Positions 1 to 64,000 of a DNA stretch of 64,000 nucleotides are shown one piece after another; positions within the stretch are counted from its first letter, which is position 1, and each line of letters opens with the position of its first letter. The notes under the pieces are model-generated. The model had not been told where the DNA came from. It was given only the letters and a program-made list of their open reading frames with translations, and did not search any database. This DNA comes from a halophilic archaeon SHRA6 (lineage in GTDB: Archaea; Halobacteriota; Halobacteria; Halobacteriales; Haloferacaceae), in NCBI GenBank assembly GCA_005239175.1, contig SOPS01000001.1:1116001-1180000 (forward strand). Direction: 5' to 3'. A program made the translations under genes and the position numbers.

Positions 1-670
1 GGTGATCGCCCATTTCCTCGAGAATCGCCGCCTTCGATCCCTCGACCGCAGACATGTGTCCTTCCTGAAGTTCGTAGCCGGCTTCCTGCATCCGCCGGTA
101 ATTGCCGTGGGACATCTCGAACTCGTTGACGTTACAAAAGTCGGCGGCCCCCTCGTCGAGGAACTCCAGAAACTCCGGTTCTGCACGGATTCCTGGGATT
201 TCGAACGCAGGCGTGAGTCCCTCCTCACGCGCGATGTAAAGGATCTCTTCCCATTCGGTGCCGTGAAGCTCACCCCACAGCTCGTAGGGTGGATGGAACC
301 TGATCTCGTCGAGTCCGGCTTCCGCGAGTCGGCGCATGTTCTCTCGACCGCCGGTGATTCCTGTGTACAGGTGGGTGTGGTGATCCTCACCAAACTCGTC
401 TTTCAGAAGCCGGAGATACCGACAGGTCTTTTCCATCGCCTCCTGGGGTTCGCCACCGGTGATCGACGTTCCGAGGGCGTTCATCCGGTGGGCCTCTTCA
501 AGCACGTCTGCATCGGACTCGACGAGTCGTTCGTTGGCGTACACGTCAGTCACGTTCTTCCTGTTCTCGCCGAGTGGACAGTAAAAACAGTCGCGCTGAT
601 CGCAGTAGCCGTAGACGAAAAGCACCATCTTACCGCCTTTCGCACACTGTTCACAGCCCTTCGAGATCAT
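1..670 (-). CDS. radical SAM protein (3' end cut by window edge)
   Basis: The reverse strand reads openly from an ATG at 670 to the window edge, so only the first 223 residues are seen. The N-terminus has CEQCAKGGK followed by a cysteine cluster CDQRDCFYC, then PLGENRKNVTDVYANERLVE and a SITGGEP motif. A cysteine triad followed by a GGEP-type motif is the hallmark of radical SAM enzymes, which bind a [4Fe-4S] cluster and cleave S-adenosylmethionine. Cys spacing here is C-x4-C-x2-C rather than the canonical C-x3-C-x2-C. An in-frame TAG lies 30 bases upstream of the ATG, with no other start between, which fixes the start. Substrate and pathway cannot be told. It is transcribed divergently from the lipoprotein gene at 837. 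Confidence 0.8.
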   Translation of the reverse strand, partial: MISKGCEQCAKGGKMVLFVYGYCDQRDCFYCPLGENRKNVTDVYANERLVESDADVLEEAHRMNALGTSITGGEPQEAMEKTCRYLRLLKDEFGEDHHTHLYTGITGGRENMRRLAEAGLDEIRFHPPYELWGELHGTEWEEILYIAREEGLTPAFEIPGIRAEPEFLEFLDEGAADFCNVNEFEMSHGNYRRMQEAGYELQEGHMSAVEGSKAAILEEMGDH

Positions 671-836
671 TCGTTGCTATCAATACCGTCTCGGAGTCTA
701 AAAAGCGTGCGAAACGCGCCCACGTGAAGAATCCCGTTCGATCGACGGGTGGCCACACTCAATGAGACGGCAGCAAAGCACTACTTTCTCGCTTGGTATC
801 CGCAGCGTCTTCTGACGTGGACGCATATAAATAAAC

Positions 837-1571
837 ATGGATCGCACACCGATCGCCCAGGATGCTGACAAATCCACCAAAACCAAGTCGAAAGCCGAGG
901 AGCAGTCGGTACAGCCCAGCCGATCGCGGCGGCGGCTCTTGGCCACAGCCGGCGCGATCGGCGCTGCCTCGCTGTCTGGATGCATCGTGAGCGATTTTGT
1001 GACTGGCGAGCAAGTCGAGTTCAACGCCGCACAGGCAAGAGTCAACGAAGACGCGCTTTCTGCGACCGGCTACAGCGAGTACCGGCTTCGAGACCCGGAG
1101 GTGACACGGACGTTTGAGGCGGCTGGCCAATCAAGGGAAGTAGTCATAACAAACCAGATTGCGGAGTACGATCGCGCGATCGAAGTGCTCGGCGTGCGCC
1201 TCCAGGGAGCGACATTTACGGTGTTTAGCACACCGCAGGTCGAGCTATTCGGCCAGACGTTCAATCCGGTGGGAGAGATGAGCACTGACGAACTCATCTT
1301 GGAAGCCCAAGCGCGCTACGAGTCGATCGATTCCGTCGATCGCGACAGCGAACGGACCGAGACAGTGCTTGGATCAGACGTGACAGTAGTTCGGTACCGC
1401 GCGGAGGCCAGCCCAGCGGACGCAGACCTGACGATCGACATCACACTCCACATCACTGAACCGATCGAGGCCGGCGAAGATTTCGTGGTCTGTCTGGCCG
1501 CACATCCGCGGGTGATCGACGAGACAGACAGCGTCAATCGACTGCTTGCAGGAGTCGAACACGACGCCTAG
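837..1571 (+). CDS. Tat-exported lipoprotein, DUF6517-like
   Basis: This 244-residue protein starts with a hydrophilic stretch of about 30 residues, then SRRRLLATAG and a hydrophobic run ending in the lipobox LSGC. That is a twin-arginine signal with a lipid-anchored cysteine, so the mature protein should sit on the outer face of the membrane. The rest resembles the haloarchaeal DUF6517 family, from memory, and has no recognisable catalytic motif. Its role is unknown. It lies 78 bases upstream of a DUF373 gene on the same strand. Confidence 0.75.
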   Translation: MDRTPIAQDADKSTKTKSKAEEQSVQPSRSRRRLLATAGAIGAASLSGCIVSDFVTGEQVEFNAAQARVNEDALSATGYSEYRLRDPEVTRTFEAAGQSREVVITNQIAEYDRAIEVLGVRLQGATFTVFSTPQVELFGQTFNPVGEMSTDELILEAQARYESIDSVDRDSERTETVLGSDVTVVRYRAEASPADADLTIDITLHITEPIEAGEDFVVCLAAHPRVIDETDSVNRLLAGVEHDA

Positions 1572-1649
1572 AGTGTGAGAAATTGGATCACAAGAACAGT
1601 CCGAACCCCCGAAAACACATATGTGGGTAGCTCGCATAGACGCAAACGA

Positions 1650-2771
1650 ATGCAGCTTGTCCTCTGTGTCGACCTGGATAACGATCTCGGCCGAAAAACC
1701 GACTTCGAGACTCCGGTAATCGGCTACGAGAACGTTGAAGCCGCAGCTGTCGCGTTAGCGACCGCCGACCCAGAGGACTCAGACGTGAACGTATTATTTC
1801 AGGGGCTACACGTCCACGACCAGCTCCGCACAGAGGAAGACGAGGAGGTAGAAGTCGCGGCGGTGACTGGCGTTGAAGGAAGCGACATCAAAGCGAACCG
1901 TGCGATCGGCGAGGAGATCGATACGGTGCTTGCGAGCCTCAAGACCGGCGAAGAGGTCCGCGCAATCGTCATTACCGATGGCGCACAGGATGAGTCGGTG
2001 TTGCCGGTGATTCGGTCGCGGATGCCGATCGATGGGGTCAGGCGAGTTGTCGTCCGGCAGGCGCAAAACCTTGAATCGATGTACTACACGATGAAACAGG
2101 TGCTTGCCGATCCTGAAACGCGGGGAACGATCCTCGTACCACTTGGGATTTTGCTGTTGATCTACCCGTTCGTCGTGATCGCGGGGATTTTCGATGTCGC
2201 TGGAGCAGTTGTCCTCGGGTTGATTTCGGCGCTACTTGGGCTCTACACGCTGTTTAGAGGATTGGGCCTGGAGGAAACAGTCGATCGAACGGCCGACCGG
2301 ATCAGAAATGGGCTCTACGCCGGGCGTGTGACCCTCATCACCTACGTGGTCGCGTTTGCACTCATCATCGTCGGGGGTGTCCAGGGAATGAATACCGTCG
2401 AGATGCTCGATGCAAACACCGCCGAGGGATTAGCACTGCTCACCGCAAGTGCAGGGTTCATTCACGCGTCAGTTCAGTGGTTCGCTGCTGCGGGGGTAAC
2501 GAGTAGCCTCGGACAGATCACCGACGAGTATCTGGCCGATCGATTCCGCTGGCGATACCTCAACGCGCCGTTTTACGTGATCGCGATCGCGATCGTCCTG
2601 TACGGACTTTCGGGGTTCTTTTTGCCGGACACAGACGTGTTTGCACCGTTCGGACTGTCGGATCTTGCGGTTGCGTTGACCGTGGGAACGCTGTTGGGCG
2701 TGATCAGTACACTCACGTTCGCGATCGCAGAGTCGAAATACCCCTCTCGAAGGGACGCCGATCCAGTGTAG
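1650..2771 (+). CDS. DUF373 family membrane protein
   Basis: The start MQLVLCVDLDNDLGRKTDF is typical of the archaeal DUF373 family, so the ATG at 1650 is preferred over an open extension that begins 75 bases upstream. Product 373 residues. The N-terminal half is soluble (VDLDNDLG, an ITDGAQDE segment near residue 135, then a VVRQ segment). The C-terminal half has about six hydrophobic segments from near residue 155 onward (GTILVPLGILLLIYPFVV and others). The family is widespread in archaea and its function is not established. Confidence 0.85.
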   Translation: MQLVLCVDLDNDLGRKTDFETPVIGYENVEAAAVALATADPEDSDVNVLFQGLHVHDQLRTEEDEEVEVAAVTGVEGSDIKANRAIGEEIDTVLASLKTGEEVRAIVITDGAQDESVLPVIRSRMPIDGVRRVVVRQAQNLESMYYTMKQVLADPETRGTILVPLGILLLIYPFVVIAGIFDVAGAVVLGLISALLGLYTLFRGLGLEETVDRTADRIRNGLYAGRVTLITYVVAFALIIVGGVQGMNTVEMLDANTAEGLALLTASAGFIHASVQWFAAAGVTSSLGQITDEYLADRFRWRYLNAPFYVIAIAIVLYGLSGFFLPDTDVFAPFGLSDLAVALTVGTLLGVISTLTFAIAESKYPSRRDADPV

Positions 2772-2821
2772 GTGGGATATCGGTTCTGTCTCCCTGTGGT
2801 GCATAGAGTAAACGCTCGCTG

Positions 2822-3097
2822 TCACGAGCTGGCCGTCGGTCGAACCAGTCGATGACAGTGACTTTCAGCGATCGATCGAGCCTCTGGCTCTGACTCCGCG
2901 CGGAGCCGTATTGTCCCAAACGATCGATCACAGCGCTGATCGCTGCAGTCGATCGTTGCGATCCACTGGCGACCGCGGACCGAGAGACCATATCTGAGCG
3001 GTGCTGTACAGACCGGACAGGTAGCCGACCGTGATCGGTACAGACGCATACGGGCCGTCTGGCCTCGTAATCGGATTTGAATCGTCGTATTCGACAA
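2822..3097 (-). CDS. small zinc-finger-like hypothetical protein
   Basis: A short reverse-strand frame of 91 codons contains CPVC near residue 27 and a second pair, CSDQRC, about 23 residues later. The spacing suits a small zinc-binding fold. The longest frame starts at a TTG (3097); the first ATG is at 3049 and gives 75 residues, still containing both Cys pairs. The rest is arginine-rich. The gene sits between the DUF373 gene and the divergent GNAT-like gene. I do not recognise the family, and it may not be a real gene. Confidence 0.4.
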   Translation of the reverse strand: MSNTTIQIRLRGQTARMRLYRSRSATCPVCTAPLRYGLSVRGRQWIATIDCSDQRCDRSFGTIRLRAESEPEARSIAESHCHRLVRPTASS

Positions 3098-3134
3098 GGC
3101 GGATGTTTATTTATGTGTATAGGTAACACATAGT

Positions 3135-3563
3135 ATGGATGTTCGCGACGCAGTGGAAGCCGACGCAGAAGCGCTAGCGGCGATTGCTGACGCGCCGGTC
3201 GACGTGATGCGGAACCTCGTCCACGACAGAACGGTCCGGGTCGCCGCTCATGACGACACGCGCGCGAGCGATCCAAACGCAGATGCCGGATCAGCCGGCG
3301 CGTCGCTGCTCGGATTCATCAGTTTCGACGCACGAGACCAGACAGTTCACGTCACGCAGTTCGGTGGGCAGCGATCGGCGTGTGTGCGGCTGCTTGAAGA
3401 ACCGATCCGGTTCGCCGAAAGTGAAGGCATGTCTGTCGAAATGCTCGTAGAAACCGAGCAGGACGCGCTGCAAGAGGCCGCAGCGGAGGTCGGATTCAAA
3501 GAGGCTGGTCCGGGGCCAATGTTCGAAACGACGCGGACAATTAGGTACCGCCTCGATCCCTGA
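3135..3563 (+). CDS. GNAT-like acetyltransferase-fold protein
   Basis: The 142-residue product opens MDVRDAVEADAEALAAIAD, the usual first strand and helix of GNAT N-acetyltransferases. It continues with LLGFISFDARD and ends with a VGFKEAG segment close to the C-terminal strand, as in GNAT proteins. The classical acetyl-CoA pyrophosphate loop (Q/RxxGxG/A) is not obvious, so catalysis is uncertain. An AT-rich box (tgtttatttatg) about 27 bases before the ATG fits a leaderless haloarchaeal transcript. Substrate unknown. Confidence 0.7.
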   Translation: MDVRDAVEADAEALAAIADAPVDVMRNLVHDRTVRVAAHDDTRASDPNADAGSAGASLLGFISFDARDQTVHVTQFGGQRSACVRLLEEPIRFAESEGMSVEMLVETEQDALQEAAAEVGFKEAGPGPMFETTRTIRYRLDP

Positions 3564-3611
3564 TAACCAACGGGAAGCCGTGGTGATTGCCAACAGTGAG
3601 AGCGCCCGAGA

Positions 3612-5381
3612 TCAGACAAACTTTCGAACGGTCATATCCAGGGTATCGAGGTCGACGATCGGCGCGTAGCCTGAATCGGGATCGATATTGACACTTCGCT
3701 GGAAGTCAGTTTGTGCCTGCCAGCAGCCGCTGTTTACAGCGAGCACGTTGTGATACTTGCCCCATCCGAGCTTGTGGACGTGCCCCGTGTGAAAGATATC
3801 GGGGATAGTGTCAATCGTCAAATAGTCTTTCACTTCGGGCGCAAGTCGGTTTCGACCGCCGTACTGAGGTGCGACGTGCCGTTTTTTCAATAGCTGGTAC
3901 ATCGCCTTGTGGGGTTCGTCGTAGCTCGCTTTGTCCTCGGGGAGTTCGGCAATAACCTCGTCGAGGGACACGCCGTGGTACATCAGGATCGAGACGTTTT
4001 CGATCGTCACGGTCGCGGGGTTACTGACGATCCGTGGATCGTGGACGTCCATGATCGATCGCAGTTCCTCGTCGAACCCCGGCTGTGGCTCCGCGAGGCG
4101 GACTGCATCGTGGTTGCCCGGAATCATGATGATGTCGAGATCTCCCGGGACCTCTTTGAGATACTCCGCAAACTGTTCATATTGCTCGTAGATGTCGATG
4201 ATGTCGAGTTCCTCGTCTTGGTTCGGATAGACGCCGACACCTTCGACCATGTCGCCGGCGATGAGGAGGTACTCGACGTGTTGGGCCTCGGCGGTGTGAA
4301 GCCAGTCGGTAAAGCGGTGCCACGCCGCGGCCATGAACTCTTGGCTGCCAACGTGAACATCTGAGATGAGCGCGGCCTGCACGTGTCGATCGGCCGTACT
4401 TGGACGGTACGTCCGCGGAATATCGGGGACGTGGAGTGAATCGACGAAGAGAATTCCCGCATCATCTGAAAGCCGACCCTGTACCGCAACACACTCGTCG
4501 AGGAGGAGTTCTTCGACCAACTCAGCGATGGGTTTGTCTTTCGTTACGAGACACGGAAACGTCCCGGTGGTGTCTTCGAGTTCGATGAGCCAGTGGCCGC
4601 TTTTTGTCGAGCGAATGTCGTTAACGAGTCCAATCATCTCGGCTTCGCTCCCCCCAGGCATCTTTTCGATCGCAGTCGCCGGTCGGTGATTGACTCGTCC
4701 TTTCAGAAGCTTTGAGAGCCGTTCGTAGCGGTCCCGAAACGTCCGCACGAACTGTTTGTATTCGCCGGTGCCGGTGCTTCTGCCAGTCATGTCGTTTGTG
4801 ATCGAGAGCGATCGCTTCGAGGGATCTGATGACGATCGATCGAAGGATTCACTGCGGATTTCGGATTCGGACGCGGTGGGTTGGTTCGACGGACGGGTCG
4901 GATCAGCTGGTTTCGAGTTATCTGGTTGCGAATCGTTCGATTTTGAATCATCCGAACGCAACGCATCCGGGCTTGAATCATCGAGACTCAGCGCATCCGG
5001 ACTCGAATTATCCGAACTCAACGCATCCGGACTCGAATCATCCGAACTCAACGCATCCGAACGCATTGCATCCTGGCTCGAGCCATTTGATCGAGCACGC
5101 TGAGAGTGGTTCTCGGTCGAGATGTCCGACTCCTCAGTTGAATCGTTCTGTGTCGTCGCTGCGGAAACCCCCGGCGGATCCGGAACTGGATCGTCCGCAA
5201 GGATCGATCGAACGTCCTCGGCGGTGATCCGGAGCACTTCGTCGTCGATCGCCTCAAGAACAACTTCGATCGCGAGTTGGGGATTGTCGGTCCGCGAAAG
5301 CACCGTTACAGCCTCGCGGTCGGCGTTATAGCCGTGGCGAACCAGCTGTTGTACGATACTCGCGGGAGTCTCCGAAGGCAC
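3612..5381 (-). CDS. polD1: DNA polymerase II (PolD) small subunit, DP1
   Basis: This is the proofreading subunit of the archaeal replicative polymerase PolD; its large subunit is encoded at 56274. The C-terminal calcineurin-like phosphoesterase domain shows ISDVHVGSQE, AGDMVEG, IPGNHDA, MYHG and TGHVHK, the metal-binding motifs of the Mre11-like 3'-5' exonuclease. An OB-fold region precedes it (EAEMIGLVNDIRSTKSGHW). I chose the GTG at 5381 because haloarchaeal DP1 proteins begin close to ETPASIVQQL; the frame stays open 84 bases further. Product 589 residues. Between the N-terminal helical domain and the OB fold lies a long Ser/Asp-rich linker with 10-residue repeats. It is divergent from sec11, as expected beside orc1. 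Confidence 0.93.
   Translation of the reverse strand: MPSETPASIVQQLVRHGYNADREAVTVLSRTDNPQLAIEVVLEAIDDEVLRITAEDVRSILADDPVPDPPGVSAATTQNDSTEESDISTENHSQRARSNGSSQDAMRSDALSSDDSSPDALSSDNSSPDALSLDDSSPDALRSDDSKSNDSQPDNSKPADPTRPSNQPTASESEIRSESFDRSSSDPSKRSLSITNDMTGRSTGTGEYKQFVRTFRDRYERLSKLLKGRVNHRPATAIEKMPGGSEAEMIGLVNDIRSTKSGHWLIELEDTTGTFPCLVTKDKPIAELVEELLLDECVAVQGRLSDDAGILFVDSLHVPDIPRTYRPSTADRHVQAALISDVHVGSQEFMAAAWHRFTDWLHTAEAQHVEYLLIAGDMVEGVGVYPNQDEELDIIDIYEQYEQFAEYLKEVPGDLDIIMIPGNHDAVRLAEPQPGFDEELRSIMDVHDPRIVSNPATVTIENVSILMYHGVSLDEVIAELPEDKASYDEPHKAMYQLLKKRHVAPQYGGRNRLAPEVKDYLTIDTIPDIFHTGHVHKLGWGKYHNVLAVNSGCWQAQTDFQRSVNIDPDSGYAPIVDLDTLDMTVRKFV
4948..5070. repeat. 30-bp tandem repeat encoding the PolD1 linker
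   Basis: About four copies of a 30-bp unit (core catccggactcgaatcatcc) occur in tandem, with a few substitutions between copies. On the coding (reverse) strand each gives a 10-residue Ser/Asp unit of the type ALSSDDSSPD. The frame is preserved throughout. Confidence 0.85.
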
Positions 5382-5480
5382 ATCAAAGGTATGGGATTGG
5401 TTCGCTGAAAAGGATAGCGGGAACACCGCGGGCCAGATCGATACAGAAGGTTGAAAGCCGACCATCCAGAAAGGACATCA

Positions 5481-6407
5481 ATGAATGGAAGGGATGACCG
5501 ATCGGATCAACCGCCCGATGAGAGCGGGATAGACCATGTATCCGACTCATCCTCATCCAACCGAGATGAGCCATCTCCTTCCAGCCGAGACGAACCATCC
5601 CCTCCCAGCCGAGATGAGCCATCCCCTTCCAGTCGAGACAAACCATCCCCTCCCAGCCGCGATACACTTCAAGGCCGAGACGGGAATCAAGATAGCACAG
5701 ATTCCCAGAATCCGATATACAGACTCTATTACGCCGAAGAGGGTCCGTTAGTATTCCTTCGAGAGATACTGCTGAGCGTTATGATCGTCTTGCTAGTCGG
5801 CGGGTTGCTTTTTGGAATCAGTGGGGTCTGGCCGCCGATGGTGGCGATCGAAAGTGGGAGCATGGAGCCAAATATCCAGACGTACGACCTCGTGTTAGTA
5901 ACCGAACCGGGACGGCTTGCGCCAGATGCGGCAGATGAAAATGGGATCGTCACTCTCCGAGATGGGGAAGCCAACGGGTATACGTCGTTCAACAATCCCG
6001 GGTCGGTGGTTGTATTCGACGAACCGGCAGAGGTTGGGCCCCCCGTGATTCATCGACCACACTTCAGTGTCGATCGGGGAGAAAACTGGGTCCAAACAGC
6101 CGACGAAGCGTACACGAACGGCCAAACGTGTGATGACCTCGAAACCTGTCCAGCCCCACGAGACGGATATATCACCAAGGGCGACAACAACGGCGGATAC
6201 GATCAGGTCAACGGTGTCGCACCAGTCGTCGATGCCGGATGGATCACCGGGATTGCCCGACTCCGAATTCCGTATCTCGGATGGATCCGACTCGCATTCA
6301 CCGGGCAGGCCATATTAGGACCGACGGTGCCGCTGTCATCGATCGCGATCATTGGCGGTGTCGGACCGGCGATCGCCAGACGAACGTCGAGCGGAGTACG
6401 AGCCTGA
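5481..6407 (+). CDS. sec11: archaeal signal peptidase I (S26, Sec11-like)
   Basis: The 308-residue product removes Sec signal peptides at the outer membrane face. It has an N-terminal hydrophilic tail, a transmembrane helix (about residues 90-115), the catalytic-serine motif IESGSMEPNI, VIHRPHF with the Sec11-type histidine that replaces the bacterial lysine, and TKGDNN with the conserved aspartate. A further hydrophobic stretch is near the C-terminus. The ATG at 5481 is used; a TTG 30 bases upstream is also open. The first 80 residues carry an 8-residue SRDEPSPS-type repeat, which is unusual. It is divergent from polD1, and the next gene is orc1. Confidence 0.92.
   Translation: MNGRDDRSDQPPDESGIDHVSDSSSSNRDEPSPSSRDEPSPPSRDEPSPSSRDKPSPPSRDTLQGRDGNQDSTDSQNPIYRLYYAEEGPLVFLREILLSVMIVLLVGGLLFGISGVWPPMVAIESGSMEPNIQTYDLVLVTEPGRLAPDAADENGIVTLRDGEANGYTSFNNPGSVVVFDEPAEVGPPVIHRPHFSVDRGENWVQTADEAYTNGQTCDDLETCPAPRDGYITKGDNNGGYDQVNGVAPVVDAGWITGIARLRIPYLGWIRLAFTGQAILGPTVPLSSIAIIGGVGPAIARRTSSGVRA
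5562..5657. repeat. 24-bp tandem repeat in sec11 N-terminal region
   Basis: Four head-to-tail copies of a 24-bp unit (starting cgagatgagccat) differ at a few positions. Each codes for eight residues, SRDEPSPS or a close variant, in the cytoplasmic tail ahead of the first membrane helix. Confidence 0.9.
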
Positions 6408-6489
6408 TCAAGAGAACGGTTCTCGCGAGATCAGCTAGTGCCCATTCGGCTCACAAAGTACTAGTTCGACAGCCCCCGTATAAACGAAG

Positions 6490-8328
6490 TCAGTTGTCAA
6501 AGCGCGCTTGAACGAACGGCTGAACGTTATCGATGTCGCCGAGCCGCGAGTCCGACAGCAAGACAGCCTCCGTTTCGTCGATCGGAACAGAGAGACTGAT
6601 CTCTTTGGTTCGACCGTATCGGCCCTTCGAAACCACAACCGCGTTGACGATTCCGAGCATGTCCAACTCGGAGATGAGGTCGGTGACGCGGCGCTGGGTG
6701 AGAACGTCCGCATCGAGCTCCTGACAGATCCGCTTGTAGATGTTGAACACCTCGCCCGTGTTGATATTGTGGACGCCGTTCTTCTCGAGCAGGATGATTG
6801 AGAACAGGACAATCTTCGATTGGGTGGGCAGCGTTCGGACAACTTCGACAACTCGATCGAGTTCGATCTTGTCCTGTGCCTGTCGGACGTGTGATTCTAA
6901 CACTGTGTCCTGTTGGTCTCGTTCGGCAAGTTCGCCGGCTGTGCGAAGCAAATCGAGCGCCCGTCGGGCGTCGCCGTGTTCCTGAGCAGCGAACGCTGCA
7001 CAGAGCGGGATCACGTCGTCGGAGAGCGCATTCGATTTGAATGCAATGTCTGCACGGTGTTGGAGGATATCTCGGAGTTGGGTCGCATCGTACGGAGGGA
7101 AGACGATCTCTTCCTCACCGAGTGAGGATTTAACACGTGGATCGAGAAAGTCCGTGAACTTGAGGTCGTTCGAGATCCCCATAATCGAGATTCGTGAGTT
7201 AGTCAGCTCTGAATTCATCCGCGAGAGGTTATACAGCGTGTCGTCGCCGGACTTTTCGACGAGTTTGTCGATCTCATCGAGCATGATAACGACGACGCGT
7301 TCGCGGTAGTCGACGGCGTCGAAAAACGTCGAGTACACCCGATCGGTTGGCCAGCCGGTCATCGGGACCGGCTCCATTTCGGCCCGGTCGGATTCGAGTT
7401 CGTCGATTCGCTGCTCCAGTGCGGACAGCGAGTCGAACGATCGATCAATATGGTCGAACTCAACAGTATCAAACTCAGTATTATTTTCGGTTATATTGTC
7501 GAGCCGCTCGCTGAGGTACTCAAGTCGCGATTCGATCGCCGCTCGATTTTGATCGATTATTTTGTTTGCCAGCTGGGCGAGGACACGATATTGGGTGTCA
7601 GTCACCTCGCAGTTGATGTACTGAACCTCACACGGCACGTCGTATTTTTGTGACGTGGATTCGAGCTCCTGGCTGACGAACTTCGCACTCGCTGTTTTTC
7701 CGGTCCCCGTCTTTCCGTAAATAAGAATGTTTGATGGGGTTTCTCCGCGGAGGGCGGAGACGAGAATCGTCGCCATCTGGTTGATTTGATCGTTCCGGTG
7801 CGGTAACTCATGAGGGGTGTACGAGGGACGAAGGACCTCTTTGTTTTCGAAGATCGGTTCACCGGCGAGGAGATCGTCAAACAGACCTTTGTTTTCAGAC
7901 TCCTCGTCAGTCTCTAACATTTTGTTAAAATCGAATCGGGTCGAGGATCGATCTCGACTGTGGCTGGTATCTGCGTTAGGAGGATTGTTCACGCCAGTCT
8001 CTGAGGTATCTATGACATCGGTCTCCGCAGTCTCTGAGGAAGCTGTGACATCGGTCTCTGTAGTCTCTGAGGTGTTTGTGATATCGGTCTCCGTCGTGTT
8101 TGAGTCGCCAGTATCACCAGTCTCAGTGTCTTCTCCCCCAGTGTCGCTCTGTTGAGCCATCCACGTCTCGATATCTTCATCAGGTTTGGTGCGGTCGGCT
8201 TCATGTGGATCGCCTGATTCATCGATATCTTGGATGACCGTATCTCCGGTGGTATTGTGCGATTGTGAAGACTCTTGTTCAGAGCTCGGAGGCGGCGTAT
8301 CGTCGTCTTTTGTATCGTTGTCGGTCAT
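6490..8328 (-). CDS. orc1: Orc1/Cdc6 replication initiator
   Basis: This AAA+ initiator recognises ORB elements and opens the origin. It has Walker A YGKTGTGKTAS (about residue 205), Walker B VVIMLDEIDKL, a sensor-like MGISNDLKF segment, and a C-terminal winged-helix region. At 612 residues it is much longer than the roughly 400-residue core because of an acidic, Thr/Ser-rich N-terminal extension of about 150 residues with 11-residue repeats. The start at 8328 is the longest; a methionine near residue 136 would give a family-sized protein, so the extension needs checking. The gene is transcribed away from the origin that lies directly upstream, the classic arrangement for an origin-linked orc1. 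Confidence 0.94.
   Translation of the reverse strand: MTDNDTKDDDTPPPSSEQESSQSHNTTGDTVIQDIDESGDPHEADRTKPDEDIETWMAQQSDTGGEDTETGDTGDSNTTETDITNTSETTETDVTASSETAETDVIDTSETGVNNPPNADTSHSRDRSSTRFDFNKMLETDEESENKGLFDDLLAGEPIFENKEVLRPSYTPHELPHRNDQINQMATILVSALRGETPSNILIYGKTGTGKTASAKFVSQELESTSQKYDVPCEVQYINCEVTDTQYRVLAQLANKIIDQNRAAIESRLEYLSERLDNITENNTEFDTVEFDHIDRSFDSLSALEQRIDELESDRAEMEPVPMTGWPTDRVYSTFFDAVDYRERVVVIMLDEIDKLVEKSGDDTLYNLSRMNSELTNSRISIMGISNDLKFTDFLDPRVKSSLGEEEIVFPPYDATQLRDILQHRADIAFKSNALSDDVIPLCAAFAAQEHGDARRALDLLRTAGELAERDQQDTVLESHVRQAQDKIELDRVVEVVRTLPTQSKIVLFSIILLEKNGVHNINTGEVFNIYKRICQELDADVLTQRRVTDLISELDMLGIVNAVVVSKGRYGRTKEISLSVPIDETEAVLLSDSRLGDIDNVQPFVQARFDN
7996..8094. repeat. 33-bp tandem repeat in orc1 N-terminal extension
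   Basis: Three copies of a 33-bp unit (starting agtctctgag at 7996, 8029 and 8062) occur in tandem. On the coding strand they give 11-residue units of the type TETDVTASSET. Copies have diverged by several bases but keep the frame. Confidence 0.85.
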
Positions 8329-8345
8329 ATTCCCCCAGGAGCGGA

Positions 8346-8369
8346 CAACCCCCTTGTTTCAAGTGGAGT
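8346..8369 (-). other. ORB 1 (origin recognition box, orc1-proximal)
   Basis: On the reverse strand this reads actccacttgaaacaagg followed by a G run. It matches the ORB pattern TTCCAnnTGAAACAAAGGGG with one base missing in the A tract. It lies 17 bases upstream of the orc1 start codon, so Orc1 binding here could also control its own gene (inference). Confidence 0.75.
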
Positions 8370-8559
8370 TTTTCGGCAGCGAGCCGATACTCGTCGATTC
8401 CGCCGATTAATACGGCGGTTTCCGGATTCGTCAGTAGACGGTGACTCCACGTGATGCAGTCGAACCAGACGAACACGACCACCAAAAGTGTTACTTATCT
8501 ATCTGTTGGAATGTGGATAGTACAGTCGAATTGATCTGGTACACTCACAGACATATCTT

Positions 8560-8591
8560 ACCCCCCCACCCCTTTGTTTCGGGTGGAACAC
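8560..8591 (-). other. ORB 2, left of unwinding element
   Basis: On the reverse strand the element reads tgttccacccgaaacaaagg followed by a G-rich tail of 11 bases. The long G run is the typical G-string of haloarchaeal ORBs. It faces away from the AT-rich tract and forms an inverted pair with ORB 3. Confidence 0.88.
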
Positions 8592-8599
8592 CCTCCAAG

Positions 8600-8755
8600 A
8601 GAGGGTCGAATTATACCGCTGTTTGTATTTAATTAGGAAAACTTTATATGATATACTGTACAACAGTAACCGCGTCACAGGAAGACACTATATTACATAG
8701 TAGTATATTCTTATTTTTATTAGAGATCTAGTGATAAATACTCCTCGGTGCTACC
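8600..8755. other. AT-rich duplex-unwinding element
   Basis: The stretch is markedly richer in A and T than anything around it (for example tatttaattaggaaaactt and tattcttatttttattag). It lies between the divergent ORBs 2 and 3. This is where initial melting would be expected, by analogy with mapped archaeal origins. Confidence 0.8.
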
Positions 8756-8774
8756 CGGGCCGTCTACTTGTTCG

Positions 8775-8804
8775 TGTTCCAGTTGAAACAAAGGGGTGGG
8801 GGGG
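8775..8804 (+). other. ORB 3, right of unwinding element
   Basis: The element reads tgttccagttgaaacaaagg followed by a G-rich tail (gg, t, then seven g). It is the best-conserved ORB here and the inverted partner of ORB 2. Its first 22 bases from gttcc recur exactly at 14159. Confidence 0.9.
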
Positions 8805-9084
8805 ACAGTATTCTCGATCTAATCCCGCTCGGGACGATGTCACGAACACACCGTGATAGATAGTAGCACGGTAATCGAACGAAGCGAGAGCCGTGATAAG
8901 CTGCCATCGGCGGACAGCTGTTTCAGATACAGATATATCTGAGACTGGAAGGGTCAAAACCAGTAATTAGGGACTGATTTCCCACGTCTGACGTAGTACT
9001 TAAGTGTGCACAGGGTGGAAGATAGGCGTATACGCCCTCCAGCCGTCCGATCGACCGGACGCCAGGGAGGCGCGGGAGGTCAGG

Positions 9085-9726
9085 ATGGGTCTGCTTACAA
9101 ATCTCAAAGACAGCATTTCAAAGGTAACCGATCGGCTGTTTGCCGACAGTGAACCGAAACGAATTGGAATCTATGGTCCGCCAAATGCAGGAAAGACAAC
9201 GCTCGCAAATCGGATTGCGATCGATTGGGCGGGCGACACGGTGGGCCCCGAAAGCCACATTCCACACGAAACCCGTCGTGCACGTCGAAAAGAAAACGTC
9301 ACGATTGAGCGGAACAGCCAGACTGTGACGATCGATGTCGTCGACACCCCGGGTGTGACCACGAAGGTCGACTACAAGGAGTTCCTTGACCACGATATGG
9401 ACAAAGAGGACGCAGTTCGGCGATCTCGTGAGGCCACAGAGGGTGTCGCAGAAGCGATGCATTGGCTCCGCGAAGACGTCGACGGTGTAATCTACGTGCT
9501 CGACGCGACACAGGATCCGTTCACGCAGGTTAATACGATGTTAATTGGCATCATTGAAAGCCGTGACCTTCCGGTACTCATTTTCGCCAACAAAACAGAC
9601 CTCGAAGACGCGAACATCCAACAGGTCGCAAACGCCTTCCCACAGCACGAAACGGTACCACTGTCGGCGCTCGAGGGGAATAACATGGACGAAGTGTACG
9701 ACAAAATTGCGGAGTACTTCGGATAA
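9085..9726 (+). CDS. oapA: origin-associated small GTPase OapA/ArvA
   Basis: A 213-residue Ras-superfamily GTPase. G1 is GPPNAGKTTLAN (about residue 31), G3 is VVDTPG, G4 is FANKTD and a G5-like SAL follows, so all nucleotide-binding motifs are intact. The ATG at 9085 is preceded by a Shine-Dalgarno-like ggaggt 4 bases away; the open frame extends 81 bases further without a family-like start. The stop overlaps the oapB start by one base, so the genes are co-transcribed. From the literature I recall, oap genes are conserved beside haloarchaeal origins, and the same GTPase, named ArvA, drives extracellular vesicle formation in Haloferax and Halorubrum. Confidence 0.9.
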   Translation: MGLLTNLKDSISKVTDRLFADSEPKRIGIYGPPNAGKTTLANRIAIDWAGDTVGPESHIPHETRRARRKENVTIERNSQTVTIDVVDTPGVTTKVDYKEFLDHDMDKEDAVRRSREATEGVAEAMHWLREDVDGVIYVLDATQDPFTQVNTMLIGIIESRDLPVLIFANKTDLEDANIQQVANAFPQHETVPLSALEGNNMDEVYDKIAEYFG

Positions 9727-10130
9727 TGCCTGAAGCGAAACCCACAAACAACGACGGCGCCCCGGGCGATGAAGGCGTTCAGATCGACCTCATAAGCGGG
9801 GCTCGGATGGACGGGCTCGCGAGCATGGAGAAGATCCGGCTCATCCTCGATAGCGTTCGAGATGGGAAAATTGTCATCCTTGAGGATGGCCTCTCTCCCG
9901 AGGAGGAATCTCGTCTTATCGAGGTGACGATGTCGGAGATCAACCCCGACGGCTTCACCGGACTCGAAATCGAGACGTATCCCAGCACAAAGCCTGCCAC
10001 CACGAGCCTACTCGATCGAATCATGGGCCGAGAGTCGACAAAAAAACTCACTGTCATTGGCCCGGCTAACCAGATCGAAACGCTACACAAAGACGAGACG
10101 TTAATCAGCGCACTCGTTTCACGCAAGTAA
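9726..10130 (+). CDS. oapB: OapB/ArvB family protein (DUF2073)
   Basis: The 134-residue protein begins MPEAKPTNNDGAPGDEG and has the family segments VQIDLISGARMDGL and MEKIRLILDSVRDGKIVILE. No enzymatic motif is visible. It overlaps oapA by one base (TAATG) and is followed four bases later by oapC, a translationally coupled trio. Its conservation with OapA and OapC suggests a shared process with the GTPase; the molecular role is not known to me. Confidence 0.88.
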   Translation: MPEAKPTNNDGAPGDEGVQIDLISGARMDGLASMEKIRLILDSVRDGKIVILEDGLSPEEESRLIEVTMSEINPDGFTGLEIETYPSTKPATTSLLDRIMGRESTKKLTVIGPANQIETLHKDETLISALVSRK

Positions 10131-10134
10131 TACG

Positions 10135-10878
10135 ATGCCGCACCAGTGTACCAACTGCGGCCGAGCGTTCCCCGACGGCTCCAAGGAGATGCTATCGGGG
10201 TGTCCCGACTGTGGCGGCAACAAGTTTCAGTTCCATCCTGGCTCGATCGACGATCTCAACGCCTCTTCGGACCCCGATCCAGCGCCCAACACCACTCCTC
10301 AACCTGATCCAACCGACAGCCGGCAATCTGGCTCTGGCGAGTCATCCCCACCTGAAAGCCCTGAAACGACAACTGACTCGACGCAGACGACTGCTTCTGA
10401 CTCTAACACCCAAGCAGCCAACGCTGTTACAGAAGATACTCCCCAAGCAGCCAACGCTGTTACAGAAGATAGCGCTCAAGCGGCCAACGCTGTCAAAGAG
10501 GATAGCACTCAAGCGGCCAACGCTATCAAAGAGGATAGCACTCAAGCGGACAACGATGTTAAAGAAGATAGCGCTCAGGCGAGTGCAAGATCGGATGTCG
10601 TCTCACCTGGGGAACTCGAGGCGGCAAAAGCGACACCACCTGAGGGACCACCGAGTAACTCAGCCGTAGACGACGGGGACGCCGATCGTCCCGACATTGA
10701 AGAACTCAGAAACGAACTCAACGAGCAGTTCGAGAGCATCAAGATTCTCAATCCCGGCCAGTACGAAATTAACCTCATGGAGTTGTACGATCGCGACGAG
10801 TACATCATCTCGCTTCGCGAGGACGGCCGGTATGTCATTGAAGTCCCGGATGCGTGGGGCGTTACCGATCGCGAGTGA
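10135..10878 (+). CDS. oapC: OapC/ArvC zinc-ribbon protein with repeat linker
   Basis: The 247-residue product starts with a zinc ribbon (CTNCGRAF and CPDCGGNKFQF, residues 4-32). It ends with a conserved domain from about residue 183 (DIEELRNELNEQFESIKILN to VPDAWGV) that looks like a small sheet-rich module. The long middle part is low complexity and contains five tandem 11-residue units of the type QAANAVKEDST. Ribbon and C-terminal domain match the OapC/ArvC family; the repeat linker is specific to this genome as far as I can tell. It is the last gene of the oapABC operon. Confidence 0.88.
   Translation: MPHQCTNCGRAFPDGSKEMLSGCPDCGGNKFQFHPGSIDDLNASSDPDPAPNTTPQPDPTDSRQSGSGESSPPESPETTTDSTQTTASDSNTQAANAVTEDTPQAANAVTEDSAQAANAVKEDSTQAANAIKEDSTQADNDVKEDSAQASARSDVVSPGELEAAKATPPEGPPSNSAVDDGDADRPDIEELRNELNEQFESIKILNPGQYEINLMELYDRDEYIISLREDGRYVIEVPDAWGVTDRE
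10411..10575. repeat. 33-bp tandem repeat in oapC linker
   Basis: Five consecutive 33-bp units begin at 10411, 10444, 10477, 10510 and 10543 with caagcrgccaacgctrt, the last more diverged, and a partial sixth follows. Each encodes 11 residues in frame. Confidence 0.92.
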
Positions 10879-10892
10879 CCCTCTTGGCCTCA

Positions 10893-10916
10893 CTTACTCC
10901 TTTGTTTCCTGTGGAT
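10893..10916 (-). other. ORB-like element 4 (between oapC and lysC)
   Basis: On the reverse strand it reads gatccacaggaaacaaagga, close to the ORB core but with changes at the 5' half and no long G run. It lies 15 bases after the oapC stop and has the same orientation as ORBs 1 and 2. Confidence 0.65.
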
Positions 10917-11186
10917 CTACTCGAGATACATAATAACTGTGTGTACTGGTTTGCAGACGAAATAAAGGGGGTTGACATTGAGTCTCGAAGACAGATGATT
11001 TCAGTTACAATCATTAACTATGTGTCACCGGATCGTTGCCCAGGAGAGCTCATAGAGTTTGCCAAGATGAGCCTCGCGCAGTAGCTACTCCGGCTGGAAT
11101 GTGTGAAATCGGCAACCGTTGGACAAGTGGACAACGTTATCCGGTTGCCCGCGCTACGGTGGCGCATGACCGAGTATATCGCACTT
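10917..11186. other. intergenic region upstream of lysC
   Basis: The gap between oapC and lysC is about 350 bases. After the ORB-like element I see no gene. A hairpin-forming inverted repeat (ggcaaccg at 11111-11118, cggttgcc at 11142-11149) and a possible TATA box (gagtatatc, about 11171-11179) are visible. Confidence 0.5.
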
Positions 11187-11202
11187 TTGGACATGCGTCC
11201 AA
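11187..11202. promoter_or_regulatory. palindrome at lysC promoter
   Basis: ttggacatgcgtccaa is an inverted repeat with 6-bp perfect arms and a 4-base centre. It lies between a TATA-like box (about 11173) and the lysC start (11228), close to where transcription should begin, so it suits a repressor operator. Part of it (ttggac, gtggacaa) recurs about 70 bases upstream. No regulator is identified. Confidence 0.4.
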
Positions 11203-11227
11203 TCGATCGACCACTTGGGGGGGACCA

Positions 11228-12406
11228 ATGCGCGTAGTTGCCAAATTCGGCGGAACGAGCCTCGGGAGCGGCGATCGAATCAACCGTGCTGCGGATTCGA
11301 TTGCTAACGCAGCCAACTCCGGCCACGAGATCGCCGTCGTCGCAAGCGCGATGGGGTCAACAACCGACGATTTACTAGAGGAGATCCAGTTCGAAGCGTC
11401 TGACGCCGATCGAGCCGAGATCGTTTCGATGGGCGAACGGACGAGCGTTCGGATGCTCAAAGCAGCACTCGAATCGAGAGGTGTCAACGCGGTCTTCTTG
11501 GAACCCGGTAGCGACGAATGGCCGATCATCACGAACGACCTTGGCGAGGTTGACGTCGAAGAGACCACGAAGCGCGCTGCGGTTCTCGAATCGCAACTCG
11601 ACAATGTCGTTCCTGTCATTACCGGATTCCTTGCACAGAATCACGCCGGAGAGATCACGACACTCGGGCGAGGCGGGTCCGACACCACTGCGGTCATGCT
11701 CGGCAAGTATATGAACGCCGACGAGGTCGTGATCGTCACCGATGTCGAAGGCGTCATGACCGGAGACCCCCGCGTCGTTGAGGGTGCGAGAAACGTCGGC
11801 CAAATCACCGTCGACGAACTCAGAAATCTTTCGTTCCGGGGCGCTGAAGTCGTCGCACCGAGCGCGCTGTCGTACAAATCCGGCCAGATGGGCGTTCGCG
11901 TGGTCCACTACCAACACGGTGATCTGCTCACCGGTGGCACACGGATCGAAGGGCAGTTCGAGAACCTCATCGACATGCAAGAGACGCCGCTTGCGTGTAT
12001 TACCGTTGCGGGCCGGGCGATCAGAAACCGGCCGGGGATCCTCGCGGAGCTCTCACAGACGCTTCGGGAAGCTGATATCAACATTGACTGCGTCGCAAGC
12101 GGGATGGATTCGATCACGTTCTACATCGAAGAAGACCTCGCCGAAGAGGCTGAAGCGCTGTTACACGAGCAGGTTGTCTCCGATACAACCCTCTCGAGTA
12201 TCACTGTTGACGGCGGCGTCGCGGTCATTCGCGTAACCGGTGGTGAGCTTCCGAACCGCCCTGGTGTCGTCCAGGAGATTCTCTCGCCGATCGCCGAAGC
12301 GGGAATCAACCTCCACGACGTGATCACGAGCGCTACCTCCGTTGCGCTGTTCGTCGACTGGTCCGATCGTGAGGAGACCCTCGAAATCGTCCAGTCGGAG
12401 TTCTGA
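11228..12406 (+). CDS. lysC: aspartate kinase
   Basis: The 392-residue enzyme phosphorylates aspartate, the first step toward threonine, methionine and lysine. The amino acid kinase domain opens with MRVVAKFGGTSLGSGDRI and contains FLAQN, TTLGRGGSDTTAVML and VTDVEGVMTGDPRVV, all diagnostic. Two ACT domains follow (from about residue 258, ITVAGRAIRNRPGILAELSQ, and from about 330, VIRVTGGELPNRPGVVQEIL), which bind end-product amino acids in allosteric aspartokinases. The ATG at 11228 is chosen because the KFGGTSLG motif must be at the very N-terminus; the frame stays open upstream. It stands alone downstream of the oap operon. Confidence 0.95.
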   Translation: MRVVAKFGGTSLGSGDRINRAADSIANAANSGHEIAVVASAMGSTTDDLLEEIQFEASDADRAEIVSMGERTSVRMLKAALESRGVNAVFLEPGSDEWPIITNDLGEVDVEETTKRAAVLESQLDNVVPVITGFLAQNHAGEITTLGRGGSDTTAVMLGKYMNADEVVIVTDVEGVMTGDPRVVEGARNVGQITVDELRNLSFRGAEVVAPSALSYKSGQMGVRVVHYQHGDLLTGGTRIEGQFENLIDMQETPLACITVAGRAIRNRPGILAELSQTLREADINIDCVASGMDSITFYIEEDLAEEAEALLHEQVVSDTTLSSITVDGGVAVIRVTGGELPNRPGVVQEILSPIAEAGINLHDVITSATSVALFVDWSDREETLEIVQSEF

Positions 12407-12428
12407 AATCGCAGATACTACCCTGTAC

Positions 12429-13094
12429 CTACCGCCCCTCGTAGAGCCGATCGGCCAGCGATTCGGGAAGGCCAACGTCTCTTATTGCCGCTGCGACGCG
12501 ATCGATATCGTACTCGACTCGACAGAGTTCAACAGACAGCGCTTCGGTATCGACGATTGCGTACGCCGCTCGTGGATCCCCATCGCGGGGCTGACCGACG
12601 CTCCCGGGATTCATGACAATCCCGGATGAAAATTGCTCAGCGGCTTGTTTGTGTGTGTGACCCATCACGAGTACCGATCCATCGACCGTTTCGAGTAATC
12701 GCTCGCTGAACTCGTGTGGGAACGTGTACCGATCGGGGTCATCTGGGTGGCCGTGGACGATCACAACTGACCCATCGGCGACGCGCTCTCTCGCCGGGAG
12801 CGATCGAAGCCACTCGATTGACTGGTGATCCAATACTTCGCGCGTGTATTCGATCCCCGCTCGTGCCGCACCGTTGAACCGGAATCCCGTCTCTGTAACC
12901 GCCGCACGATCGTGATTCCCAGAGACTGTTGGGATATCCTGCTCTCTGGCCCACTGTGTGCACTCGTTCGGCCACGGATTGTACCCGACGAGATCGCCCG
13001 CACAGACGAGCTGATCGACCGGTGGCATATCCGTCAAAACGGCATCTAATGCTGGCTTGTTTCCGTGCACGTCAGACAGGACGCCGATGTGCAT
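12429..13094 (-). CDS. metallophosphoesterase, YfcE/MJ0936-like
   Basis: The 221-residue protein has the calcineurin-like phosphoesterase motifs in order: LSDVHGN, CAGDLVGY, SGNHDRAA, VIVHGHP and MGHTHKQA. These bind two metal ions. The family includes phosphodiesterases and phosphatases with broad in vitro substrates; the physiological substrate here is unknown. It converges with lysC (22 bases between stops) and is followed upstream by a repeat array next to purO. Confidence 0.88.
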   Translation of the reverse strand: MHIGVLSDVHGNKPALDAVLTDMPPVDQLVCAGDLVGYNPWPNECTQWAREQDIPTVSGNHDRAAVTETGFRFNGAARAGIEYTREVLDHQSIEWLRSLPARERVADGSVVIVHGHPDDPDRYTFPHEFSERLLETVDGSVLVMGHTHKQAAEQFSSGIVMNPGSVGQPRDGDPRAAYAIVDTEALSVELCRVEYDIDRVAAAIRDVGLPESLADRLYEGR

Positions 13095-13208
13095 ATGCGG
13101 TGATCAACGGCGAAGACGTATATATCCAGCCTCGACGAAAGCGACGCTCACCAACCTTTACAGAAGTCTCTTCGAAAAAACGCTACGCGGTAGTCACTGG
13201 CTGGGACC

Positions 13209-13376
13209 GTTTTCGATCGGCATCTCAACGCCGTCAGTTTTCGATCGGCATCTCAACGCCGTCAGTTTTCGATCGGCATCTCAACGCCGTCAGTTTTCGA
13301 TCGGCATCTCAACGCCGTCAGTTTTCGATCGGCATCTCCACGCGGTTAGTTTTCGATCGCCATCTCAACGCCGTCA
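13209..13376. repeat. 28-bp tandem array at the purO 3' end
   Basis: Six units start at 13209, 13237, 13265, 13293, 13321 and 13349 (core gttttcgatcggcatctcaa). The first four are identical and the last two carry a few changes. The sixth unit is the 3' end of purO including its stop codon region, so the other five look like tandem copies of the gene end. There are no unique spacers, so it is not a CRISPR array. Confidence 0.95.
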
Positions 13377-13933
13377 GCATCGACAGTTACGCCCGCAGCA
13401 CAGACTGCGTGTTCGAACGCCGCCTCGTAGACTTCGCTTGCGGCTTCGGTCGCATCTGTGGCTTCGAAATCGTACGCTCGTGGGCTGTCGTGTTCGTACG
13501 TCGCTACAAGCGTGGGTTCGGTTACTGTTTCGACGATCAGCGCGTCGTGGCGGACGATCGCGATCGTCGCGTTGGCTTCGGTCACCACGCCGGCAATCCG
13601 CGGGGTATTGTAGTCGTCTTTTTCGAAATCCAACGACAGCAGGCTCAACGCCAGCGCGTCTCGAGCGGGATAGCCCATATCGATCTTTTCGGCGATCGGA
13701 TCCACGTGTGAGCCGTTCCCAACGATCCCAACAGACTCCCTGTCGCCAGGAGGAGTCGCAGTTCGCACGCAGTTGTACGAGACGTAGGGATTGTCGGTTT
13801 CCGGCGCATCGGGAGTCGGGCCCACGGTCAGCGTTCCCTCCCGGTTGCGAATCTGTCTGTTCGGGAACGATCGAGAGGAGACACGATACGCACCGATGCC
13901 GGGTCCGACGACAACAAATCGTCCGATGTACAT
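13346..13933 (-). CDS. purO: IMP cyclohydrolase, archaeal PurO type
   Basis: PurO performs the last step of IMP synthesis, closing FAICAR to IMP, in archaea that lack the bacterial PurH cyclohydrolase. The start [11 protein letters not shown] and the following [13 protein letters not shown] are characteristic of the family; NPYVSYNC and [18 protein letters not shown] also fit. At 195 residues it is family-sized. The ATG at 13933 is used; five extra codons upstream are open. The C-terminal GVEMAIEN is encoded by the last unit of the 28-bp array. Confidence 0.92.
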
Positions 13934-14047
13934 GCGTTTCGATCCCACCTATACGGTGTTGTATCTACCGATCCCCAACAGAGCGCTTCGATGACAGCAG
14001 CGAGAGAACGACAAGGTTTTGTTATTCACCTCCGTTCTTTCGACTGC

Positions 14048-14120
14048 AGTCCCATGGGGTAGTGGCCAATCCTGTTGCCTTCTGGGGGCAACGACCCAGG
14101 TTCGAATCCTGGTGGGACTA
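14048..14120 (+). tRNA. tRNA-Gln (anticodon CTG)
   Basis: The 73-base cloverleaf has a 7-bp acceptor stem (agtccca with tgggact) and discriminator A. The anticodon stem ttgcc/ggcaa encloses loop ttctggg with anticodon CTG, and the T arm is ccagg-ttcgaat-cctgg. CCA is not encoded. A pyrimidine run (cttttaaac) follows directly and may terminate transcription. Confidence 0.95.
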
Positions 14121-14157
14121 CTTTTAAACTGCCGCTGTAACTACCGGGCTATAGAGA

Positions 14158-14181
14158 GTTCCAGTTGAAACAAAGGGGTTT
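14158..14181 (+). other. outlying ORB element beside tRNA-Gln
   Basis: From 14159 the sequence gttccagttgaaacaaaggg continues to match ORB 3 over 22 bases in total, then diverges (tttagtag instead of a G run). It lies 38 bases after tRNA-Gln and 5.4 kb from the origin core, just past the 3' end of cgi121. Confidence 0.85.
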
Positions 14182-14196
14182 AGTAGGGGGTTCGAT

Positions 14197-14751
14197 TCAC
14201 TTCGAGACGTCGAGCAGTGCGACCCGCTCACGGACGATCGCGTCGCGATCACCATCGACGAGATCCAACTCCGAATCCTCGATCGAAAAGAACCGATCGA
14301 CCAATGCAGCATCGTATGACCCAATCACGTCGGCGGGTTCGTACAGCGACTCGAGCGCATCGATCGCTGCATCCACACCACTGTCATCGGTAGTTTCTGG
14401 GCCTGACGACGATTCGCTCTTACGCCTTTCCACGACAATAAACACGATCGACTGTGGATCCACTCCCTCACCAACCCCCATTTCAAGTGCATCGGAAATC
14501 TGGCGTCTCCCGGCTGCGTACAGTAAGATTTCGACGGCCGGATCGCGGGCGATCGCCTCGTTTCGATCGATCGCTCGTTCGGCCAGCTCAACTGCTCGCC
14601 GCAGGTGTTCCTCGGAGGTCACGTACTGAGCGTTGACAGCCTGAATAACGGTTTCAGTTCTCGTTGCGATCTGCTCGATCGATTCTAAAAACGCATCTAG
14701 ATCGTCAATCGTTGCCGCTCCAGCGAGCAGTTTTGGCTCCCGTGCGATCAT
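14197..14751 (-). CDS. cgi121: KEOPS complex subunit Cgi121
   Basis: The 184-residue protein fits the Cgi121 subunit of the KEOPS complex, which makes the universal t6A modification on ANN-decoding tRNAs. Supporting segments are AVNAQYVTSEEHLRRAVELAERA, the IARDPAVEILLYAAGRRQI motif and the DALEMGVGEG turn, in the order seen in archaeal Cgi121. It also carries a Ser/Glu-rich insertion before the C-terminal helix. It is directly downstream of hel308 (28 bases), an arrangement shared with other haloarchaea. Confidence 0.88.
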   Translation of the reverse strand: MIAREPKLLAGAATIDDLDAFLESIEQIATRTETVIQAVNAQYVTSEEHLRRAVELAERAIDRNEAIARDPAVEILLYAAGRRQISDALEMGVGEGVDPQSIVFIVVERRKSESSSGPETTDDSGVDAAIDALESLYEPADVIGSYDAALVDRFFSIEDSELDLVDGDRDAIVRERVALLDVSK

Positions 14752-14779
14752 CTGAATTCACCACTGATCGCTCGTGAGA

Positions 14780-17350
14780 TCATTCAAAATCACCAAGGCT
14801 CGACTGATCGGGAGAGTCACCGGTTGCGGCGTCGCTCGAAGCTGCGGACTCAGTAGATGTTGCTGTGTCCGCCGACGTCTCGGGTAGCTCAGCTTCACGT
14901 ATGCCGTCCATTGATGGGTCCTGCCGGCCGACGTTTGCCAGGATCTTTTCGGCGGTCTTCTGTCGACCCCGAAGCGACGCCAACACGCGCCGTTTGTCGG
15001 CCTCGCGCAGGTCCGATCGGCTCGTAATTCCCGCCTCGTACAGCCGTCGAGCGCGCTTTCGACCCACTCCCCGAACGCCGGCGAGGTCGAGTAGCTCCTC
15101 GCGCACGCCGTACTCGATCCGTTTTTTCGCCTCGCGGATCGCCACGTTCGACCCCAACCCGAGCGTTCCCGCAAGCTCTTCGGCCGCCCCGAGAAGCCAC
15201 TCAGCGGTTTCGACCTTACCGCGGATGTCTCCGGGGCCAACGCCGTAGCGCTCGGTAATTCGATCCTCGTCCACCTCGAGCGCCCAATCTTCCAGCAGCT
15301 TTGCGGTTTTTAGCGCTGAGAGCCACTCCTCAAAGCGAACGTCTTCGAACTCGGAGGGAGTCGAGCCCAACAGTTCCGACTCGCGCTCGTAGCACAGTTC
15401 GGTGTACGTCTCTTTGTCCCCGGACTTGAGGTACAGCTCGTACATGTCGGGGGTTCGACTCACGAGGTGATACAGGCCCAGCGGTGTCGGCTTCGCTGAC
15501 TCGACGTCGGAGCTATCTTGATCTCTCGGTTCACTATGGGCCTCATCTTCATCTCTCGGTTCACTATGGGCCTCATCTTCATCTCTCGGTTCACTATGGG
15601 CCTCATCTTCATCGCCCGGCCCTCTGTCGGGCTGACTTTCATCGCCTTGTTCATTCTGTCCCGATCCGTTGGTCTCCGATCGGAGTTCTCCAGCCGAAAC
15701 GAATCCCGTCGGTTCGCTTTCTTGTCCGGTTCCAGCTCCCTTCGATCGGCCATACCGCCCAGTGGCTCCATCTCCCGACTCGGCCGCACGGAGCCCATCG
15801 ATGATCTCCGCAGCGCTCATCGGATCGAGATAGAGCCGCGAGACGGTGTGGCCAATCGACGTTGCACTCAGGGTATCGCCGTCACGCTCGATGAATTCGT
15901 TCGCATCGAGATACGCCAATACGGCGTCTGTGACCTGCGCAAGTCGATCGGTGGCCCCGCTCGCTTCCGCTTGCGCCGCGTATAGCGTTCCGTCGAGAAA
16001 CTCCAACAACCCGTCACGGGTCGTTGCGAACCCGGAGGCGATCGTCGCGAGTACGTGCGTTCGCAGCGCGGGTTCGGCGGCGAGTTTCGAGCGGACGGGT
16101 TCGGGCTCTGCCCAGATGTAGCGATCGAACAGCTCGTCCATCTCGTCGGCGTTTTTCGCCAGCAAGACGGCTTCGCCGTAGGGATCGAGGCCGGGACGGC
16201 CGGCCCGCCCACACATCTGGTGGATCTCGAGGACGTCAAGCGGCTTCATCCCGCCGAACTCGCCGTCATAGCGCCGCCAGTCGCGGACGATCACCCGTCG
16301 GCTCGGCGTGTTGACGCCGGCGGCCAGCGTCGGGGTGGCACAGATCGTCTTCAGCAACCGATCGCGGAAGGCGTCTTCGACGATCGAGCGGTGTTCGGCG
16401 GCCAATCCCGCGTGATGAAACGCCGCGCCGCGCTCGACGGTCGCCGCCAGGTCGTCGCTGGTTTCGGTATCCGAGACGTCTCTGATGTCGTCGGCCAACG
16501 CAGCCAGTGCATCTCGCTCATCGTCGTCCAGATAGCGATCGGTCACCTCAGTCATCCGCCTGGCCGCCGATTCGGCGTTCCGCCGGGAGTTGACGAACAC
16601 GAGCGTCGAGCCGCCGTCTTCGAGGGTATCTCCCACGATCGCCGGCGCCTGTCTCCCACCGGACTCAACTGCTACCTCGGTCTGGGTTCCGTCATCGAAG
16701 TTGATCGCGTTGCCGAAGTGAACACCCATCCGGAGGTCGATCGGCCGCCACTCCGATTGAACCAACGCGGCGTCGAGCCAGTCGGCAATCTCCGCAGCAT
16801 TGCCCACTGTCGCCGACAGCGCGACCATTTGCACGCCGGGGTTCACCGTTCTGAGCTTCGCGAGGGTTACTTCGAGGGTCGGCCCGCGGTGGCGATCGTC
16901 CACGAGGTGGACCTCGTCGGCGACCACACAGGCCAGATCGTCGATCCACGGCGCGTTGTTGCGCACCAGCGAGTCGACCTTCTCGGAGGTCGCGACGATG
17001 ATGTCCCGGCTCGCGAGCCACTCGCCGCTGGCCTCGTAGTTGCCCGTCGAGACCCCCACTGAGATTCCGTACTCCTCCCACCGTTCGAACTCGGCCTTTT
17101 TTTCGCTCGCGAGCGCCCGTAGCGGGACAATATAGAGGGCCTTGCCGCCGCGTTCGATCGCCGACAGCATCGCCAACTCGGCAATGAGCGTCTTCCCAGA
17201 TGCGGTCGGGACCGAGGCAACCAGGCTCTTGCCGTCGGTCAGTCCCTTCTCGACGGCTTCCGCCTGTGGCGGATACAGCGATTCGATCCCCTCCTCTTGG
17301 AGGTGCGTTGGGACCCCCGAGGGCAATCCGGGGATCTCCGAGGGCTTCAT
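14780..17350 (-). CDS. hel308: ATP-dependent DNA helicase Hel308
   Basis: This 856-residue superfamily 2 helicase acts on stalled forks (3'-5' unwinding). Motifs: Q-motif region [13 protein letters not shown], Walker A PTASGKTL (about residue 48), DEVH box, SATVGN, HHAGL, and motif [12 protein letters not shown]. The C-terminal part includes a helix-hairpin-helix ([17 protein letters not shown]). The family is usually about 720-750 residues; the extra length is an acidic insertion at about residues 540-620 with three perfect 10-residue repeats of type [10 protein letters not shown]. The start [10 protein letters not shown] is typical. It is upstream of cgi121 and probably co-transcribed with it. 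Confidence 0.95.
15521..15610. repeat. 30-bp perfect tandem repeat in hel308
   Basis: Three copies of a 30-bp unit (starting atctctcggttcactatggg) at 15521, 15551 and 15581 are identical base for base. Lack of silent changes means a very recent expansion. Each copy adds ten residues to the acidic insertion. Confidence 0.95.
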
Positions 17351-17410
17351 TACCCGAGGTTGGCCCGTGGTCGGGTTTAAATTGTCGGACCTTACGTCCG
17401 CTCCTCATTC

Positions 17411-18520
17411 CTACCGCGCGGATTCTGCTTCCATTGGCACCTCGTCGCTGTCAATCGCGGAGCCGCTGTCTGTGTGTTCCATGACCGTTCGGCGGTTCAC
17501 CTCGCCGATCCGATCGGCCACCGAATCGACCATCTCGAACAGTTCATCTTGGATCTCGCTGTCGTCGTCTCGGATCGTCGGTCCACCGGTCGACTCCGAG
17601 TCGAAATCAGGGTGGATTGGAAGCGTCGTCACGACGGGCACGTCGTAGTCGAGTCCGATCGACTCACCGCCCCCGCGGCCGAGAATATCGTGAGTATCTC
17701 CACAGGAGGGACAGCAGAACGCGCTCATGTTCTCGACGATGCCGAGGACGGGCGCGCCGTGATCCTCGAACAGTCGCAGTCCCTTCCGAGCGTCTGAGAC
17801 GGCCATCTCCTGGGGCGTTGTGACGATCACCACGCCCGCAACCGGCAACGACTGCAAGAGGTTCAAAGAGGCGTCGCCAGTCCCCGGCGGCAGGTCGACC
17901 ACGAGGTAATCCAGCCGGCCCCACTCTACTTCGTTGACGAACTTCATCATTACATTGTTGACCATCGGCCCGCGTAACACCGCCGGCTGATCGTCATCAT
18001 CGGGCATCATGTAATCTGTGCTCATTACCATCACGCCGTCCGATCGCGGCGGGACAATGTCCCCGTCGGGCATCACGCCTGGTTCGTTCTCGGTGGGCAA
18101 CAGCCGGGGGACGTTCGGACCGTGGACATCGGCGTCGAGAATCCCGACGCGCGCGCCGCGATCGCACAGCCCGGCCGCGAGGTTCGCCGCGACGGTGGTC
18201 TTTCCGACACCGCCTTTCCCCGAGGCGACAGCGACGACGTTGCGTACCCCGGGAAGCACCGTCTCGTCAAAGCCGTGTTCTTCGCCGACCTCGGCATGAA
18301 GCTCCGGTTCGTAGCCGGACTCGGCGATAACGTCGCGGATCTCATTGCCGAGCTGTAGTTCCGTCGGTGCGTATGGCGTGTTGAACGCCAACGAGACCTC
18401 GATCGCCTCCTCGCCGATCCGGATCTCGTTGACGAGTCCCATCGAGACGATGTTTTCGCCCGTCTGCGGGTCGACAACCGATTCAAGCCGTTCGTTCAGT
18501 TCCGATCTGGTTAGTGTCAT
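17411..18520 (-). CDS. mrp: Mrp/NBP35-family P-loop ATPase (FeS carrier)
   Basis: The 369-residue protein has an N-terminal DUF59/MIP18-like domain (residues 1-85) and a deviant Walker A, SGKGGVGKTT, near residue 98. Then come DADVHGPNVPRLL, VVDLPPGTGD and a C-terminal CCPSCGD motif that could ligate a bridging cluster between two monomers. These are the features of Mrp/ApbC/NBP35 scaffolds that deliver FeS clusters to apoproteins. It follows the FeS/NrfD redox genes at 51 bases on the same strand, so it may serve that complex or be a housekeeping gene. Confidence 0.92.
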   Translation of the reverse strand: MTLTRSELNERLESVVDPQTGENIVSMGLVNEIRIGEEAIEVSLAFNTPYAPTELQLGNEIRDVIAESGYEPELHAEVGEEHGFDETVLPGVRNVVAVASGKGGVGKTTVAANLAAGLCDRGARVGILDADVHGPNVPRLLPTENEPGVMPDGDIVPPRSDGVMVMSTDYMMPDDDDQPAVLRGPMVNNVMMKFVNEVEWGRLDYLVVDLPPGTGDASLNLLQSLPVAGVVIVTTPQEMAVSDARKGLRLFEDHGAPVLGIVENMSAFCCPSCGDTHDILGRGGGESIGLDYDVPVVTTLPIHPDFDSESTGGPTIRDDDSEIQDELFEMVDSVADRIGEVNRRTVMEHTDSGSAIDSDEVPMEAESAR

Positions 18521-18571
18521 TGATTTGGTGTATCTGTGTTTTATTGTCGCTGAAATGGTTGATTGAGAGTC

Positions 18572-18988
18572 TCAGAAGAACACCGCACCGATCACGAGGG
18601 TCGCGACCAACAGTCCGCCCCAGAGCACCGTTGTCAGCCCGATTAGGTATCCGATTCCAAGGAGGCCCTTACTGTTGTCACGTGGATCGCCGAGGAACCA
18701 CGCCAGGATCATCACGTACACCGGCAACAGGACGATCCCGAAGATCAGGTACGTCCCCGGACCGACGAAGGGCAACGAGTAGCTGGCAGTCGATGCCGCT
18801 GCGTAGTTCGCGATTGATGCCGCTACATCTGCGTAGCCCGCCGCTGACGCCGCGGCGTCCGATGCCGCGTGCAGTTCGTCCGGCAACGTGGGCACTGCGT
18901 CCGATGCCGCGTGCAGTTCGTCCGGCAACGTGTGCACTGCGTCCGATACCGCGTGTGCTACGTTCGATGCTGCGTGTCGTGTGGACAT
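18572..18988 (-). CDS. small membrane protein of the NrfD module
   Basis: The 138-residue product has an Ala/Ser/His-rich soluble N-terminal half and two or three transmembrane segments in the second half (GPGTYLIFGIVLLPVYVMIL, then GIGYLIGLTTVLWGGLLVAT). The ATG at 18988 overlaps the nrfD stop by one base and follows ggaggtga, so translation is coupled; a GTG lies directly before it. It is probably an accessory subunit of the redox complex. I do not recognise a named family. A 14-residue segment (DAVHTLPDELHAAS) is duplicated in the N-terminal half. Confidence 0.75.
   Translation of the reverse strand: MSTRHAASNVAHAVSDAVHTLPDELHAASDAVPTLPDELHAASDAAASAAGYADVAASIANYAAASTASYSLPFVGPGTYLIFGIVLLPVYVMILAWFLGDPRDNSKGLLGIGYLIGLTTVLWGGLLVATLVIGAVFF
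18855..18938. repeat. 42-bp tandem duplication in small membrane protein gene
   Basis: Two nearly identical 42-bp units start at 18855 and 18897 (gcgtccgatgccgcgtgcag), with a partial third after them. They encode two 14-residue units. The period is again a multiple of three. Confidence 0.85.
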
Positions 18989-20358
18989 CACCGTTCACCT
19001 CCTGTATTCGATGTCTCAGCTGTAGCTGTCGTCGCATCGACGCTCGATCCGTGATCGCCCTCGATCGCGTGTAGTTCGACCACCGGAATGACCTTCGAGA
19101 CGGTCAAAAAGAACAGCGCGACGATCCCGATCGCCCCGACGAGCGCCGACAGCTCGACCGCCGACGGGGTGTACGCGCCCGGTACGCCGCTGTACAGGTC
19201 GAAGTGTGCGTGCATCAGCCCCTCGACGACGAACAACACCTTTTCGACGAGCGTCCCGACGAGCACCCCGATCGACAGCCCGACGAGCGCCGGCAGACTG
19301 AAAAGCGACGGCTTGAGCGCGGTTGCGAACGCATACACCATCGCGAGGATGACGAGTCCGATCGCCACCCAGTACAGTGGCGTTGCGATCTTCACCTCAG
19401 TCGCGTGCTGGAGTGTGGTCGGCGCGGCGAAGATTCCCGTGATGACTTGCTGGAGCTGCAGCCAGACGAAAAGCAGGCTGAAAAAGCCGAGCCACTTCGC
19501 GAGTCCCCTGAAGACGGCATCGGGGATGAGTTCCTCCCAGCCGTACGCGTAGCGGAACGCCGCCGCGACGATGATGATCCCACTCACCGCCGAGGTGAGC
19601 GCGATCGACAGGAACGACGGCCCCTGGACGCCGCCGTGCCACCCGGCCATCGAGGGCAACAGCGCGAACAGCCACGGGATCACCCCGCCGTGTAACAACA
19701 GCGGGGCCATGATGATGATCGCGAAGGCGATCCACCACACCATCCGCTCGATAACCTGATCCTCCCGCTCGGAGTACCCGACAGTCAGCGCCGCGTACAC
19801 GGGTTCGAGCCGATCGGGGAGCTGCGCTCGGAGCCGGTGGAGATCGTAGCGGATCGTCAAGAGCAGGTACACCCCGGTCAACACGAAGTACGCCGTGATG
19901 ACGGTCACGTCCCACATGAGTGGTGACCACTGCACGCGCGTGGGCCACGCCGGCAGGACACTCGTGACGAGCCGATCCGGTCGACCGACGTGGATCAAAA
20001 TGAAGAGTCCGGCACACGATAGCGCGGCGATCGTGAGCAGTTCGGCGATGCGAGCGACCGGCTGGTAGGTGTCCATCCCGAGCAGCCGGACCGCTGCTGA
20101 GAGGATGATTCCGCCGTGGGCGATTCCGACCCACCAGATGAACGCGCCGATGTACAGCCCCCACGGCACGCCGCCACCGGAGCCCCAGTCGGCGAGGTTC
20201 GTGACGATCAGTCCGTGTTCGAGCTGTTGATAATAAAAGAACAGCCACACACCGATCGCCACCAGTGCGGCGGCAACCGCGATCGTGTATCGGCTCGTCC
20301 GGGTGTGAATCGGCCGCAACAGCGTCTCTCGATCGACGCCGCTCGTGTCGACACTCAT
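18988..20358 (-). CDS. NrfD/PsrC-like membrane quinone-interacting subunit
   Basis: A 456-residue integral membrane protein with about ten transmembrane segments. Opening segments such as GVPWGLYIGAFIWWVGIAHGG and ILIHVGRPDR are typical of NrfD/PsrC subunits, which exchange electrons between membrane quinones and an attached FeS subunit. The start ATG follows a ggaggtga 6 bases upstream. It lies 40 bases after the FeS subunit gene and overlaps the small membrane protein gene. No molybdopterin catalytic subunit is present in the window, so the overall reaction is unknown. Alternative-complex-III-like or polysulfide-reductase-like roles are both possible. Confidence 0.88.
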   Translation of the reverse strand: MSVDTSGVDRETLLRPIHTRTSRYTIAVAAALVAIGVWLFFYYQQLEHGLIVTNLADWGSGGGVPWGLYIGAFIWWVGIAHGGIILSAAVRLLGMDTYQPVARIAELLTIAALSCAGLFILIHVGRPDRLVTSVLPAWPTRVQWSPLMWDVTVITAYFVLTGVYLLLTIRYDLHRLRAQLPDRLEPVYAALTVGYSEREDQVIERMVWWIAFAIIIMAPLLLHGGVIPWLFALLPSMAGWHGGVQGPSFLSIALTSAVSGIIIVAAAFRYAYGWEELIPDAVFRGLAKWLGFFSLLFVWLQLQQVITGIFAAPTTLQHATEVKIATPLYWVAIGLVILAMVYAFATALKPSLFSLPALVGLSIGVLVGTLVEKVLFVVEGLMHAHFDLYSGVPGAYTPSAVELSALVGAIGIVALFFLTVSKVIPVVELHAIEGDHGSSVDATTATAETSNTGGER

Positions 20359-20398
20359 GGGCGGTCACCTCCGTCGATTGTATCTCGTTCAATCGATC

Positions 20399-21709
20399 TC
20401 ACGCGTCATCACCTCCGGCGCTCGCCATCGCGCCGTTGTCGAGCACTTCCTTGCGGTTGTCGACGAGCCCCACGCTCTCGTAGGTGACCGGTCCCTCGAC
20501 CTGTCTGGCATGTTGAGAGGGCTCGTTACCGACGAACGTCACGTTCGGATCGGTGCCGCGCTCTTCGAGCAGTTTGAACGACGAAACTGTGTGCTCGCTC
20601 CGGTTTTCCCACTCGGAGCGATCGTTCTCGTTGTCATCGAAGTACGCGCTGAGGTGTTGATTCGGCGGACTTTCGGGGTCGTTCATGTCGCCGAAGTGGA
20701 TCGCGTCCATCGAGCAGGCCTCCTCACAGGCGGTCGTGCCGATCTTTTCCTCGCCCATCTGGCCGTCCTGGCGATCGACACAGAATGTGCACTTGCCCAT
20801 CACGCCTTCCGGCGGGCGTGAGCCAACCCATCGGCCGCGGCTGTCGATCTGGTGCTCGTCATTGATCTCTGACTCGGGAACATCGGGTTCGCCCCACTGG
20901 AAGTAGTTGACGCCATATGGACACGACACCTCACAGTATCGACAGCCGATACAGATGTCGTAGTCGGTCAACACGAGCCCGTCCTCGTCGCGGGTGTGGC
21001 GCGCGCCGACCGGACACACCTTGGTACACGGCGAGTCGGTGCAGTGTTGGCAGGTCCGAACCAGGAAGTTCTGATCGTCTTCCTGGTAGTCGTCCTCGTA
21101 GGTGAAGACGTACATCCAGTTTGACCCTCGTGAGAGGTTGTGCTCTTGATCGCACGCGACCATGCAGGCCAGACAGCCGTCGCAGTTGTTGAGGTTGATC
21201 ACCATTCCCCAGCGCGTGCGATCGTCGTCGTCACCGCCGCTGTCGCCGCCTACAGAGGTAGCGCTGCCGCCGGACCCGGCGAGGACGCCAAGGGCCATCG
21301 CGGCTGCGCCGCCTTTCGCCATGAGTTCGCGCCGCGACAGTCCCTCGGTATCGGCCAACGAGGCGAGTCGATCGGCCAGACCGTCGGGATCGTCTGCCTC
21401 GGTGACGACCTCGCCGTCGAGATCGTCGCGTAACTCGTTGAACTCGCGATCATCTTGTCCGAACTCCGCCAGCAACTCCTCGTGATACCGCCCGTAAAAT
21501 TTGGTTTCCGATAGCTCGCCGGCGGCGACGCGCTGGGCGTCTTCGGCCATTCGCATGCCGAGATCGGCGTCGTATCCGGACTGTTCGAGCAGCCGTCGCA
21601 TCTCCTCGTCGTCCATCCGATCGTTTACAGGTCCAGTGTTGTCCATCCGATCGTTTACTGGACTGCTGTCGTCCGTTCCGGCGGAACTGTTCGGCCTCTC
21701 GTCAGTCAC
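20399..21709 (-). CDS. four-cluster 4Fe-4S subunit with internal Tat-like motif
   Basis: The protein (about 436 residues) has four ferredoxin-type cysteine groups: CDGCLACMVAC, CQHCTDSPCTKVCPVG, CIGCRYCEVSCPYG, and CTFC...CEEAC. This is the DmsB/PsrB/NrfC pattern that wires electrons between a membrane subunit and a catalytic partner. A twin-arginine motif SRRELMAKGG followed by a hydrophobic run sits unusually far in, about residue 122, after a soluble N-terminal domain. I chose the GTG at 21709, preceded by gggggtga; a TTG at 21712 or ATGs further in are alternatives. It is the first gene of a module with nrfD, a small membrane protein and possibly mrp. Confidence 0.87.
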   Translation of the reverse strand: MTDERPNSSAGTDDSSPVNDRMDNTGPVNDRMDDEEMRRLLEQSGYDADLGMRMAEDAQRVAAGELSETKFYGRYHEELLAEFGQDDREFNELRDDLDGEVVTEADDPDGLADRLASLADTEGLSRRELMAKGGAAAMALGVLAGSGGSATSVGGDSGGDDDDRTRWGMVINLNNCDGCLACMVACDQEHNLSRGSNWMYVFTYEDDYQEDDQNFLVRTCQHCTDSPCTKVCPVGARHTRDEDGLVLTDYDICIGCRYCEVSCPYGVNYFQWGEPDVPESEINDEHQIDSRGRWVGSRPPEGVMGKCTFCVDRQDGQMGEEKIGTTACEEACSMDAIHFGDMNDPESPPNQHLSAYFDDNENDRSEWENRSEHTVSSFKLLEERGTDPNVTFVGNEPSQHARQVEGPVTYESVGLVDNRKEVLDNGAMASAGGDDA

Positions 21710-22014
21710 CAACAGTCACCCCCGTACACCCTGTATTCGCCATACGTGTCGGTCATCATGACTATCGGTTTATTTTCGACATTCCATTGCGTTGGATGTT
21801 CTACCGAACATCATCGGGGGTTCCTCTCGTCCAGTGAGATCCGCCGAAAACCCACGTCAGGTGTCGTGGCCTCTCACACGTCAACTGTCGTGGCTTCTCA
21901 CACGTCAACTGTCGTGGCTTCTCACACGTCAACTGTCAGGGCCTCTCACACGTCAACTGTCGGGGCCTCTCACACGTCGGCACCGCTTTGTAGCCCGCCC
22001 CCAAACGAGTGCGT
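21710..22014. other. intergenic region with repeat array
   Basis: The 305-base gap between the divergent FeS subunit and ferredoxin genes holds no gene that I can support. Most of its right half is a 24-bp tandem array (annotated separately). The left half must contain the FeS-subunit promoter. Confidence 0.6.
21851..21978. repeat. 24-bp tandem array upstream of ferredoxin gene
   Basis: Units begin at 21872, 21896, 21920, 21944 and (partial) 21968 with tctcacacgtcaactgtc, and a degenerate copy is visible at about 21851. The array ends only about 36 bases before the ferredoxin start codon, so it sits in or right next to that promoter. Confidence 0.92.
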
Positions 22015-22257
22015 ATGCGCGTGGAGTTCGATCGCGAGACCTGTATTGGGATGTTCCAGTGTGTTGACGAGTGGGAAGCGTTCGTCAAAAACATGGACGA
22101 GGGAAAAGCCGACCTGGTCGGCGCGGAGGAACACGATTCAGACACGTTCGTGCTTGAGGTTCCAGACGGCGAGGAACTGGACGCGAAGTTCGCCGCCCGG
22201 GTTTGCCCGGTTGACGCGATCTCGGTCTACGACGATGACGGCGAACAGATCGTCTGA
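22015..22257 (+). CDS. small 3Fe-4S/4Fe-4S-type ferredoxin
   Basis: The 80-residue protein starts MRVEFDRETCIGMFQC and ends near RVCPVDAISVYDDDGEQIV. The cluster motif is C-x5-C with no cysteine at the middle position, plus a distant CPVD. That leaves three cysteines and suggests a [3Fe-4S] cluster or a [4Fe-4S] cluster with a non-Cys ligand. Strong acidity is normal for haloarchaeal ferredoxins. The ATG at 22015 is preferred; a GTG 6 bases earlier is in frame. It is divergent from the FeS/NrfD genes and could be their electron donor or acceptor (inference). Confidence 0.85.
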   Translation: MRVEFDRETCIGMFQCVDEWEAFVKNMDEGKADLVGAEEHDSDTFVLEVPDGEELDAKFAARVCPVDAISVYDDDGEQIV

Positions 22258-22295
22258 TCAGGTTTCGTCTCAGGAGCCGCTCGAATCGCGGTGGC

Positions 22296-22646
22296 TTATT
22301 CAAAAACTGGCTGCGGCTCTGTCGTCTCGGTCCCGTCGCAGACGCGTATTCTTCCATCGGCGTGAACAAATACGACCCACGTTTCAATGGTGAGGCGAAG
22401 TAGGACCTCTGCTTTTTCACTCCCAGGATGATCGAACAGCATGTCCACTGCATCTGGATCGACGTACTCATACAGCGGCGTAGACGCTAATGGATTCTCG
22501 TCAGCAGCCGCTGTCACTGCGTCAACGATCGCCTCAGCCGGCGATTGATTGGGCCCTACCTCCGAGCGCGAATCGACAACCGATGGACACTCTCGATCCA
22601 CTGTTTCATTGGGGGGGACCATATAGAATAGTACGCGTTTATTCAT
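22296..22646 (-). CDS. HalOD1 (halobacterial output domain 1) protein
   Basis: A 116-residue protein whose middle part, SPAEAIVDAVTAAADENPLAS...PLYEYVDPDAVDMLF, is the HalOD1 signature, followed by an antiparallel strand segment (WVVFVHADGRIRVCDG). HalOD1 domains occur alone or attached to response regulators in haloarchaea and are thought to be signalling outputs. The ATG at 22646 gives the longest form; methionine 9 (22622) is an alternative. It converges with the ferredoxin gene (38 bases). Confidence 0.82.
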   Translation of the reverse strand: MNKRVLFYMVPPNETVDRECPSVVDSRSEVGPNQSPAEAIVDAVTAAADENPLASTPLYEYVDPDAVDMLFDHPGSEKAEVLLRLTIETWVVFVHADGRIRVCDGTETTEPQPVFE

Positions 22647-23008
22647 ATTAATATGACTGTTTATATATTGTGTATATTTACTGAATTATATGACTGGCGT
22701 CACAGATCGGTGAGCAATATGCGCGGCTATAGTCTGCATGTATCACCTACTGAGGAGTTCAACAGATCGTCTCCAGACGGAAAGACGAGCCTCGTGAATG
22801 AGGCTCGCGGGGCTGTGTGGAGACAACGTCGATCGGCTCGGTGAAAGACGGCGCCGTTATATCGGTATTCGATACGTCAGGACGGCCGTCGTCGCGAACG
22901 CACGACGAACTGCGAACCGACTCTCGTCGATCCGCACACGAGGCTCAGGACGCGCTCAATTTAAATTCCGCTCAGATTCTCAGGACGCTGGAATTGCCTC
23001 CAAACTGA
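22647..23008. other. intergenic region with predicted RNA stem-loops
   Basis: This 362-base gap lies between two reverse-strand genes. No frame looks coding. It contains a perfect 8-bp hairpin (cgagcctc...gaggctcg, 22786-22807) enclosed by a second, longer-range stem (gtctccagac at 22769-22778 with gtgtggagac at 22815-22824, 9 of 10 paired). This could be a small RNA, an extended 3' end of the upstream gene, or chance. The stretch next to the HalOD1 gene (about 22640-22690) is AT-rich and probably its promoter. Confidence 0.45.
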
Positions 23009-24292
23009 TTATGCTTCTTCGATCGCCTGGTCGAGATCAGCGATGATGTCGTCGACAGTTTCGATCCCGACAGACAGGCGGATCATATCGTCGCTCACGC
23101 CTGCGGCGAGTTTCTCCTCTTTGGAGAGCTGCTGGTGCGTCGTTGAGGCGGGATGGATGACGAGTGTCTTTGCGTCGCCGACGTTCGCCAACAGCGACGC
23201 GAGTTCGACGTTCTCGACGGCGCCCTTCGCGGCGTCGTAGCCGCCGGCGAGCCCAAACGTGATCATTCCGCCATAGCCGCCGTCGAGGTACTTCGAGGCC
23301 TCCGCGTGGGTTTCGTGGCTCTCGAGGCCCGGATAGTTCACCCACGAGACGCCAGGGTGATCTTCGAGGAACTCTGCGACGGCCATCGCGTTCTCGCAGT
23401 GTTTCTCCATCCGAAGCGGGAGGCTTTCGGACTTCTGGAGGACGACCCATGCGTCGAACGGCGACTGTTGGTTGCCAAGATCGCGCAGCCCACGGGCGAT
23501 CGACGCAGTCGCGAACGCAGCCTCACCGAAGCGCTCGACGAAGTTCACGCCGTGGTAGGCGGGGTTATCTGCGGCAATCTCTGGGTACTTTTCGGGGTAT
23601 TCACTCCACGGGAACGACCCGCCGTCGATGAGCGCACCGCCAACCGTTGAGCCTGCACCGTGGATCCACTTCGTCGTCGACTCCCAGACGAGATCTGCGC
23701 CGTGTTCGAGCGGGCGACAGAGGTACGGGGTCGCGAAGGTGTTGTCGATGAAAAGCGGCGCCCCGTGGTCGTGGGCAATCTCCGCGATCCGTTCAATATC
23801 CGGTGTCACGAGCGCGGGATTGCCGATCGTCTCAAGATGCACGTAGGCGGTGTTCTCGTCGATCGCCTCGGCGTAAGCGTCGTAATCGAGCGTATCGACG
23901 AACCGTGTTGTGATCCCCCGGCGCTCGACGGTGTGTGTCAGGTAGGTGTAGGTCCCGCCGTACAGCGAGGACGATGAGACGATGTTGTCACCGGCGGAGG
24001 CAAGCAAGAACGTCGCCAGATCGAACGCGGCCATCCCGGAGGCGGTTGCGGCCGCGCCGACGCCGCCCTCGAGTGAGGCGAGCCGCTCCTGTAACATCCC
24101 CACTGTTGGGTTCATCAACCGTGAGTAAACGTGTCCGGGCTTCTCTAAGGCGAACTGTGCTGCGGCATCGTCTGCGTCATCGAAGACGTAAGATGTCGTC
24201 TGGTAGATCGGCGGCGCTCGCGATCCGGTCTCGGCGTCGGGCTCGACGCCCGAATGGATGCTCCTGGTCCCGAAGCGGTGTTCGTCTGCCAT
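23009..24292 (-). CDS. O-acetylhomoserine sulfhydrylase-like PLP enzyme
   Basis: The 427-residue protein belongs to the Cys/Met-metabolism PLP family. It starts MADEHRFGTRSIHSG and has PIYQTTSYVFDDADDAAAQF, SGMAAFDLATFLLASAGDN, SSSLYGGTYTYL, and the PLP lysine motif STTKWIHGAGSTVGG. The long central region with NPAYHGVNFVERFGEAAF and the length favour O-acetylhomoserine aminocarboxypropyltransferase (MetY/Met17 type) over shorter cystathionine gamma-synthases. It would make homocysteine from O-acetylhomoserine and sulfide. Seven codons before the chosen ATG are also open. It is divergent from the Zn/Mn importer operon. Confidence 0.88.
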   Translation of the reverse strand: MADEHRFGTRSIHSGVEPDAETGSRAPPIYQTTSYVFDDADDAAAQFALEKPGHVYSRLMNPTVGMLQERLASLEGGVGAAATASGMAAFDLATFLLASAGDNIVSSSSLYGGTYTYLTHTVERRGITTRFVDTLDYDAYAEAIDENTAYVHLETIGNPALVTPDIERIAEIAHDHGAPLFIDNTFATPYLCRPLEHGADLVWESTTKWIHGAGSTVGGALIDGGSFPWSEYPEKYPEIAADNPAYHGVNFVERFGEAAFATASIARGLRDLGNQQSPFDAWVVLQKSESLPLRMEKHCENAMAVAEFLEDHPGVSWVNYPGLESHETHAEASKYLDGGYGGMITFGLAGGYDAAKGAVENVELASLLANVGDAKTLVIHPASTTHQQLSKEEKLAAGVSDDMIRLSVGIETVDDIIADLDQAIEEA

Positions 24293-24411
24293 ACTACTCC
24301 CTAGGTCGGTCAATCTGATAAACCTGGATCCTTGCGGCGAATATGGGTCGTTGTGCGACCCACAAGCAATATTTGCGGGAATACGGCAATCGACTGACGT
24401 TCGACGGCCTA

Positions 24412-24427
24412 ATTAGACTAGTCTAAT
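24412..24427. promoter_or_regulatory. perfect palindrome, DtxR-family-like metal operator
   Basis: attagactagtctaat is a perfect 16-bp palindrome, similar in form to TTAGnnTAnnCTAA-type boxes of DtxR/MntR/SirR metalloregulators. It abuts a TATA-like ttttattt (24429-24436) about 45 bases before the znuA start, where a bound repressor would block initiation. The similarity is by eye; no regulator gene is in the window. Confidence 0.65.
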
Positions 24428-24477
24428 ATTTTATTTCGGATAGCAAAATACTTGTGCGCACACCGATACGTGGACAT

Positions 24478-25572
24478 ATGAACTCGGATCGACGACAAAA
24501 CAATACCGGCGGCCCCAGACGCACGATATCACGCCGGACGTTCACCGCGCTCGGTGCTGGGACAATTGCGACCGGTCTCGCCGGGTGCATTGGTGGCTCT
24601 TCAGGCGCACTCTCAGGAGACGGAGAGACTGACACGGGAGCGTCCGAAGACGACGATGAGATCGTTGTAGTCGCATCGTTTTTCACCTTCTTTGATTTTG
24701 CGAGACAGATCGCCGACGGGACGCCCGTTGTGATAGAGAACCTGGTCCCCACGGGACTGCACGGCCACGGCTGGGAGCCAGACCCATCAATCCAACGAGC
24801 CATCACCGACGCGGATGCGTTCATCCACGTCGGCCCAGACTTTCAGCCGTGGGCCGACCGCGCGATCGAGACGCTCGAAGACGAGACCAAAGAAACACAG
24901 CTCATCAACGTCAGGGAGGGAGTCGAACTGATCCCACTCGCAGACAGTCTCGACAGAGATGAAGAGGGTGTCGGCCAAGAGCGTGGCAGGGATCCCCATT
25001 TCTGGCTCGATCCCGAACGAGCCAAACAGTCCGTCGAGAACATCGTCGAGGGGCTCGCCTCGATCGCACCCGACCATGAAGAGGCCTTCCGAGAAAACGC
25101 CGCTGCCCTCCGCTCGGATCTCGAGACGCTCGATGCGGAGTGGCAAGCGATCGTCGACGCCGCCGAGCGCGACGTCGTCTTTCTGGCTGCACACAACGCC
25201 TTTGCGTATCTGGCTGATCGCTACGGCGTAACGATCGAGCCGCTCGTCGTCAACCTCGCTGCCAACGGCGACGTTCGCCCGGCGGATATGCGTCGAGCCC
25301 AGGAGACGATCGCCGAAAACGACATTCAACACATCGGTGCAGCAGTCTTCGAACCGATTCGCTCGGCCCGCCAACTGCTCGAACAGACGGACGTCAAGGC
25401 GTACTATCCGGTGACGCCGTACGCGGGCACCGCAGAGTCGTGGGTCGAACGCGGGTGGGGCTATCTCGACATCGCGCGCAACATCAACATGCCGACACTC
25501 CGTATCCTCCTGGGCGTAGATGACCCTGCTTCGATCGACTTCGTTGACTACGGGCGGAACTTCGAGCCCTGA
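24478..25572 (+). CDS. znuA: Zn/Mn ABC transporter substrate-binding lipoprotein
   Basis: The 364-residue protein starts with a Tat signal (SRRTFTALGAGT) ending in lipobox LAGC, so it is membrane-anchored outside the cell. The solute-binding domain has metal ligand candidates of cluster A-I proteins: His in PTGLHGHGWEPD, His in DPHFWLDPERA, His in AAHNAFAYLADRYGV, and an Asp near the end. These fit zinc or manganese. The ATG at 24478 is chosen over an upstream in-frame codon. First gene of a three-gene operon behind a palindromic operator candidate. Confidence 0.92.
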   Translation: MNSDRRQNNTGGPRRTISRRTFTALGAGTIATGLAGCIGGSSGALSGDGETDTGASEDDDEIVVVASFFTFFDFARQIADGTPVVIENLVPTGLHGHGWEPDPSIQRAITDADAFIHVGPDFQPWADRAIETLEDETKETQLINVREGVELIPLADSLDRDEEGVGQERGRDPHFWLDPERAKQSVENIVEGLASIAPDHEEAFRENAAALRSDLETLDAEWQAIVDAAERDVVFLAAHNAFAYLADRYGVTIEPLVVNLAANGDVRPADMRRAQETIAENDIQHIGAAVFEPIRSARQLLEQTDVKAYYPVTPYAGTAESWVERGWGYLDIARNINMPTLRILLGVDDPASIDFVDYGRNFEP

Positions 25573-25578
25573 TCACGG

Positions 25579-26358
25579 ATGTCCGATCACACACCCGACA
25601 CAGGGGGTCAGTCTGATCGCCTCGTTTCCGTTGAGGACGTGTCGTTCAGCTACACAGCTCGAGAGGTTCTCACAGACATTTCCATAGCCGTCGATCGCGG
25701 CGAATACGTGGGAATTGTCGGCCCAAACGGCTCTGGAAAGAGTACGCTGCTCCGATTGCTCCTCGGGTTACACGAACCAGACGACGGCTGGATTGAGCTA
25801 TTCGGCCACCCCGCGGGCGATTTTATCGATCGAGAGAAGGTGGGATACGTCGCCCAGGACGTCACCGAAAACACGAAACGGATGCCGATCACCGTCAAAG
25901 AGGTCGTCCTCATGGGGCGGTTTGCCCATGTTGGCTTCGGCCGGATCACGAGCGCCGATCGCGAGCGCGCCAGCGAGGCGTTAGCAACCGTCGGGATCAG
26001 CCATCTCGCCGATCGCAAGATCACCCACCTCTCCGGTGGACAGCGACAGCGGGCGTACATTGCGCGTGCGCTCGCCAGCGAAGCAGAACTGCTCGTTCTC
26101 GACGAACCGACTGTCGGCGTCGACGCTGAATCCGTTGACGCGTTCTTTGAGCTACTGGCGGATCTCAACGATGACGGCATGACGATCCTGCTGGTCGAAC
26201 ACGACATCGGCGCGGTCATCACACACGCCTCGCGCGTGATCTGTCTCAACAGAGAGCTGTACTTCGACGGCGATCCCGCCTCGTTTGCGGCGAGTGACGC
26301 GCTCGATCGCGCCTTCGGGACGAACGTTCGACGAGAAGATGAGGTGGTGCCCTCGTGA
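25579..26358 (+). CDS. znuC: Zn/Mn ABC transporter ATP-binding protein
   Basis: A 259-residue ABC ATPase. Walker A is GPNGSGKSTLL (about residue 50), the Q-loop lies in YVAQDV, the signature is LSGGQRQR, Walker B is LLVLDEPTVGVD, and the H-loop is LLVEHD. Six bases separate it from znuA, and its stop overlaps the znuB start by four bases (GTGA). It powers import by the ZnuB permease. Confidence 0.94.
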   Translation: MSDHTPDTGGQSDRLVSVEDVSFSYTAREVLTDISIAVDRGEYVGIVGPNGSGKSTLLRLLLGLHEPDDGWIELFGHPAGDFIDREKVGYVAQDVTENTKRMPITVKEVVLMGRFAHVGFGRITSADRERASEALATVGISHLADRKITHLSGGQRQRAYIARALASEAELLVLDEPTVGVDAESVDAFFELLADLNDDGMTILLVEHDIGAVITHASRVICLNRELYFDGDPASFAASDALDRAFGTNVRREDEVVPS

Positions 26359-27326
26359 TCGCCTCCATTGCTTCGGGCCTGGCCGCAAGCCTCCCCTACG
26401 ACGGATTTGCGTGGCTCGTCAGACGCTGGAGCGACAGCCTCCGGTGGGTCGGCGAGGTGTTCGGCATCGAGATGCTGCAGTACACCTTCATGCACCACGC
26501 GTTCCTTGTCGGGTTGCTCATCGCCGTCATGGCCCCGCTCATTGGTACCTTCCTCGTGCACCGACAGCTTGCGCTCATCGGCGACGCGCTGGCACACACC
26601 GCCTTCGCCGGGGTTGCGATCGGCCTCTTTATCAACTCTATGTTCGGAACTGGCCTCTCACCATACGTCACGGCGGTCATTGTTGCGATGATCGCCGCGC
26701 TCGCGATCGAGATGATCTCGACGGTCACCGACGCCTACAACGATGTCTCGATGGCGATCGTCCTCTCGACGGGGTTTGCGCTCGGCGCCGTGTTGATCAG
26801 CCTGAACACCGGTGGGCTGGCGGTCGGCATCAACCAGTACCTGTTCGGGAATCTCTCGACCGTCTCCCGGGAGAACGTCGTTATTCTCATCGTGCTGTTT
26901 CTCATCGTTTCGCTGCTCGTGACGGTGACGTACAAACAGCTTCTGTACGTGACGTTCGATGAGACCGCCGCGCGGGTTGCAGGGATCAACGTCCCGTGGT
27001 ACAATCGACTGTTGTCGATGCTAACCGCGATGGTCGTTGTCGGCGCAATGCAGATTATGGGTGTCATCCTCGTTGCGGCGATGCTCGTTGTTCCCGTCGC
27101 TGGGGCAGCGCAATTTGCCCGCGGATTCAAAACCTCCCTCCTCGCGTCCGTTGTCCTCGCACAGCTTTCGGTGCTCGTCGGCATCACCCTCTCGTATCAG
27201 TATGAGACGACCGCTGGCGGGACGATCGTCCTCGTGGCAGTTGGGATCTACATCGGGGCAGTCCTCTTCGGGAAGCGCCAACCCGATGCAGCGGCCGACG
27301 CCGCCAGCACTGAGACGACAACGTAA
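26355..27326 (+). CDS. znuB: Zn/Mn ABC transporter permease
   Basis: The 323-residue protein has about eight to nine transmembrane segments, with the ABC-3 family segments APLIGTFLVHRQLALIGDALAHTAFAG and a characteristic run DETAARVAGINVPWYN near residue 205. It starts at GTG, overlapping znuC, so translation is coupled. About 200 AT-rich bases separate it from the dehydrogenase operon. Confidence 0.93.
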   Translation: MIASIASGLAASLPYDGFAWLVRRWSDSLRWVGEVFGIEMLQYTFMHHAFLVGLLIAVMAPLIGTFLVHRQLALIGDALAHTAFAGVAIGLFINSMFGTGLSPYVTAVIVAMIAALAIEMISTVTDAYNDVSMAIVLSTGFALGAVLISLNTGGLAVGINQYLFGNLSTVSRENVVILIVLFLIVSLLVTVTYKQLLYVTFDETAARVAGINVPWYNRLLSMLTAMVVVGAMQIMGVILVAAMLVVPVAGAAQFARGFKTSLLASVVLAQLSVLVGITLSYQYETTAGGTIVLVAVGIYIGAVLFGKRQPDAAADAASTETTT

Positions 27327-27527
27327 ATTACTAATCATTACTTTTTATCGCATAACTCCAATCAATCTACGATATCCAACCATTTTTTCCAGATATTTCA
27401 AACATATACCTGATTTTATTCACATCTCGTGGCTCTCGTGGCATAATTTCGGTCTATAGTAACTGTTTTACGAAAACAATATACATCGCGGCAGAGATTG
27501 CTCAAGCATGCACAGGTGGAGCAACGT

Positions 27528-28637
27528 ATGAGCGTACTCGAACGCGATCCGGGCGACCGCGTACAGGTACTCGACGAGGACGGGACCGTCGTTGGCGAAC
27601 TACCTGATATCGACGACGAAACGATCGTCCAGATGTATCACGACATGGTGTTGGCTCGGCACTTCGATAAGCGCGCGGTGAGCCTCCAGCGACAGGGGCG
27701 GATGGGCACGTACCCACCCTTATCGGGCCAAGAGGCCGCCCAGATCGGCAGCGCCCATGCTCTTGGCGACGACGACTGGCTGTTTCCGAGCTACCGCGAA
27801 CACGGTGCGAGCCTTGTTCGGGGAATTCCGCTCGAGCAGACGCTGCTGTATTGGATGGGCCACGAGGCCGGCAACAAGGTACCCGACGATGTGAACGTGT
27901 TCCCCGTCGCGGTCCCGATCGCCACCCAGACACTCCATGCAACAGGCGCAGCGTGGGCCGCATCGCTGAAGGGCGATACTGACACGGCCGTGTTGTGTTA
28001 CTTCGGCGACGGCGCAACGAGTGAGGGCGACTTCCACGAGGCGTTGAACTTTGCGGGCGTCTTCGATACACCGAACGTGTTCTTCTGTAACAACAATCAG
28101 TGGGCGATCTCGGTGCCCAGAGAGCGCCAGACGGCTTCGGAAACGATCGCCCAGAAGGCGACCGCCTACGGCTTCGAAGGGGTGCAGGTCGACGGGATGG
28201 ACCCGCTCGCGGTGTACAAGGTAACTCGCAAAGCCCTCGAGAAAGCGACCGCTGCAGAGCCGCCCGACTCAGGCCGGCGCCCGACGCTGATCGAGGCGGT
28301 TCAGTATCGCTTCGGCGCACACACGACCGCTGATGATCCGTCTGTCTACCGCGACAGCGACGAAGTCGAGCGCTGGCAGGCGAAGGATCCCATTCCGCGG
28401 CTCGAATCGTTCTGCCGCGACCGTGGCCTCCTCGACGACGAGGCGATCGAGGCGATCGAATCCGACGTGGCTGATCGGGTTGCCGAGGCGATCGAATCCG
28501 CCGAATCGGTTCCCCGACCGCTCCCTGAGGCGTTGTTCGAGTCGGTATATGAGACGATGCCCGACCGCCACCACGACCAACTTGCGGAGATCGAAGCGAT
28601 CCGCGAGGAACACGGCGATGAGGTGTTTTTCGAATGA
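27528..28637 (+). CDS. pdhA: 2-oxoacid (pyruvate) dehydrogenase E1 alpha
   Basis: The 369-residue subunit carries the thiamine-diphosphate motif GDGATSEGDFHEALNFAGV...NNNQWAIS, and EHGASLVRGI and MGHEAGNK typical of E1 alpha. With E1 beta it decarboxylates a 2-oxoacid and transfers the acyl group to the E2 lipoyl arm. The ATG at 27528 is used, with ten upstream codons also open. The 200-base gap upstream is AT-rich, with a TATA-like aatatac about 45 bases before the start. First gene of a four-gene operon. Substrate could be pyruvate or branched 2-oxoacids; haloarchaea usually oxidise pyruvate with a ferredoxin enzyme, so the assignment is by family. Confidence 0.9.
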   Translation: MSVLERDPGDRVQVLDEDGTVVGELPDIDDETIVQMYHDMVLARHFDKRAVSLQRQGRMGTYPPLSGQEAAQIGSAHALGDDDWLFPSYREHGASLVRGIPLEQTLLYWMGHEAGNKVPDDVNVFPVAVPIATQTLHATGAAWAASLKGDTDTAVLCYFGDGATSEGDFHEALNFAGVFDTPNVFFCNNNQWAISVPRERQTASETIAQKATAYGFEGVQVDGMDPLAVYKVTRKALEKATAAEPPDSGRRPTLIEAVQYRFGAHTTADDPSVYRDSDEVERWQAKDPIPRLESFCRDRGLLDDEAIEAIESDVADRVAEAIESAESVPRPLPEALFESVYETMPDRHHDQLAEIEAIREEHGDEVFFE

Positions 28638-29638
28638 GTACACACGAGACGACAGGACAGACCCAGAGCTTGACGCTAGTACAGGCCGTCCGAGACGGAC
28701 TCTACACCGAGATGTCCGTGGACGAAGATGTCATTGTGATGGGCGAAGACGTCGGCAAAAACGGCGGCGTCTTTCGGGCCACAGAAGGGCTCTGGGAGGA
28801 GTTCGGCGACGATCGGGTGATCGACACACCGCTTGCGGAGTCTGGAATCGTCGGCACCGCGGTCGGCATGGCTGCCTACGGGCTCAAACCCGTTCCGGAG
28901 ATCCAGTTTTCGGGCTTCATGTATCCGGCCTTCGATCAGATTGTGAGCCACGTCGCCCGGCTCAGAAACCGCAGCCGTGGCCGGTTTACCTGTCCGATGG
29001 TTATCCGTGCGCCCTACGGCGGCGGCATCCGGGCACCCGAACACCACTCCGAGTCGAAAGAGACCTTTTACGCCCACGAGGCCGGGCTGAAAGTCGTCAT
29101 GCCATCGACGCCGTATGACACAAAGGGGCTTCTCATCTCGGCGATTCGCGATCCCGACCCGGTCATCTTCCTCGAACCGAAACTCATCTATCGGGCGTTC
29201 CGGGGAGACGTGCCCGAGGACGAGTACACCGTCCCGATCGGCGAGGCCGCGACCCGTCGGGAGGGATCGGACGTGTCGGTGTTTACCTACGGTGCGATGA
29301 CTCGCCCCACGATGGAGGCCGTCGAAGAACTCGCCGAGGAGGGCATTGACGCGGAGGTGATCGACCTGCGGACCGTCTCGCCGCTCGATCGCGAGTCGAT
29401 CGTCGAATCGTTCAAAAAGACAGGCCGGGCGGTCGTCGTCAACGAGGCGCCGAAAACCGGCAGCCTCGCCGGCGAGATCACGGCGATCATTCAGGAGGAG
29501 GCGCTGCTCTATCAGGAAGCGCCAGTTAACCGCGTCAGTGGATTCGATGTCCCGTATCCGCTGTACGCGCTGGAGGATTACTACCTCCCGAACGCTGCCC
29601 GTATCACCAAAGCAATAACCGAGACGGTGGAGTTCTAA
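28634..29638 (+). CDS. pdhB: 2-oxoacid (pyruvate) dehydrogenase E1 beta
   Basis: The 334-residue partner of E1 alpha shows VMGEDVGKNGGVFRATEGL, RVIDTPLAESGIVGTAVG and PYGGGIRAPEHHSES, all typical of E1 beta. Its ATG overlaps the E1 alpha stop by four bases (ATGA), so the subunits are translated together. The C-terminal transketolase domain is complete (VVVNEAPKTGSLAGEI). Confidence 0.92.
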   Translation: MSTHETTGQTQSLTLVQAVRDGLYTEMSVDEDVIVMGEDVGKNGGVFRATEGLWEEFGDDRVIDTPLAESGIVGTAVGMAAYGLKPVPEIQFSGFMYPAFDQIVSHVARLRNRSRGRFTCPMVIRAPYGGGIRAPEHHSESKETFYAHEAGLKVVMPSTPYDTKGLLISAIRDPDPVIFLEPKLIYRAFRGDVPEDEYTVPIGEAATRREGSDVSVFTYGAMTRPTMEAVEELAEEGIDAEVIDLRTVSPLDRESIVESFKKTGRAVVVNEAPKTGSLAGEITAIIQEEALLYQEAPVNRVSGFDVPYPLYALEDYYLPNAARITKAITETVEF

Positions 29639-29641
29639 CCG

Positions 29642-31177
29642 ATGGCCACAAAGGAATTCAAACTCCCCGATGTCGGCGAAGGGGTCGCCGAAGGCGAACT
29701 CGTCAGCTGGTTTGTCTCTCCCGGCGATACCGTCACCGAAGACCAGCCCGTCGCAGAGGTCGAAACCGACAAAGCGCTCGTCGAGGTGCCCTCGCCGTAC
29801 AACGGAACGGTGAAAGAACTGCTCGCCAAGGAAGGCGAAATGGTCCCGGTCGGCGATGTGATCATCACCTTCTCAGTTGGTGAGGAGGGCGATGGTAGCG
29901 CCGAGGCTGCCGAGGAGACCGATGCCGACGACAGCGGCGCGGTCACTGCCGAGGAGACGGCTGATGCAGACGTTGGCTCGACGGAGACTGAAACACCCAG
30001 CGGACGGGTGTTCGCACCGCCGAGCGTCCGGCGGCTTGCGCGGGAGTTGGGCGTCGATCTGGCGTCGGTCTCGGGTTCTGGTCCCAGCGGTCGGATCACC
30101 GAAGGTGACGTTCGTGCCGCCGCAGAGGAAGCCGAGGCGGACGAGGACGCACCCAAACCGAAGTCCTTCGAACCGAGCGGCAAATCAGCCGTCTCGAAGG
30201 ACGGCGAGACGGTCTCGGGTGCTGGACTTGCTTCGAGATCGGGATCGGACACCTCGGTTGGTGAACCAGCCGATGTCGAAGCGGCAGGGAGAGACCGGAC
30301 CCTTGCGGCTCCGGCAACCCGGCAGCTGGCCGAGGAGCTGGATGTCGATTTGGACGACGTCCCGACAGACGAGACACGTGACGGCGAGCCGTTCGTCACG
30401 CCGGAAGCGGTCGAGGCGTACGCTGACGCGGTCACAGCGGCGAAACAGGCGGACGCGGCCGGTGCTACCGCCGAGGGTGTTCGCGATCGGATCCCCTACC
30501 GCGGAGTCCGCCGAACGATCGGCGAACAGATGGAGCGCTCGAAGTACACTGCGCCGCACGTCACCCACCACGACACAGTCGTCGTCGACAACCTCGTCGA
30601 GACGCGCGCGGAACTCAAATCAGCCGCCGAGGCCCGCGACGTCCGCCTCACCTACATGCCGTTTGTGCTGAAGGCGATCGTCGCCGCGATGAAGGAGTTC
30701 CCGATCCTCAATTCGACGCTTGACGAGGAGGCCGAAGAGATCGTCCTCAAAGACGAGTACAACATCGGCATCGCGGTTGCGACCGACGCGGGACTCATGG
30801 TCCCGGTCGTCAAGGACGTCGATCAGAAGTCGATCCTCGAACTCGGGGCAGAGATCGCCGACCTCGCCACCCGCGCCCGCGACAGAAAAGTGAGCGTCGA
30901 GGAGATGCGTGGCGGGACATTCACCGTGACGAACTTCGGGGCGATCGGTGGCGAGTACGCCACGCCGATCATCAATTACCCCGAGACGGCGATCCTCGGA
31001 CTCGGCGCGATCGAAAAACGGCCCGTCGTCCACGACGATGAAGTCGTTCCCGCGCACACGCTTCCGTTGTCGCTGTCGATCGATCACCGCGTGATCGACG
31101 GTGCGGAGGCTGGTGCGTTCACAAACGAACTGATGCGGTACCTGCAGAACCCGTCGTTGCTGCTTTTGGAGGCCTAA
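29642..31177 (+). CDS. pdhC: dihydrolipoamide acyltransferase E2
   Basis: The 511-residue core subunit has one lipoyl domain with the lipoylation lysine in ETDKALVEV (Lys44). A long acidic linker leads to a peripheral-subunit-binding motif (PSVRRLARELGVDLASV, from about residue 125). A second PSBD-like segment follows near residue 222 (APATRQLAEELDVDLDDV). The catalytic acyltransferase domain ends with SIDHRVIDGAEAG containing the active-site histidine. The second PSBD-like copy is unusual for E2, or may be a degenerate duplicate. Three bases after pdhB. Confidence 0.92.
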   Translation: MATKEFKLPDVGEGVAEGELVSWFVSPGDTVTEDQPVAEVETDKALVEVPSPYNGTVKELLAKEGEMVPVGDVIITFSVGEEGDGSAEAAEETDADDSGAVTAEETADADVGSTETETPSGRVFAPPSVRRLARELGVDLASVSGSGPSGRITEGDVRAAAEEAEADEDAPKPKSFEPSGKSAVSKDGETVSGAGLASRSGSDTSVGEPADVEAAGRDRTLAAPATRQLAEELDVDLDDVPTDETRDGEPFVTPEAVEAYADAVTAAKQADAAGATAEGVRDRIPYRGVRRTIGEQMERSKYTAPHVTHHDTVVVDNLVETRAELKSAAEARDVRLTYMPFVLKAIVAAMKEFPILNSTLDEEAEEIVLKDEYNIGIAVATDAGLMVPVVKDVDQKSILELGAEIADLATRARDRKVSVEEMRGGTFTVTNFGAIGGEYATPIINYPETAILGLGAIEKRPVVHDDEVVPAHTLPLSLSIDHRVIDGAEAGAFTNELMRYLQNPSLLLLEA

Positions 31178-31181
31178 CACA

Positions 31182-32606
31182 ATGGTTGTAGGAGATATTT
31201 CGACTGGAACGGACGTACTGGTAATCGGCGCGGGACCGGGCGGCTACGTCGCCGCGATCCGCGCCGCACAACGAGACCTCGACGTGACGCTCGTCGAGCG
31301 CGATGCCTACGGCGGGACCTGTCTGAACGTGGGGTGTATCCCGTCGAAGGCGTACATCACGGCCGCCGATCTGGCTGCTGAGGCTGCAACGGCCGAACAC
31401 ATGGGCATTTCCGCTGATCCGGAGGTGGACATGGCGGCGATGACCGAGTGGAAAGACGGCATCGTCGACCAACTCACGAGCGGCGTTGAAAAGCTATGCA
31501 AGGCAAACGGCGTCAACCTCGTCGAGGGGACCGCGACGTTCGCCGACGAGCACAAGGCCCGCGTCGCTCACGGCGGCGAGGGCCAAGGCAGCGAGTCGAT
31601 CGAGTTCGAACACGCCGTCCTCGCGACCGGCTCGCGGCCGATCGAGATCCCGAACTTCTCGTACGACGACGACCTGGTCTGGGACTCGACGGACGCGCTC
31701 GCGGCGACCGAAGTCCCCGATCAACTGGTCGTTGTCGGCGCAGGCTATATCGGGATGGAGCTCTCGACGGCGTTCGCGAAACTTGGCTCCGACGTCACCG
31801 TGATCGAGATGCTCGACGACGTGTTGCCGGGCTACGAGGACGATGTGGCCCGAATCGTTCGCAAGCGCGCCGAAGACCTGGGAATCGAGTTTAACTTCGG
31901 CGAGGGCGCAGCCGGCTGGGAAGCGACAGACGACGGGATCGTCGTGACCGCCGAGACCGAAGACGGGGAGGAATCTGCCTACGAGGCCGATCGAGTCCTC
32001 GTCGCGGTCGGCCGATCGCCGGTTTCAGACACCCTCGAACTGGATAACGCCGGCGTCGAGACAGACGATCGCGGATTCATCCCAACTGATGACCGAACCC
32101 GGACGAACGTCGAGCATATCCACGCGGTCGGCGACGTGGCCGGCGAGCCCATGCTCGCACACGCTGCTTCGAAGGAGGGAATCGTTGCGGCGGAGGTCAT
32201 CGCCGGCGAACCGGCTGCGATGGATGTCCAGGCAATCCCGGCGGCTGTCTTTACCGACCCCGAGATCGGGACAGTCGGACTCACCGAGGCTGAGGCGGCC
32301 GAGGAGGGCTTTGAGCCTGTCGTCGGCGAGATGCCGTTCCGCGCATCTGGCCGGGCGCTGACGACCGGTCACACCGACGGCTTCGTTCGAATCATCGCTG
32401 ATGAAGATTCGGGATTCGTTCTCGGCGCACAGATCATCGGGCCGGAAGCATCCGAACTGATCGCGGAGGTCACGCTCGCGATCGAACTCGGCGCGACGCT
32501 GTCTGACATCGGCTCGACCGTTCACACCCACCCGACGCTCGCCGAAGCCGTGATGGAAGCCGCCGAAAACGCCGAAAGACAGGCGATTCATACGCTGAAC
32601 CGCTGA
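31182..32606 (+). CDS. lpdA: dihydrolipoamide dehydrogenase E3
   Basis: The 474-residue flavoenzyme reoxidises E2 dihydrolipoamide with NAD+. It has the FAD-binding GAGPGGYVAAIRA, the redox disulfide GGTCLNVGCIPSK, the NAD-binding GAGYIGMELST, and the C-terminal catalytic pair in HTHPTLAEAVMEAAEN. It is four bases after pdhC and completes the complex. Confidence 0.95.
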   Translation: MVVGDISTGTDVLVIGAGPGGYVAAIRAAQRDLDVTLVERDAYGGTCLNVGCIPSKAYITAADLAAEAATAEHMGISADPEVDMAAMTEWKDGIVDQLTSGVEKLCKANGVNLVEGTATFADEHKARVAHGGEGQGSESIEFEHAVLATGSRPIEIPNFSYDDDLVWDSTDALAATEVPDQLVVVGAGYIGMELSTAFAKLGSDVTVIEMLDDVLPGYEDDVARIVRKRAEDLGIEFNFGEGAAGWEATDDGIVVTAETEDGEESAYEADRVLVAVGRSPVSDTLELDNAGVETDDRGFIPTDDRTRTNVEHIHAVGDVAGEPMLAHAASKEGIVAAEVIAGEPAAMDVQAIPAAVFTDPEIGTVGLTEAEAAEEGFEPVVGEMPFRASGRALTTGHTDGFVRIIADEDSGFVLGAQIIGPEASELIAEVTLAIELGATLSDIGSTVHTHPTLAEAVMEAAENAERQAIHTLNR

Positions 32607-32701
32607 GCTCGAGCCGGCGGTGGTACCCACTCCCCCGATTGGGAGCCGTCTCGCCGACGCATGCCAAACGCTTAGGTGTCCTCCACGTGTTCCTCTTCGT
32701 C

Positions 32702-33409
32702 ATGAGTCCTCCAACCGACCCCCACGATGAGGAACAGAAAGACGGGGATGACCGCCCTGCGGACACGATCGAGCCCCCGACGCGATCGACTGACACTGAC
32801 GCGTCGACAGCAGACGATCGATCTGACGTGTCGACAGCAGACGATCGATCTGACGTGTCGACAGCAGACGATCGATCTGACGTGTCGACAGCAGACGATC
32901 GACCCGACCAGCCCGGCCTCGGTGCGGATCCACAGGCCGATCGCGACCGATCGCCTGCGGGAGTAGAGAACCAATCGACGCCTGCACAGCCTGTTGGCGG
33001 CGATCCGCAACTGCGTGTCGACTCCCGGTGGTGGTACTGGGTCGCGGCGGTGCCGATCTACGTGCTCATTGGCGCGATCGGGTCGGTCCTCGTCGCCATC
33101 CTGCTTATTGGCACGATCGGCCTCGACATCCTCGGCGGCGGTGGCGCGTTCACCGGCCTTGCGAGTATTCTCCTGCTCATCGCTGGCGGGATCTACGGAC
33201 TCGCGGGACTCGCGCTGTTGTTTTTGTTCCCGATCGGGATTTACCTCGACGCGAAAGCAATCGGCGACCTCCCTGTCGAGTGGCAGCCCGATCCGATCCT
33301 CTACGGCGGACTCGCCGCGCTGTCGGCGCTGTTTTCGGCATTCACGCTGAGCCTGTTCGTCGCGCTGTACTACCTGTACAAGCGCCACGGGGCGATCGGC
33401 GAGCCATAG
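32702..33409 (+). CDS. membrane protein with acidic repeat N-terminus
   Basis: The 235-residue protein begins MSPPTDPHDEEQKD and has a soluble N-terminal 100 residues that include four 9-residue STADDRSDV units. Three to four hydrophobic segments follow (VAAVPIYVLIGAIGSVLVAI, then ILLLIAGGIYGLAGLALLFL, and a last one near the C-terminus). It ends LYYLYKRHGAIGEP. I do not recognise a functional family; similar proteins are annotated as hypothetical in haloarchaea. Confidence 0.7.
   Translation: MSPPTDPHDEEQKDGDDRPADTIEPPTRSTDTDASTADDRSDVSTADDRSDVSTADDRSDVSTADDRPDQPGLGADPQADRDRSPAGVENQSTPAQPVGGDPQLRVDSRWWYWVAAVPIYVLIGAIGSVLVAILLIGTIGLDILGGGGAFTGLASILLLIAGGIYGLAGLALLFLFPIGIYLDAKAIGDLPVEWQPDPILYGGLAALSALFSAFTLSLFVALYYLYKRHGAIGEP
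32804..32908. repeat. 27-bp tandem repeat in membrane protein gene
   Basis: Units start at 32804, 32831, 32858 and 32885 (tcgacagcagacgatcgatc). The first three are identical and the last is altered at its end. Each gives nine residues. Confidence 0.93.
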
Positions 33410-33498
33410 CGCCGGTGCCGACGGACGCGCCGTGACTGCATACGACACGCCGCCCCGTCGTTCGGAAACGATTTGAGTCGCCCCGGTGTGGATAGTGT

Positions 33499-34854
33499 AT
33501 GGACATTTTCGGCTCCAGCGGGGTCCGCGGGGTCGCCGGGAAGGGGCTCTCGCCGGATTTCGTGTTGCGGGTCGCGCGGGCAGCGGCGACTGAATGGGAC
33601 ACAGACCGTGTTGCCGTCGCCCGCGATACCCGGACCACCGGCCAACTGTTCGCGAACATCGCCGCTGGCGGGATCGCGAGCACCGGGGCCGCGGTCGATC
33701 GACTCGGCGTCACGCCAACGCCCGCCGTGACACGCTACTGCGAACACGAATCAACCCCGGCGGTGTTGATCACCGCCTCACACAACCCGCCTGAGTACAA
33801 TGGGATCAAACTCGTCGGCACCGACGGCATTGAGCTTTCGATCCCGACGCTCGAACGCATCGAGACGCACATTCTTGAGGAGAACTTCGCCGTCGCACCG
33901 TGGAACGAAATCACCGATACTCGCCGTGTCGAATCGGTCAACGACGACTACGTTGACGAGCTCGTAGCGTCTGTCGATCGCGAGGCGATCGCCGCGGCGG
34001 ATCTCACCGTCGCAATCGACCCCGGTCACGGCGCGGGCGCGCTCACAAGCCCTGAGTTCTACCGGCGGCTGGGCTGTACCGTGCTCACCGTCAACGGTCA
34101 GCCCGACGGCCACTTCCCCGGCCGGCTGCCCGAACCCGTCGAGGATCACCTCGGTGACCTCTGTGGGCTCGTCGCCTCGACCGACGCTGACGTTGGGATC
34201 GCCCACGACGGCGACGCCGATCGGGCGATCTTCGTCGACGACGACGGGACGTTTATCAGCGGCGAGGAGTCCTTCGCTGCGCTCGCCGCCGAATCGCTCT
34301 CGGCTGGAGACTACACGGTTGCGGCGGTCAACGTCTCTCAGCGGCTTGTCGACGTCTGCAACGACGTCGGAGCGACCTTAGAGCTCACGCCGATCGGCGC
34401 GACGAACATCATCACCCGAATCACGGAGCTGTGGGACGCTGGCGAGTCGGTCCCGATTGCTGGGGAAGGAAATGGGGGGATCTTCTTTCCGAACTATCGG
34501 CTGGTCCGCGACGGCGCCTACATCGGCGCGAAGTTCCTCGAATTGCTCGTCGATCGCCCCGCCAGCGAGGTCGTTGCACCCTATCAGGACTACTTCAACG
34601 TTCGTCGGAATATCGAGTACGAGGGTGACCACGAAAAACAGGCCATGCTTAGCGCGGCCGAGGCGTACGTCCGGACAATCGACGCCGACATCAACTCGAC
34701 CGACGGATTCCGGATGGATCACGGCGACGCCTGGGTGCTTATCCGCCCGAGCGGGACCGAACCAAAGATCCGCATCTACGCGGAAGCCAGTGATCCAAAA
34801 CGAGCTGACGAACTCGCGACCGACGTCTACGACGTCATTGCTGAGGCCTACTGA
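33499..34854 (+). CDS. phosphohexomutase (phosphoglucosamine/phosphomannomutase)
   Basis: The 451-residue alpha-D-phosphohexomutase contains the catalytic serine loop ITASHNPPEYNG, the metal-binding DGDADR, a sugar-specificity GEGNGG segment, and the phosphate-binding RPSGTEPKIRIYAE. It interconverts sugar 1- and 6-phosphates. Small opening FGSSGVRG and overall length suit a GlmM-type phosphoglucosamine mutase, but substrate preference in archaea cannot be read from these motifs. The 3' end of the gene is duplicated just downstream. Confidence 0.9.
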   Translation: MDIFGSSGVRGVAGKGLSPDFVLRVARAAATEWDTDRVAVARDTRTTGQLFANIAAGGIASTGAAVDRLGVTPTPAVTRYCEHESTPAVLITASHNPPEYNGIKLVGTDGIELSIPTLERIETHILEENFAVAPWNEITDTRRVESVNDDYVDELVASVDREAIAAADLTVAIDPGHGAGALTSPEFYRRLGCTVLTVNGQPDGHFPGRLPEPVEDHLGDLCGLVASTDADVGIAHDGDADRAIFVDDDGTFISGEESFAALAAESLSAGDYTVAAVNVSQRLVDVCNDVGATLELTPIGATNIITRITELWDAGESVPIAGEGNGGIFFPNYRLVRDGAYIGAKFLELLVDRPASEVVAPYQDYFNVRRNIEYEGDHEKQAMLSAAEAYVRTIDADINSTDGFRMDHGDAWVLIRPSGTEPKIRIYAEASDPKRADELATDVYDVIAEAY

Positions 34855-34886
34855 ATGACTATAACGTCATTGCTGAGGCCTACTGA
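34832..34886. repeat. 23-bp direct repeat of the mutase gene 3' end
   Basis: acgtcattgctgaggcctac plus tga occurs at 34832-34854, ending in the mutase stop codon, and again, identical, at 34864-34886. The second copy is outside the gene, 32 bases downstream. Confidence 0.95.
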
Positions 34887-34907
34887 TCGCGATCGCATTC
34901 CGTTATA

Positions 34908-36077
34908 TCAGGCTTCGAGTGCCGTTTCCTCGAGAGCCGTCTCAAGCCGCTCGATCGAGTCCACCACCGCCTCGTAGTCGGCTTCAATCGCGCCGGAGAC
35001 GATCCGATCGAACGTCTCCTCGTCGAGTTCTGCGCGCGCTGTCGCCGCGTTCTTCAGTGTCTCGTAGTCGTCCTCACGGACCACCCGACGTAGCGTCCGA
35101 AGGTGCGGTTCGATCGTTTCCGGGTCGAGCTTTCGCGTGACGGTCGCGAGCTCGTCCAACCGGAATCGAAGAATGTTGGCGGCTTCGGGCGGCCACGAAA
35201 TCCGGAGTGGATCGGCCGACAGCCGATCGAGATACGTTCGGTGGACCGCAACGTTCGTTCGCAACGCACCGGGATCGTCGACGTAGTGATCGAGTTTTGA
35301 GGCGGAGTAATCGACCAGATCGAGCAGCTCGGTCAGTGGGCGATCGCCGGCGTCGGCCGATCGGATGTATTCGAGTAGCTCCGGCGGCGGCTGTTGAAAC
35401 TCGACGAACGGAAACGGCTTCGTTGACTCGACGAAGGCGAAGAGTTCGCGTGCACTGCGGGTTGTTTTGAAGGACGCAAACGCGTCAGTCACCGCCTGGT
35501 TGTACGCGTCGATCGGCTCCCGAAGCTCCTCAACAGGGACCGTCAGATCGAGCGCTGTTAGTTCCACGAGCTCGCCGTACGCTTCCTTGGCCTCTCGGAG
35601 CACCGAGAGCCGTTCTCTGGCGTCTCGACGTGCTTCATTGTACGCCGATCGTGCTTCGTCGCGGGCCGTGAGGAGTTCAACGAACTCACCGGCCGGCTCA
35701 ATCGCCTCGCGGGCGAACGCGAAGTCGGCCTTCGACAGCCGGCGTTTGTCCATCCGATCGCTCGCCTCCTCGAAGCCATTCCGCGCTGGAACCGTCTCTG
35801 GCAATCTGGAAACGAGCGCCAGGAACTGATTTTGGAACTCGAGATACGAGGCGAAATCACCAGTCCCCGTCGCCGTATCCTCGTACGAATCGAGCAGCCG
35901 TGTTGCGCTCCGGTAGGCGTCCGCAGCTGTCTCGACTGCGTCTTCGCCGTGGCTCTCGATCTCGGCTTCGATCGCCTCGAGCTCTTCGGCCGCTGCTCGG
36001 AGTTTGTCGATCACCGCGTCGGCAGTCGGCGGATCGGTGGGAATCGAATCACTCGTGGGGACGACACTGTCGGACAT
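34908..36077 (-). CDS. coiled-coil protein, DUF7118-like
   Basis: The 389-residue protein is almost entirely helical and acidic. It has long heptad-like stretches at about residues 25-60 and 130-180, a PFPFVEFQQPPPELLEYI segment near residue 225 and no membrane segment or catalytic motif. It matches what is called DUF7118 in haloarchaea, from memory. It is followed on the same strand (reading order) by nothing coding until the mutase end; upstream, hisI ends two bases before its start, so both are probably co-transcribed. Confidence 0.72.
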   Translation of the reverse strand: MSDSVVPTSDSIPTDPPTADAVIDKLRAAAEELEAIEAEIESHGEDAVETAADAYRSATRLLDSYEDTATGTGDFASYLEFQNQFLALVSRLPETVPARNGFEEASDRMDKRRLSKADFAFAREAIEPAGEFVELLTARDEARSAYNEARRDARERLSVLREAKEAYGELVELTALDLTVPVEELREPIDAYNQAVTDAFASFKTTRSARELFAFVESTKPFPFVEFQQPPPELLEYIRSADAGDRPLTELLDLVDYSASKLDHYVDDPGALRTNVAVHRTYLDRLSADPLRISWPPEAANILRFRLDELATVTRKLDPETIEPHLRTLRRVVREDDYETLKNAATARAELDEETFDRIVSGAIEADYEAVVDSIERLETALEETALEA

Positions 36078-36079
36078 GC

Positions 36080-36454
36080 TTACTTGTAGACTTCGTCGGG
36101 GTCAAAGACGGTCTCGACGTCATCGACGCGCTCGCCGTCGATCGTCCGATAGAAACACGATGCTGCCCCCGTATGGCACGCGCCGCCACGTTGCTCCACG
36201 AGATACAACAGCGTGTCTGCGTCACAGTCGACCCGGACGTCCTCGATCGCCTGCGTGTGGCCGCTGGTACCGCCTTTTTTCCATAGTTCATCGCGGCTCC
36301 GGGAGTAGTAATGTGCGTATCCCGTCTCCACGGTCGCTTCGAGGGCCTCCTCGTTTACGTACGCGAGCATCAACACCTGTCCACTGTCGGCGTCTTGTGC
36401 GATCGCCGGCACGAGTCCGTTCTCACCGAAATCAATGTCAACCTCGACAGTCAT
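36080..36454 (-). CDS. hisI: phosphoribosyl-AMP cyclohydrolase
   Basis: The 124-residue enzyme opens the adenine ring of PR-AMP, the third step of histidine synthesis. Typical segments are [46 protein letters not shown] and [12 protein letters not shown], which carry the zinc and magnesium ligands. It is a single-domain HisI without the HisE half, normal for archaea. No other his gene is adjacent. Confidence 0.95.
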
Positions 36455-36508
36455 TACGCGGACCGAGGAGCGGCGATCGAATAGGCCTTCTGTGTGATCG
36501 GCGCCAGC

Positions 36509-37495
36509 TCATGTCATTCCCAACGCAGTGAGTATCCCGAACAGCAAATCACCGTACGTGAACGCAACGAGAAGTCCCAAAAACATCGGAAGGATGAATG
36601 GAAACCCTGGTGAGACCCACACAGTTTCCTTTTGCACGAGGGTTTCGAGCCCCTCTCGAAGCGTTTTTGCGTCGGTCCCGTAGGCGCTCGTCTCGATCGA
36701 CTCGAGGAACCGCTCTGCGCCCCATGGGTCCTCAAAAACAGGCTGATCTGTGTCGATCCCACCATCGGTCTGTGGGCCAGCAGCCGTCGCACCGTCTGTC
36801 GGTTCATACGTCTCTTCGATGCTAGCTGGATCCCGGTATGCGTCTGGGTCCGACCGGACTGCCGCGAGTGTCGTTCCTCGCCACCGGAGGTACATCCGCA
36901 ACGCATCGAGATCCAACCCGGTACGGGTGTACCCTCTGCGCGTTTCGAACAGCTGCCCGTGCCGGCTTGTCACGGATTCGGCGCTCACTGGACGCGCAAA
37001 GAGGCTCTGTATCGACAGTCGGCCTTTCGCGACGTTGCCGGCGGCAATCGACAGCGGAATAACCGCCGCAAGCAATACCGTGTTCGTGAGGATGGTAAAC
37101 GAAAACACCCCGATTGCGCCGGAGACGATCGGATAGACCGTCGAGCCGACTGTGTAGTGTGGAACTGTCGGTACCACGACCGCGAGCGTCATCAACGCCT
37201 TCGCGTCAGCGCCGCCGAACCCGCCGAACCACCAGAACGCATACGCAAGCGGTGCAACAAACAGCAGACTCACCGCAACCTGAAAGACGAAGAGCCGCCC
37301 GCCAAACGTGTTGAAGGGGGCGTATTGGACCGCATCGATGAGCAGCGCAACGACCCCAAGTACAACGAGCGGCGGCCAGATCGAACTCGGGAGCCGACGA
37401 GTCTTGATGTCCCTGATCGCGGCCCACGCGAACACGGGGACTACGACGAGCCGAAGCAGGTCTGGAAGGGTCGCGATCGAGTATATCGACTGCAC
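36509..37495 (-). CDS. pibD: type IV prepilin peptidase (A24 family, PibD-like)
   Basis: The 328-residue membrane aspartic protease removes the class III signal peptide from pilins and archaellins. The two catalytic aspartates are visible: the first in RDIKTRRLPS near residue 30, the second in FGGADAKALMTLA near residue 96 (GxGD-like). About six transmembrane segments are split by a large acidic cytoplasmic insertion between residues 180 and 290. That insertion is longer than I would expect for the family core. Confidence 0.88.
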   Translation of the reverse strand: MQSIYSIATLPDLLRLVVVPVFAWAAIRDIKTRRLPSSIWPPLVVLGVVALLIDAVQYAPFNTFGGRLFVFQVAVSLLFVAPLAYAFWWFGGFGGADAKALMTLAVVVPTVPHYTVGSTVYPIVSGAIGVFSFTILTNTVLLAAVIPLSIAAGNVAKGRLSIQSLFARPVSAESVTSRHGQLFETRRGYTRTGLDLDALRMYLRWRGTTLAAVRSDPDAYRDPASIEETYEPTDGATAAGPQTDGGIDTDQPVFEDPWGAERFLESIETSAYGTDAKTLREGLETLVQKETVWVSPGFPFILPMFLGLLVAFTYGDLLFGILTALGMT

Positions 37496-37644
37496 TGGTG
37501 GAGCCTCACGCCCTACGGTGGGTTAGGTGTTTTCCTCCGATTTTCACTGACGAGAATTGTCGTGTTCGGTACGCGTGAGCTGCTACCACATGACTAGTCA
37601 GGTGGAAGGTATATTCGAATTTCGTCCCTACATAGCGTACAGAG

Positions 37645-38058
37645 ATGCGACCGTTAGAAACCCCAGATCGGCAGATATTCGTGTACGACAACGCTGAGAG
37701 CGAAGACCTCCCGCTCACCGGCCAACCGTATCTCCCCCCGGTCTCGACCACGGAGGGATTCACGCCAAAACACAGCGAAAGGCCGACGCTGTACCCCGGT
37801 GACGCGCTCGTGCTGGTCCAAGATGAAGAGATTGTGGCCGCGGAGCTCATCATTCAGAAGCTTGACGACAGCGTCATGGTCCAGCCGTTAGACGGCGTGC
37901 TACCGAGGCTCGTTGACGATGGCTACTTTGGATCACGGTTCTACCGCGTCGACGAGACCCACATCTACGACAACATCGCCCCGGATCTTGAAGAATCGAA
38001 CGTCGAGTATGACCCGACCAAGCTCGGCACGTTCGAGATAGCCGGCAGGCAGCGATAA
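37645..38058 (+). CDS. hypothetical protein upstream of OLD-type ATPase
   Basis: A 137-residue acidic protein beginning MRPLETPDRQIFVYDNAESED. It has no membrane segment, cysteine cluster or known motif; a central strand-rich part (DALVLVQDEEIVAAELIIQKL) suggests a compact beta fold. It ends ten bases before the ATPase gene on the same strand, so the two should be one transcript. I do not recognise the family. Confidence 0.7.
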   Translation: MRPLETPDRQIFVYDNAESEDLPLTGQPYLPPVSTTEGFTPKHSERPTLYPGDALVLVQDEEIVAAELIIQKLDDSVMVQPLDGVLPRLVDDGYFGSRFYRVDETHIYDNIAPDLEESNVEYDPTKLGTFEIAGRQR

Positions 38059-38068
38059 CACCACAGGG

Positions 38069-39907
38069 ATGCAACTGTTACAGCTCCGCGTTCGAAACTA
38101 CAAAACAATCGACGACTCCGGGTGGGTCGATCTCGACGATATCACCTGTCTTGTCGGTCGAAACGAGTCGGGGAAGACGGCGTTCTTGCGGGCGATCGAG
38201 CGGCTCAATCCGGCATACGGCGACGGCAGCTACGACGTGTACACCGAGTATCCTCGCGATCGATGGGCCACGTACCGCGAACGCCACGACGAAGATCCCG
38301 ATCCGGTCGTGAGTGCACGGTTCCGATTAGCCGACGACGAAGTGGCGCAGATTGAGTCAGCATTCGGTGACGGCGTCGTTGCCGATCCGGTTGGGATCGT
38401 CTCGAAAAACTATGCCAACGAGCTCCGCTGGGAGCTTGACCTGGACGAAACAGCCTTCGAGCCGTCGGATGAGGTGGACGCGACCGACGCGGAGGAGATG
38501 GGTTTTGCCAATCTGATCGGGACCTCCGTTCTTGCGGACGCCATTCCGACGTTTCTGTACGTCGACGAGTACACACTGCTTTCGGGCCGGATCGATCTTG
38601 CCGGGCTTCGTGAGCGGCAAGACACTGGCGATGAGACCCAAAGCGACGCTGCATTCTTGTCGCTGTTATCGATCGCTGGAGTTGATCTCGATGACCTCAC
38701 AGACGACGCCGATCGCCGCGAACGAGTCGCCGAGCTTGAAAGCGCCTCCCGGACGATGAGCCAGCAAGCGATGCGATACTGGAGCCAAAACGAGGGCGTC
38801 CGGCTCCGACTCCGGCTGGCCGGCGAGGACAACGAGGAGATTGAAATACGCGTCGAGGACGTCGACACCGACATCACCGTTGAATTCGACAGCCGATCTC
38901 ACGGCTTCCGGTGGTTTGTCTCGACGTTCTGTACGCTGTACGACCTCGCGACCCGCGAGGACGGCCCAGTGCTCCTGTTAGACGAACCGGGATTGAACCT
39001 CCACGCGAAGGCCAAGAGTGACTTCCTGACGTTCCTCGAACGCGAGGTTGCGACGAACCGTGCGGTCGTGTACACGACTCACTCGCCGCACATGATCGAC
39101 CCCGATCGACTCCACCGAGTCAAGCCCATCCGTGCTGATCCGCCATCGGGGCCGAACGTCGTCACCGACATCGCCAACGCGGACCCGGATACCCGATTCC
39201 TCCTGAAAAACGTTGTCGAGCTTGGCATGATCGACGCCCTCTTGGCGCGCCCACAGACGCTTTTAGTTCCCGAAGACGCTGACCACACGTATCTCCACGC
39301 AATCTCACAGTCGTTTGTCGAAACCGGCAGGGACGGGCTTGACCCACGGTGGACGATCGTTCCCGTCGGCGGGGAGGCGAACGTCCCGTGGTTCGTCTCG
39401 CTCATGGACTCCGTCGACCTCGACGTTGCAGCCCTGTTGTCGGATCGATCACGGATTGAGGACGAACTCAGTGCCGAAGAGAGTCCGATCGACGGCTCGA
39501 ACGTCCAGACGGTCGGCGAGTTCGTTGACGTCAACGGCCCAGCAACCGTCGAGGACCTGTTTTCGACGCCGTACTTCCTCGCCGTGGTCAACGAAGCCTA
39601 CCGGTCCGAGCTTGAGGCGGCGGGAACTCTCGATGACAGACTCACCGAGGCGGATTTGCCGGCCCGCCCTGCTCCGATCGTCGATCGCCTCACCGCCGTC
39701 TTCGAGGAACATGAGGTCGCTGACAGCTTCGATCGCGATCGCGTTGCCCGGTACTTCCAGCGACAGCGAAGCGATCTTCCAGAACTCGACGGTGACTCCA
39801 GCCGAACCTTCTCTGGTGTGTTCCGTGCGTTCAACACCCGATTGGAGTCCTTCGAGGGCGTTTCGAAACGACGGAAGACGATCCGCGAACTGCTCAACCT
39901 TGGCTAG
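38069..39907 (+). CDS. OLD-family ATPase with TOPRIM-like C-terminal region
   Basis: The 612-residue protein has an ABC/SMC-like N-terminal ATPase: MQLLQLRVRNYKTIDDSG, Walker A GRNESGKTAF (about residue 32), and the late LLLDEPGLNLHAKAKSDFL with Walker B. YTTHSPHMID follows as the H-loop region. After residue 380 there is a TOPRIM-like stretch (TLLVPEDADHTYL, then VPVGGEANVPWF, then AALLSDRS), in which the canonical D-x-D is degenerate. OLD proteins include nucleases in DNA repair and phage defence. Here the partner is the small gene just upstream. Nuclease activity is uncertain because of the weak acidic motif. Confidence 0.82.
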   Translation: MQLLQLRVRNYKTIDDSGWVDLDDITCLVGRNESGKTAFLRAIERLNPAYGDGSYDVYTEYPRDRWATYRERHDEDPDPVVSARFRLADDEVAQIESAFGDGVVADPVGIVSKNYANELRWELDLDETAFEPSDEVDATDAEEMGFANLIGTSVLADAIPTFLYVDEYTLLSGRIDLAGLRERQDTGDETQSDAAFLSLLSIAGVDLDDLTDDADRRERVAELESASRTMSQQAMRYWSQNEGVRLRLRLAGEDNEEIEIRVEDVDTDITVEFDSRSHGFRWFVSTFCTLYDLATREDGPVLLLDEPGLNLHAKAKSDFLTFLEREVATNRAVVYTTHSPHMIDPDRLHRVKPIRADPPSGPNVVTDIANADPDTRFLLKNVVELGMIDALLARPQTLLVPEDADHTYLHAISQSFVETGRDGLDPRWTIVPVGGEANVPWFVSLMDSVDLDVAALLSDRSRIEDELSAEESPIDGSNVQTVGEFVDVNGPATVEDLFSTPYFLAVVNEAYRSELEAAGTLDDRLTEADLPARPAPIVDRLTAVFEEHEVADSFDRDRVARYFQRQRSDLPELDGDSSRTFSGVFRAFNTRLESFEGVSKRRKTIRELLNLG

Positions 39908-40046
39908 CCGTGGGTAGTTCGCTCGCGATCGGCGATCGCTCATCACCGTATTGGGAAACGTATCGCAACCGTGATCTTGTGGCCTGTTGAACTGTGCGTA
40001 TCGTCGCTCGTGCCTACTCACCGCTGACGGTCGGTGTCTCACTCCC

Positions 40047-40676
40047 ATGTCTGTCTCAGCTTTCATCCACGGCTTCGTTCTCGCCGCAGCGTTGATCGTC
40101 GCGATCGGCCCACAAAACGTCTTTATTTTCCAGCAGGGGATTGCCCAGCCGCGACTCGTTCGGACGATTCCAACGGTTATGACCGCGGCGATCGCAGACA
40201 CGCTCTTGATCGGGATATCCGTTGTTGGGCTTTCAGTTGCGGTCCTTCGGTTTGCGTGGCTCCGCACTGCGATGTTCGCTGCTGGTGCAGTCTTTCTCGC
40301 ATACTATGGATGGGCACTGCTGCGGCAGCCGGCGCTTGCTGTCGATCCCGACACCGAATCATTTCTTGGCACGCGCCAACAGATCGGATTCACCGCGTCG
40401 GTGTCACTCCTGAATCCACACGCACTATTGGACACCATCGGCGTCATCGGCACGAACGCACTTGCGTACGACGGTCCCGATCGCTGGAGCTTTGCGATCG
40501 GCTGTGTGCTCGTCTCCTGGCTGGCGTTTTCGGCGCTTGCGATTGCTGGCCGGCTGCTCGGGACCGCAAAAACAGGCAGTCGACTGATCGGGTACGTCAA
40601 TCCAGCGTCGGCGATCATTATGTGGCTGTTTGCCGGCTGGATGGTGTGGCAATTGCTCGGAATGACGCTGCTTTGA
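40047..40676 (+). CDS. LysE/ArgO family amino acid exporter
   Basis: The 209-residue protein has about six transmembrane segments and the family signature near the N-terminus, AALIVAIGPQNVFIFQQG, followed by AAIADTLLIGISVVGL. A second signature SVSLLNPHALLDTIGVIG is present. LysE members export basic amino acids; the substrate is not determinable here. The ATG at 40047 is preferred because the mature start MSVSAFIHGF is typical; 20 upstream codons are also open. Confidence 0.88.
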   Translation: MSVSAFIHGFVLAAALIVAIGPQNVFIFQQGIAQPRLVRTIPTVMTAAIADTLLIGISVVGLSVAVLRFAWLRTAMFAAGAVFLAYYGWALLRQPALAVDPDTESFLGTRQQIGFTASVSLLNPHALLDTIGVIGTNALAYDGPDRWSFAIGCVLVSWLAFSALAIAGRLLGTAKTGSRLIGYVNPASAIIMWLFAGWMVWQLLGMTLL

Positions 40677-40752
40677 GCCGGGATCGAAGCCCAGCGCGAT
40701 CGGCTGCCACCGTAGTCCCGAGCGTTTTGGTGCTGGCTCCCAATGTTTTAGC

Positions 40753-41775
40753 ATGACTACGCCGAGTTCACCAGCCGATCGATTCCGCGGAGAGAATCCG
40801 TTAGCTGACGGTCGTCTGTGGGTGCTCATGCGGCTGAACCGCTGGGTCCTTTCAGCAGTCATCCTCGGCGGCGTTTTCGTGGCACTCCTCGTCGGCGCAA
40901 CGCTGGGCCCCGATCAGTTCCGGATGCTCGTTGCGAACCACAACGTTATCTGGTGGATCTTCGCTGCGTTCCTCGGGGCGATCATTACCGGCGTCACACT
41001 GGTTGTCACGCTGAATCAGCTGGTGCTCTCCCAGGAACTTGGGTCCGCCGGTGACCAACGCGAGCGAATGCAGGGCGTGATGGAGTTCCGCCACGAGGTC
41101 GAAAATTCGATCGACGTGGACGTGAGTCCGTCCGACCCAGCCGCATTCATGCAACAGCTTCTCAACTACGCACAGACGCAAGCGGAGCAACTTCCGAACG
41201 CGGTCGCGGTGAGCCGTAACGAGGAACTCACAACGCAGGTTGACGAGTACGCTGCAACCCTCGTCGAGAACGCCGTCTCAGTCGATCGCATGCTTGATGA
41301 CGCTCAGTTCGGGACGTTTGCGCTGCTTTGGGCTCTCTTTAAGTTCAATTACTCGTCGAAGATTTTCCGTGCCCGCGAGATCAAAACCCAGCATGCGTCG
41401 GCGCTCAGCGACGACGCTGAAGACGTGTTCGACAATCTGATCGACGTCCTGAAACTGTTTGGAACCGGCCGTGAACACTTCAAGACGCTGTACTTCCAGT
41501 GGGAACTCATCAATCTCTCACGAGCGTTGTCGTACATCTCGATTCCGGCGCTCGTTCTCGTGGGGATCGCGCTCATGAATCTCGGACCGAATGCCGTCCC
41601 CGGCACGATGTTCGGCGTCGATAATCTTGTTTTGCTTACGAGCGCCGTGTACACGGTGGGCCTTGCCCCGTTTGTGGTGTTTCTCGTGTACATGCTGCGG
41701 ATCGCCACAATAGCCAAGCACACGCTCTCGATCGGGCCATTTGTCCTCAGCCAAACGGAAAACGATCAAAACTAA
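40753..41775 (+). CDS. four-helix membrane protein of unknown function
   Basis: The 340-residue protein has two transmembrane helices near the N-terminus (about residues 33-55 and 65-90), a long soluble middle part of about 150 residues, and two more helices toward the C-terminus (LSYISIPALVLVGIALM and LTSAVYTVGLAPFVVFLVYML). The soluble part is helical and acidic. I do not recognise the family. It stands alone. Confidence 0.7.
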   Translation: MTTPSSPADRFRGENPLADGRLWVLMRLNRWVLSAVILGGVFVALLVGATLGPDQFRMLVANHNVIWWIFAAFLGAIITGVTLVVTLNQLVLSQELGSAGDQRERMQGVMEFRHEVENSIDVDVSPSDPAAFMQQLLNYAQTQAEQLPNAVAVSRNEELTTQVDEYAATLVENAVSVDRMLDDAQFGTFALLWALFKFNYSSKIFRAREIKTQHASALSDDAEDVFDNLIDVLKLFGTGREHFKTLYFQWELINLSRALSYISIPALVLVGIALMNLGPNAVPGTMFGVDNLVLLTSAVYTVGLAPFVVFLVYMLRIATIAKHTLSIGPFVLSQTENDQN

Positions 41776-41789
41776 AGCCTACACCCGAG

Positions 41790-41985
41790 TCAAACCGTGG
41801 TGTCTGCGACAAAGCGCACGTGTCTCGGCCTCGTCCGGATCGCTTCGAGCTTTGTGTTCCGCGGCTCTTCGATCTCGATGGAGTTGACCCGCGGTAGTTC
41901 ACTCTCTGCGAGCGCCTTCGTTATCTGTAGGCACTGGGACTACAACGGCTCAATACGACTGCCATTCGGCCATCGATCGTCACCG
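41790..41985 (-). pseudogene. degraded coding remnant (possible)
   Basis: On the reverse strand, positions 41939-41790 read as 49 codons with haloarchaeal character (ITKALAESELPRVNSIEIEE, later HVRFVADTTV) ending in TGA, but no start codon lies before an upstream TAG at 41940-41942. A +1 shift continues in a second short frame further upstream (VTIDGRMAVVLS), which is compatible with a frameshifted gene. The stretch is short, so this is a weak call. Confidence 0.3.
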
Positions 41986-42000
41986 TTCTTGAACTGTGGT

Positions 42001-42201
42001 CTACGCGACCGTCAGCAACTCCCGTTCAGCTGCTCGAGACTGGATCGTATTTCCACACTCGGGGCATTCATAGTCGAGAGATGTTGTGTGGTCGTGGATG
42101 ATCCAATCCCCTGTGACGGGGCTTTCGTGGGTACAATCTTGACAGTAGAGCGTTGCCTTGTGCGGCAGCTGCCGCTCAGTGGGGGTACTGGAGGGAACCA
42201 T
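42001..42201 (-). CDS. small zinc-ribbon protein, DUF8106-like
   Basis: The 66-residue protein has a zinc ribbon, LYCQDCTHESPVTGDW and YECPECGN, about 25 residues apart. This matches a small family common in haloarchaea, which I recall as DUF8106. The start at 42201 (MVPSSTPTERQ) is chosen; an in-frame ATG at 42234 is possible. The frame stays open much further upstream, but that part is not protein-like. Confidence 0.72.
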   Translation of the reverse strand: MVPSSTPTERQLPHKATLYCQDCTHESPVTGDWIIHDHTTSLDYECPECGNTIQSRAAERELLTVA

Positions 42202-42493
42202 TGTCTCTTTTAGTCTCTGGATCGGGATAATCATGCCGTTATTGATCCGTGACCGATCGAGTACATCAGTTTTTGCCGGCCTGTCGCTTTCGCTGACACG
42301 GGACCGATTATACAAATATCGTAGGTCTGTAATTATTTTCTGACCGCTCTTCAAAAGCCGTCGGCTCAAACGCTCTTGGACCGGATAGCGTACTATCTGT
42401 TCCAAGGAGTTGCAAACGCTACTACAGGAGTGGTTCGCCTCTCGGCACGAGTCCTGGAACAGGCGGCACAGCAAACGCTTTTTATAGCGTTCG
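42202..42493. other. intergenic region, no gene seen
   Basis: Between the zinc-ribbon gene and the ferredoxin gene, both on the reverse strand, I see no supported gene. The segment 42299-42350 is AT-rich (ttatacaaatatcg) and likely holds the zinc-ribbon gene promoter. Confidence 0.5.
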
Positions 42494-42883
42494 TTAGATG
42501 ACGCGGTTCTGCAGGTAGTCGAGGTGTTTCGCGTTGTAGACGATCTTGACCTCGTCGGCGGCGGGCGACCCAATGCAGGTCAGCCGGACGTTCTTTTCGG
42601 TGACTTCCTCGTCAGAGAGGATCTGCTGCATGTCCATGTCGATGTCGCCCTCTTTGACGATCGCCGCGCAGTTTGCACACGCGCCAGCGCGACACGAGAA
42701 CGGCCAGTCGTACCCCTGCGCCTCGGCAGCTTCGAGGATGTACTCGCCTTCGTTCACGTCGAGGGTGCCGTAATCTTCCGCATCGAGGCCGGCGTCTGCA
42801 GCGTCCTCGAACAGGTCATCGTCGTCGATCGACCAGCCGTGGTCGTCGAGCACTTCGTAATTAAGGTATTCTACGGTTGGCAT
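42494..42883 (-). CDS. fdx: halobacterial-type 2Fe-2S ferredoxin
   Basis: The 129-residue plant-type ferredoxin has the cluster motif CRAGACANC, and a later LTCIGSP cysteine as fourth ligand. The N-terminal acidic insertion ([20 protein letters not shown]) is the well-known halophilic adaptation of this family. The start MPTVEYLNY at 42883 is typical; the frame is open for 22 more codons. It probably carries electrons to and from 2-oxoacid:ferredoxin oxidoreductases. Confidence 0.95.
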
Positions 42884-43058
42884 CACATCCGAGTTGTGCA
42901 CCCACCACATTAGACTTTGCTGTTCAGTCTGCCGTTTGCACACCGTCACACGGTTCCGCTGTGGTTTCTCACCCGGGCCAGCGGTTGCCGTCGTACTCCC
43001 GTCTGCGATCGAGTCGCGAAACAGTCATTAGGATCGGATACCACCACACTGACGTGGC

Positions 43059-43928
43059 ATGAGCGAGGATATCGTCGCAGATTTTGTCGGGCGGTTTCAC
43101 ACCGCTTCGATCGCCGGTGCGGAGCCGGTCACCGGCCGTATCCTGCTCAGCAAAAGACGACTCGTCCTCGCTCACGACGGCGGAAAAACGACGATTCCGC
43201 TGTCAGCGATCTCTGATATCAACGTCGGGACGGTCCCCCCGAGTATGCGGGAGTTTTTCAGCGACACAATTTCGCTGGCGTATTCGATCGACGGCGATCG
43301 GCAGATGGCGGTGATCGAATCCGGCGGCGAGAACGTCGATCGGTTCAAAACGGTCCTGTTCAAAACGCTTCTTCAGGGACAGACTGTCAGAGTCAAACAC
43401 CCCGCGAAGGTTGGTGGTCGTGTTACCGACGCCGGTGTCCACAATGCGACGCTCAAACTTGCCTCGGGTGTGTTGCGATTCCGCGGTCGAAAGGGAAGAT
43501 TTTCGATCGATCTCTCGACCGTCACGGATTTTGCCCGTGGAACTCGTGAACTCGCCGGAACCGATCGCCCGAGTCTCACGGTCACACACATGGACGATGG
43601 GACCGCCAAAACAACCCTCGTTACGCTTCCGAATGGCCGCAAGCTCAATCTCCTCGCCCGATACCTCCAACTTGAGTACCGCTCGGTTATGGAAGCGGTT
43701 GCAGACCTCTCGGTCTCACCAGAAGAGACCGAGATCCTCGTTTCGATCTACAGTGCTGGCGGGAATGTCGCACTTGGTGATCTCGTGACCGGTGATGTCG
43801 CCAGCATGCAGGTGGTGCTCGATGCGCTCCGTCAGAAGGGGCTCATCAACGATCGAGGATCCGAACTCGTTTTGACACCAAAAGGACAGGTCGTGGTTTC
43901 AGAACGAGTCGAATCGGTCAATACCTGA
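43059..43928 (+). CDS. cheF1: chemotaxis protein CheF1
   Basis: The 289-residue protein belongs to the archaeal CheF family (formerly DUF439), which links CheY to the archaellum motor. Its paralogue lies in convergent orientation at 44143. Shared features are the N-terminal GRILLSKRRLVLAHDGGKTTIPL, a central FSIDLSTVTDFARGTRELAG, and a C-terminal winged-helix-like part (ETEILVSIYSAGG...VVLDALRQKGLI). The ATG at 43059 gives the usual short N-terminus. Confidence 0.85.
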   Translation: MSEDIVADFVGRFHTASIAGAEPVTGRILLSKRRLVLAHDGGKTTIPLSAISDINVGTVPPSMREFFSDTISLAYSIDGDRQMAVIESGGENVDRFKTVLFKTLLQGQTVRVKHPAKVGGRVTDAGVHNATLKLASGVLRFRGRKGRFSIDLSTVTDFARGTRELAGTDRPSLTVTHMDDGTAKTTLVTLPNGRKLNLLARYLQLEYRSVMEAVADLSVSPEETEILVSIYSAGGNVALGDLVTGDVASMQVVLDALRQKGLINDRGSELVLTPKGQVVVSERVESVNT

Positions 43929-44057
43929 GACGGCCGAATCGAGGCATCTACCGAGTCGATCGCCTACCTGGACCGAGAGCGACGAACGAATCTGTGGAAC
44001 CGGACGCCACACGAACGCATCAACAGTCGCGCCTCAGCCAGCGACGTCGCATTTATT

Positions 44058-44157
44058 ACTGTTCGTTCATGGTCTGGGTTGTGATCACTGTTCGTTCATG
44101 GTCTGGGTTGTGATCACTGTTCGTTCATGGTCTGGGTTGTGATCACTGTTCGTTCAT
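44058..44157. repeat. 29-bp tandem array at the cheF2 3' end
   Basis: The motif actgttcgttcat recurs at 44058, 44087, 44116 and 44145, exactly 29 bases apart. The last copy spans the cheF2 stop codon, and the three others lie outside the gene. The outside copies carry ggtctgggttgt in place of the coding cgcctggct. Confidence 0.95.
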
Positions 44158-45006
44158 CGCCTGGCTCGCAATGTTCCGCCCACGGGAGTTGAGCGCAACC
44201 TCCCGGCGAACCCGAACCTCTTCGAGAACGTCGAGTTCGACGAGTCGCTCAAAGATCTCCTCGACGCGGTCGACATCCATGCCAATAAACGCCGGAATCT
44301 CGAACGGCGAGACGCCAGAGTACAACGCCATCAACACCTCCTTATCACTCTCGGAGAGATCAACGTTCGCCTGACTCCGCCGCTCGCCCTCTCTGAGGAA
44401 CGATTTCAGGAACATTAGCGTCCGGCTGTCACCTGTCAGGTGTGTCTGGACGTTGGTTTCGCCTTCGGTGTGTGTCACCTCGATGATTTTCTGTTTCTCT
44501 TCGGTGACTGTCCGTTCCTCGGTGTCGATCCCACTGATGTCGTCGAGATCGAATCGAACGAACGTTCCGCTTTCGAGGGCGGCTGCGATCGCGTCGTTTT
44601 CGACCTTCAGGCGGGCTTTCTCCCACTCGGTGTTTTGGACGACGCCGCCAGCGACTGCCGGGTGCTTTGCGGTCACGACTTTCTGGTCGAGCATCGCGCT
44701 GTAGATGTCGCGCTCGAAGGATTCGTGCTCTGCGGCCGAAATGAGAAGCACGTCCTCGCCGAGTTTGAGACTCACGTAGCTGGACACCTTCGCGATCGTC
44801 TGGTTCGGATCGTGACGACCAGACATCCCGTAAATCTGCTTCAGCGGGATGGTTCGCTTGCCGCTGTTGCCGATCAGGATGATCCGCCGGTTTGACAGCA
44901 GGATCCGCCCCTGGGTCCACGAGACGTCGTTGACGGCCCGTCCGTTCTTCACCGCCTGTGCAAACTTCCCTTTCGTATCCGTAATTTTGTACTCTCCCTT
45001 GCTCAT
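44143..45006 (-). CDS. cheF2: chemotaxis protein CheF2
   Basis: The 287-residue CheF paralogue has the same layout as CheF1: GRILLSNRRIILIGNSGKRTIPL, FVRFDLDDISGI, and a C-terminal winged-helix-like region (KEVLMALYSGVSPFEIPAF). It is the last gene of the reverse-strand che operon. The cheF2 start is 37 bases after the HEAT gene stop. In Halobacterium the two CheF proteins interact with CheY, CheD, CheC and archaellum proteins. Confidence 0.85.
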   Translation of the reverse strand: MSKGEYKITDTKGKFAQAVKNGRAVNDVSWTQGRILLSNRRIILIGNSGKRTIPLKQIYGMSGRHDPNQTIAKVSSYVSLKLGEDVLLISAAEHESFERDIYSAMLDQKVVTAKHPAVAGGVVQNTEWEKARLKVENDAIAAALESGTFVRFDLDDISGIDTEERTVTEEKQKIIEVTHTEGETNVQTHLTGDSRTLMFLKSFLREGERRSQANVDLSESDKEVLMALYSGVSPFEIPAFIGMDVDRVEEIFERLVELDVLEEVRVRREVALNSRGRNIASQAMNEQ

Positions 45007-45043
45007 TTGCCGCTGTCACCTCCAGTGCCGTGGGGAGTCCGGA

Positions 45044-46267
45044 TCATCGCGTTTTCCGCCCCCTGAGCTTTGAGATCGACGCGAATGCCCGTTTCCGGAC
45101 GAGTTGGCTGTCGTCTTCTGAGAGCGTTTCTAACGCCGCTAGAGACTTTTCACCGCCAACCTGGCCGAGGACAAACACTGCTTTCGCACGAGCCTCATCG
45201 GACGCGTCAGTATTGAGAAACTCGAGGAGCCTCGATTCGACCCGGCTTCCGCCAATGTCGGCGAGCCCGGTTGCGGCGAACTGCGCGGTCGGCGTATCCT
45301 CGTCGTCGAGTCGATCGACGAGCGCGTCGAGAATCCGACCGGACACCTCTCCGTCGACGATTCGCCCGATGAACCAGACGGCGTTGCGCCGCTGTCGTCG
45401 CTGATTGCTCGTCTCGATGATGTCCAACAGTGGGTCAACCACCGTCTCGGTCGTCGCCGCCTGGAGCTCTGTGACAACGGTTTCGCGTATCTGGTGGCTC
45501 TGTCTGGCCGGCGCATTTGACAACAGATCGATAATCGAGAACACCACCGCGTTGCGAACTCGGGCGTTGTCGTCTGACAGCGCATCTGCAAGCGGTTGGA
45601 CGACACGGACCGACCGAGCATTTCCCAGCGCAACGACCGAAATGCGTCGAATCTCAGGGTTTTCATCCGATAGCATGTCCAACAGCGCGTTGAGGGCCCG
45701 ATCGCTGCCGATCGTCGCGAGCGCGTTCGCCGCCGCGAGCCGAACCCGTCCTCGGCTGTCATCTAACAGCCCGACAAGCGCCTCGACCGCCTGTGGATGT
45801 TCGAGCGTTCCCAACGCCGCACACGCTCGTATTCGAACTTCCGGATTTTCATCTGAGAGCGCGTTCACGAGCGCCGGGATCGCATTCGGCTCACCAAGTT
45901 TGCCAAGCGCGTTCGCCGCGGCCATCCGCAACTCCGGGATCTCTGAGGATAGTGCCGACGCGAACCGTTTCGCGGTTGCCCACGTCGCACCCTGTTGAAT
46001 CTTGGTACCAGTCACCTTCACGAGGAGCTGTTCGACCGCGCCGGTCCCGATCTCATCGAGCGCGTCGATCGCTGCCGCCCGAACCTCTTCGTTGTCGTCG
46101 CTCATGGCAACCGCGACGAGCGAGCCGACGATGTCGGTATCACGCTCGTCGACTAACTCGCCGAGTAGCTCTGCGGCACGCTTTCTGACTGCTGGGCTGT
46201 CGCTTCCGAGCAGTCGTTCTGTCAGCGTATCCGTATCGCCCGATCGTGCGAGTTGGTACAGTGACAT
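45044..46267 (-). CDS. HEAT-repeat protein of the che cluster
   Basis: The 407-residue protein is built from about a dozen helical repeats of roughly 31 residues, with recurring ALSDENPEVRIRACAALG-like units. This is the PBS-lyase type HEAT pattern. An equivalent HEAT protein adjacent to cheF genes is known from Halobacterium and interacts with CheF. It has no gap with cheR, whose stop ends where its ATG begins. Likely a scaffold between taxis components and the archaellum. Confidence 0.88.
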   Translation of the reverse strand: MSLYQLARSGDTDTLTERLLGSDSPAVRKRAAELLGELVDERDTDIVGSLVAVAMSDDNEEVRAAAIDALDEIGTGAVEQLLVKVTGTKIQQGATWATAKRFASALSSEIPELRMAAANALGKLGEPNAIPALVNALSDENPEVRIRACAALGTLEHPQAVEALVGLLDDSRGRVRLAAANALATIGSDRALNALLDMLSDENPEIRRISVVALGNARSVRVVQPLADALSDDNARVRNAVVFSIIDLLSNAPARQSHQIRETVVTELQAATTETVVDPLLDIIETSNQRRQRRNAVWFIGRIVDGEVSGRILDALVDRLDDEDTPTAQFAATGLADIGGSRVESRLLEFLNTDASDEARAKAVFVLGQVGGEKSLAALETLSEDDSQLVRKRAFASISKLRGRKTR

Positions 46268-47077
46268 CTACCGCACCCGTTTGTAAATTCGACAGCGTTT
46301 GTTCACCGGTTCGAAGCCATCTCGACACCCCGCCGGAATCGTTTCAGTCATTCCAACGACAAGGTGTCCGCCGTCGACGAGCGATTCAGCAACCGTCTCG
46401 AACACCGGGAGCTTGAACGCTGAGTCAATGTATATCAGCAGGTTCCGGCACAGTGCGAGATCGAATCCGGACTTTTGTGCATCGGCGATGAGGTCATGAC
46501 GCTCGAACGTGACGAGCGACTGCACCGCCGGCGTTACGCGAAAGCGGGTCTCTGTTTTTTCAACGTACTTCAGCGGATCGTCCAACAGACCGAGTTCTGC
46601 CTCGATATCCGTGGTTCGAGTCGTCTCGTAGACGCCCTCGCGAGCGTGTGCAAGTGCGTCCTCGCTGATATCCGTGCCGAGGATCTCGATCCGGCTGGCG
46701 TCGATCGATGGATCATCGAGTGCTAGCATGGCCAGCGAGTACGGCTCGCGGCCGTCCGCACACGGGGCGCTCCAGATACGAACCCGTCGATTCGACGCTG
46801 ACAGCTCCTGAAGCACCGGCCGAAGCGCCTCCCACATCTTCGGATTCCGAAAGAAGTTGGTGACGTTGATCGTCAACGAGTCCAAAAGCGCGGCCCGTTC
46901 TTCGGGACTGTCGATCAGCACATCGAGATAGTCGGCGTGGGTGTCAACGTCTCGACGACGCATCCGTGCGCTGATGCGCCGACTGAGATACGCTTCGTTG
47001 TAGTACTCGGGCTCGAAATCCACCGAGCCGTCAATCTCCTCAAGCACCCGCTGGAAATCTCGATCGATCTGGCTCAC
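46268..47077 (-). CDS. cheR: chemotaxis methyltransferase CheR
   Basis: The 269-residue enzyme methylates glutamates on transducers with S-adenosylmethionine. Supporting motifs: ISARMRRRDV in the N-terminal helical domain, INVTNFFRNPKMWE, the SAM-binding RIWSAPCADGREPYSLAML, and ILGTDISEDALAHAREGVYE. The ISARMRRR segment differs from the usual RRI-x-RR, as in archaea. Opposes CheB. Confidence 0.93.
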   Translation of the reverse strand: MSQIDRDFQRVLEEIDGSVDFEPEYYNEAYLSRRISARMRRRDVDTHADYLDVLIDSPEERAALLDSLTINVTNFFRNPKMWEALRPVLQELSASNRRVRIWSAPCADGREPYSLAMLALDDPSIDASRIEILGTDISEDALAHAREGVYETTRTTDIEAELGLLDDPLKYVEKTETRFRVTPAVQSLVTFERHDLIADAQKSGFDLALCRNLLIYIDSAFKLPVFETVAESLVDGGHLVVGMTETIPAGCRDGFEPVNKRCRIYKRVR

Positions 47078-47117
47078 GGTTGTTCCTCCTGTTTCGATTC
47101 ACTCGCTGTCGCTGTCA

Positions 47118-49280
47118 TCATAGTGTCACCACGTCCAACACTGCAACGACGTCCCCGTCGCCAAGCACGGCTGTTCCGCTCAGTCCAGGAATACCGCTCA
47201 ATACGCCTTCGAGCGGCTTGACGACGACCTCCTCTTGATCGAGTACCGCGTCACAGTGCAGCGCAACCCGGCGCTTGTCGTCGTGGATCCGCAACAGCAT
47301 GCCGTCGCCGTTGACCGCTGACGGCTCCTCGAGGACGTCTTCGAGCCGCAACACCGGGTAGATGTCGTCGTCGTGTTTGATGATCTCGTCGCCGTTGACC
47401 TCGTTGATCTGTTTCGCGCGCGTCACCTCGGCGATGTTTTTCACCGGAATCCCGTACTCGGTCCCGCCGACCTCAACGAACATCACCTTCACGATCGCAA
47501 CTGTCACCGGCAGGCGAAGGCTGACAACCGTTCCCTCTCCGGGCTCGCTGTCGACGCTGACAGTCCCATCGAGCTGTTTGACCGTGGTGTGGACCACATC
47601 CATCCCGACGCCACGGCCCGACACATCTGTGACCGTTTTGGCCGTCGAAAAGCCAGGGTGGAAGATCAGATCGTACACCTCGCTGTCGTCCATCAACTCG
47701 AGTTCACTGCGGGTTTTCATCCCCTTCTCGATCGCCTTTTCACGCAGTTCGTCGGCTTCCAGTCCCGCCCCATCATCTGCGACTTCGATCGTCACGTGGT
47801 CGCGCTCGCGGGTCGCCGTGAGCGACACCGATCCCGTCGGGTCCTTCCCTGCGGCCTCGCGGGTCGCCGGCGGTTCAACCCCGTGATCGACGGCATTCCG
47901 CAGAATGTGGATGAGCGGATCCCGGATCTCGGTGAGGATGGTGCGATCGAGCTCGATATCCGCACCCGTAACGGTAAAATCGACATCTTTGCCGGTTTCG
48001 CGGGCGACGTCTCGGACCACCCGTGGGAAGTTATCGACGACCTTCGACAGCGGGATCAGCCGCATGTCCATCGCGGTGTTTTGGAGGTTTGCGGTGATCT
48101 TGTCGAGCTCGTCGAGATTGTCTGAATCCACGCCGGCGTCTTCCATCTCCCGGCGGAGCTTGATCCGGCTCGTCACGAGCTGTTCGACGAGGTTATACAG
48201 CTCATCAAGCTGGCTCACATCGACCCGGACCGACGCAATATCGGCGCCTTTGTCGCTGGCGGGGCGCTCCCGTTTGGAGGCCGTCGGCGAATCTGTGCCG
48301 GCTGCGGACTCTGTCTCCGACGCATCGTCTGCTGTGCTGTCGGGTTCCACTGTGGAGGCGTCTGGGTCTTCGATGTCCTGCTCCGCATCTACGGTTCGAT
48401 CGACGGAGCGGTCCAACGATTGTTTTACAGGATCGACGTCGACATGTGACACCTGGCTCAACGCGGCGATCCCTGCGCTGACCGCCTCGTCGTTTTCGGC
48501 TGCGACGAAGACGTCGAAGGTCTCCTCGAAATCACCATCTTCGATCGTCTCCCGATCGGGGACGGTCACGAAGGCATCAAAGCCATCCTCAATCGCGTTG
48601 AGCACGAACATCGCATCGACGCCCGGCATCGATGTTTCGCCGAGTGACACCGTTGCTCGAAACGCCGACGCAGCATCGGGGATCTCCAGCCCATCAGGAG
48701 CCAGTGTTTTGCCACCGCCACTGTTGTCCTCGCTGCGCTCGGTCTCATCCTCACCTGGTTCGTCGATCGGTTCAGGCGCAGCTAGCCCATCAGCCTCGTG
48801 TGGACTCTCGCTCGATGTGTCGGTGTCCGTTTTACTGCTCTCGACATCGCCGTTTGCCCTGTGTGCAACCGTCTCGTCGGCCTGGGCACCCGGTGGCGGT
48901 ATCTCGCCGTCGACGATCGACCGAAGCTCGCTTTCGAGCCCGGAGACCTCGATCGTTGTTGCTCCGTCGTCGGCGATCTCGTCGACCATCGCATCCAGAT
49001 AGTCGACACCATCAAAGAGCAGGTCCATCAGCTCAGTTGTGACCGGAATCGCGTCGTCTCGAACCTCGTCCAGCAGGTCTTCGAGGGCGTGTGCGAGCCC
49101 GCTCATCCCATCGAAGCCCATCGCGGCGGCGTTGCCCTTCAGCGTATGTGCGATTCGGAAGATCGAATCCATCGCCGCCGCGTCATTTGGATCGCTTTCG
49201 AGATCGAGAAGGGCGTTGTTCAGCTCTGTGAGTCCCTCTTGGCTCTCGTGGACGAACGCGTTGATGTGAGCTCCGCTCAT
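47118..49280 (-). CDS. cheA: chemotaxis histidine kinase CheA
   Basis: The 720-residue kinase has an Hpt domain with phospho-acceptor His45 in RIAHTLKGNAAAMGF. A long acidic region with a likely P2/CheY-binding part follows (about residues 90-350). Then come the dimerisation domain (VDVSQLDELYNLVEQLV), the kinase with NAVDHGVEPP, DDGAGLEADELREKA, and FHPGFSTAKTVTDVSGRGVGMDVV, and a C-terminal CheW-like domain. Its start overlaps the cheB stop by three bases (ATGA), indicating coupled translation. It phosphorylates CheY, which is not in this window, and CheB. Confidence 0.95.
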   Translation of the reverse strand: MSGAHINAFVHESQEGLTELNNALLDLESDPNDAAAMDSIFRIAHTLKGNAAAMGFDGMSGLAHALEDLLDEVRDDAIPVTTELMDLLFDGVDYLDAMVDEIADDGATTIEVSGLESELRSIVDGEIPPPGAQADETVAHRANGDVESSKTDTDTSSESPHEADGLAAPEPIDEPGEDETERSEDNSGGGKTLAPDGLEIPDAASAFRATVSLGETSMPGVDAMFVLNAIEDGFDAFVTVPDRETIEDGDFEETFDVFVAAENDEAVSAGIAALSQVSHVDVDPVKQSLDRSVDRTVDAEQDIEDPDASTVEPDSTADDASETESAAGTDSPTASKRERPASDKGADIASVRVDVSQLDELYNLVEQLVTSRIKLRREMEDAGVDSDNLDELDKITANLQNTAMDMRLIPLSKVVDNFPRVVRDVARETGKDVDFTVTGADIELDRTILTEIRDPLIHILRNAVDHGVEPPATREAAGKDPTGSVSLTATRERDHVTIEVADDGAGLEADELREKAIEKGMKTRSELELMDDSEVYDLIFHPGFSTAKTVTDVSGRGVGMDVVHTTVKQLDGTVSVDSEPGEGTVVSLRLPVTVAIVKVMFVEVGGTEYGIPVKNIAEVTRAKQINEVNGDEIIKHDDDIYPVLRLEDVLEEPSAVNGDGMLLRIHDDKRRVALHCDAVLDQEEVVVKPLEGVLSGIPGLSGTAVLGDGDVVAVLDVVTL

Positions 49281-50326
49281 GCATTGGCCTCCGCGATCGC
49301 CGCCGACACCTCATCGAGGTCACGAATCACGTCGACGTGTCCGGTTTCGACCGCACGCTTTGGCATCCCATAGATGACGCAGGTCTCTTTGCTCTGGGCG
49401 ATCGTTCGGCCGCCCGCACTGTGGATCGCGCGGATTCCCTCAGCGCCGTCGGCGCCCATTCCAGTCAATATGACGCCGACGAGCGGATCGTCGATCGTCT
49501 CTGCAGCCGAAGCCATGGTCACGTCGACGGCCGGCTGCACGGCGTATCCGAGGTCGTCCTCAATCAATTTAACCCGCAGTCGCCCGCGTCGGTAGCTCGA
49601 TACTTCCAGGTGGCAGCCGCCGCGCGCGACGAGTCCCTCTCCAGCCCCAATCCGGGCACCGTCTGTCGCCTCACTGATCTCGTACTCGCTTGCAGCGTTG
49701 AGTCGGTCGGCAAATCGCGGCGTGAACGCTTTCGGCATATGCTGGACCACGAGGAGCCGGCAGTCACCTGACGGCAACGATTCTACCACCCGTTCGACGG
49801 CGTTCGGCCCCCCAGTCGAGGAGCCAATCACGACGGTGTGGGGAGTTTCAAATCCCGCGAGCTTCGATCCGTGTGTCGATCGTGGCCTGGACTGTCGATC
49901 CTGCCGGTCGGCGACAGACGGATTGAGTTCCGCATCTGCAACTGTCCGAACCGTCGATATGAGTTCTTCGCCCATCCGTGAGACGCCCATCGATACCTCT
50001 CCCCCCGGCTTTGCGAAGAAGTCGACCGCGCCCTTGTCCAACGCTTCGAAGGTTACTGCCGCGTCGTCGTCGGTGTACGCACTCAACATGAGCACGGGCG
50101 TCGGTTGTTCGATCATCAACCGCTCGACAGCCTCGATGCCGTTTAGCTCTGGCATCTCGAGGTCCATCGTCACGACGTCCGGCTTGACGGCTTTGATCAC
50201 GTCGATCGCTTCCCTGCCGTTGGCTGCCTCACCGACGACCGGGATTCCTCCATCATCAAGCAAGTCAGTTATCAGCCCGCGCATAAACCGCGAGTCATCA
50301 ACAACAACTGTCCGTGGCTCACGCAC
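49277..50326 (-). CDS. cheB: protein-glutamate methylesterase CheB
   Basis: The enzyme removes methyl groups from transducers. The receiver domain has VVVDDSRFM and phospho-Asp in MDLEMPELNG; the esterase triad is in VVIGSSTGGPNAV (Ser), VVQHMP (His) and GMGADGAEG (Asp). I chose the GTG at 50326 because a gggggtga sequence lies five bases upstream and family members begin a few residues before VVVDDS (349 residues). A GTG at 50335 or the ATG at 50404 remain possible. First gene of the reverse-strand operon cheB-cheA-cheR-HEAT-cheF2. Confidence 0.92.
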   Translation of the reverse strand: MREPRTVVVDDSRFMRGLITDLLDDGGIPVVGEAANGREAIDVIKAVKPDVVTMDLEMPELNGIEAVERLMIEQPTPVLMLSAYTDDDAAVTFEALDKGAVDFFAKPGGEVSMGVSRMGEELISTVRTVADAELNPSVADRQDRQSRPRSTHGSKLAGFETPHTVVIGSSTGGPNAVERVVESLPSGDCRLLVVQHMPKAFTPRFADRLNAASEYEISEATDGARIGAGEGLVARGGCHLEVSSYRRGRLRVKLIEDDLGYAVQPAVDVTMASAAETIDDPLVGVILTGMGADGAEGIRAIHSAGGRTIAQSKETCVIYGMPKRAVETGHVDVIRDLDEVSAAIAEANA

Positions 50327-50520
50327 GGCTGTCACCCCCGCCGCTGCGGGTGACCGCCGCAGAACAATACTGCGCTGTCGGGGCCATTTCGACCCAGAAT
50401 CCATCGCCCCACATTCTATCAATATCTTCCTAAACTGTCCGAATAAAGCCTCCGCCCTGATAATCACCACTGATAATCCGGCGAACAGAGTTAACTGCTG
50501 ACCGGGGCGAACTACTGTGT

Positions 50521-50985
50521 ATGGCTGAAATCGAATCACCACAGGTTGACGCGATGGAAGGCGATTCTGGAGAGCCAACCCAGGTTCTCGAATTCGGACT
50601 CGGCTCGGAAACGTACTGCCTCGATATCGGTGTCATCGACGAGATCGTCGACGCTGGCGAACTGACCCGTATTCCGAACTCTCCACCCCACGTCAAGGGG
50701 GTCATGGACCTTCGTGGACGGACGACATCCATTATCGACCCAAAGGTCGTGTTTGATATCGCCGCAGAGGGCGAACGCAGTCGGATCATTGTCTTCGACT
50801 CCGAGACTGTTGGCGAGCAGGGAACGATCGGCTGGGTTGTCGATGAGGTGTACCAGGTCAGCAACATTCATCCGAAGGATGTCGACGAGACCACCACTGC
50901 CAACGACGACCACGTTCACGGGATCGTCAAAGGCGACGATCGGTTCATCGTCTGGGTCGATCCAAACATCGCCGCCAGCAAGTGA
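50521..50985 (+). CDS. cheW: chemotaxis coupling protein CheW
   Basis: The 154-residue protein joins CheA to transducers. It has the CheW-fold segments VLEFGLGSETYCLDIGVIDEI, HVKGVMDLRGRTTSIIDPKVVF and a conserved VVDEVYQV. It is divergent from cheB, with about 195 bases between the start codons holding both promoters. Confidence 0.92.
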   Translation: MAEIESPQVDAMEGDSGEPTQVLEFGLGSETYCLDIGVIDEIVDAGELTRIPNSPPHVKGVMDLRGRTTSIIDPKVVFDIAAEGERSRIIVFDSETVGEQGTIGWVVDEVYQVSNIHPKDVDETTTANDDHVHGIVKGDDRFIVWVDPNIAASK

Positions 50986-51104
50986 CTGCGAACGCCGTGG
51001 CGGCTCGGCCGATCGTGACTTGTGACTAGTGGCTCGTGCCCCTGAGTTATCACTACTGAGAATGCAAGGCGTAGGTTTATCACGCGCTCTGATAGATGGA
51101 GACT

Positions 51105-51800
51105 ATGCGTATTCCGAGCGGCGTCAGTGGGTTTGACGACCTGGTTGACGGTGGGTTTCCCGCGGGTCGACTGTACGTGCTGAGCGGCCCGCCCGGTAGC
51201 GGAAAAACAACGTTTTCTGCACAGTTCGTGACCGAGGGGATCCGCAACGACGAAAGCTGTCTGTATGTCAGTATGCACGAAAGCAAGACAGATATCCGTG
51301 CGGACATGCGCGGCTTTGACTTTGGATTCGACAGGGTCATCGATAGCGATGGGATGCACTTTCTGGATGCCTTTTCTAGTGAGGGGAAGCGATTTCTCGG
51401 GTCTCCGGGAGAGTCTGGGAACCGAAACAAGCTGACAACACGGCTGAGCGGCTTCATTTCCTCACGAGATATCGATCGAGTGGTCGTTGACTCCACAATG
51501 CTGCTTGATTATCTCCTGAGAGACGGCGAAGACAGTATGATCCCGTTTTTGACGGCGCTCAAACGCACTGACGCAACGACACTTTTGATCTCAGAGATGA
51601 CCGACCCGACCGCCTACAGCGACGAGCACTTTCTCGCCCACGGCGTCGTGTTTTTCCACAACTATATGGAAAACGAGAGCATGACTCGGGGGATCCAGGT
51701 CATCAAAATGCGTGGGACCGATATCGACACCGAGATCCATCCGCTCTCGTTTGACACTGACGGACTGCACGTGCATCCGGGATCGGCGGTGTATCGCTGA
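51105..51800 (+). CDS. KaiC/RadA-like ATPase next to che genes
   Basis: The 231-residue RecA-superfamily ATPase opens MRIPSGVSGFDDLVDGGFPA with Walker A GPPGSGKTTF and a Walker B-like DRVVVDSTMLLDYLL. It is single-domain, like archaeal KaiC-related proteins and the archaellum regulator ArlH, but its neighbours are not arl genes. I chose the ATG at 51105 because a gtttatcac box lies about 27 bases upstream, suiting a leaderless message; an ATG at 51096 is also in frame. The stop overlaps the next gene by one base. Confidence 0.82.
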   Translation: MRIPSGVSGFDDLVDGGFPAGRLYVLSGPPGSGKTTFSAQFVTEGIRNDESCLYVSMHESKTDIRADMRGFDFGFDRVIDSDGMHFLDAFSSEGKRFLGSPGESGNRNKLTTRLSGFISSRDIDRVVVDSTMLLDYLLRDGEDSMIPFLTALKRTDATTLLISEMTDPTAYSDEHFLAHGVVFFHNYMENESMTRGIQVIKMRGTDIDTEIHPLSFDTDGLHVHPGSAVYR

Positions 51801-52192
51801 TGTACGAGGATCGCTACGGCACCGACTGGGAAACGCTCGACCGGGAAGCGGCTGTCGAGCGTGCGTACGCCCTTGGCGTTGCGACCGCCTGTGGCGCGCC
51901 GGACGACCACGAACGCGAACGGCTCATCGGGGTTGGCGACACCACGTACGATCGCAGCATGATCGAACTCGCCTATCAGGAGGGCAAAACCCACGCGTAC
52001 AACAAAAAACGGGAACGCTCCGACGAGCAGGCTGTCTGGGCCGAGCTCGTCGGCGAGACGAACCCAACCTCGCCGTCCGAGCGCGAGTTCTTTCCTGGTG
52101 CGTTGAGCCGATTCAACGCGATGCTGCCGCCGGAAACACAGCCAGATCTGCTTGAGCTTCCCTCGTTTCTTCGGCGGAATCAGCAGAACTAA
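51800..52192 (+). CDS. hypothetical protein coupled to KaiC-like ATPase
   Basis: This 130-residue acidic protein begins MYEDRYGTDWETLDREAA and ends with SFLRRNQQN. It contains helical segments and no recognisable motif. Its ATG overlaps the stop of the KaiC-like gene (TGATG), so it is made together with it and probably acts with it. I do not recognise the family. Confidence 0.72.
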   Translation: MYEDRYGTDWETLDREAAVERAYALGVATACGAPDDHERERLIGVGDTTYDRSMIELAYQEGKTHAYNKKRERSDEQAVWAELVGETNPTSPSEREFFPGALSRFNAMLPPETQPDLLELPSFLRRNQQN

Positions 52193-52237
52193 TACTCCGT
52201 GGTAAGGTTTTAATTACCGTACGCCAACCTAAAATCA

Positions 52238-52861
52238 ATGTCCGGAAACGAATCGCCGCCGATCCAGGTCCCCGACATAGCGTCCGATGCGATTGTCATT
52301 TCTGGGCCACCGATGAGCGGCAAGTACCAGCTCCTGTTGCGGCTGCTGGGGGCCATCGCTGATCGGGCGGTTGTCATCTCGACCGGACACGACGCCGAGA
52401 CAATCAGTGCGGAGTACCAGTCGCTCACCGGGCACGCCGATCGATCGATCGGGGTAATCGACTGTGTCACCCGGGAGCAACGGCAGTCGGTGACCGACAC
52501 CGAACTCAGAAAGTACGTTTCCTCGCCAAAGAACCTCACCGAGATTGGGGTCAAGTTCACCGAACTGACCGAGACAATGAGCGGTGAGGACGTTGCGGTG
52601 GGTGTCCACTCGCTCTCACAGCTTTTGATGTACTGGGAGGCCGATCGAATCTACCAGTTCACTCGCGTTCTGTTGGGCCAAGCGCGGAGTCAGGACTGGC
52701 CGGTGATCGCCGTACTCAACCCGACGATGCACGACGAGCAGGTCGTTCACACGCTCTTGGATCCCTTCGATACGATCGTCGATACCCGAGTCTCTGAAAC
52801 CGCCCGTGAATTCCGCGTTCGCAACCGCACCTCCTCACCAAGCGACTGGCGATCGTTCTAG
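52238..52861 (+). CDS. DUF7504-like RecA-fold protein
   Basis: The 207-residue protein resembles the DUF7504 (HTR-like) RecA-fold family of haloarchaea: VISGPPMSGKYQLLLRLL (about residue 23) replaces the Walker A loop, here with K-Y instead of K-S/T. A TGHADRSIGVIDCVTREQ segment and SQLLMYWEADRIYQFTRVL follow. The family is linked to signal transduction in haloarchaea, but its function is not settled. The gene is 45 bases after the 130-residue gene. Confidence 0.78.
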   Translation: MSGNESPPIQVPDIASDAIVISGPPMSGKYQLLLRLLGAIADRAVVISTGHDAETISAEYQSLTGHADRSIGVIDCVTREQRQSVTDTELRKYVSSPKNLTEIGVKFTELTETMSGEDVAVGVHSLSQLLMYWEADRIYQFTRVLLGQARSQDWPVIAVLNPTMHDEQVVHTLLDPFDTIVDTRVSETAREFRVRNRTSSPSDWRSF

Positions 52862-53163
52862 GGGTTTTTGCTGGCGATTTACTCTGCGACCAGCGAAGCG
52901 CTTTCACAAGGTCGCGTGTCAAGCGTGTCGGTCTTGTGATCAGCGAGGACTACAATCCATGAATTCTGTGATTAGCGAAGTCTGTGGTTCGCGAGTACTG
53001 TGATCCACAAATTTTCTGTGTAATGAATTCTGTGGTCTACGACCCGTCGGTCTCGTGACGCACCAATCTCCGGGGAACTTCCAGACATTCGATTTCATAT
53101 CGCGATATACGCTTTATCGCGTTCGATCGCCCGGCTTTTACTCTCGCCGCTCATATCGCCGCT
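52862..53163. other. intergenic region with degenerate direct repeats
   Basis: No gene is visible in this 302-base gap. Imperfect repeats occur around 52936-53030, for instance gaattctgtg twice (52971 and 53026) and tgatcagcgag/tgattagcgaag. The AT-rich cgatatacgctttatcgcg near 53101-53119 likely holds the promoter for the following gene. Confidence 0.5.
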
Positions 53164-53481
53164 ATGGTCGAGTTCGATCCCGAAAAGTTCGAAGACAAGT
53201 ACGCCCACTACTTTCCGCAGCTACAGCGATCGTACAAGAATGCGTTCAACGCGATGAACGACCAGTATGACTCAACGCTCATTCATGCGATCGACCAGCA
53301 GGTGCTCAACGAATCCGAACCGATCTACGATCCTGACGCAGAGGATTTCTATATCGAACTGCCCGAGGACCCCTACGATCGGCTCACTGGCGTTGTCGTC
53401 ACCGAAGAGAAATTCGAGGCCGTGTTGGCGGAGTACCGCGAGCGGCTTCGATCCCAACTTCGGCGGACATTTGGGCTCTGA
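53164..53481 (+). CDS. DUF5783-like protein
   Basis: The 105-residue protein begins MVEFDPEKFEDKYAHYFPQLQ and contains DFYIELPEDPYDRLTGVVV. This matches the haloarchaeal DUF5783 family as I recall it. No catalytic motif. It lies 47 bases before the NifU-like gene. Confidence 0.75.
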   Translation: MVEFDPEKFEDKYAHYFPQLQRSYKNAFNAMNDQYDSTLIHAIDQQVLNESEPIYDPDAEDFYIELPEDPYDRLTGVVVTEEKFEAVLAEYRERLRSQLRRTFGL

Positions 53482-53528
53482 TCGGCCCCAACCAAAGGCC
53501 TAAGACCGTTGGCGGCCAACCGCAGAGC

Positions 53529-53894
53529 ATGAGCACGGAAAGCGCGGATTCGGACAACGAGCTCCGAGAGCGGATCACGAACTTCCTGCGTCGGAACTTC
53601 CCGCAGATCCAGATGCACGGCGGCAGCGCTGCAATCAGCCACCTCGATCGCGAAACCGGAGAGGTTCACGTCCAACTCGGCGGCGCGTGTTCGGGCTGTG
53701 GGATCTCGCCGATGACGATCCAGGCGATCAAGACCCGAATGGTCAAAGAAATCCCTGAGATCAACGAAGTCCACGCCGACACCGGGATGGGTCACGGCGC
53801 AGACGGCGATCTCGGCGGCACGAGTGGGATGAGTCCGTCCTTCCCCGGCGAGAGTGACTCCGACAGCGACGAAGGCCCACAGGCCCCGTTCTGA
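53529..53894 (+). CDS. NifU-like FeS scaffold domain protein
   Basis: The 121-residue protein contains the NifU C-terminal domain: HGGSAAISHLDRETGEVHVQ and GACSGCGISPMT with its CxxC pair (about residue 57). Such proteins transiently carry FeS clusters. The tail is Gly/Ser/Asp-rich. Length fits single-domain Nfu proteins. Confidence 0.9.
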   Translation: MSTESADSDNELRERITNFLRRNFPQIQMHGGSAAISHLDRETGEVHVQLGGACSGCGISPMTIQAIKTRMVKEIPEINEVHADTGMGHGADGDLGGTSGMSPSFPGESDSDSDEGPQAPF

Positions 53895-53915
53895 TTCCTC
53901 AATTCTCTTGTTTGT

Positions 53916-53930
53916 AGCCGCGTAGCGGCT
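53916..53930 (+). terminator. short hairpin after the NifU-like gene
   Basis: agccgc-gta-gcggct forms a 6-bp perfect stem 22 bases after the stop codon. No T run follows directly, so termination function is only possible. Confidence 0.3.
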
Positions 53931-54037
53931 GCTATGGCAATTCTCTCTTGTACTGATGGATCTGGCTTGATTAATATAATAAATTGTATACCGCGATATA
54001 GAATCCTAAACTGGTAGTGTGGGCCTGCCTTCTCAAT

Positions 54038-54071
54038 GCGTATACTATTCTACGCAGTTCATAAATAGTAT
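54038..54071. promoter_or_regulatory. nested inverted repeats upstream of toxin-antitoxin genes
   Basis: Two inverted repeats overlap here: gcgta (54038-54042) with tacgc (54051-54055), and atactatt (54042-54049) with aatagtat (54064-54071). They lie 25 to 58 bases before the antitoxin start, where self-regulating antitoxins usually bind. The surrounding 150 bases are AT-rich compared with the rest of the window. Confidence 0.5.
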
Positions 54072-54095
54072 GAAGCCGTAGTTTGAAATAGAACG

Positions 54096-54464
54096 ATGCC
54101 ACGAATTACCGGGTCATATCCAGACGATCTCGACCTCCTCATCGAGGGTGCTGTCGAAGCTGGTGTCTTTGGTGGCAAGAGCGATGCACTGCGAGAGTTC
54201 GTGCGTGAATATTTTGAAGACCACGAAAACGAACGCATTGCAGCTGCAGTCGCTCTCTACGAACGAGAGCGGATCACGCTCGGTGATGCTGCAAGACTTG
54301 CTGGTGTCGATCGCTGGACAATGCGTGATATCCTCCGCGAGCACGGCGTCAAACTCCGAGTTGGGCTCGCTGATGAGGAAGATGCAGCCTCCGAGGTAGC
54401 GGCAGCGACCGAACTCGAATTCGATGATGAGGGCTCCCACAACGAGGAGTCACGGGTGAAATGA
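54096..54464 (+). CDS. UPF0175-type antitoxin with ribbon-helix-helix
   Basis: The 122-residue protein begins MPRITGSYPDDLDLLIEGAV, a ribbon-helix-helix-like start. ITLGDAARLAGVDRWTMRDILREHGVKLRVG follows, the helix-turn-helix of UPF0175 antitoxins. The C-terminal 30 residues are acidic and probably bind the toxin. It overlaps the PIN gene by four bases (ATGA), as is normal for VapBC-type operons. Confidence 0.85.
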   Translation: MPRITGSYPDDLDLLIEGAVEAGVFGGKSDALREFVREYFEDHENERIAAAVALYERERITLGDAARLAGVDRWTMRDILREHGVKLRVGLADEEDAASEVAAATELEFDDEGSHNEESRVK

Positions 54465-54967
54465 CCGGTGGCGATATTCCAGCGAATCCGAGCGTACTGA
54501 ATACCACCGTCCTCTCGAATTTTGCGTATATTGACCAGCTGTGGGTGGTTGCAGGACTTTCTGATATCTGTGCGGTTCCAGTTGTTCGCGAGGAACTCAA
54601 AAACGGTGTTGATCGTCATCCGTATCTCCAGTCTGCACTCGATACACTCGAAGACGAGATTCCAGTCGCAACGATTTCCGAAACCGTTGCAAACAGAGAA
54701 GCAGTCGTCAGTAGTCAACTCGATCCCGGTGAAGCACAGGCGTTCGCCTTGGCGGACACACACGACGGCCGACTGTTAACAGACGACGGGGATGCCCGAT
54801 CGTTTGCGAAAGAACAGGGCGTGACTGTTGTCGGGTCGGTTGGTGTTCTGTTGGCTGCAATCGATGCCGGAAAAATCAATAAAGCGACCGCTGACGAGTG
54901 GCTGTCGACCTGGATCGATGAAATTGGATACTACGTCCCGTATCGGACGATCGCTGAATATCGATGA
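54461..54967 (+). CDS. PIN-domain toxin (DUF3368-like)
   Basis: The 168-residue protein has a PIN fold typical of ribonuclease toxins. The start VLNTTVLSNFAYIDQL corresponds to the first catalytic position, here Asn rather than Asp. Later acidic residues are present (VVREEL, DPGEAQAFALADTHDGRLLTDDGDARSFA). The NTTVLSNF variant occurs, to my memory, in other members of this group, so Asn may be normal. It is directly downstream of its antitoxin. Confidence 0.85.
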   Translation: MTGGDIPANPSVLNTTVLSNFAYIDQLWVVAGLSDICAVPVVREELKNGVDRHPYLQSALDTLEDEIPVATISETVANREAVVSSQLDPGEAQAFALADTHDGRLLTDDGDARSFAKEQGVTVVGSVGVLLAAIDAGKINKATADEWLSTWIDEIGYYVPYRTIAEYR

Positions 54968-55049
54968 CGGCCTTGCTCGGATTTCGAAACCGTGAGCCGT
55001 CACAACCGATCGCCCGACTCGCTCGCGATCGAACGCAGACCCGATCGCC

Positions 55050-55736
55050 TCAGCGATCGACGCCGAGCTCGTCCAACAGCGTCACCGCAGCCTCGTGCGA
55101 GGATGGCGGGCCACGAGCGGTGATAAGATCGCCGTCGACGGTCACCGAGGTGTCATCGTCCAGTTCGGCGTCCCAGTTCGCGCCCGCAGCTTTGACCTCG
55201 TCTTCGACCCAGTACGGGAGCTTCCGGCCGTCGGGCATCAGGTCCTGCTCGTCGACGATGCCTTCCTCCCACGCGTTCGGGAAGCCGGTCACGTTTCGGC
55301 CCTCGACGAGCATCCCACCGTCGGCGTCGCGGGTAAACGCCAGGATGCCGACCGCGTGACAGACGACGAGTGCCGTTCCATCCTCGCCCTCGACGGCAGT
55401 CCGAAGCGCAGCCCGCGCGTGTTTGTCCTGGGTGATGTCCCACTCGGTCCCGTGGCCGCCGGGGAAGACGATCGCGTCGTACGCTGTCGGCTCGGCATCC
55501 GCAAGCGCGATCGGGTTGTTCAGCCGCTCGTCGGTTTCGTGGACCTCGATTACGTGTTCGGCCTGTGCCTCCCCGACTTCTTCGGGATCGACCGATCGCT
55601 CGTCGACAACCGGTGGATTCCCAGTCGGGGTGGCAACCGTGATGTCGACGCCTGCCTCGGTGAGTGTGGTCAACGGCTCAATGCATTCTTCGCCCCAGTA
55701 GCCGTGCTCGCTAACGATAAACAGTGCAGATACCAT
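55050..55736 (-). CDS. DJ-1/PfpI family protein (type 1 glutamine amidotransferase-like)
   Basis: The 228-residue protein starts MVSALFIVSEHGYWGEECIEP, a common beginning of the HchA-like subgroup, and has YDAIVFPGGHGTEWD and the nucleophile elbow LVVCHAVGIL with the cysteine. Family members act as proteases, glyoxalases or deglycases. I chose the ATG at 55736; the frame is open much further but the upstream part is not homologous-looking. It is divergent from the PPC gene. Confidence 0.88.
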   Translation of the reverse strand: MVSALFIVSEHGYWGEECIEPLTTLTEAGVDITVATPTGNPPVVDERSVDPEEVGEAQAEHVIEVHETDERLNNPIALADAEPTAYDAIVFPGGHGTEWDITQDKHARAALRTAVEGEDGTALVVCHAVGILAFTRDADGGMLVEGRNVTGFPNAWEEGIVDEQDLMPDGRKLPYWVEDEVKAAGANWDAELDDDTSVTVDGDLITARGPPSSHEAAVTLLDELGVDR

Positions 55737-55835
55737 ATCCGGCTGGCTATTCACGGCCCAGCCGCAAAGGTCGATCGACCGCGGAACCTCGCTTCGATAC
55801 GTAGCTTTTTCTTCGCGTCGTGCTACAGCGTGGAT

Positions 55836-56255
55836 ATGCACTACCGCGACGTCACCACGACCGGAGAGTACCTCGCGCGGCTCGAAACCGGGGCCGACTG
55901 GCGCAAGGAGATCGAATCCCTCGCTCGCGCGGAAGACGTTGAAGCCGGCTGGTTCAACGCGATGGGTGCGGTTCAGGACGCGGAGGTGTGGTTCTACGAT
56001 CAAGCCGACACCGAGTATCAGTCTGTAACGTTCGAAGAGCCACTTGAGGTCGCCGCCTGCGTGGGCAACATCGCGCTGTTGGACGGCGAGGTATTCGCAC
56101 ACACCCACGCCGTCCTGTCGCGCCCCAGCGGACAGGCGCTTGCGGGACATCTCAACGCGGGAACCGTGTTTGCCGGCGAGGTGTACCTACGGGCCTTCGA
56201 GGAGCCACTCGTTCGATCCCATGACGAGGTCACCGATCTGGACCTGTGGCTCTAA
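55836..56255 (+). CDS. PPC (DUF296) domain protein
   Basis: The 139-residue protein has the PPC/DUF296 layout: EYLARLETGADWRKEIESLAR, FNAMGAVQDAEV, and HTHAVLSRPSGQALAGHLNAGTVFAGEVYL. PPC domains form trimers and are called DNA-binding in plants, though prokaryotic ones can bind metals. It sits 18 bases before the PolD large subunit gene, so they may be co-transcribed. Confidence 0.88.
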   Translation: MHYRDVTTTGEYLARLETGADWRKEIESLARAEDVEAGWFNAMGAVQDAEVWFYDQADTEYQSVTFEEPLEVAACVGNIALLDGEVFAHTHAVLSRPSGQALAGHLNAGTVFAGEVYLRAFEEPLVRSHDEVTDLDLWL

Positions 56256-56273
56256 GATGAGTCGGGCTGACAC

Positions 56274-59200
56274 ATGAGACCCGACGACGAGCGCTACTTC
56301 GGACGGATCGAAGACCGCCTCGACGAGGCGATCGAGCTCGCGGGCGAGGCGAAAGCCCAGGGCAAAGATCCCGAGCCGGAGATCGAGATTCCTGTCGCCC
56401 GCGACATGGCCGATCGCGTCGAGAATATCCTCGGGATCGACGGCGTTGCCGAACGGGTCCGCGAACTGGAAGCCAAGATGTCTCGCGAGGAGGCGGCCCT
56501 CGAACTCGTGACTGACTTCGTCGAGGGGACGGTCGGCGACTACGACAGCCGCGAGGGCAAGATCGAGGGCGCGGTCCGGACCGCGGTCGCGCTGCTCACC
56601 GAGGGTGTCGTGGCCGCGCCGATCGAGGGGATCGATCGGGTCGAACTCCTCGAGAACAGCGACGGAACCGAGTTCGTCAACGTCTACTACGCAGGGCCGA
56701 TCCGCTCTGCAGGCGGGACCGCCCAGGCGCTGTCGGTGCTCGTCGCCGACTACGCGCGATCGCTTTTGGGCATTTCTGAGTACGATGCCCGCGAGGACGA
56801 GGTCGAACGCTACGTCGAAGAGATCGGCCTGTACGACAAAGAAACCGGCCTCCAGTACAGTCCAAAAGACAAAGAGACCCGGTTTATTGCCCGGAATATG
56901 CCGATCATGCTCGACGGCGAGGCGACCGGTGACGAGGAGGTCTCGGGGTATCGTGACCTCGAGCGCGTCGACACCAACTCCGCCCGTGGCGGGATGTGTC
57001 TCGTCATGGCTGAGGGGATCGCCCTGAAGGCACCGAAAATCCAGCGCTACACCCGCCAACTCGACGAGGTCGACTGGCCGTGGCTGCAGGACCTCATCGA
57101 CGGAACGATCGGAACCGACAACACAGAGGCCTCGGCCGACGACGAGGCTGCTAACGCGGACGGCGATACCGAGGAGAACAAAAGCGAGGAAACAGATGAT
57201 TCTGCAAGCGACGGCACGGATGCTGACGCTTCTGCCGAGAGCGCAGGGCCGGTTCGGGCGGAGCCGGCGACGAAGTACCTCCGGGATCTGATCGCCGGCC
57301 GGCCTGTCTTTGGACACCCCTCCGAAGCCGGCGGCTTCCGCCTCCGATACGGCCGTGCGCGAAACCACGGGTTCGCGACGGCGGGGGTCCACCCAGCGAC
57401 GATGCACCTGATCGACGACTTTCTTGCGACAGGGACGCAGATCAAGACCGAGCGACCGGGCAAAGCCGCCGGCGTCGTCCCCGTGGACTCGATCGAGGGG
57501 CCAACTGTCCGCTTGGCCAACGGCGACGTGCGGACGATCGACGATCCTGCGGAGGCCCTCGAGATCAGAAACGGCGTCGAAGAGATCATCGATGTGGGCG
57601 AGTATCTCGTCAACATCGGCGAGTTCATCGAGAACAACCACTCGCTCGTCCCTGCCTCGTACGTCTACGAGTGGTGGATTCAGGACTTCGAGGCCGCCGG
57701 TGCGGACGTCCAGGCGCTGTCGGATGACCCGCGCGTCGACTTGCACAATCCGACCCCCGAGGAGGCGATCGCGTGGGCGACCGACTACGACTGCCCGTTG
57801 CATCCGGCGTACACGTATCTGTGGCACGACATTTCTGTCGAGGCGGCGCTGTCGCTGGCCGAGGCGATTGAGGCCGGCGAGATTGTCGACGGCGTGCTCG
57901 CGATCGAGCGCACGGAGACGACTCAGCGGGCGCTCGAACAGCTCCTGTGCGAACACAGCGCGACCGCTGACGCGCTACGGGTTCCCGAGTGGCGGCTGCT
58001 CGTCCGATCGCTCGGGATCTCTGACGGGCTCCGCCGCGAGTGGAGTCGTGAGGACCTCTCTGAGCGGGCGCTGACGTGGGATGACGGCGAGAACGCGATC
58101 GAACTCGTCAACGAGGTCGCACCATTCGAGATCCGCGAGCGAGCGCCGACACGGATCGGCAACCGGATGGGTCGCCCCGAAAAATCAGAAAAGCGCGATC
58201 TCTCGCCGGCAGTCCATACGCTGTTTCCGATCCGGGATTTCGGCGGGAACCAGCGAAACGTCGCCGAGGCCGCCCGACAGATGGACGATCGCGGCCGACG
58301 AGGCGTCTTCGATGTCCAGATTGGGGTCCGTGAGTGTCCAGACTGTGGCACACATACGTACAAACCCGCCTGCCCAGACTGCGACACTCACACCGAGCCG
58401 TACTACGAGTGTGAGAACTGCGGGATCGAGTGTGAACCCGACGAGTCTGGCCGTGTGGTCTGTCCGCGCTGTGAATCGGAGGTCTCCTCGGCTGTCTGGC
58501 AGGAGGTCGATCTCCGCGAGGAGTACCGCAACGCACTCTCGGAACTCGGTGAGCGGGAGGCATCCTTCGACATCCTGAAAGGCGTCAAGGGGCTCACCTC
58601 CGAGCACAAGGTTCCCGAGCCGATCGCAAAGGGCGTGCTTCGGGCGAAACACAACGTTTCGACGTTCAAAGACGGCACTGTCAGATACGACATGACCGAT
58701 CTGCCGGTCACGTCTGTTCGCCCCGAGGAGCTCGACGTGACTGCCGATCACTTCCGGGAGTTGGGCTACGAGACCGACATCGACGGCGAGCCGCTCGTTC
58801 ACGACGATCAGCTCGTCGAGCTGAAGGTCCAGGATATCGTGCTCTCGGACGGGGCGGCCGAGCACATGATGCGGACTGCGGACTTCGTCGACGAGCTGTT
58901 AACCGATTTCTACGAGCTGCCGGCGTTCTACGAAATCAACGAGCGCGACGATCTGATCGGCGAGTTGGTATTCGGAATGGCGCCCCACACGAGCGCTGCG
59001 GTCGTCGGCCGGGTCGTCGGGTTCACCACCGCTGCGGTTGGCTACGCACATCCGTACTTTCACGCGGCCAAACGGCGCAACTGCTTCCATCCGGAGACGA
59101 CGCTCTGGTACCGCGACGAAGCCGGCGCGTGGCACCACGATCGGATCGACCAGTTCGTCGAAGCGCGCCTCGATGACCCAGCCGAGGACGACTTCGGCAC

Positions 59201-61112
59201 ACTCGTCTCCGAACTCGACGGCGACGTGTTTGTCCCGTCGCTGACCGAAGATGGCGAGGAGACAGTGCAGCCGGTCGAGGCGGTCTCGAAACACGTCTCC
59301 CCGGACCACCTGGTCCGTGTGGAAACCGAGCGCGGCCGGGAGATCACCGTCACGCCGGATCACGAGATGCACGTCTTCGACGGCTCGGCGATTCGCTCGC
59401 GCGCGGCGACCGAACTAACGACAGATGAGCACCTCATCACGCCGGCACACCTCGACGTGATCGAGGGTGACCCCGCGCCGACGATCGACCTCCTTGCAGC
59501 ACTCGTTGACGCTGATTCGGTCAGCACCGATCGGCTGGCAATTTCGGGGCTGGAAGACACCACCGACTCGATCGAGTCGATGCTCGCGTCCGTGCACAGA
59601 GATGCAACACTCCGCGTGGCGGGCGAGTCGATCGAAATCGATCGAACGATCGAGGTGACTCCACGAGTCGCAGCGCTACTCGGCTGCTATGCGGCTGGAG
59701 CGTCTACCTCCGAACAAGAGACACCTGTGGGGACGGTCCACCAGACGACGATCCGCGTTGCCGACGAGCAGACACGCGATTGCTGCGTCGACACGCTGCG
59801 TTCAGCGTTTGGTGTCGACCCAGTGTGTACGGACGACGGGACGGTCACCGTCCACAGTCGGCTGCTTCGGGCGATCTTCGAGAGCGTGTTCGACGCTGGC
59901 GCTGACGCCACGGAACGGGTCCCACAGTGTATTTTCAACGCGAGCGACGACATCGTCGCGGGCTACCTCCGTGGATTCTTCGGCAGTGCTGCGACCATGG
60001 ACCGCAACGGAGCGGTTCGATCGGCGCCAATCGACAGCCAGGCACGCAAAGACGACCTGCTCGCGCTGCTCTCGCGGCTCGGAATCGATGGACGTGCCGA
60101 GATGGTCGAGTCGTCGACTGCAACCCGACGCTACGTGCTCTCCGTTCGGTCCCGGGATGCGATCGACCGCAGAGAACGTACTGCAGCCAACCCAGGCCAC
60201 CTTACCCCGCCCGAGCATGCTGCCGACGGTGGCAGCGAAGACGCGATCGTCGATCCCATCAGCTCTGTCACAGTGGTCGAATCGGACATCGACCACACGT
60301 ACTGTCTCACCGTGGCCGAGACGCACTCGCTCGTGGCTAACGACCTCTCACAGAAGCAGTGTGACGGCGACGAGGACTGTGTGATGCTCCTCATGGACGG
60401 GCTATTGAACTTCAGCAAGTCCTACCTCCCTAACCAACGGGGCGGCCAAATGGACGCGCCCCTCGTGATGTCCTCACGGATCGATCCCTCGGAGATCGAC
60501 GACGAGGCGCACAACATGGACATCGTCAGGGAGTATCCCCGAGAGTTCTACGAAGCGACGCTCCGGATGGCTGATCCCGACGAGGCAGAGGAGCTGGTCA
60601 CGATCGCCGAGGATATCCTCGGCACCGACGAGGAGTACCACGGCTTCGATCACACCCACGACACGACGACCATCCACATGGGACCGAGTCTCTCGGCGTA
60701 CAAGACACTCGGATCGATGATGGACAAGATGGACGCCCAACTGGCGCTGGCCAGAAAGCTCCGGGCGGTCGACGAGACTGACGTGGCCGAACGGGTGATC
60801 GAGTACCACTTCCTGCCCGATCTGATCGGCAACCTTCGGGCGTTCTCCAGACAGGAGACGCGGTGTCTCGACTGCGGAGAAAAGTACCGGCGGATGCCGC
60901 TGACCGGCGACTGTCGCGAGTGCGGCGGCCGGGTGAACCTCACCGTCCATCAGGGATCGGTCAACAAGTACATGGACACCGCGATCGAGGTCGCCGATCG
61001 CTTCGACTGCCGCGAGTACACCAAACAGCGCCTCGCCATTCTGGAGCGATCGCTCGAATCCATCTTCGAGGATGATACGAACAAACAAAGCGGAATTGCG
61101 GACTTTATGTGA
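56274..61112 (+). CDS. polD2: DNA polymerase II (PolD) large subunit with intein
   Basis: This is the catalytic subunit of PolD. The 1612-residue precursor includes a 426-residue intein, leaving a mature protein of 1186 residues. Recognisable parts: N-terminal LTEGVVAAPIEGIDRV, FVNVYYAGPIRSAGGTAQALSV, FGMAPHTSAAVVGRVVGFT, two zinc-binding regions (CPDCGTHTYKPACPDC and CLDCGEKYRRMPLTGDCREC), and the active-site motif NCDGDEDC, whose aspartates bind catalytic metals. An acidic low-complexity insertion lies at about residues 282-328. Preceded by the PPC gene. The small subunit is at 3612. Confidence 0.96.
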   Translation: MRPDDERYFGRIEDRLDEAIELAGEAKAQGKDPEPEIEIPVARDMADRVENILGIDGVAERVRELEAKMSREEAALELVTDFVEGTVGDYDSREGKIEGAVRTAVALLTEGVVAAPIEGIDRVELLENSDGTEFVNVYYAGPIRSAGGTAQALSVLVADYARSLLGISEYDAREDEVERYVEEIGLYDKETGLQYSPKDKETRFIARNMPIMLDGEATGDEEVSGYRDLERVDTNSARGGMCLVMAEGIALKAPKIQRYTRQLDEVDWPWLQDLIDGTIGTDNTEASADDEAANADGDTEENKSEETDDSASDGTDADASAESAGPVRAEPATKYLRDLIAGRPVFGHPSEAGGFRLRYGRARNHGFATAGVHPATMHLIDDFLATGTQIKTERPGKAAGVVPVDSIEGPTVRLANGDVRTIDDPAEALEIRNGVEEIIDVGEYLVNIGEFIENNHSLVPASYVYEWWIQDFEAAGADVQALSDDPRVDLHNPTPEEAIAWATDYDCPLHPAYTYLWHDISVEAALSLAEAIEAGEIVDGVLAIERTETTQRALEQLLCEHSATADALRVPEWRLLVRSLGISDGLRREWSREDLSERALTWDDGENAIELVNEVAPFEIRERAPTRIGNRMGRPEKSEKRDLSPAVHTLFPIRDFGGNQRNVAEAARQMDDRGRRGVFDVQIGVRECPDCGTHTYKPACPDCDTHTEPYYECENCGIECEPDESGRVVCPRCESEVSSAVWQEVDLREEYRNALSELGEREASFDILKGVKGLTSEHKVPEPIAKGVLRAKHNVSTFKDGTVRYDMTDLPVTSVRPEELDVTADHFRELGYETDIDGEPLVHDDQLVELKVQDIVLSDGAAEHMMRTADFVDELLTDFYELPAFYEINERDDLIGELVFGMAPHTSAAVVGRVVGFTTAAVGYAHPYFHAAKRRNCFHPETTLWYRDEAGAWHHDRIDQFVEARLDDPAEDDFGTLVSELDGDVFVPSLTEDGEETVQPVEAVSKHVSPDHLVRVETERGREITVTPDHEMHVFDGSAIRSRAATELTTDEHLITPAHLDVIEGDPAPTIDLLAALVDADSVSTDRLAISGLEDTTDSIESMLASVHRDATLRVAGESIEIDRTIEVTPRVAALLGCYAAGASTSEQETPVGTVHQTTIRVADEQTRDCCVDTLRSAFGVDPVCTDDGTVTVHSRLLRAIFESVFDAGADATERVPQCIFNASDDIVAGYLRGFFGSAATMDRNGAVRSAPIDSQARKDDLLALLSRLGIDGRAEMVESSTATRRYVLSVRSRDAIDRRERTAANPGHLTPPEHAADGGSEDAIVDPISSVTVVESDIDHTYCLTVAETHSLVANDLSQKQCDGDEDCVMLLMDGLLNFSKSYLPNQRGGQMDAPLVMSSRIDPSEIDDEAHNMDIVREYPREFYEATLRMADPDEAEELVTIAEDILGTDEEYHGFDHTHDTTTIHMGPSLSAYKTLGSMMDKMDAQLALARKLRAVDETDVAERVIEYHFLPDLIGNLRAFSRQETRCLDCGEKYRRMPLTGDCRECGGRVNLTVHQGSVNKYMDTAIEVADRFDCREYTKQRLAILERSLESIFEDDTNKQSGIADFM
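59082..60359 (+). mobile_element. intein in polD2 active site
   Basis: The in-frame insertion of 426 residues (937-1362) begins with Cys (CFHPETTLWYRD, block A) after AKRRN. Block B is ITVTPDHEMHV, and the C-terminal block is HTYCLTVAETHSLVAND. It ends SQKQ, immediately before the Cys of CDGDED. So the last intein residue is Gln, not the usual Asn, and the preceding residue is Lys, not His. The central region retains LAGLIDADG-type blocks, LLGCYAAGAS and YLRGFFGSAATMD, both lacking the catalytic acid, so the endonuclease is probably dead. Confidence 0.93.
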
Positions 61113-61144
61113 GCGTTAGCGGCCGATCGCGCTGGCTGCGCAGT

Positions 61145-61804
61145 TCACTCGACCGGGTCGATCGATGCGCCGGGAGCGTTCGTCTGGACGCTGTGGAGGC
61201 CCTGTTTGGCCTTTTGTTTCGACGCGTAGCCTTGCCCGCTATCGGCGATGATGTTTCCGTTGTCGTGGCGGAGCCGCCAGCGCCACTCGCCAGCTTCGTC
61301 GGCGAACAGCTCGAACGTCGCGTTACTGCCACCCTCCACTGGCGGTGTTTCGTCCCGTGACCGATCGAGCACGTATGCGCCGGCGGCGTTCCGCTTCACG
61401 CTTTCGAGGCCCTGTGTGGCCTTTTGTTTCGAGGTGTATCCCTCGCCGCTGTCGGCGATGATATTTCCGTTGTCGTGGCGGAGCCGCCAGCGGTAGTCGC
61501 CGGCGGCGTCCTCGTAGCGCTCGAAGCTGGCCTTGCTGGCGACAACGTCTGTCTCGACTGAGCCGGCTTCTTCGGGCCATTCGAGTTCGATGTCAATCGA
61601 GACGAGACCGTTCACGCGATCGACCGTGACCGCCATGTCCGGTTCGGCCGGTACTTCGACGGCCACGTGTTGGGCCGCATCGACCGCAACCGGTTCCCCG
61701 CGAGCGAGCCGATCGGCGAACTGACGGAAGAACGACGCGATCGATCGTCGTTTGCGCGGTTTCTGCTCCTCGTGAACTCTCCCGTCCGCTGGATTGTCGC
61801 TCAT
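61145..61804 (-). CDS. amphi-Trp and double DUF1508 (HVO_2922-type) protein
   Basis: The 219-residue protein has an N-terminal amphi-Trp-like domain (about residues 15-85, FFRQFADRLARGEPV...VSIDIELEWPEE). Two copies of a DUF1508/HVO_2922 module follow, each with WRLRHDNGNIIADSG-GYxSKQKA. The copies are about 75 residues apart and nearly identical over a long stretch. Function unknown; DUF1508 domains form compact dimers. The ATG at 61804 starts MSDNPADGRV. Confidence 0.85.
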   Translation of the reverse strand: MSDNPADGRVHEEQKPRKRRSIASFFRQFADRLARGEPVAVDAAQHVAVEVPAEPDMAVTVDRVNGLVSIDIELEWPEEAGSVETDVVASKASFERYEDAAGDYRWRLRHDNGNIIADSGEGYTSKQKATQGLESVKRNAAGAYVLDRSRDETPPVEGGSNATFELFADEAGEWRWRLRHDNGNIIADSGQGYASKQKAKQGLHSVQTNAPGASIDPVE

Positions 61805-61954
61805 ACCACAACGCACGCAGGGCGATCGTATAGTTATCCTCCCCAGTATCACGGATTGTGCCGCTCACTATCAGGATCTGTACCTCCCGCTATCACCATC
61901 TGTGTGGTCTGTATCGTCGGAACGGTCAATATCGTGTGACACGTACACATACTC

Positions 61955-62263
61955 ATGACTCCGACTACACGCGGCGGTGACGCGGACGCACAGCACGTCG
62001 AGATCGGCGACGCAATCTACGACGCCGATGGGACCAAACTGGGCGTCATCAGAGGCTTCGACGGCTCCGGATTCTACGTGACTGCACCCACGGCCACGGG
62101 GGAGTTGGCGCTCGATCGATCGACTGCCGGCGGAGCTGGCGAAGCGTATCTGATGTGGCGATGTTGGGAGTGCGGTGAGATGGGTCAAATCGACGAACTC
62201 CCCGAGTCGTGTCCGAGCTGCGGCGCGGGCAAAGAGGAACTGTACTACTGGGCAGAAGACTAA
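61955..62263 (+). CDS. rubredoxin-like zinc-ribbon protein, DUF7130-like
   Basis: The 102-residue protein has an N-terminal PRC-barrel-like part (VEIGDAIYDADGTKLGVIRGFDGSGFYVT) and a rubredoxin-type ribbon, WRCWECGEMGQIDELPESCPSCGAG. The CxxC pairs bind iron or zinc. It matches a haloarchaeal family I recall as DUF7130. Confidence 0.78.
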   Translation: MTPTTRGGDADAQHVEIGDAIYDADGTKLGVIRGFDGSGFYVTAPTATGELALDRSTAGGAGEAYLMWRCWECGEMGQIDELPESCPSCGAGKEELYYWAED

Positions 62264-62337
62264 CCGAGACGTCGCGGCGTGCCGGCCGATCGGCTTCGAT
62301 CGCCATCTTTGATACTGCTCCCCCGTGACCCGCTGGT

Positions 62338-63258
62338 ATGGAGATTGTCGTCTTCGGTGCGGGGAGCCTCGGCAGCCTGCTCGGTGGCCTGCTCGCGCGC
62401 GCACACGAGGTTACGCTCGTCGGCCGCGATCCACACATGGCGGCGATCGCCGAGGATGGCCTGCGGATTCGTGGGGCGATCGACGACCATGTGTATCCCA
62501 CCGCTGTCACGAGTGCGCGTGGCCGTGACGCCGATGTCGCGATCGTGACGGTCAAAGCGTACGACACAGACGCGGCAGTCACGGCACTCGCATCGAACCG
62601 CTACGCGGCGGTGCTCTCGCTACAAAACGGCCTGACTGAAGAGCGCCTCGCCGCGGGGCTTGCGGGAACTGTTCTTGCGGGGACCGCGACCTACGGCGCG
62701 CGGCTTCCAGAGCCGGGCGTGGTCGAATGTACCGGCCGCGGGCGGGTGACGATCGGCCGTCACGGCGGTGGCACGGATGCGTGGGCCGAGCGGGTCGGGA
62801 AGGCGTTCCGTGATGTCGGCGCAAACGCTCTCGTCGCGACCGACATGCCGCGGCGACGATGGGAAAAGCTCGCGGTGAACGCGGCGATTAATCCGCTTAC
62901 CGCACTCACGCGGGTGCCAAACGGCGTGCTCGCAGACCCCCCGCTCAACTCGATCGCCCGATCGGCTGCCCGCGAAACTGCCCAGACCGCCCGGGCCTGT
63001 GGTGTCGAACTCGCAGACGATCGCGCGATCGAGGCGGTCGAAGCTGTGGTCGACGCCACCGCCGCGAACCGATCGTCGATGCTTCAAGACGTCGAACGCG
63101 GCAGTCGAACCGAAATCGAGGCGATCTGTGGGGCGATCGTCGATCGGGCGACAGAACGGGGAGTCGACGTCCCAACGATCGAACTACTCGACGCGCTTGT
63201 CACGGCATGGGAACGCGAACACGTGTCTGGCAGCGGCGCTGAAAATCGAATGAAGTAA
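62338..63258 (+). CDS. panE: 2-dehydropantoate 2-reductase
   Basis: The 306-residue NADPH-dependent enzyme reduces ketopantoate to pantoate for coenzyme A synthesis. The Rossmann start MEIVVFGAGSLGSLLGGLLA, the VTVKAYDTDAAV segment, LSLQNGL, and RRRWEKLAVNAAINPLTAL with the catalytic lysine are typical. Length is normal. Stands alone with a short upstream gap. Confidence 0.92.
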   Translation: MEIVVFGAGSLGSLLGGLLARAHEVTLVGRDPHMAAIAEDGLRIRGAIDDHVYPTAVTSARGRDADVAIVTVKAYDTDAAVTALASNRYAAVLSLQNGLTEERLAAGLAGTVLAGTATYGARLPEPGVVECTGRGRVTIGRHGGGTDAWAERVGKAFRDVGANALVATDMPRRRWEKLAVNAAINPLTALTRVPNGVLADPPLNSIARSAARETAQTARACGVELADDRAIEAVEAVVDATAANRSSMLQDVERGSRTEIEAICGAIVDRATERGVDVPTIELLDALVTAWEREHVSGSGAENRMK

Positions 63259-63300
63259 CACCGACAAATCAGACGAGGTCGTGCCCGCAAAAGCGATCGA

Positions 63301-63468
63301 TTAGCACCACTCAGTCAGCACGGGCGCATGGTCGGCTCGAACCGAAACCCACGCCTCGTCGCGGGAGACGTCCGCGATAATAAGGCTCGGGCGGGAATCG
63401 TCTCCATCGACCGAGGCCATGACCTCGGGGTTCGATCCGTCCGTCCCTGGTGTGGGGTTCGGTGTCAT
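63301..63468 (-). CDS. small acidic protein, DUF7556-like
   Basis: The 55-residue protein contains SLIIADVSRDEAWVSVRADHAPVLTEWC. This matches a small haloarchaeal family that I recall as DUF7556. It converges with panE (42 bases). Start MTPNPTPGTDG is used. Confidence 0.7.
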   Translation of the reverse strand: MTPNPTPGTDGSNPEVMASVDGDDSRPSLIIADVSRDEAWVSVRADHAPVLTEWC

Positions 63469-63709
63469 GGTTATATGTCGCAACCGTTGATACAAAAGCC
63501 CGTCGAAACTGTCGTCGGTGTATCAACACGTTTGTGTATTGATCTGCCGATATATGTGCACATATGTGCTGCTTTTTCGTCGTGAATGCTGGTGTTTGTG
63601 CCTTTCGGACCGAATTGTGGATCTTTCGCCGATCGACTGTGGTCTCAGGCAGTGGAACGATCAATACGGCTTCGGAGTATACAAGAGGCTGGCCAACGCT
63701 ACAGCGGGT

Positions 63710-64000
63710 ATGAACGTCTCGGACGCGATGACACAGCGCGACGCGCTGGTGACGGTCTCGTTGCCCGGCACGCGCGATGACGTGTTGGAGTACCTCCAAG
63801 AGCACGGCTTTTCGTCTGTCCCGGTTGTCAAAGATGTCGACGGCACAGCGGTGTTTCGCGGGCTTGTCTCGCGAGATGACCTGATTGAAAATCCCGATGA
63901 GGACCAGTTGGCCCTTCTCATGCGGGATGTCCCGACGATCGACCCTGGCGAAACCCTTGCGGCTGCCGCCGAACTAATGGTCAGTACTGGCACGCGCCGG
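63710..64000 (+). CDS. CBS-domain protein (3' end cut by window edge)
   Basis: From an ATG at 63710 the frame is open to the window edge (97 codons). It begins MNVSDAMTQRDALVTVSLPG and has the CBS pattern LQEHGFSSVPVVKD...GLVSRDDLIENPDEDQLA, then the start of a second CBS repeat (MRDVPTIDPGETLAAAAELM). CBS pairs bind adenosine nucleotides and regulate proteins. The rest of the gene is outside the window. Confidence 0.88.
   Translation, partial: MNVSDAMTQRDALVTVSLPGTRDDVLEYLQEHGFSSVPVVKDVDGTAVFRGLVSRDDLIENPDEDQLALLMRDVPTIDPGETLAAAAELMVSTGTRR

Follow-up and report, generated by a model that had tools for sequence, protein, structure and literature searches.

The window (the whole stretch of DNA analyzed, 64,000 nucleotides from the halophilic archaeon SHRA6) carries the origin oriC1 together with orc1 (6490..8328, minus strand), which encodes a Cdc6/Orc1 initiator with AAA+ and winged-helix regions and matches to Pfam Cdc6_C and Cdc6_lid. 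The core of oriC1 comprises a right-hand ORB with the extended G-string GGGGTGGGGGG (8776..8797, plus strand) and an inverted partner (8568..8589, minus strand) across an AT-rich stretch (8590..8775; 62% AT, with 74% in its best 100 bp) that is the presumed unwinding element. A blastn search of this oriC1 against plasmid records, run with an integrated plasmid origin in mind, returned no matches. Another ORB, TCCACTTGAAACAAGGGGG (8349..8367, minus strand), is located 20 bp before the orc1 start codon. Many relatives have an equivalent ahead of orc1, and the site is a possible candidate for autoregulation of orc1 by Orc1. Between oapC and the gene for aspartate kinase is a second satellite, a weaker divergent pair whose left half (10897..10915, minus strand) and right half (TGCAGACGAAATAAAGGGG, 10952..10970, plus strand, 2 mismatches) are separated by a gap of 36 bp. 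The conserved gene that precedes tRNA-Gln has a 28-bp tandem repeat, present six times (13209-13377), at its 3′ end, and further in-frame repeats occur in DP1 (4945-5081), oapC (10407-10581), and hel308 (15515-15643).

The site considered here (14158..14179, plus strand) lies between a conserved 5′ neighbor, the gene for tRNA-Gln(CTG) (14048..14121, plus strand; identified by ARAGORN and synteny), and a convergent neighbor, cgi121 (14197..14751, minus strand; a KEOPS subunit, Pfam PF08617 (CGI-121), E 7e-10, and synteny), which points its 3′ end toward the ORB and has its stop codon at 14197. The 22-mer GTTCCAGTTGAAACAAAGGGGT occurs in two exact copies, at 8776-8797 in the right-hand oriC1 ORB and at 14158-14179, both on the plus strand, and the expectation from dinucleotide shuffles is 0.00; the shared sequence stops at 14179, which leaves 14180-14181 outside the identity. 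The motif proper, TCCANNNGAAACRAAGGGG (14160-14178), has 0 mismatches to the origin ORB core. Genome-wide ORB counts are the product of pattern searches, and in the 3.36-Mb genome exact copies of the 15-mer core TTGAAACAAAGGGGT are limited to these two places, with two further sites at oriC1 among the next best matches. The distance from the right-hand oriC1 ORB is 5.38 kb. A first-pass annotation had described a 22-bp identity to an origin ORB at 5.4 kb, had judged a chance match very unlikely, and had remarked on a missing long G run, and all of these points hold; the case against chance is strengthened by conservation of the position across two families. As to the features that mark ORBs of the oriC1 family, the site has the core TCCANNNGAAACRAAGGGG and lacks the halophile-specific extended G-string after GGGGT, reading GGGGTTTAG where origin ORBs read GGGGTGGGGG. 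It stands as a single full ORB with no inverted full partner at origin spacing, no AT-rich element is found near it (53% AT in the best 100 bp, compared with 74% in oriC1), and its neighbors are tRNA-Gln and cgi121 rather than the orc/cdc6 gene that adjoins an active origin.

Among 80 named loci examined, 54 contain tRNA-Gln(CTG) genes, and an ORB with at most 1 mismatch lies within 200 nt on the 3′ side of the tRNA gene in 38 of these 54, compared with a mean of 0.015 for 200 column-shuffled motifs; none of the 54 has one on the 5′ side. The ORB mostly lies 38-56 nt past the tRNA end (38-52 nt in most genera), and it is found in Haloferax (7/7), Natrialba (4/4), Halonotius (3/3), Halorubrum (7/8), and, in inverted orientation, Haladaptatus. 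A strict pattern of tRNA end plus ORB fits 111 of 392 genomes of the order and none with the reversed-pattern control, and so the match, far from being absent from all relatives, recurs beside this tRNA, where the first-pass annotation had proposed to look for it. A second family, which appears from the named loci to be Natrialbaceae, accounts for 76 of 95 genomes under the strict pattern (a manual count), and a relaxed check of tRNA flanks adds nine genomes, for about 85 of 95; in nine genomes of this family first scored as lacking the ORB it is present in all nine, with the exact core in one and one base changed in the others. In the family that includes Haloarcula, only one genome fits the strict pattern. 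In the sister species, Halalkalirubrum salinum, 18 of the 19 motif bases are retained beside a spacer that has diverged.

The arrangement between convergent tRNA-Gln and cgi121 seen here also occurs in Haloferax, Halorubrum, and Halonotius. Where insertions have split the two genes, the ORB is found beside the tRNA in Natrialba, Natronococcus, Natronorubrum, Natrinema, and Halobaculum, and beside cgi121 in Halegenticoccus, Halobium, Halobonum, Natronocalculus, and Halobellus clavatus. A scan of cgi121 loci in related genera found an ORB-like motif at the 3′ end of the gene in about half, nearly always in the same orientation relative to it. Halegenticoccus tardaugens has two ORB-like sites about 1.1 kb apart (L040:10549 and 11696), at the cgi121 3′ end and 3′ of tRNA-Gln. 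Several origin-proximal genera are without the tRNA-Gln/cgi121 element, which is therefore not essential.

In most relatives the tRNA-Gln ORB is preceded, at a gap of exactly 27 bp, by an inverted half-ORB, TTTCNNNTSGA. This half-site is present in 44 of the 51 second-family sequences, 8 of 9 from Halorubrum, and 5 of 25 others, with a shuffle expectation of 0.055. Taken over all satellites, divergent half-sites peak at gaps of 27, 35, and 38 bp, and a tandem control has no peaks. At the tRNA-Gln site of the window the half-site has decayed, its best match having 3 mismatches at a gap of 26.

A survey of 60 unselected genomes with the pattern TCCANNNGAAACRAAGGGG, allowing at most 1 mismatch, gave 351 ORB matches, with reversed-pattern controls near zero. 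These comprise 102 members of origin pairs, 31 matches on other contigs, and 218 further matches on the orc1 contig, 139 of which are within 20 kb of oriC1, and satellites number about four per genome at this threshold. Recurrent contexts include tRNA-Gln/cgi121, the 5′ part of the gene for DP1 (the PolD small subunit), the neighborhood of oapC/ask, and the region just upstream of orc1. The DP1 context is an inverted ORB pair 54-57 bp apart in at least 12 genomes (for example, L122:15147-15222, L130:12188-12263, and L133:7833-7905); the sister species retains one ORB inside the DP1 ORF (L038:19537), and it has been lost from the window. Core and satellite ORBs were grouped by the extended G-string, present in the core alone by that definition, so the result proper is the agreement of the two groups at the other near-invariant positions. 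Satellites relax some positions relative to core ORBs, with C>T at position 11 in 10% and G at position 13 in 43%. Their orientation relative to the fork has a weak outward bias (57/91 outward at 1-20 kb).

Within the organism's own family, the element is present in 19 of 28 surveyed genomes with the landmark less than 200 kb from orc1 or oriC1, and in none of the six where it is farther away (Fisher p about 0.004 at genus level, the only level at which kinship among these related genomes was handled). In the second family, the first genomes measured have the element 4-157 kb from orc1, and it was absent in three genomes at 178-298 kb and also in one genus at about 6-8 kb. The farthest copy is 177 kb from oriC1, and none was seen at or beyond 178 kb in six genomes of the own family and three of the second. 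The first-pass annotation had also considered the site to be part of an extended origin; it does belong to a halo of satellite ORBs, yet such copies lie up to 177 kb away, and the site therefore falls outside the initiation site.

The element tracks the oriC1 core rather than orc1. One genus has orc1 129-1339 kb from tRNA-Gln, and in all five of its genomes measured a distance of 7-19 kb separates the tRNA-Gln ORB from the oriC1 core pair. The simpler reading that the ORB is lost whenever the landmark is far from orc1 was rejected, as nine supposed absences in the second family carry the ORB and, in the most distant genus, it is orc1 that has moved while the oriC1 core stays 7-19 kb away. Separation of oriC1 from orc1 is itself an exception to the usual rule that the two adjoin. 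In one genus, oriC1 cores with an inverted ORB pair and extended G-strings lie more than 100 kb from orc1 (G124, G255, G332, G309, and G130; loci L185-L190, L200-L204, and L220-L224), and core and orc1 are likewise apart in G057, from another genus.

The identity to an origin ORB, the conserved position, and the clustering around oriC1 suggest that the site is a genuine ORB acting as a non-initiating satellite for the oriC1 initiator Orc1, with titration as the likeliest mechanism, a reading that we consider to have an even chance of being correct. Judged from these sequence patterns, it is probably a working accessory site in origin control rather than a chance repeat or a relic. Orc1, the presumed binding protein of the tRNA-Gln/cgi121 ORB, would bind via the winged-helix dyad TTCCANNNGAA together with the short G-run. 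The site would not load MCM, as it has neither the extended G-string nor an AT-rich element, nor an inverted partner at the proper spacing, and satellites should not fire because the extended G-string is required for activity of oriC1 in Haloarcula hispanica (PMC3936714). Duplicated early by forks from oriC1, the satellites could take up Orc1 just after initiation and thereby damp re-initiation, as has been proposed for oriC2D of Haloarcula and is known for bacterial datA. Titration is favored because of this early duplication near the origin, the lack of initiation features, and the published case of oriC2D. At the site in the window it is the likeliest mechanism as a prediction, acting through one full ORB; the weak point of titration is that sites are few, one full ORB being a weak sink compared with the 11 of oriC2D.

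More tentatively, and with somewhat less confidence than for the site itself, oriC1 may be ringed by conserved bipartite satellite Orc1 sites, apparently undescribed, in the form of divergent pairs without the G-string whose halves are 27 or 35-38 bp apart, gaps that differ by about one helical turn. Such sites would bind Orc1 without initiating and would define a regulatory or architectural domain reaching to about 180 kb, in which the tRNA-Gln/cgi121 site would be among the most conserved members.

A role in an origin domain fits the observations nearly as well as titration. In this reading, satellites would organize the origin-proximal chromosome by looping, pairing, or parS-like segregation via Orc1-Orc1 contacts, with no titration of Orc1. 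The clustering within tens of kb of oriC1, the divergent pairs at fixed gaps, which could accommodate two Orc1 molecules, the tie to the oriC1 core when orc1 has separated, and the lack of copies seen at or beyond 178 kb would all be expected of such a system, but the orientation bias is weak (the 57/91 above), conserved contexts are few, and bridging activity of haloarchaeal Orc1 is not known; we regard this explanation as rather unlikely.

Binding by a different protein, such as another Orc/Cdc6 paralogue, with an incidental likeness to oriC1 ORBs, is improbable. Haloarchaea encode many Orc paralogues (PMC7776575), and satellites relax positions 11 and 13 relative to core ORBs, but each Orc family is linked to its own ORB sequence in published work (PMC3528665). 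The near-invariant positions are, moreover, common to satellites and oriC1 ORBs, and the satellites cluster around oriC1. A local role, in which the space between the convergent genes tRNA-Gln and cgi121 would be occupied by Orc1, or by some other protein, as a transcription roadblock or insulator, would suit the gene order here and in Haloferax, Halorubrum, and Halonotius and is held to be equally improbable. Since the ORB is kept with either gene after their separation, its retention needs neither, which argues against a purely local role, as do its spacing of 38-52 nt past the tRNA end in most genera and the position of a related ORB pair within DP1 coding sequence. A terminator role was rejected, as the motif has no T-run and is positioned past the tRNA end. 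The first-pass annotation had suggested a remnant of an earlier or transferred origin. A remnant or dormant origin, derived either from a former copy of oriC1 or from an origin that was transferred and lodged next to a tRNA gene, could draw on the exact ORB identity and on tRNA genes being common integration targets, yet it is very improbable, and a second origin is unlikely as well, given the missing AT-rich element, inverted full ORB, extended G-string, and orc gene, the fact that two families conserve a single small motif beside a diverging spacer, and the retention of the ORB with cgi121 where the tRNA is elsewhere.

If satellites bind Orc1 as the preferred titration reading predicts, Haloferax, which is tractable and has the ORB in 7/7 genomes, would offer, at the origin that is most conserved in archaea, a few mutable sites for studying titration or a role in an origin domain. 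To our knowledge, how archaea prevent their origins from re-firing is largely unknown, and no proposed titration locus in archaea other than oriC2D of Haloarcula hispanica was found in the open-access literature. The published origin surveys found there covered only intergenic regions flanking orc/cdc6 genes (PMC3528665); surveys confined in this way would miss the satellites, as well as those oriC1 cores that one genus has apart from orc1. Open-access PMC literature yielded no description of the tRNA-Gln ORB site, and the satellite sites are apparently new, although ORBs outside an initiation site are already known from oriC2D and from DP1 of Thermococcales.

Several known systems offer comparisons. 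The site has the same TCCANNNGAAACRAAGGGGT core as haloarchaeal oriC1 ORBs and shares 22 bp with an origin ORB here, and differs from them in lacking the extended halophile G-string, an AT-rich element, and an adjacent orc gene. In bacteria, datA of E. coli and the DnaA-box clusters of Bacillus are initiator boxes outside oriC that damp initiation. The likeness to satellites is a functional analogy only, as the initiators are unrelated and datA is a multi-box cluster that works with IHF and DnaA-ATP hydrolysis. The nearest precedent for the satellites is in Thermococcales, where ORBs occur in the DP1 gene (PMC2643942), near but outside oriC; haloarchaea too have an ORB pair within this gene, whereas the tRNA-Gln/cgi121 site is not described in that work. 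In Haloarcula hispanica, oriC2D is an ORB-rich region downstream of cdc6E for which titration of Cdc6E has been proposed (PMC3936714), and it resembles the satellites in having ORBs near an origin, outside the initiation site, that are proposed to bind the initiator without firing (PMC3936714). As in loci of the datA and oriC2D type, the boxes lie outside the minimal origin, but the clustering of multiple boxes that gives those loci high capacity is missing from the site in the window, with its one full ORB, and relatives usually have one ORB and a half-site: oriC2D gathers 11 ORBs immediately next to cdc6E and belongs to a different origin, whereas the satellites are single or paired ORBs distributed over tens of kb around oriC1.
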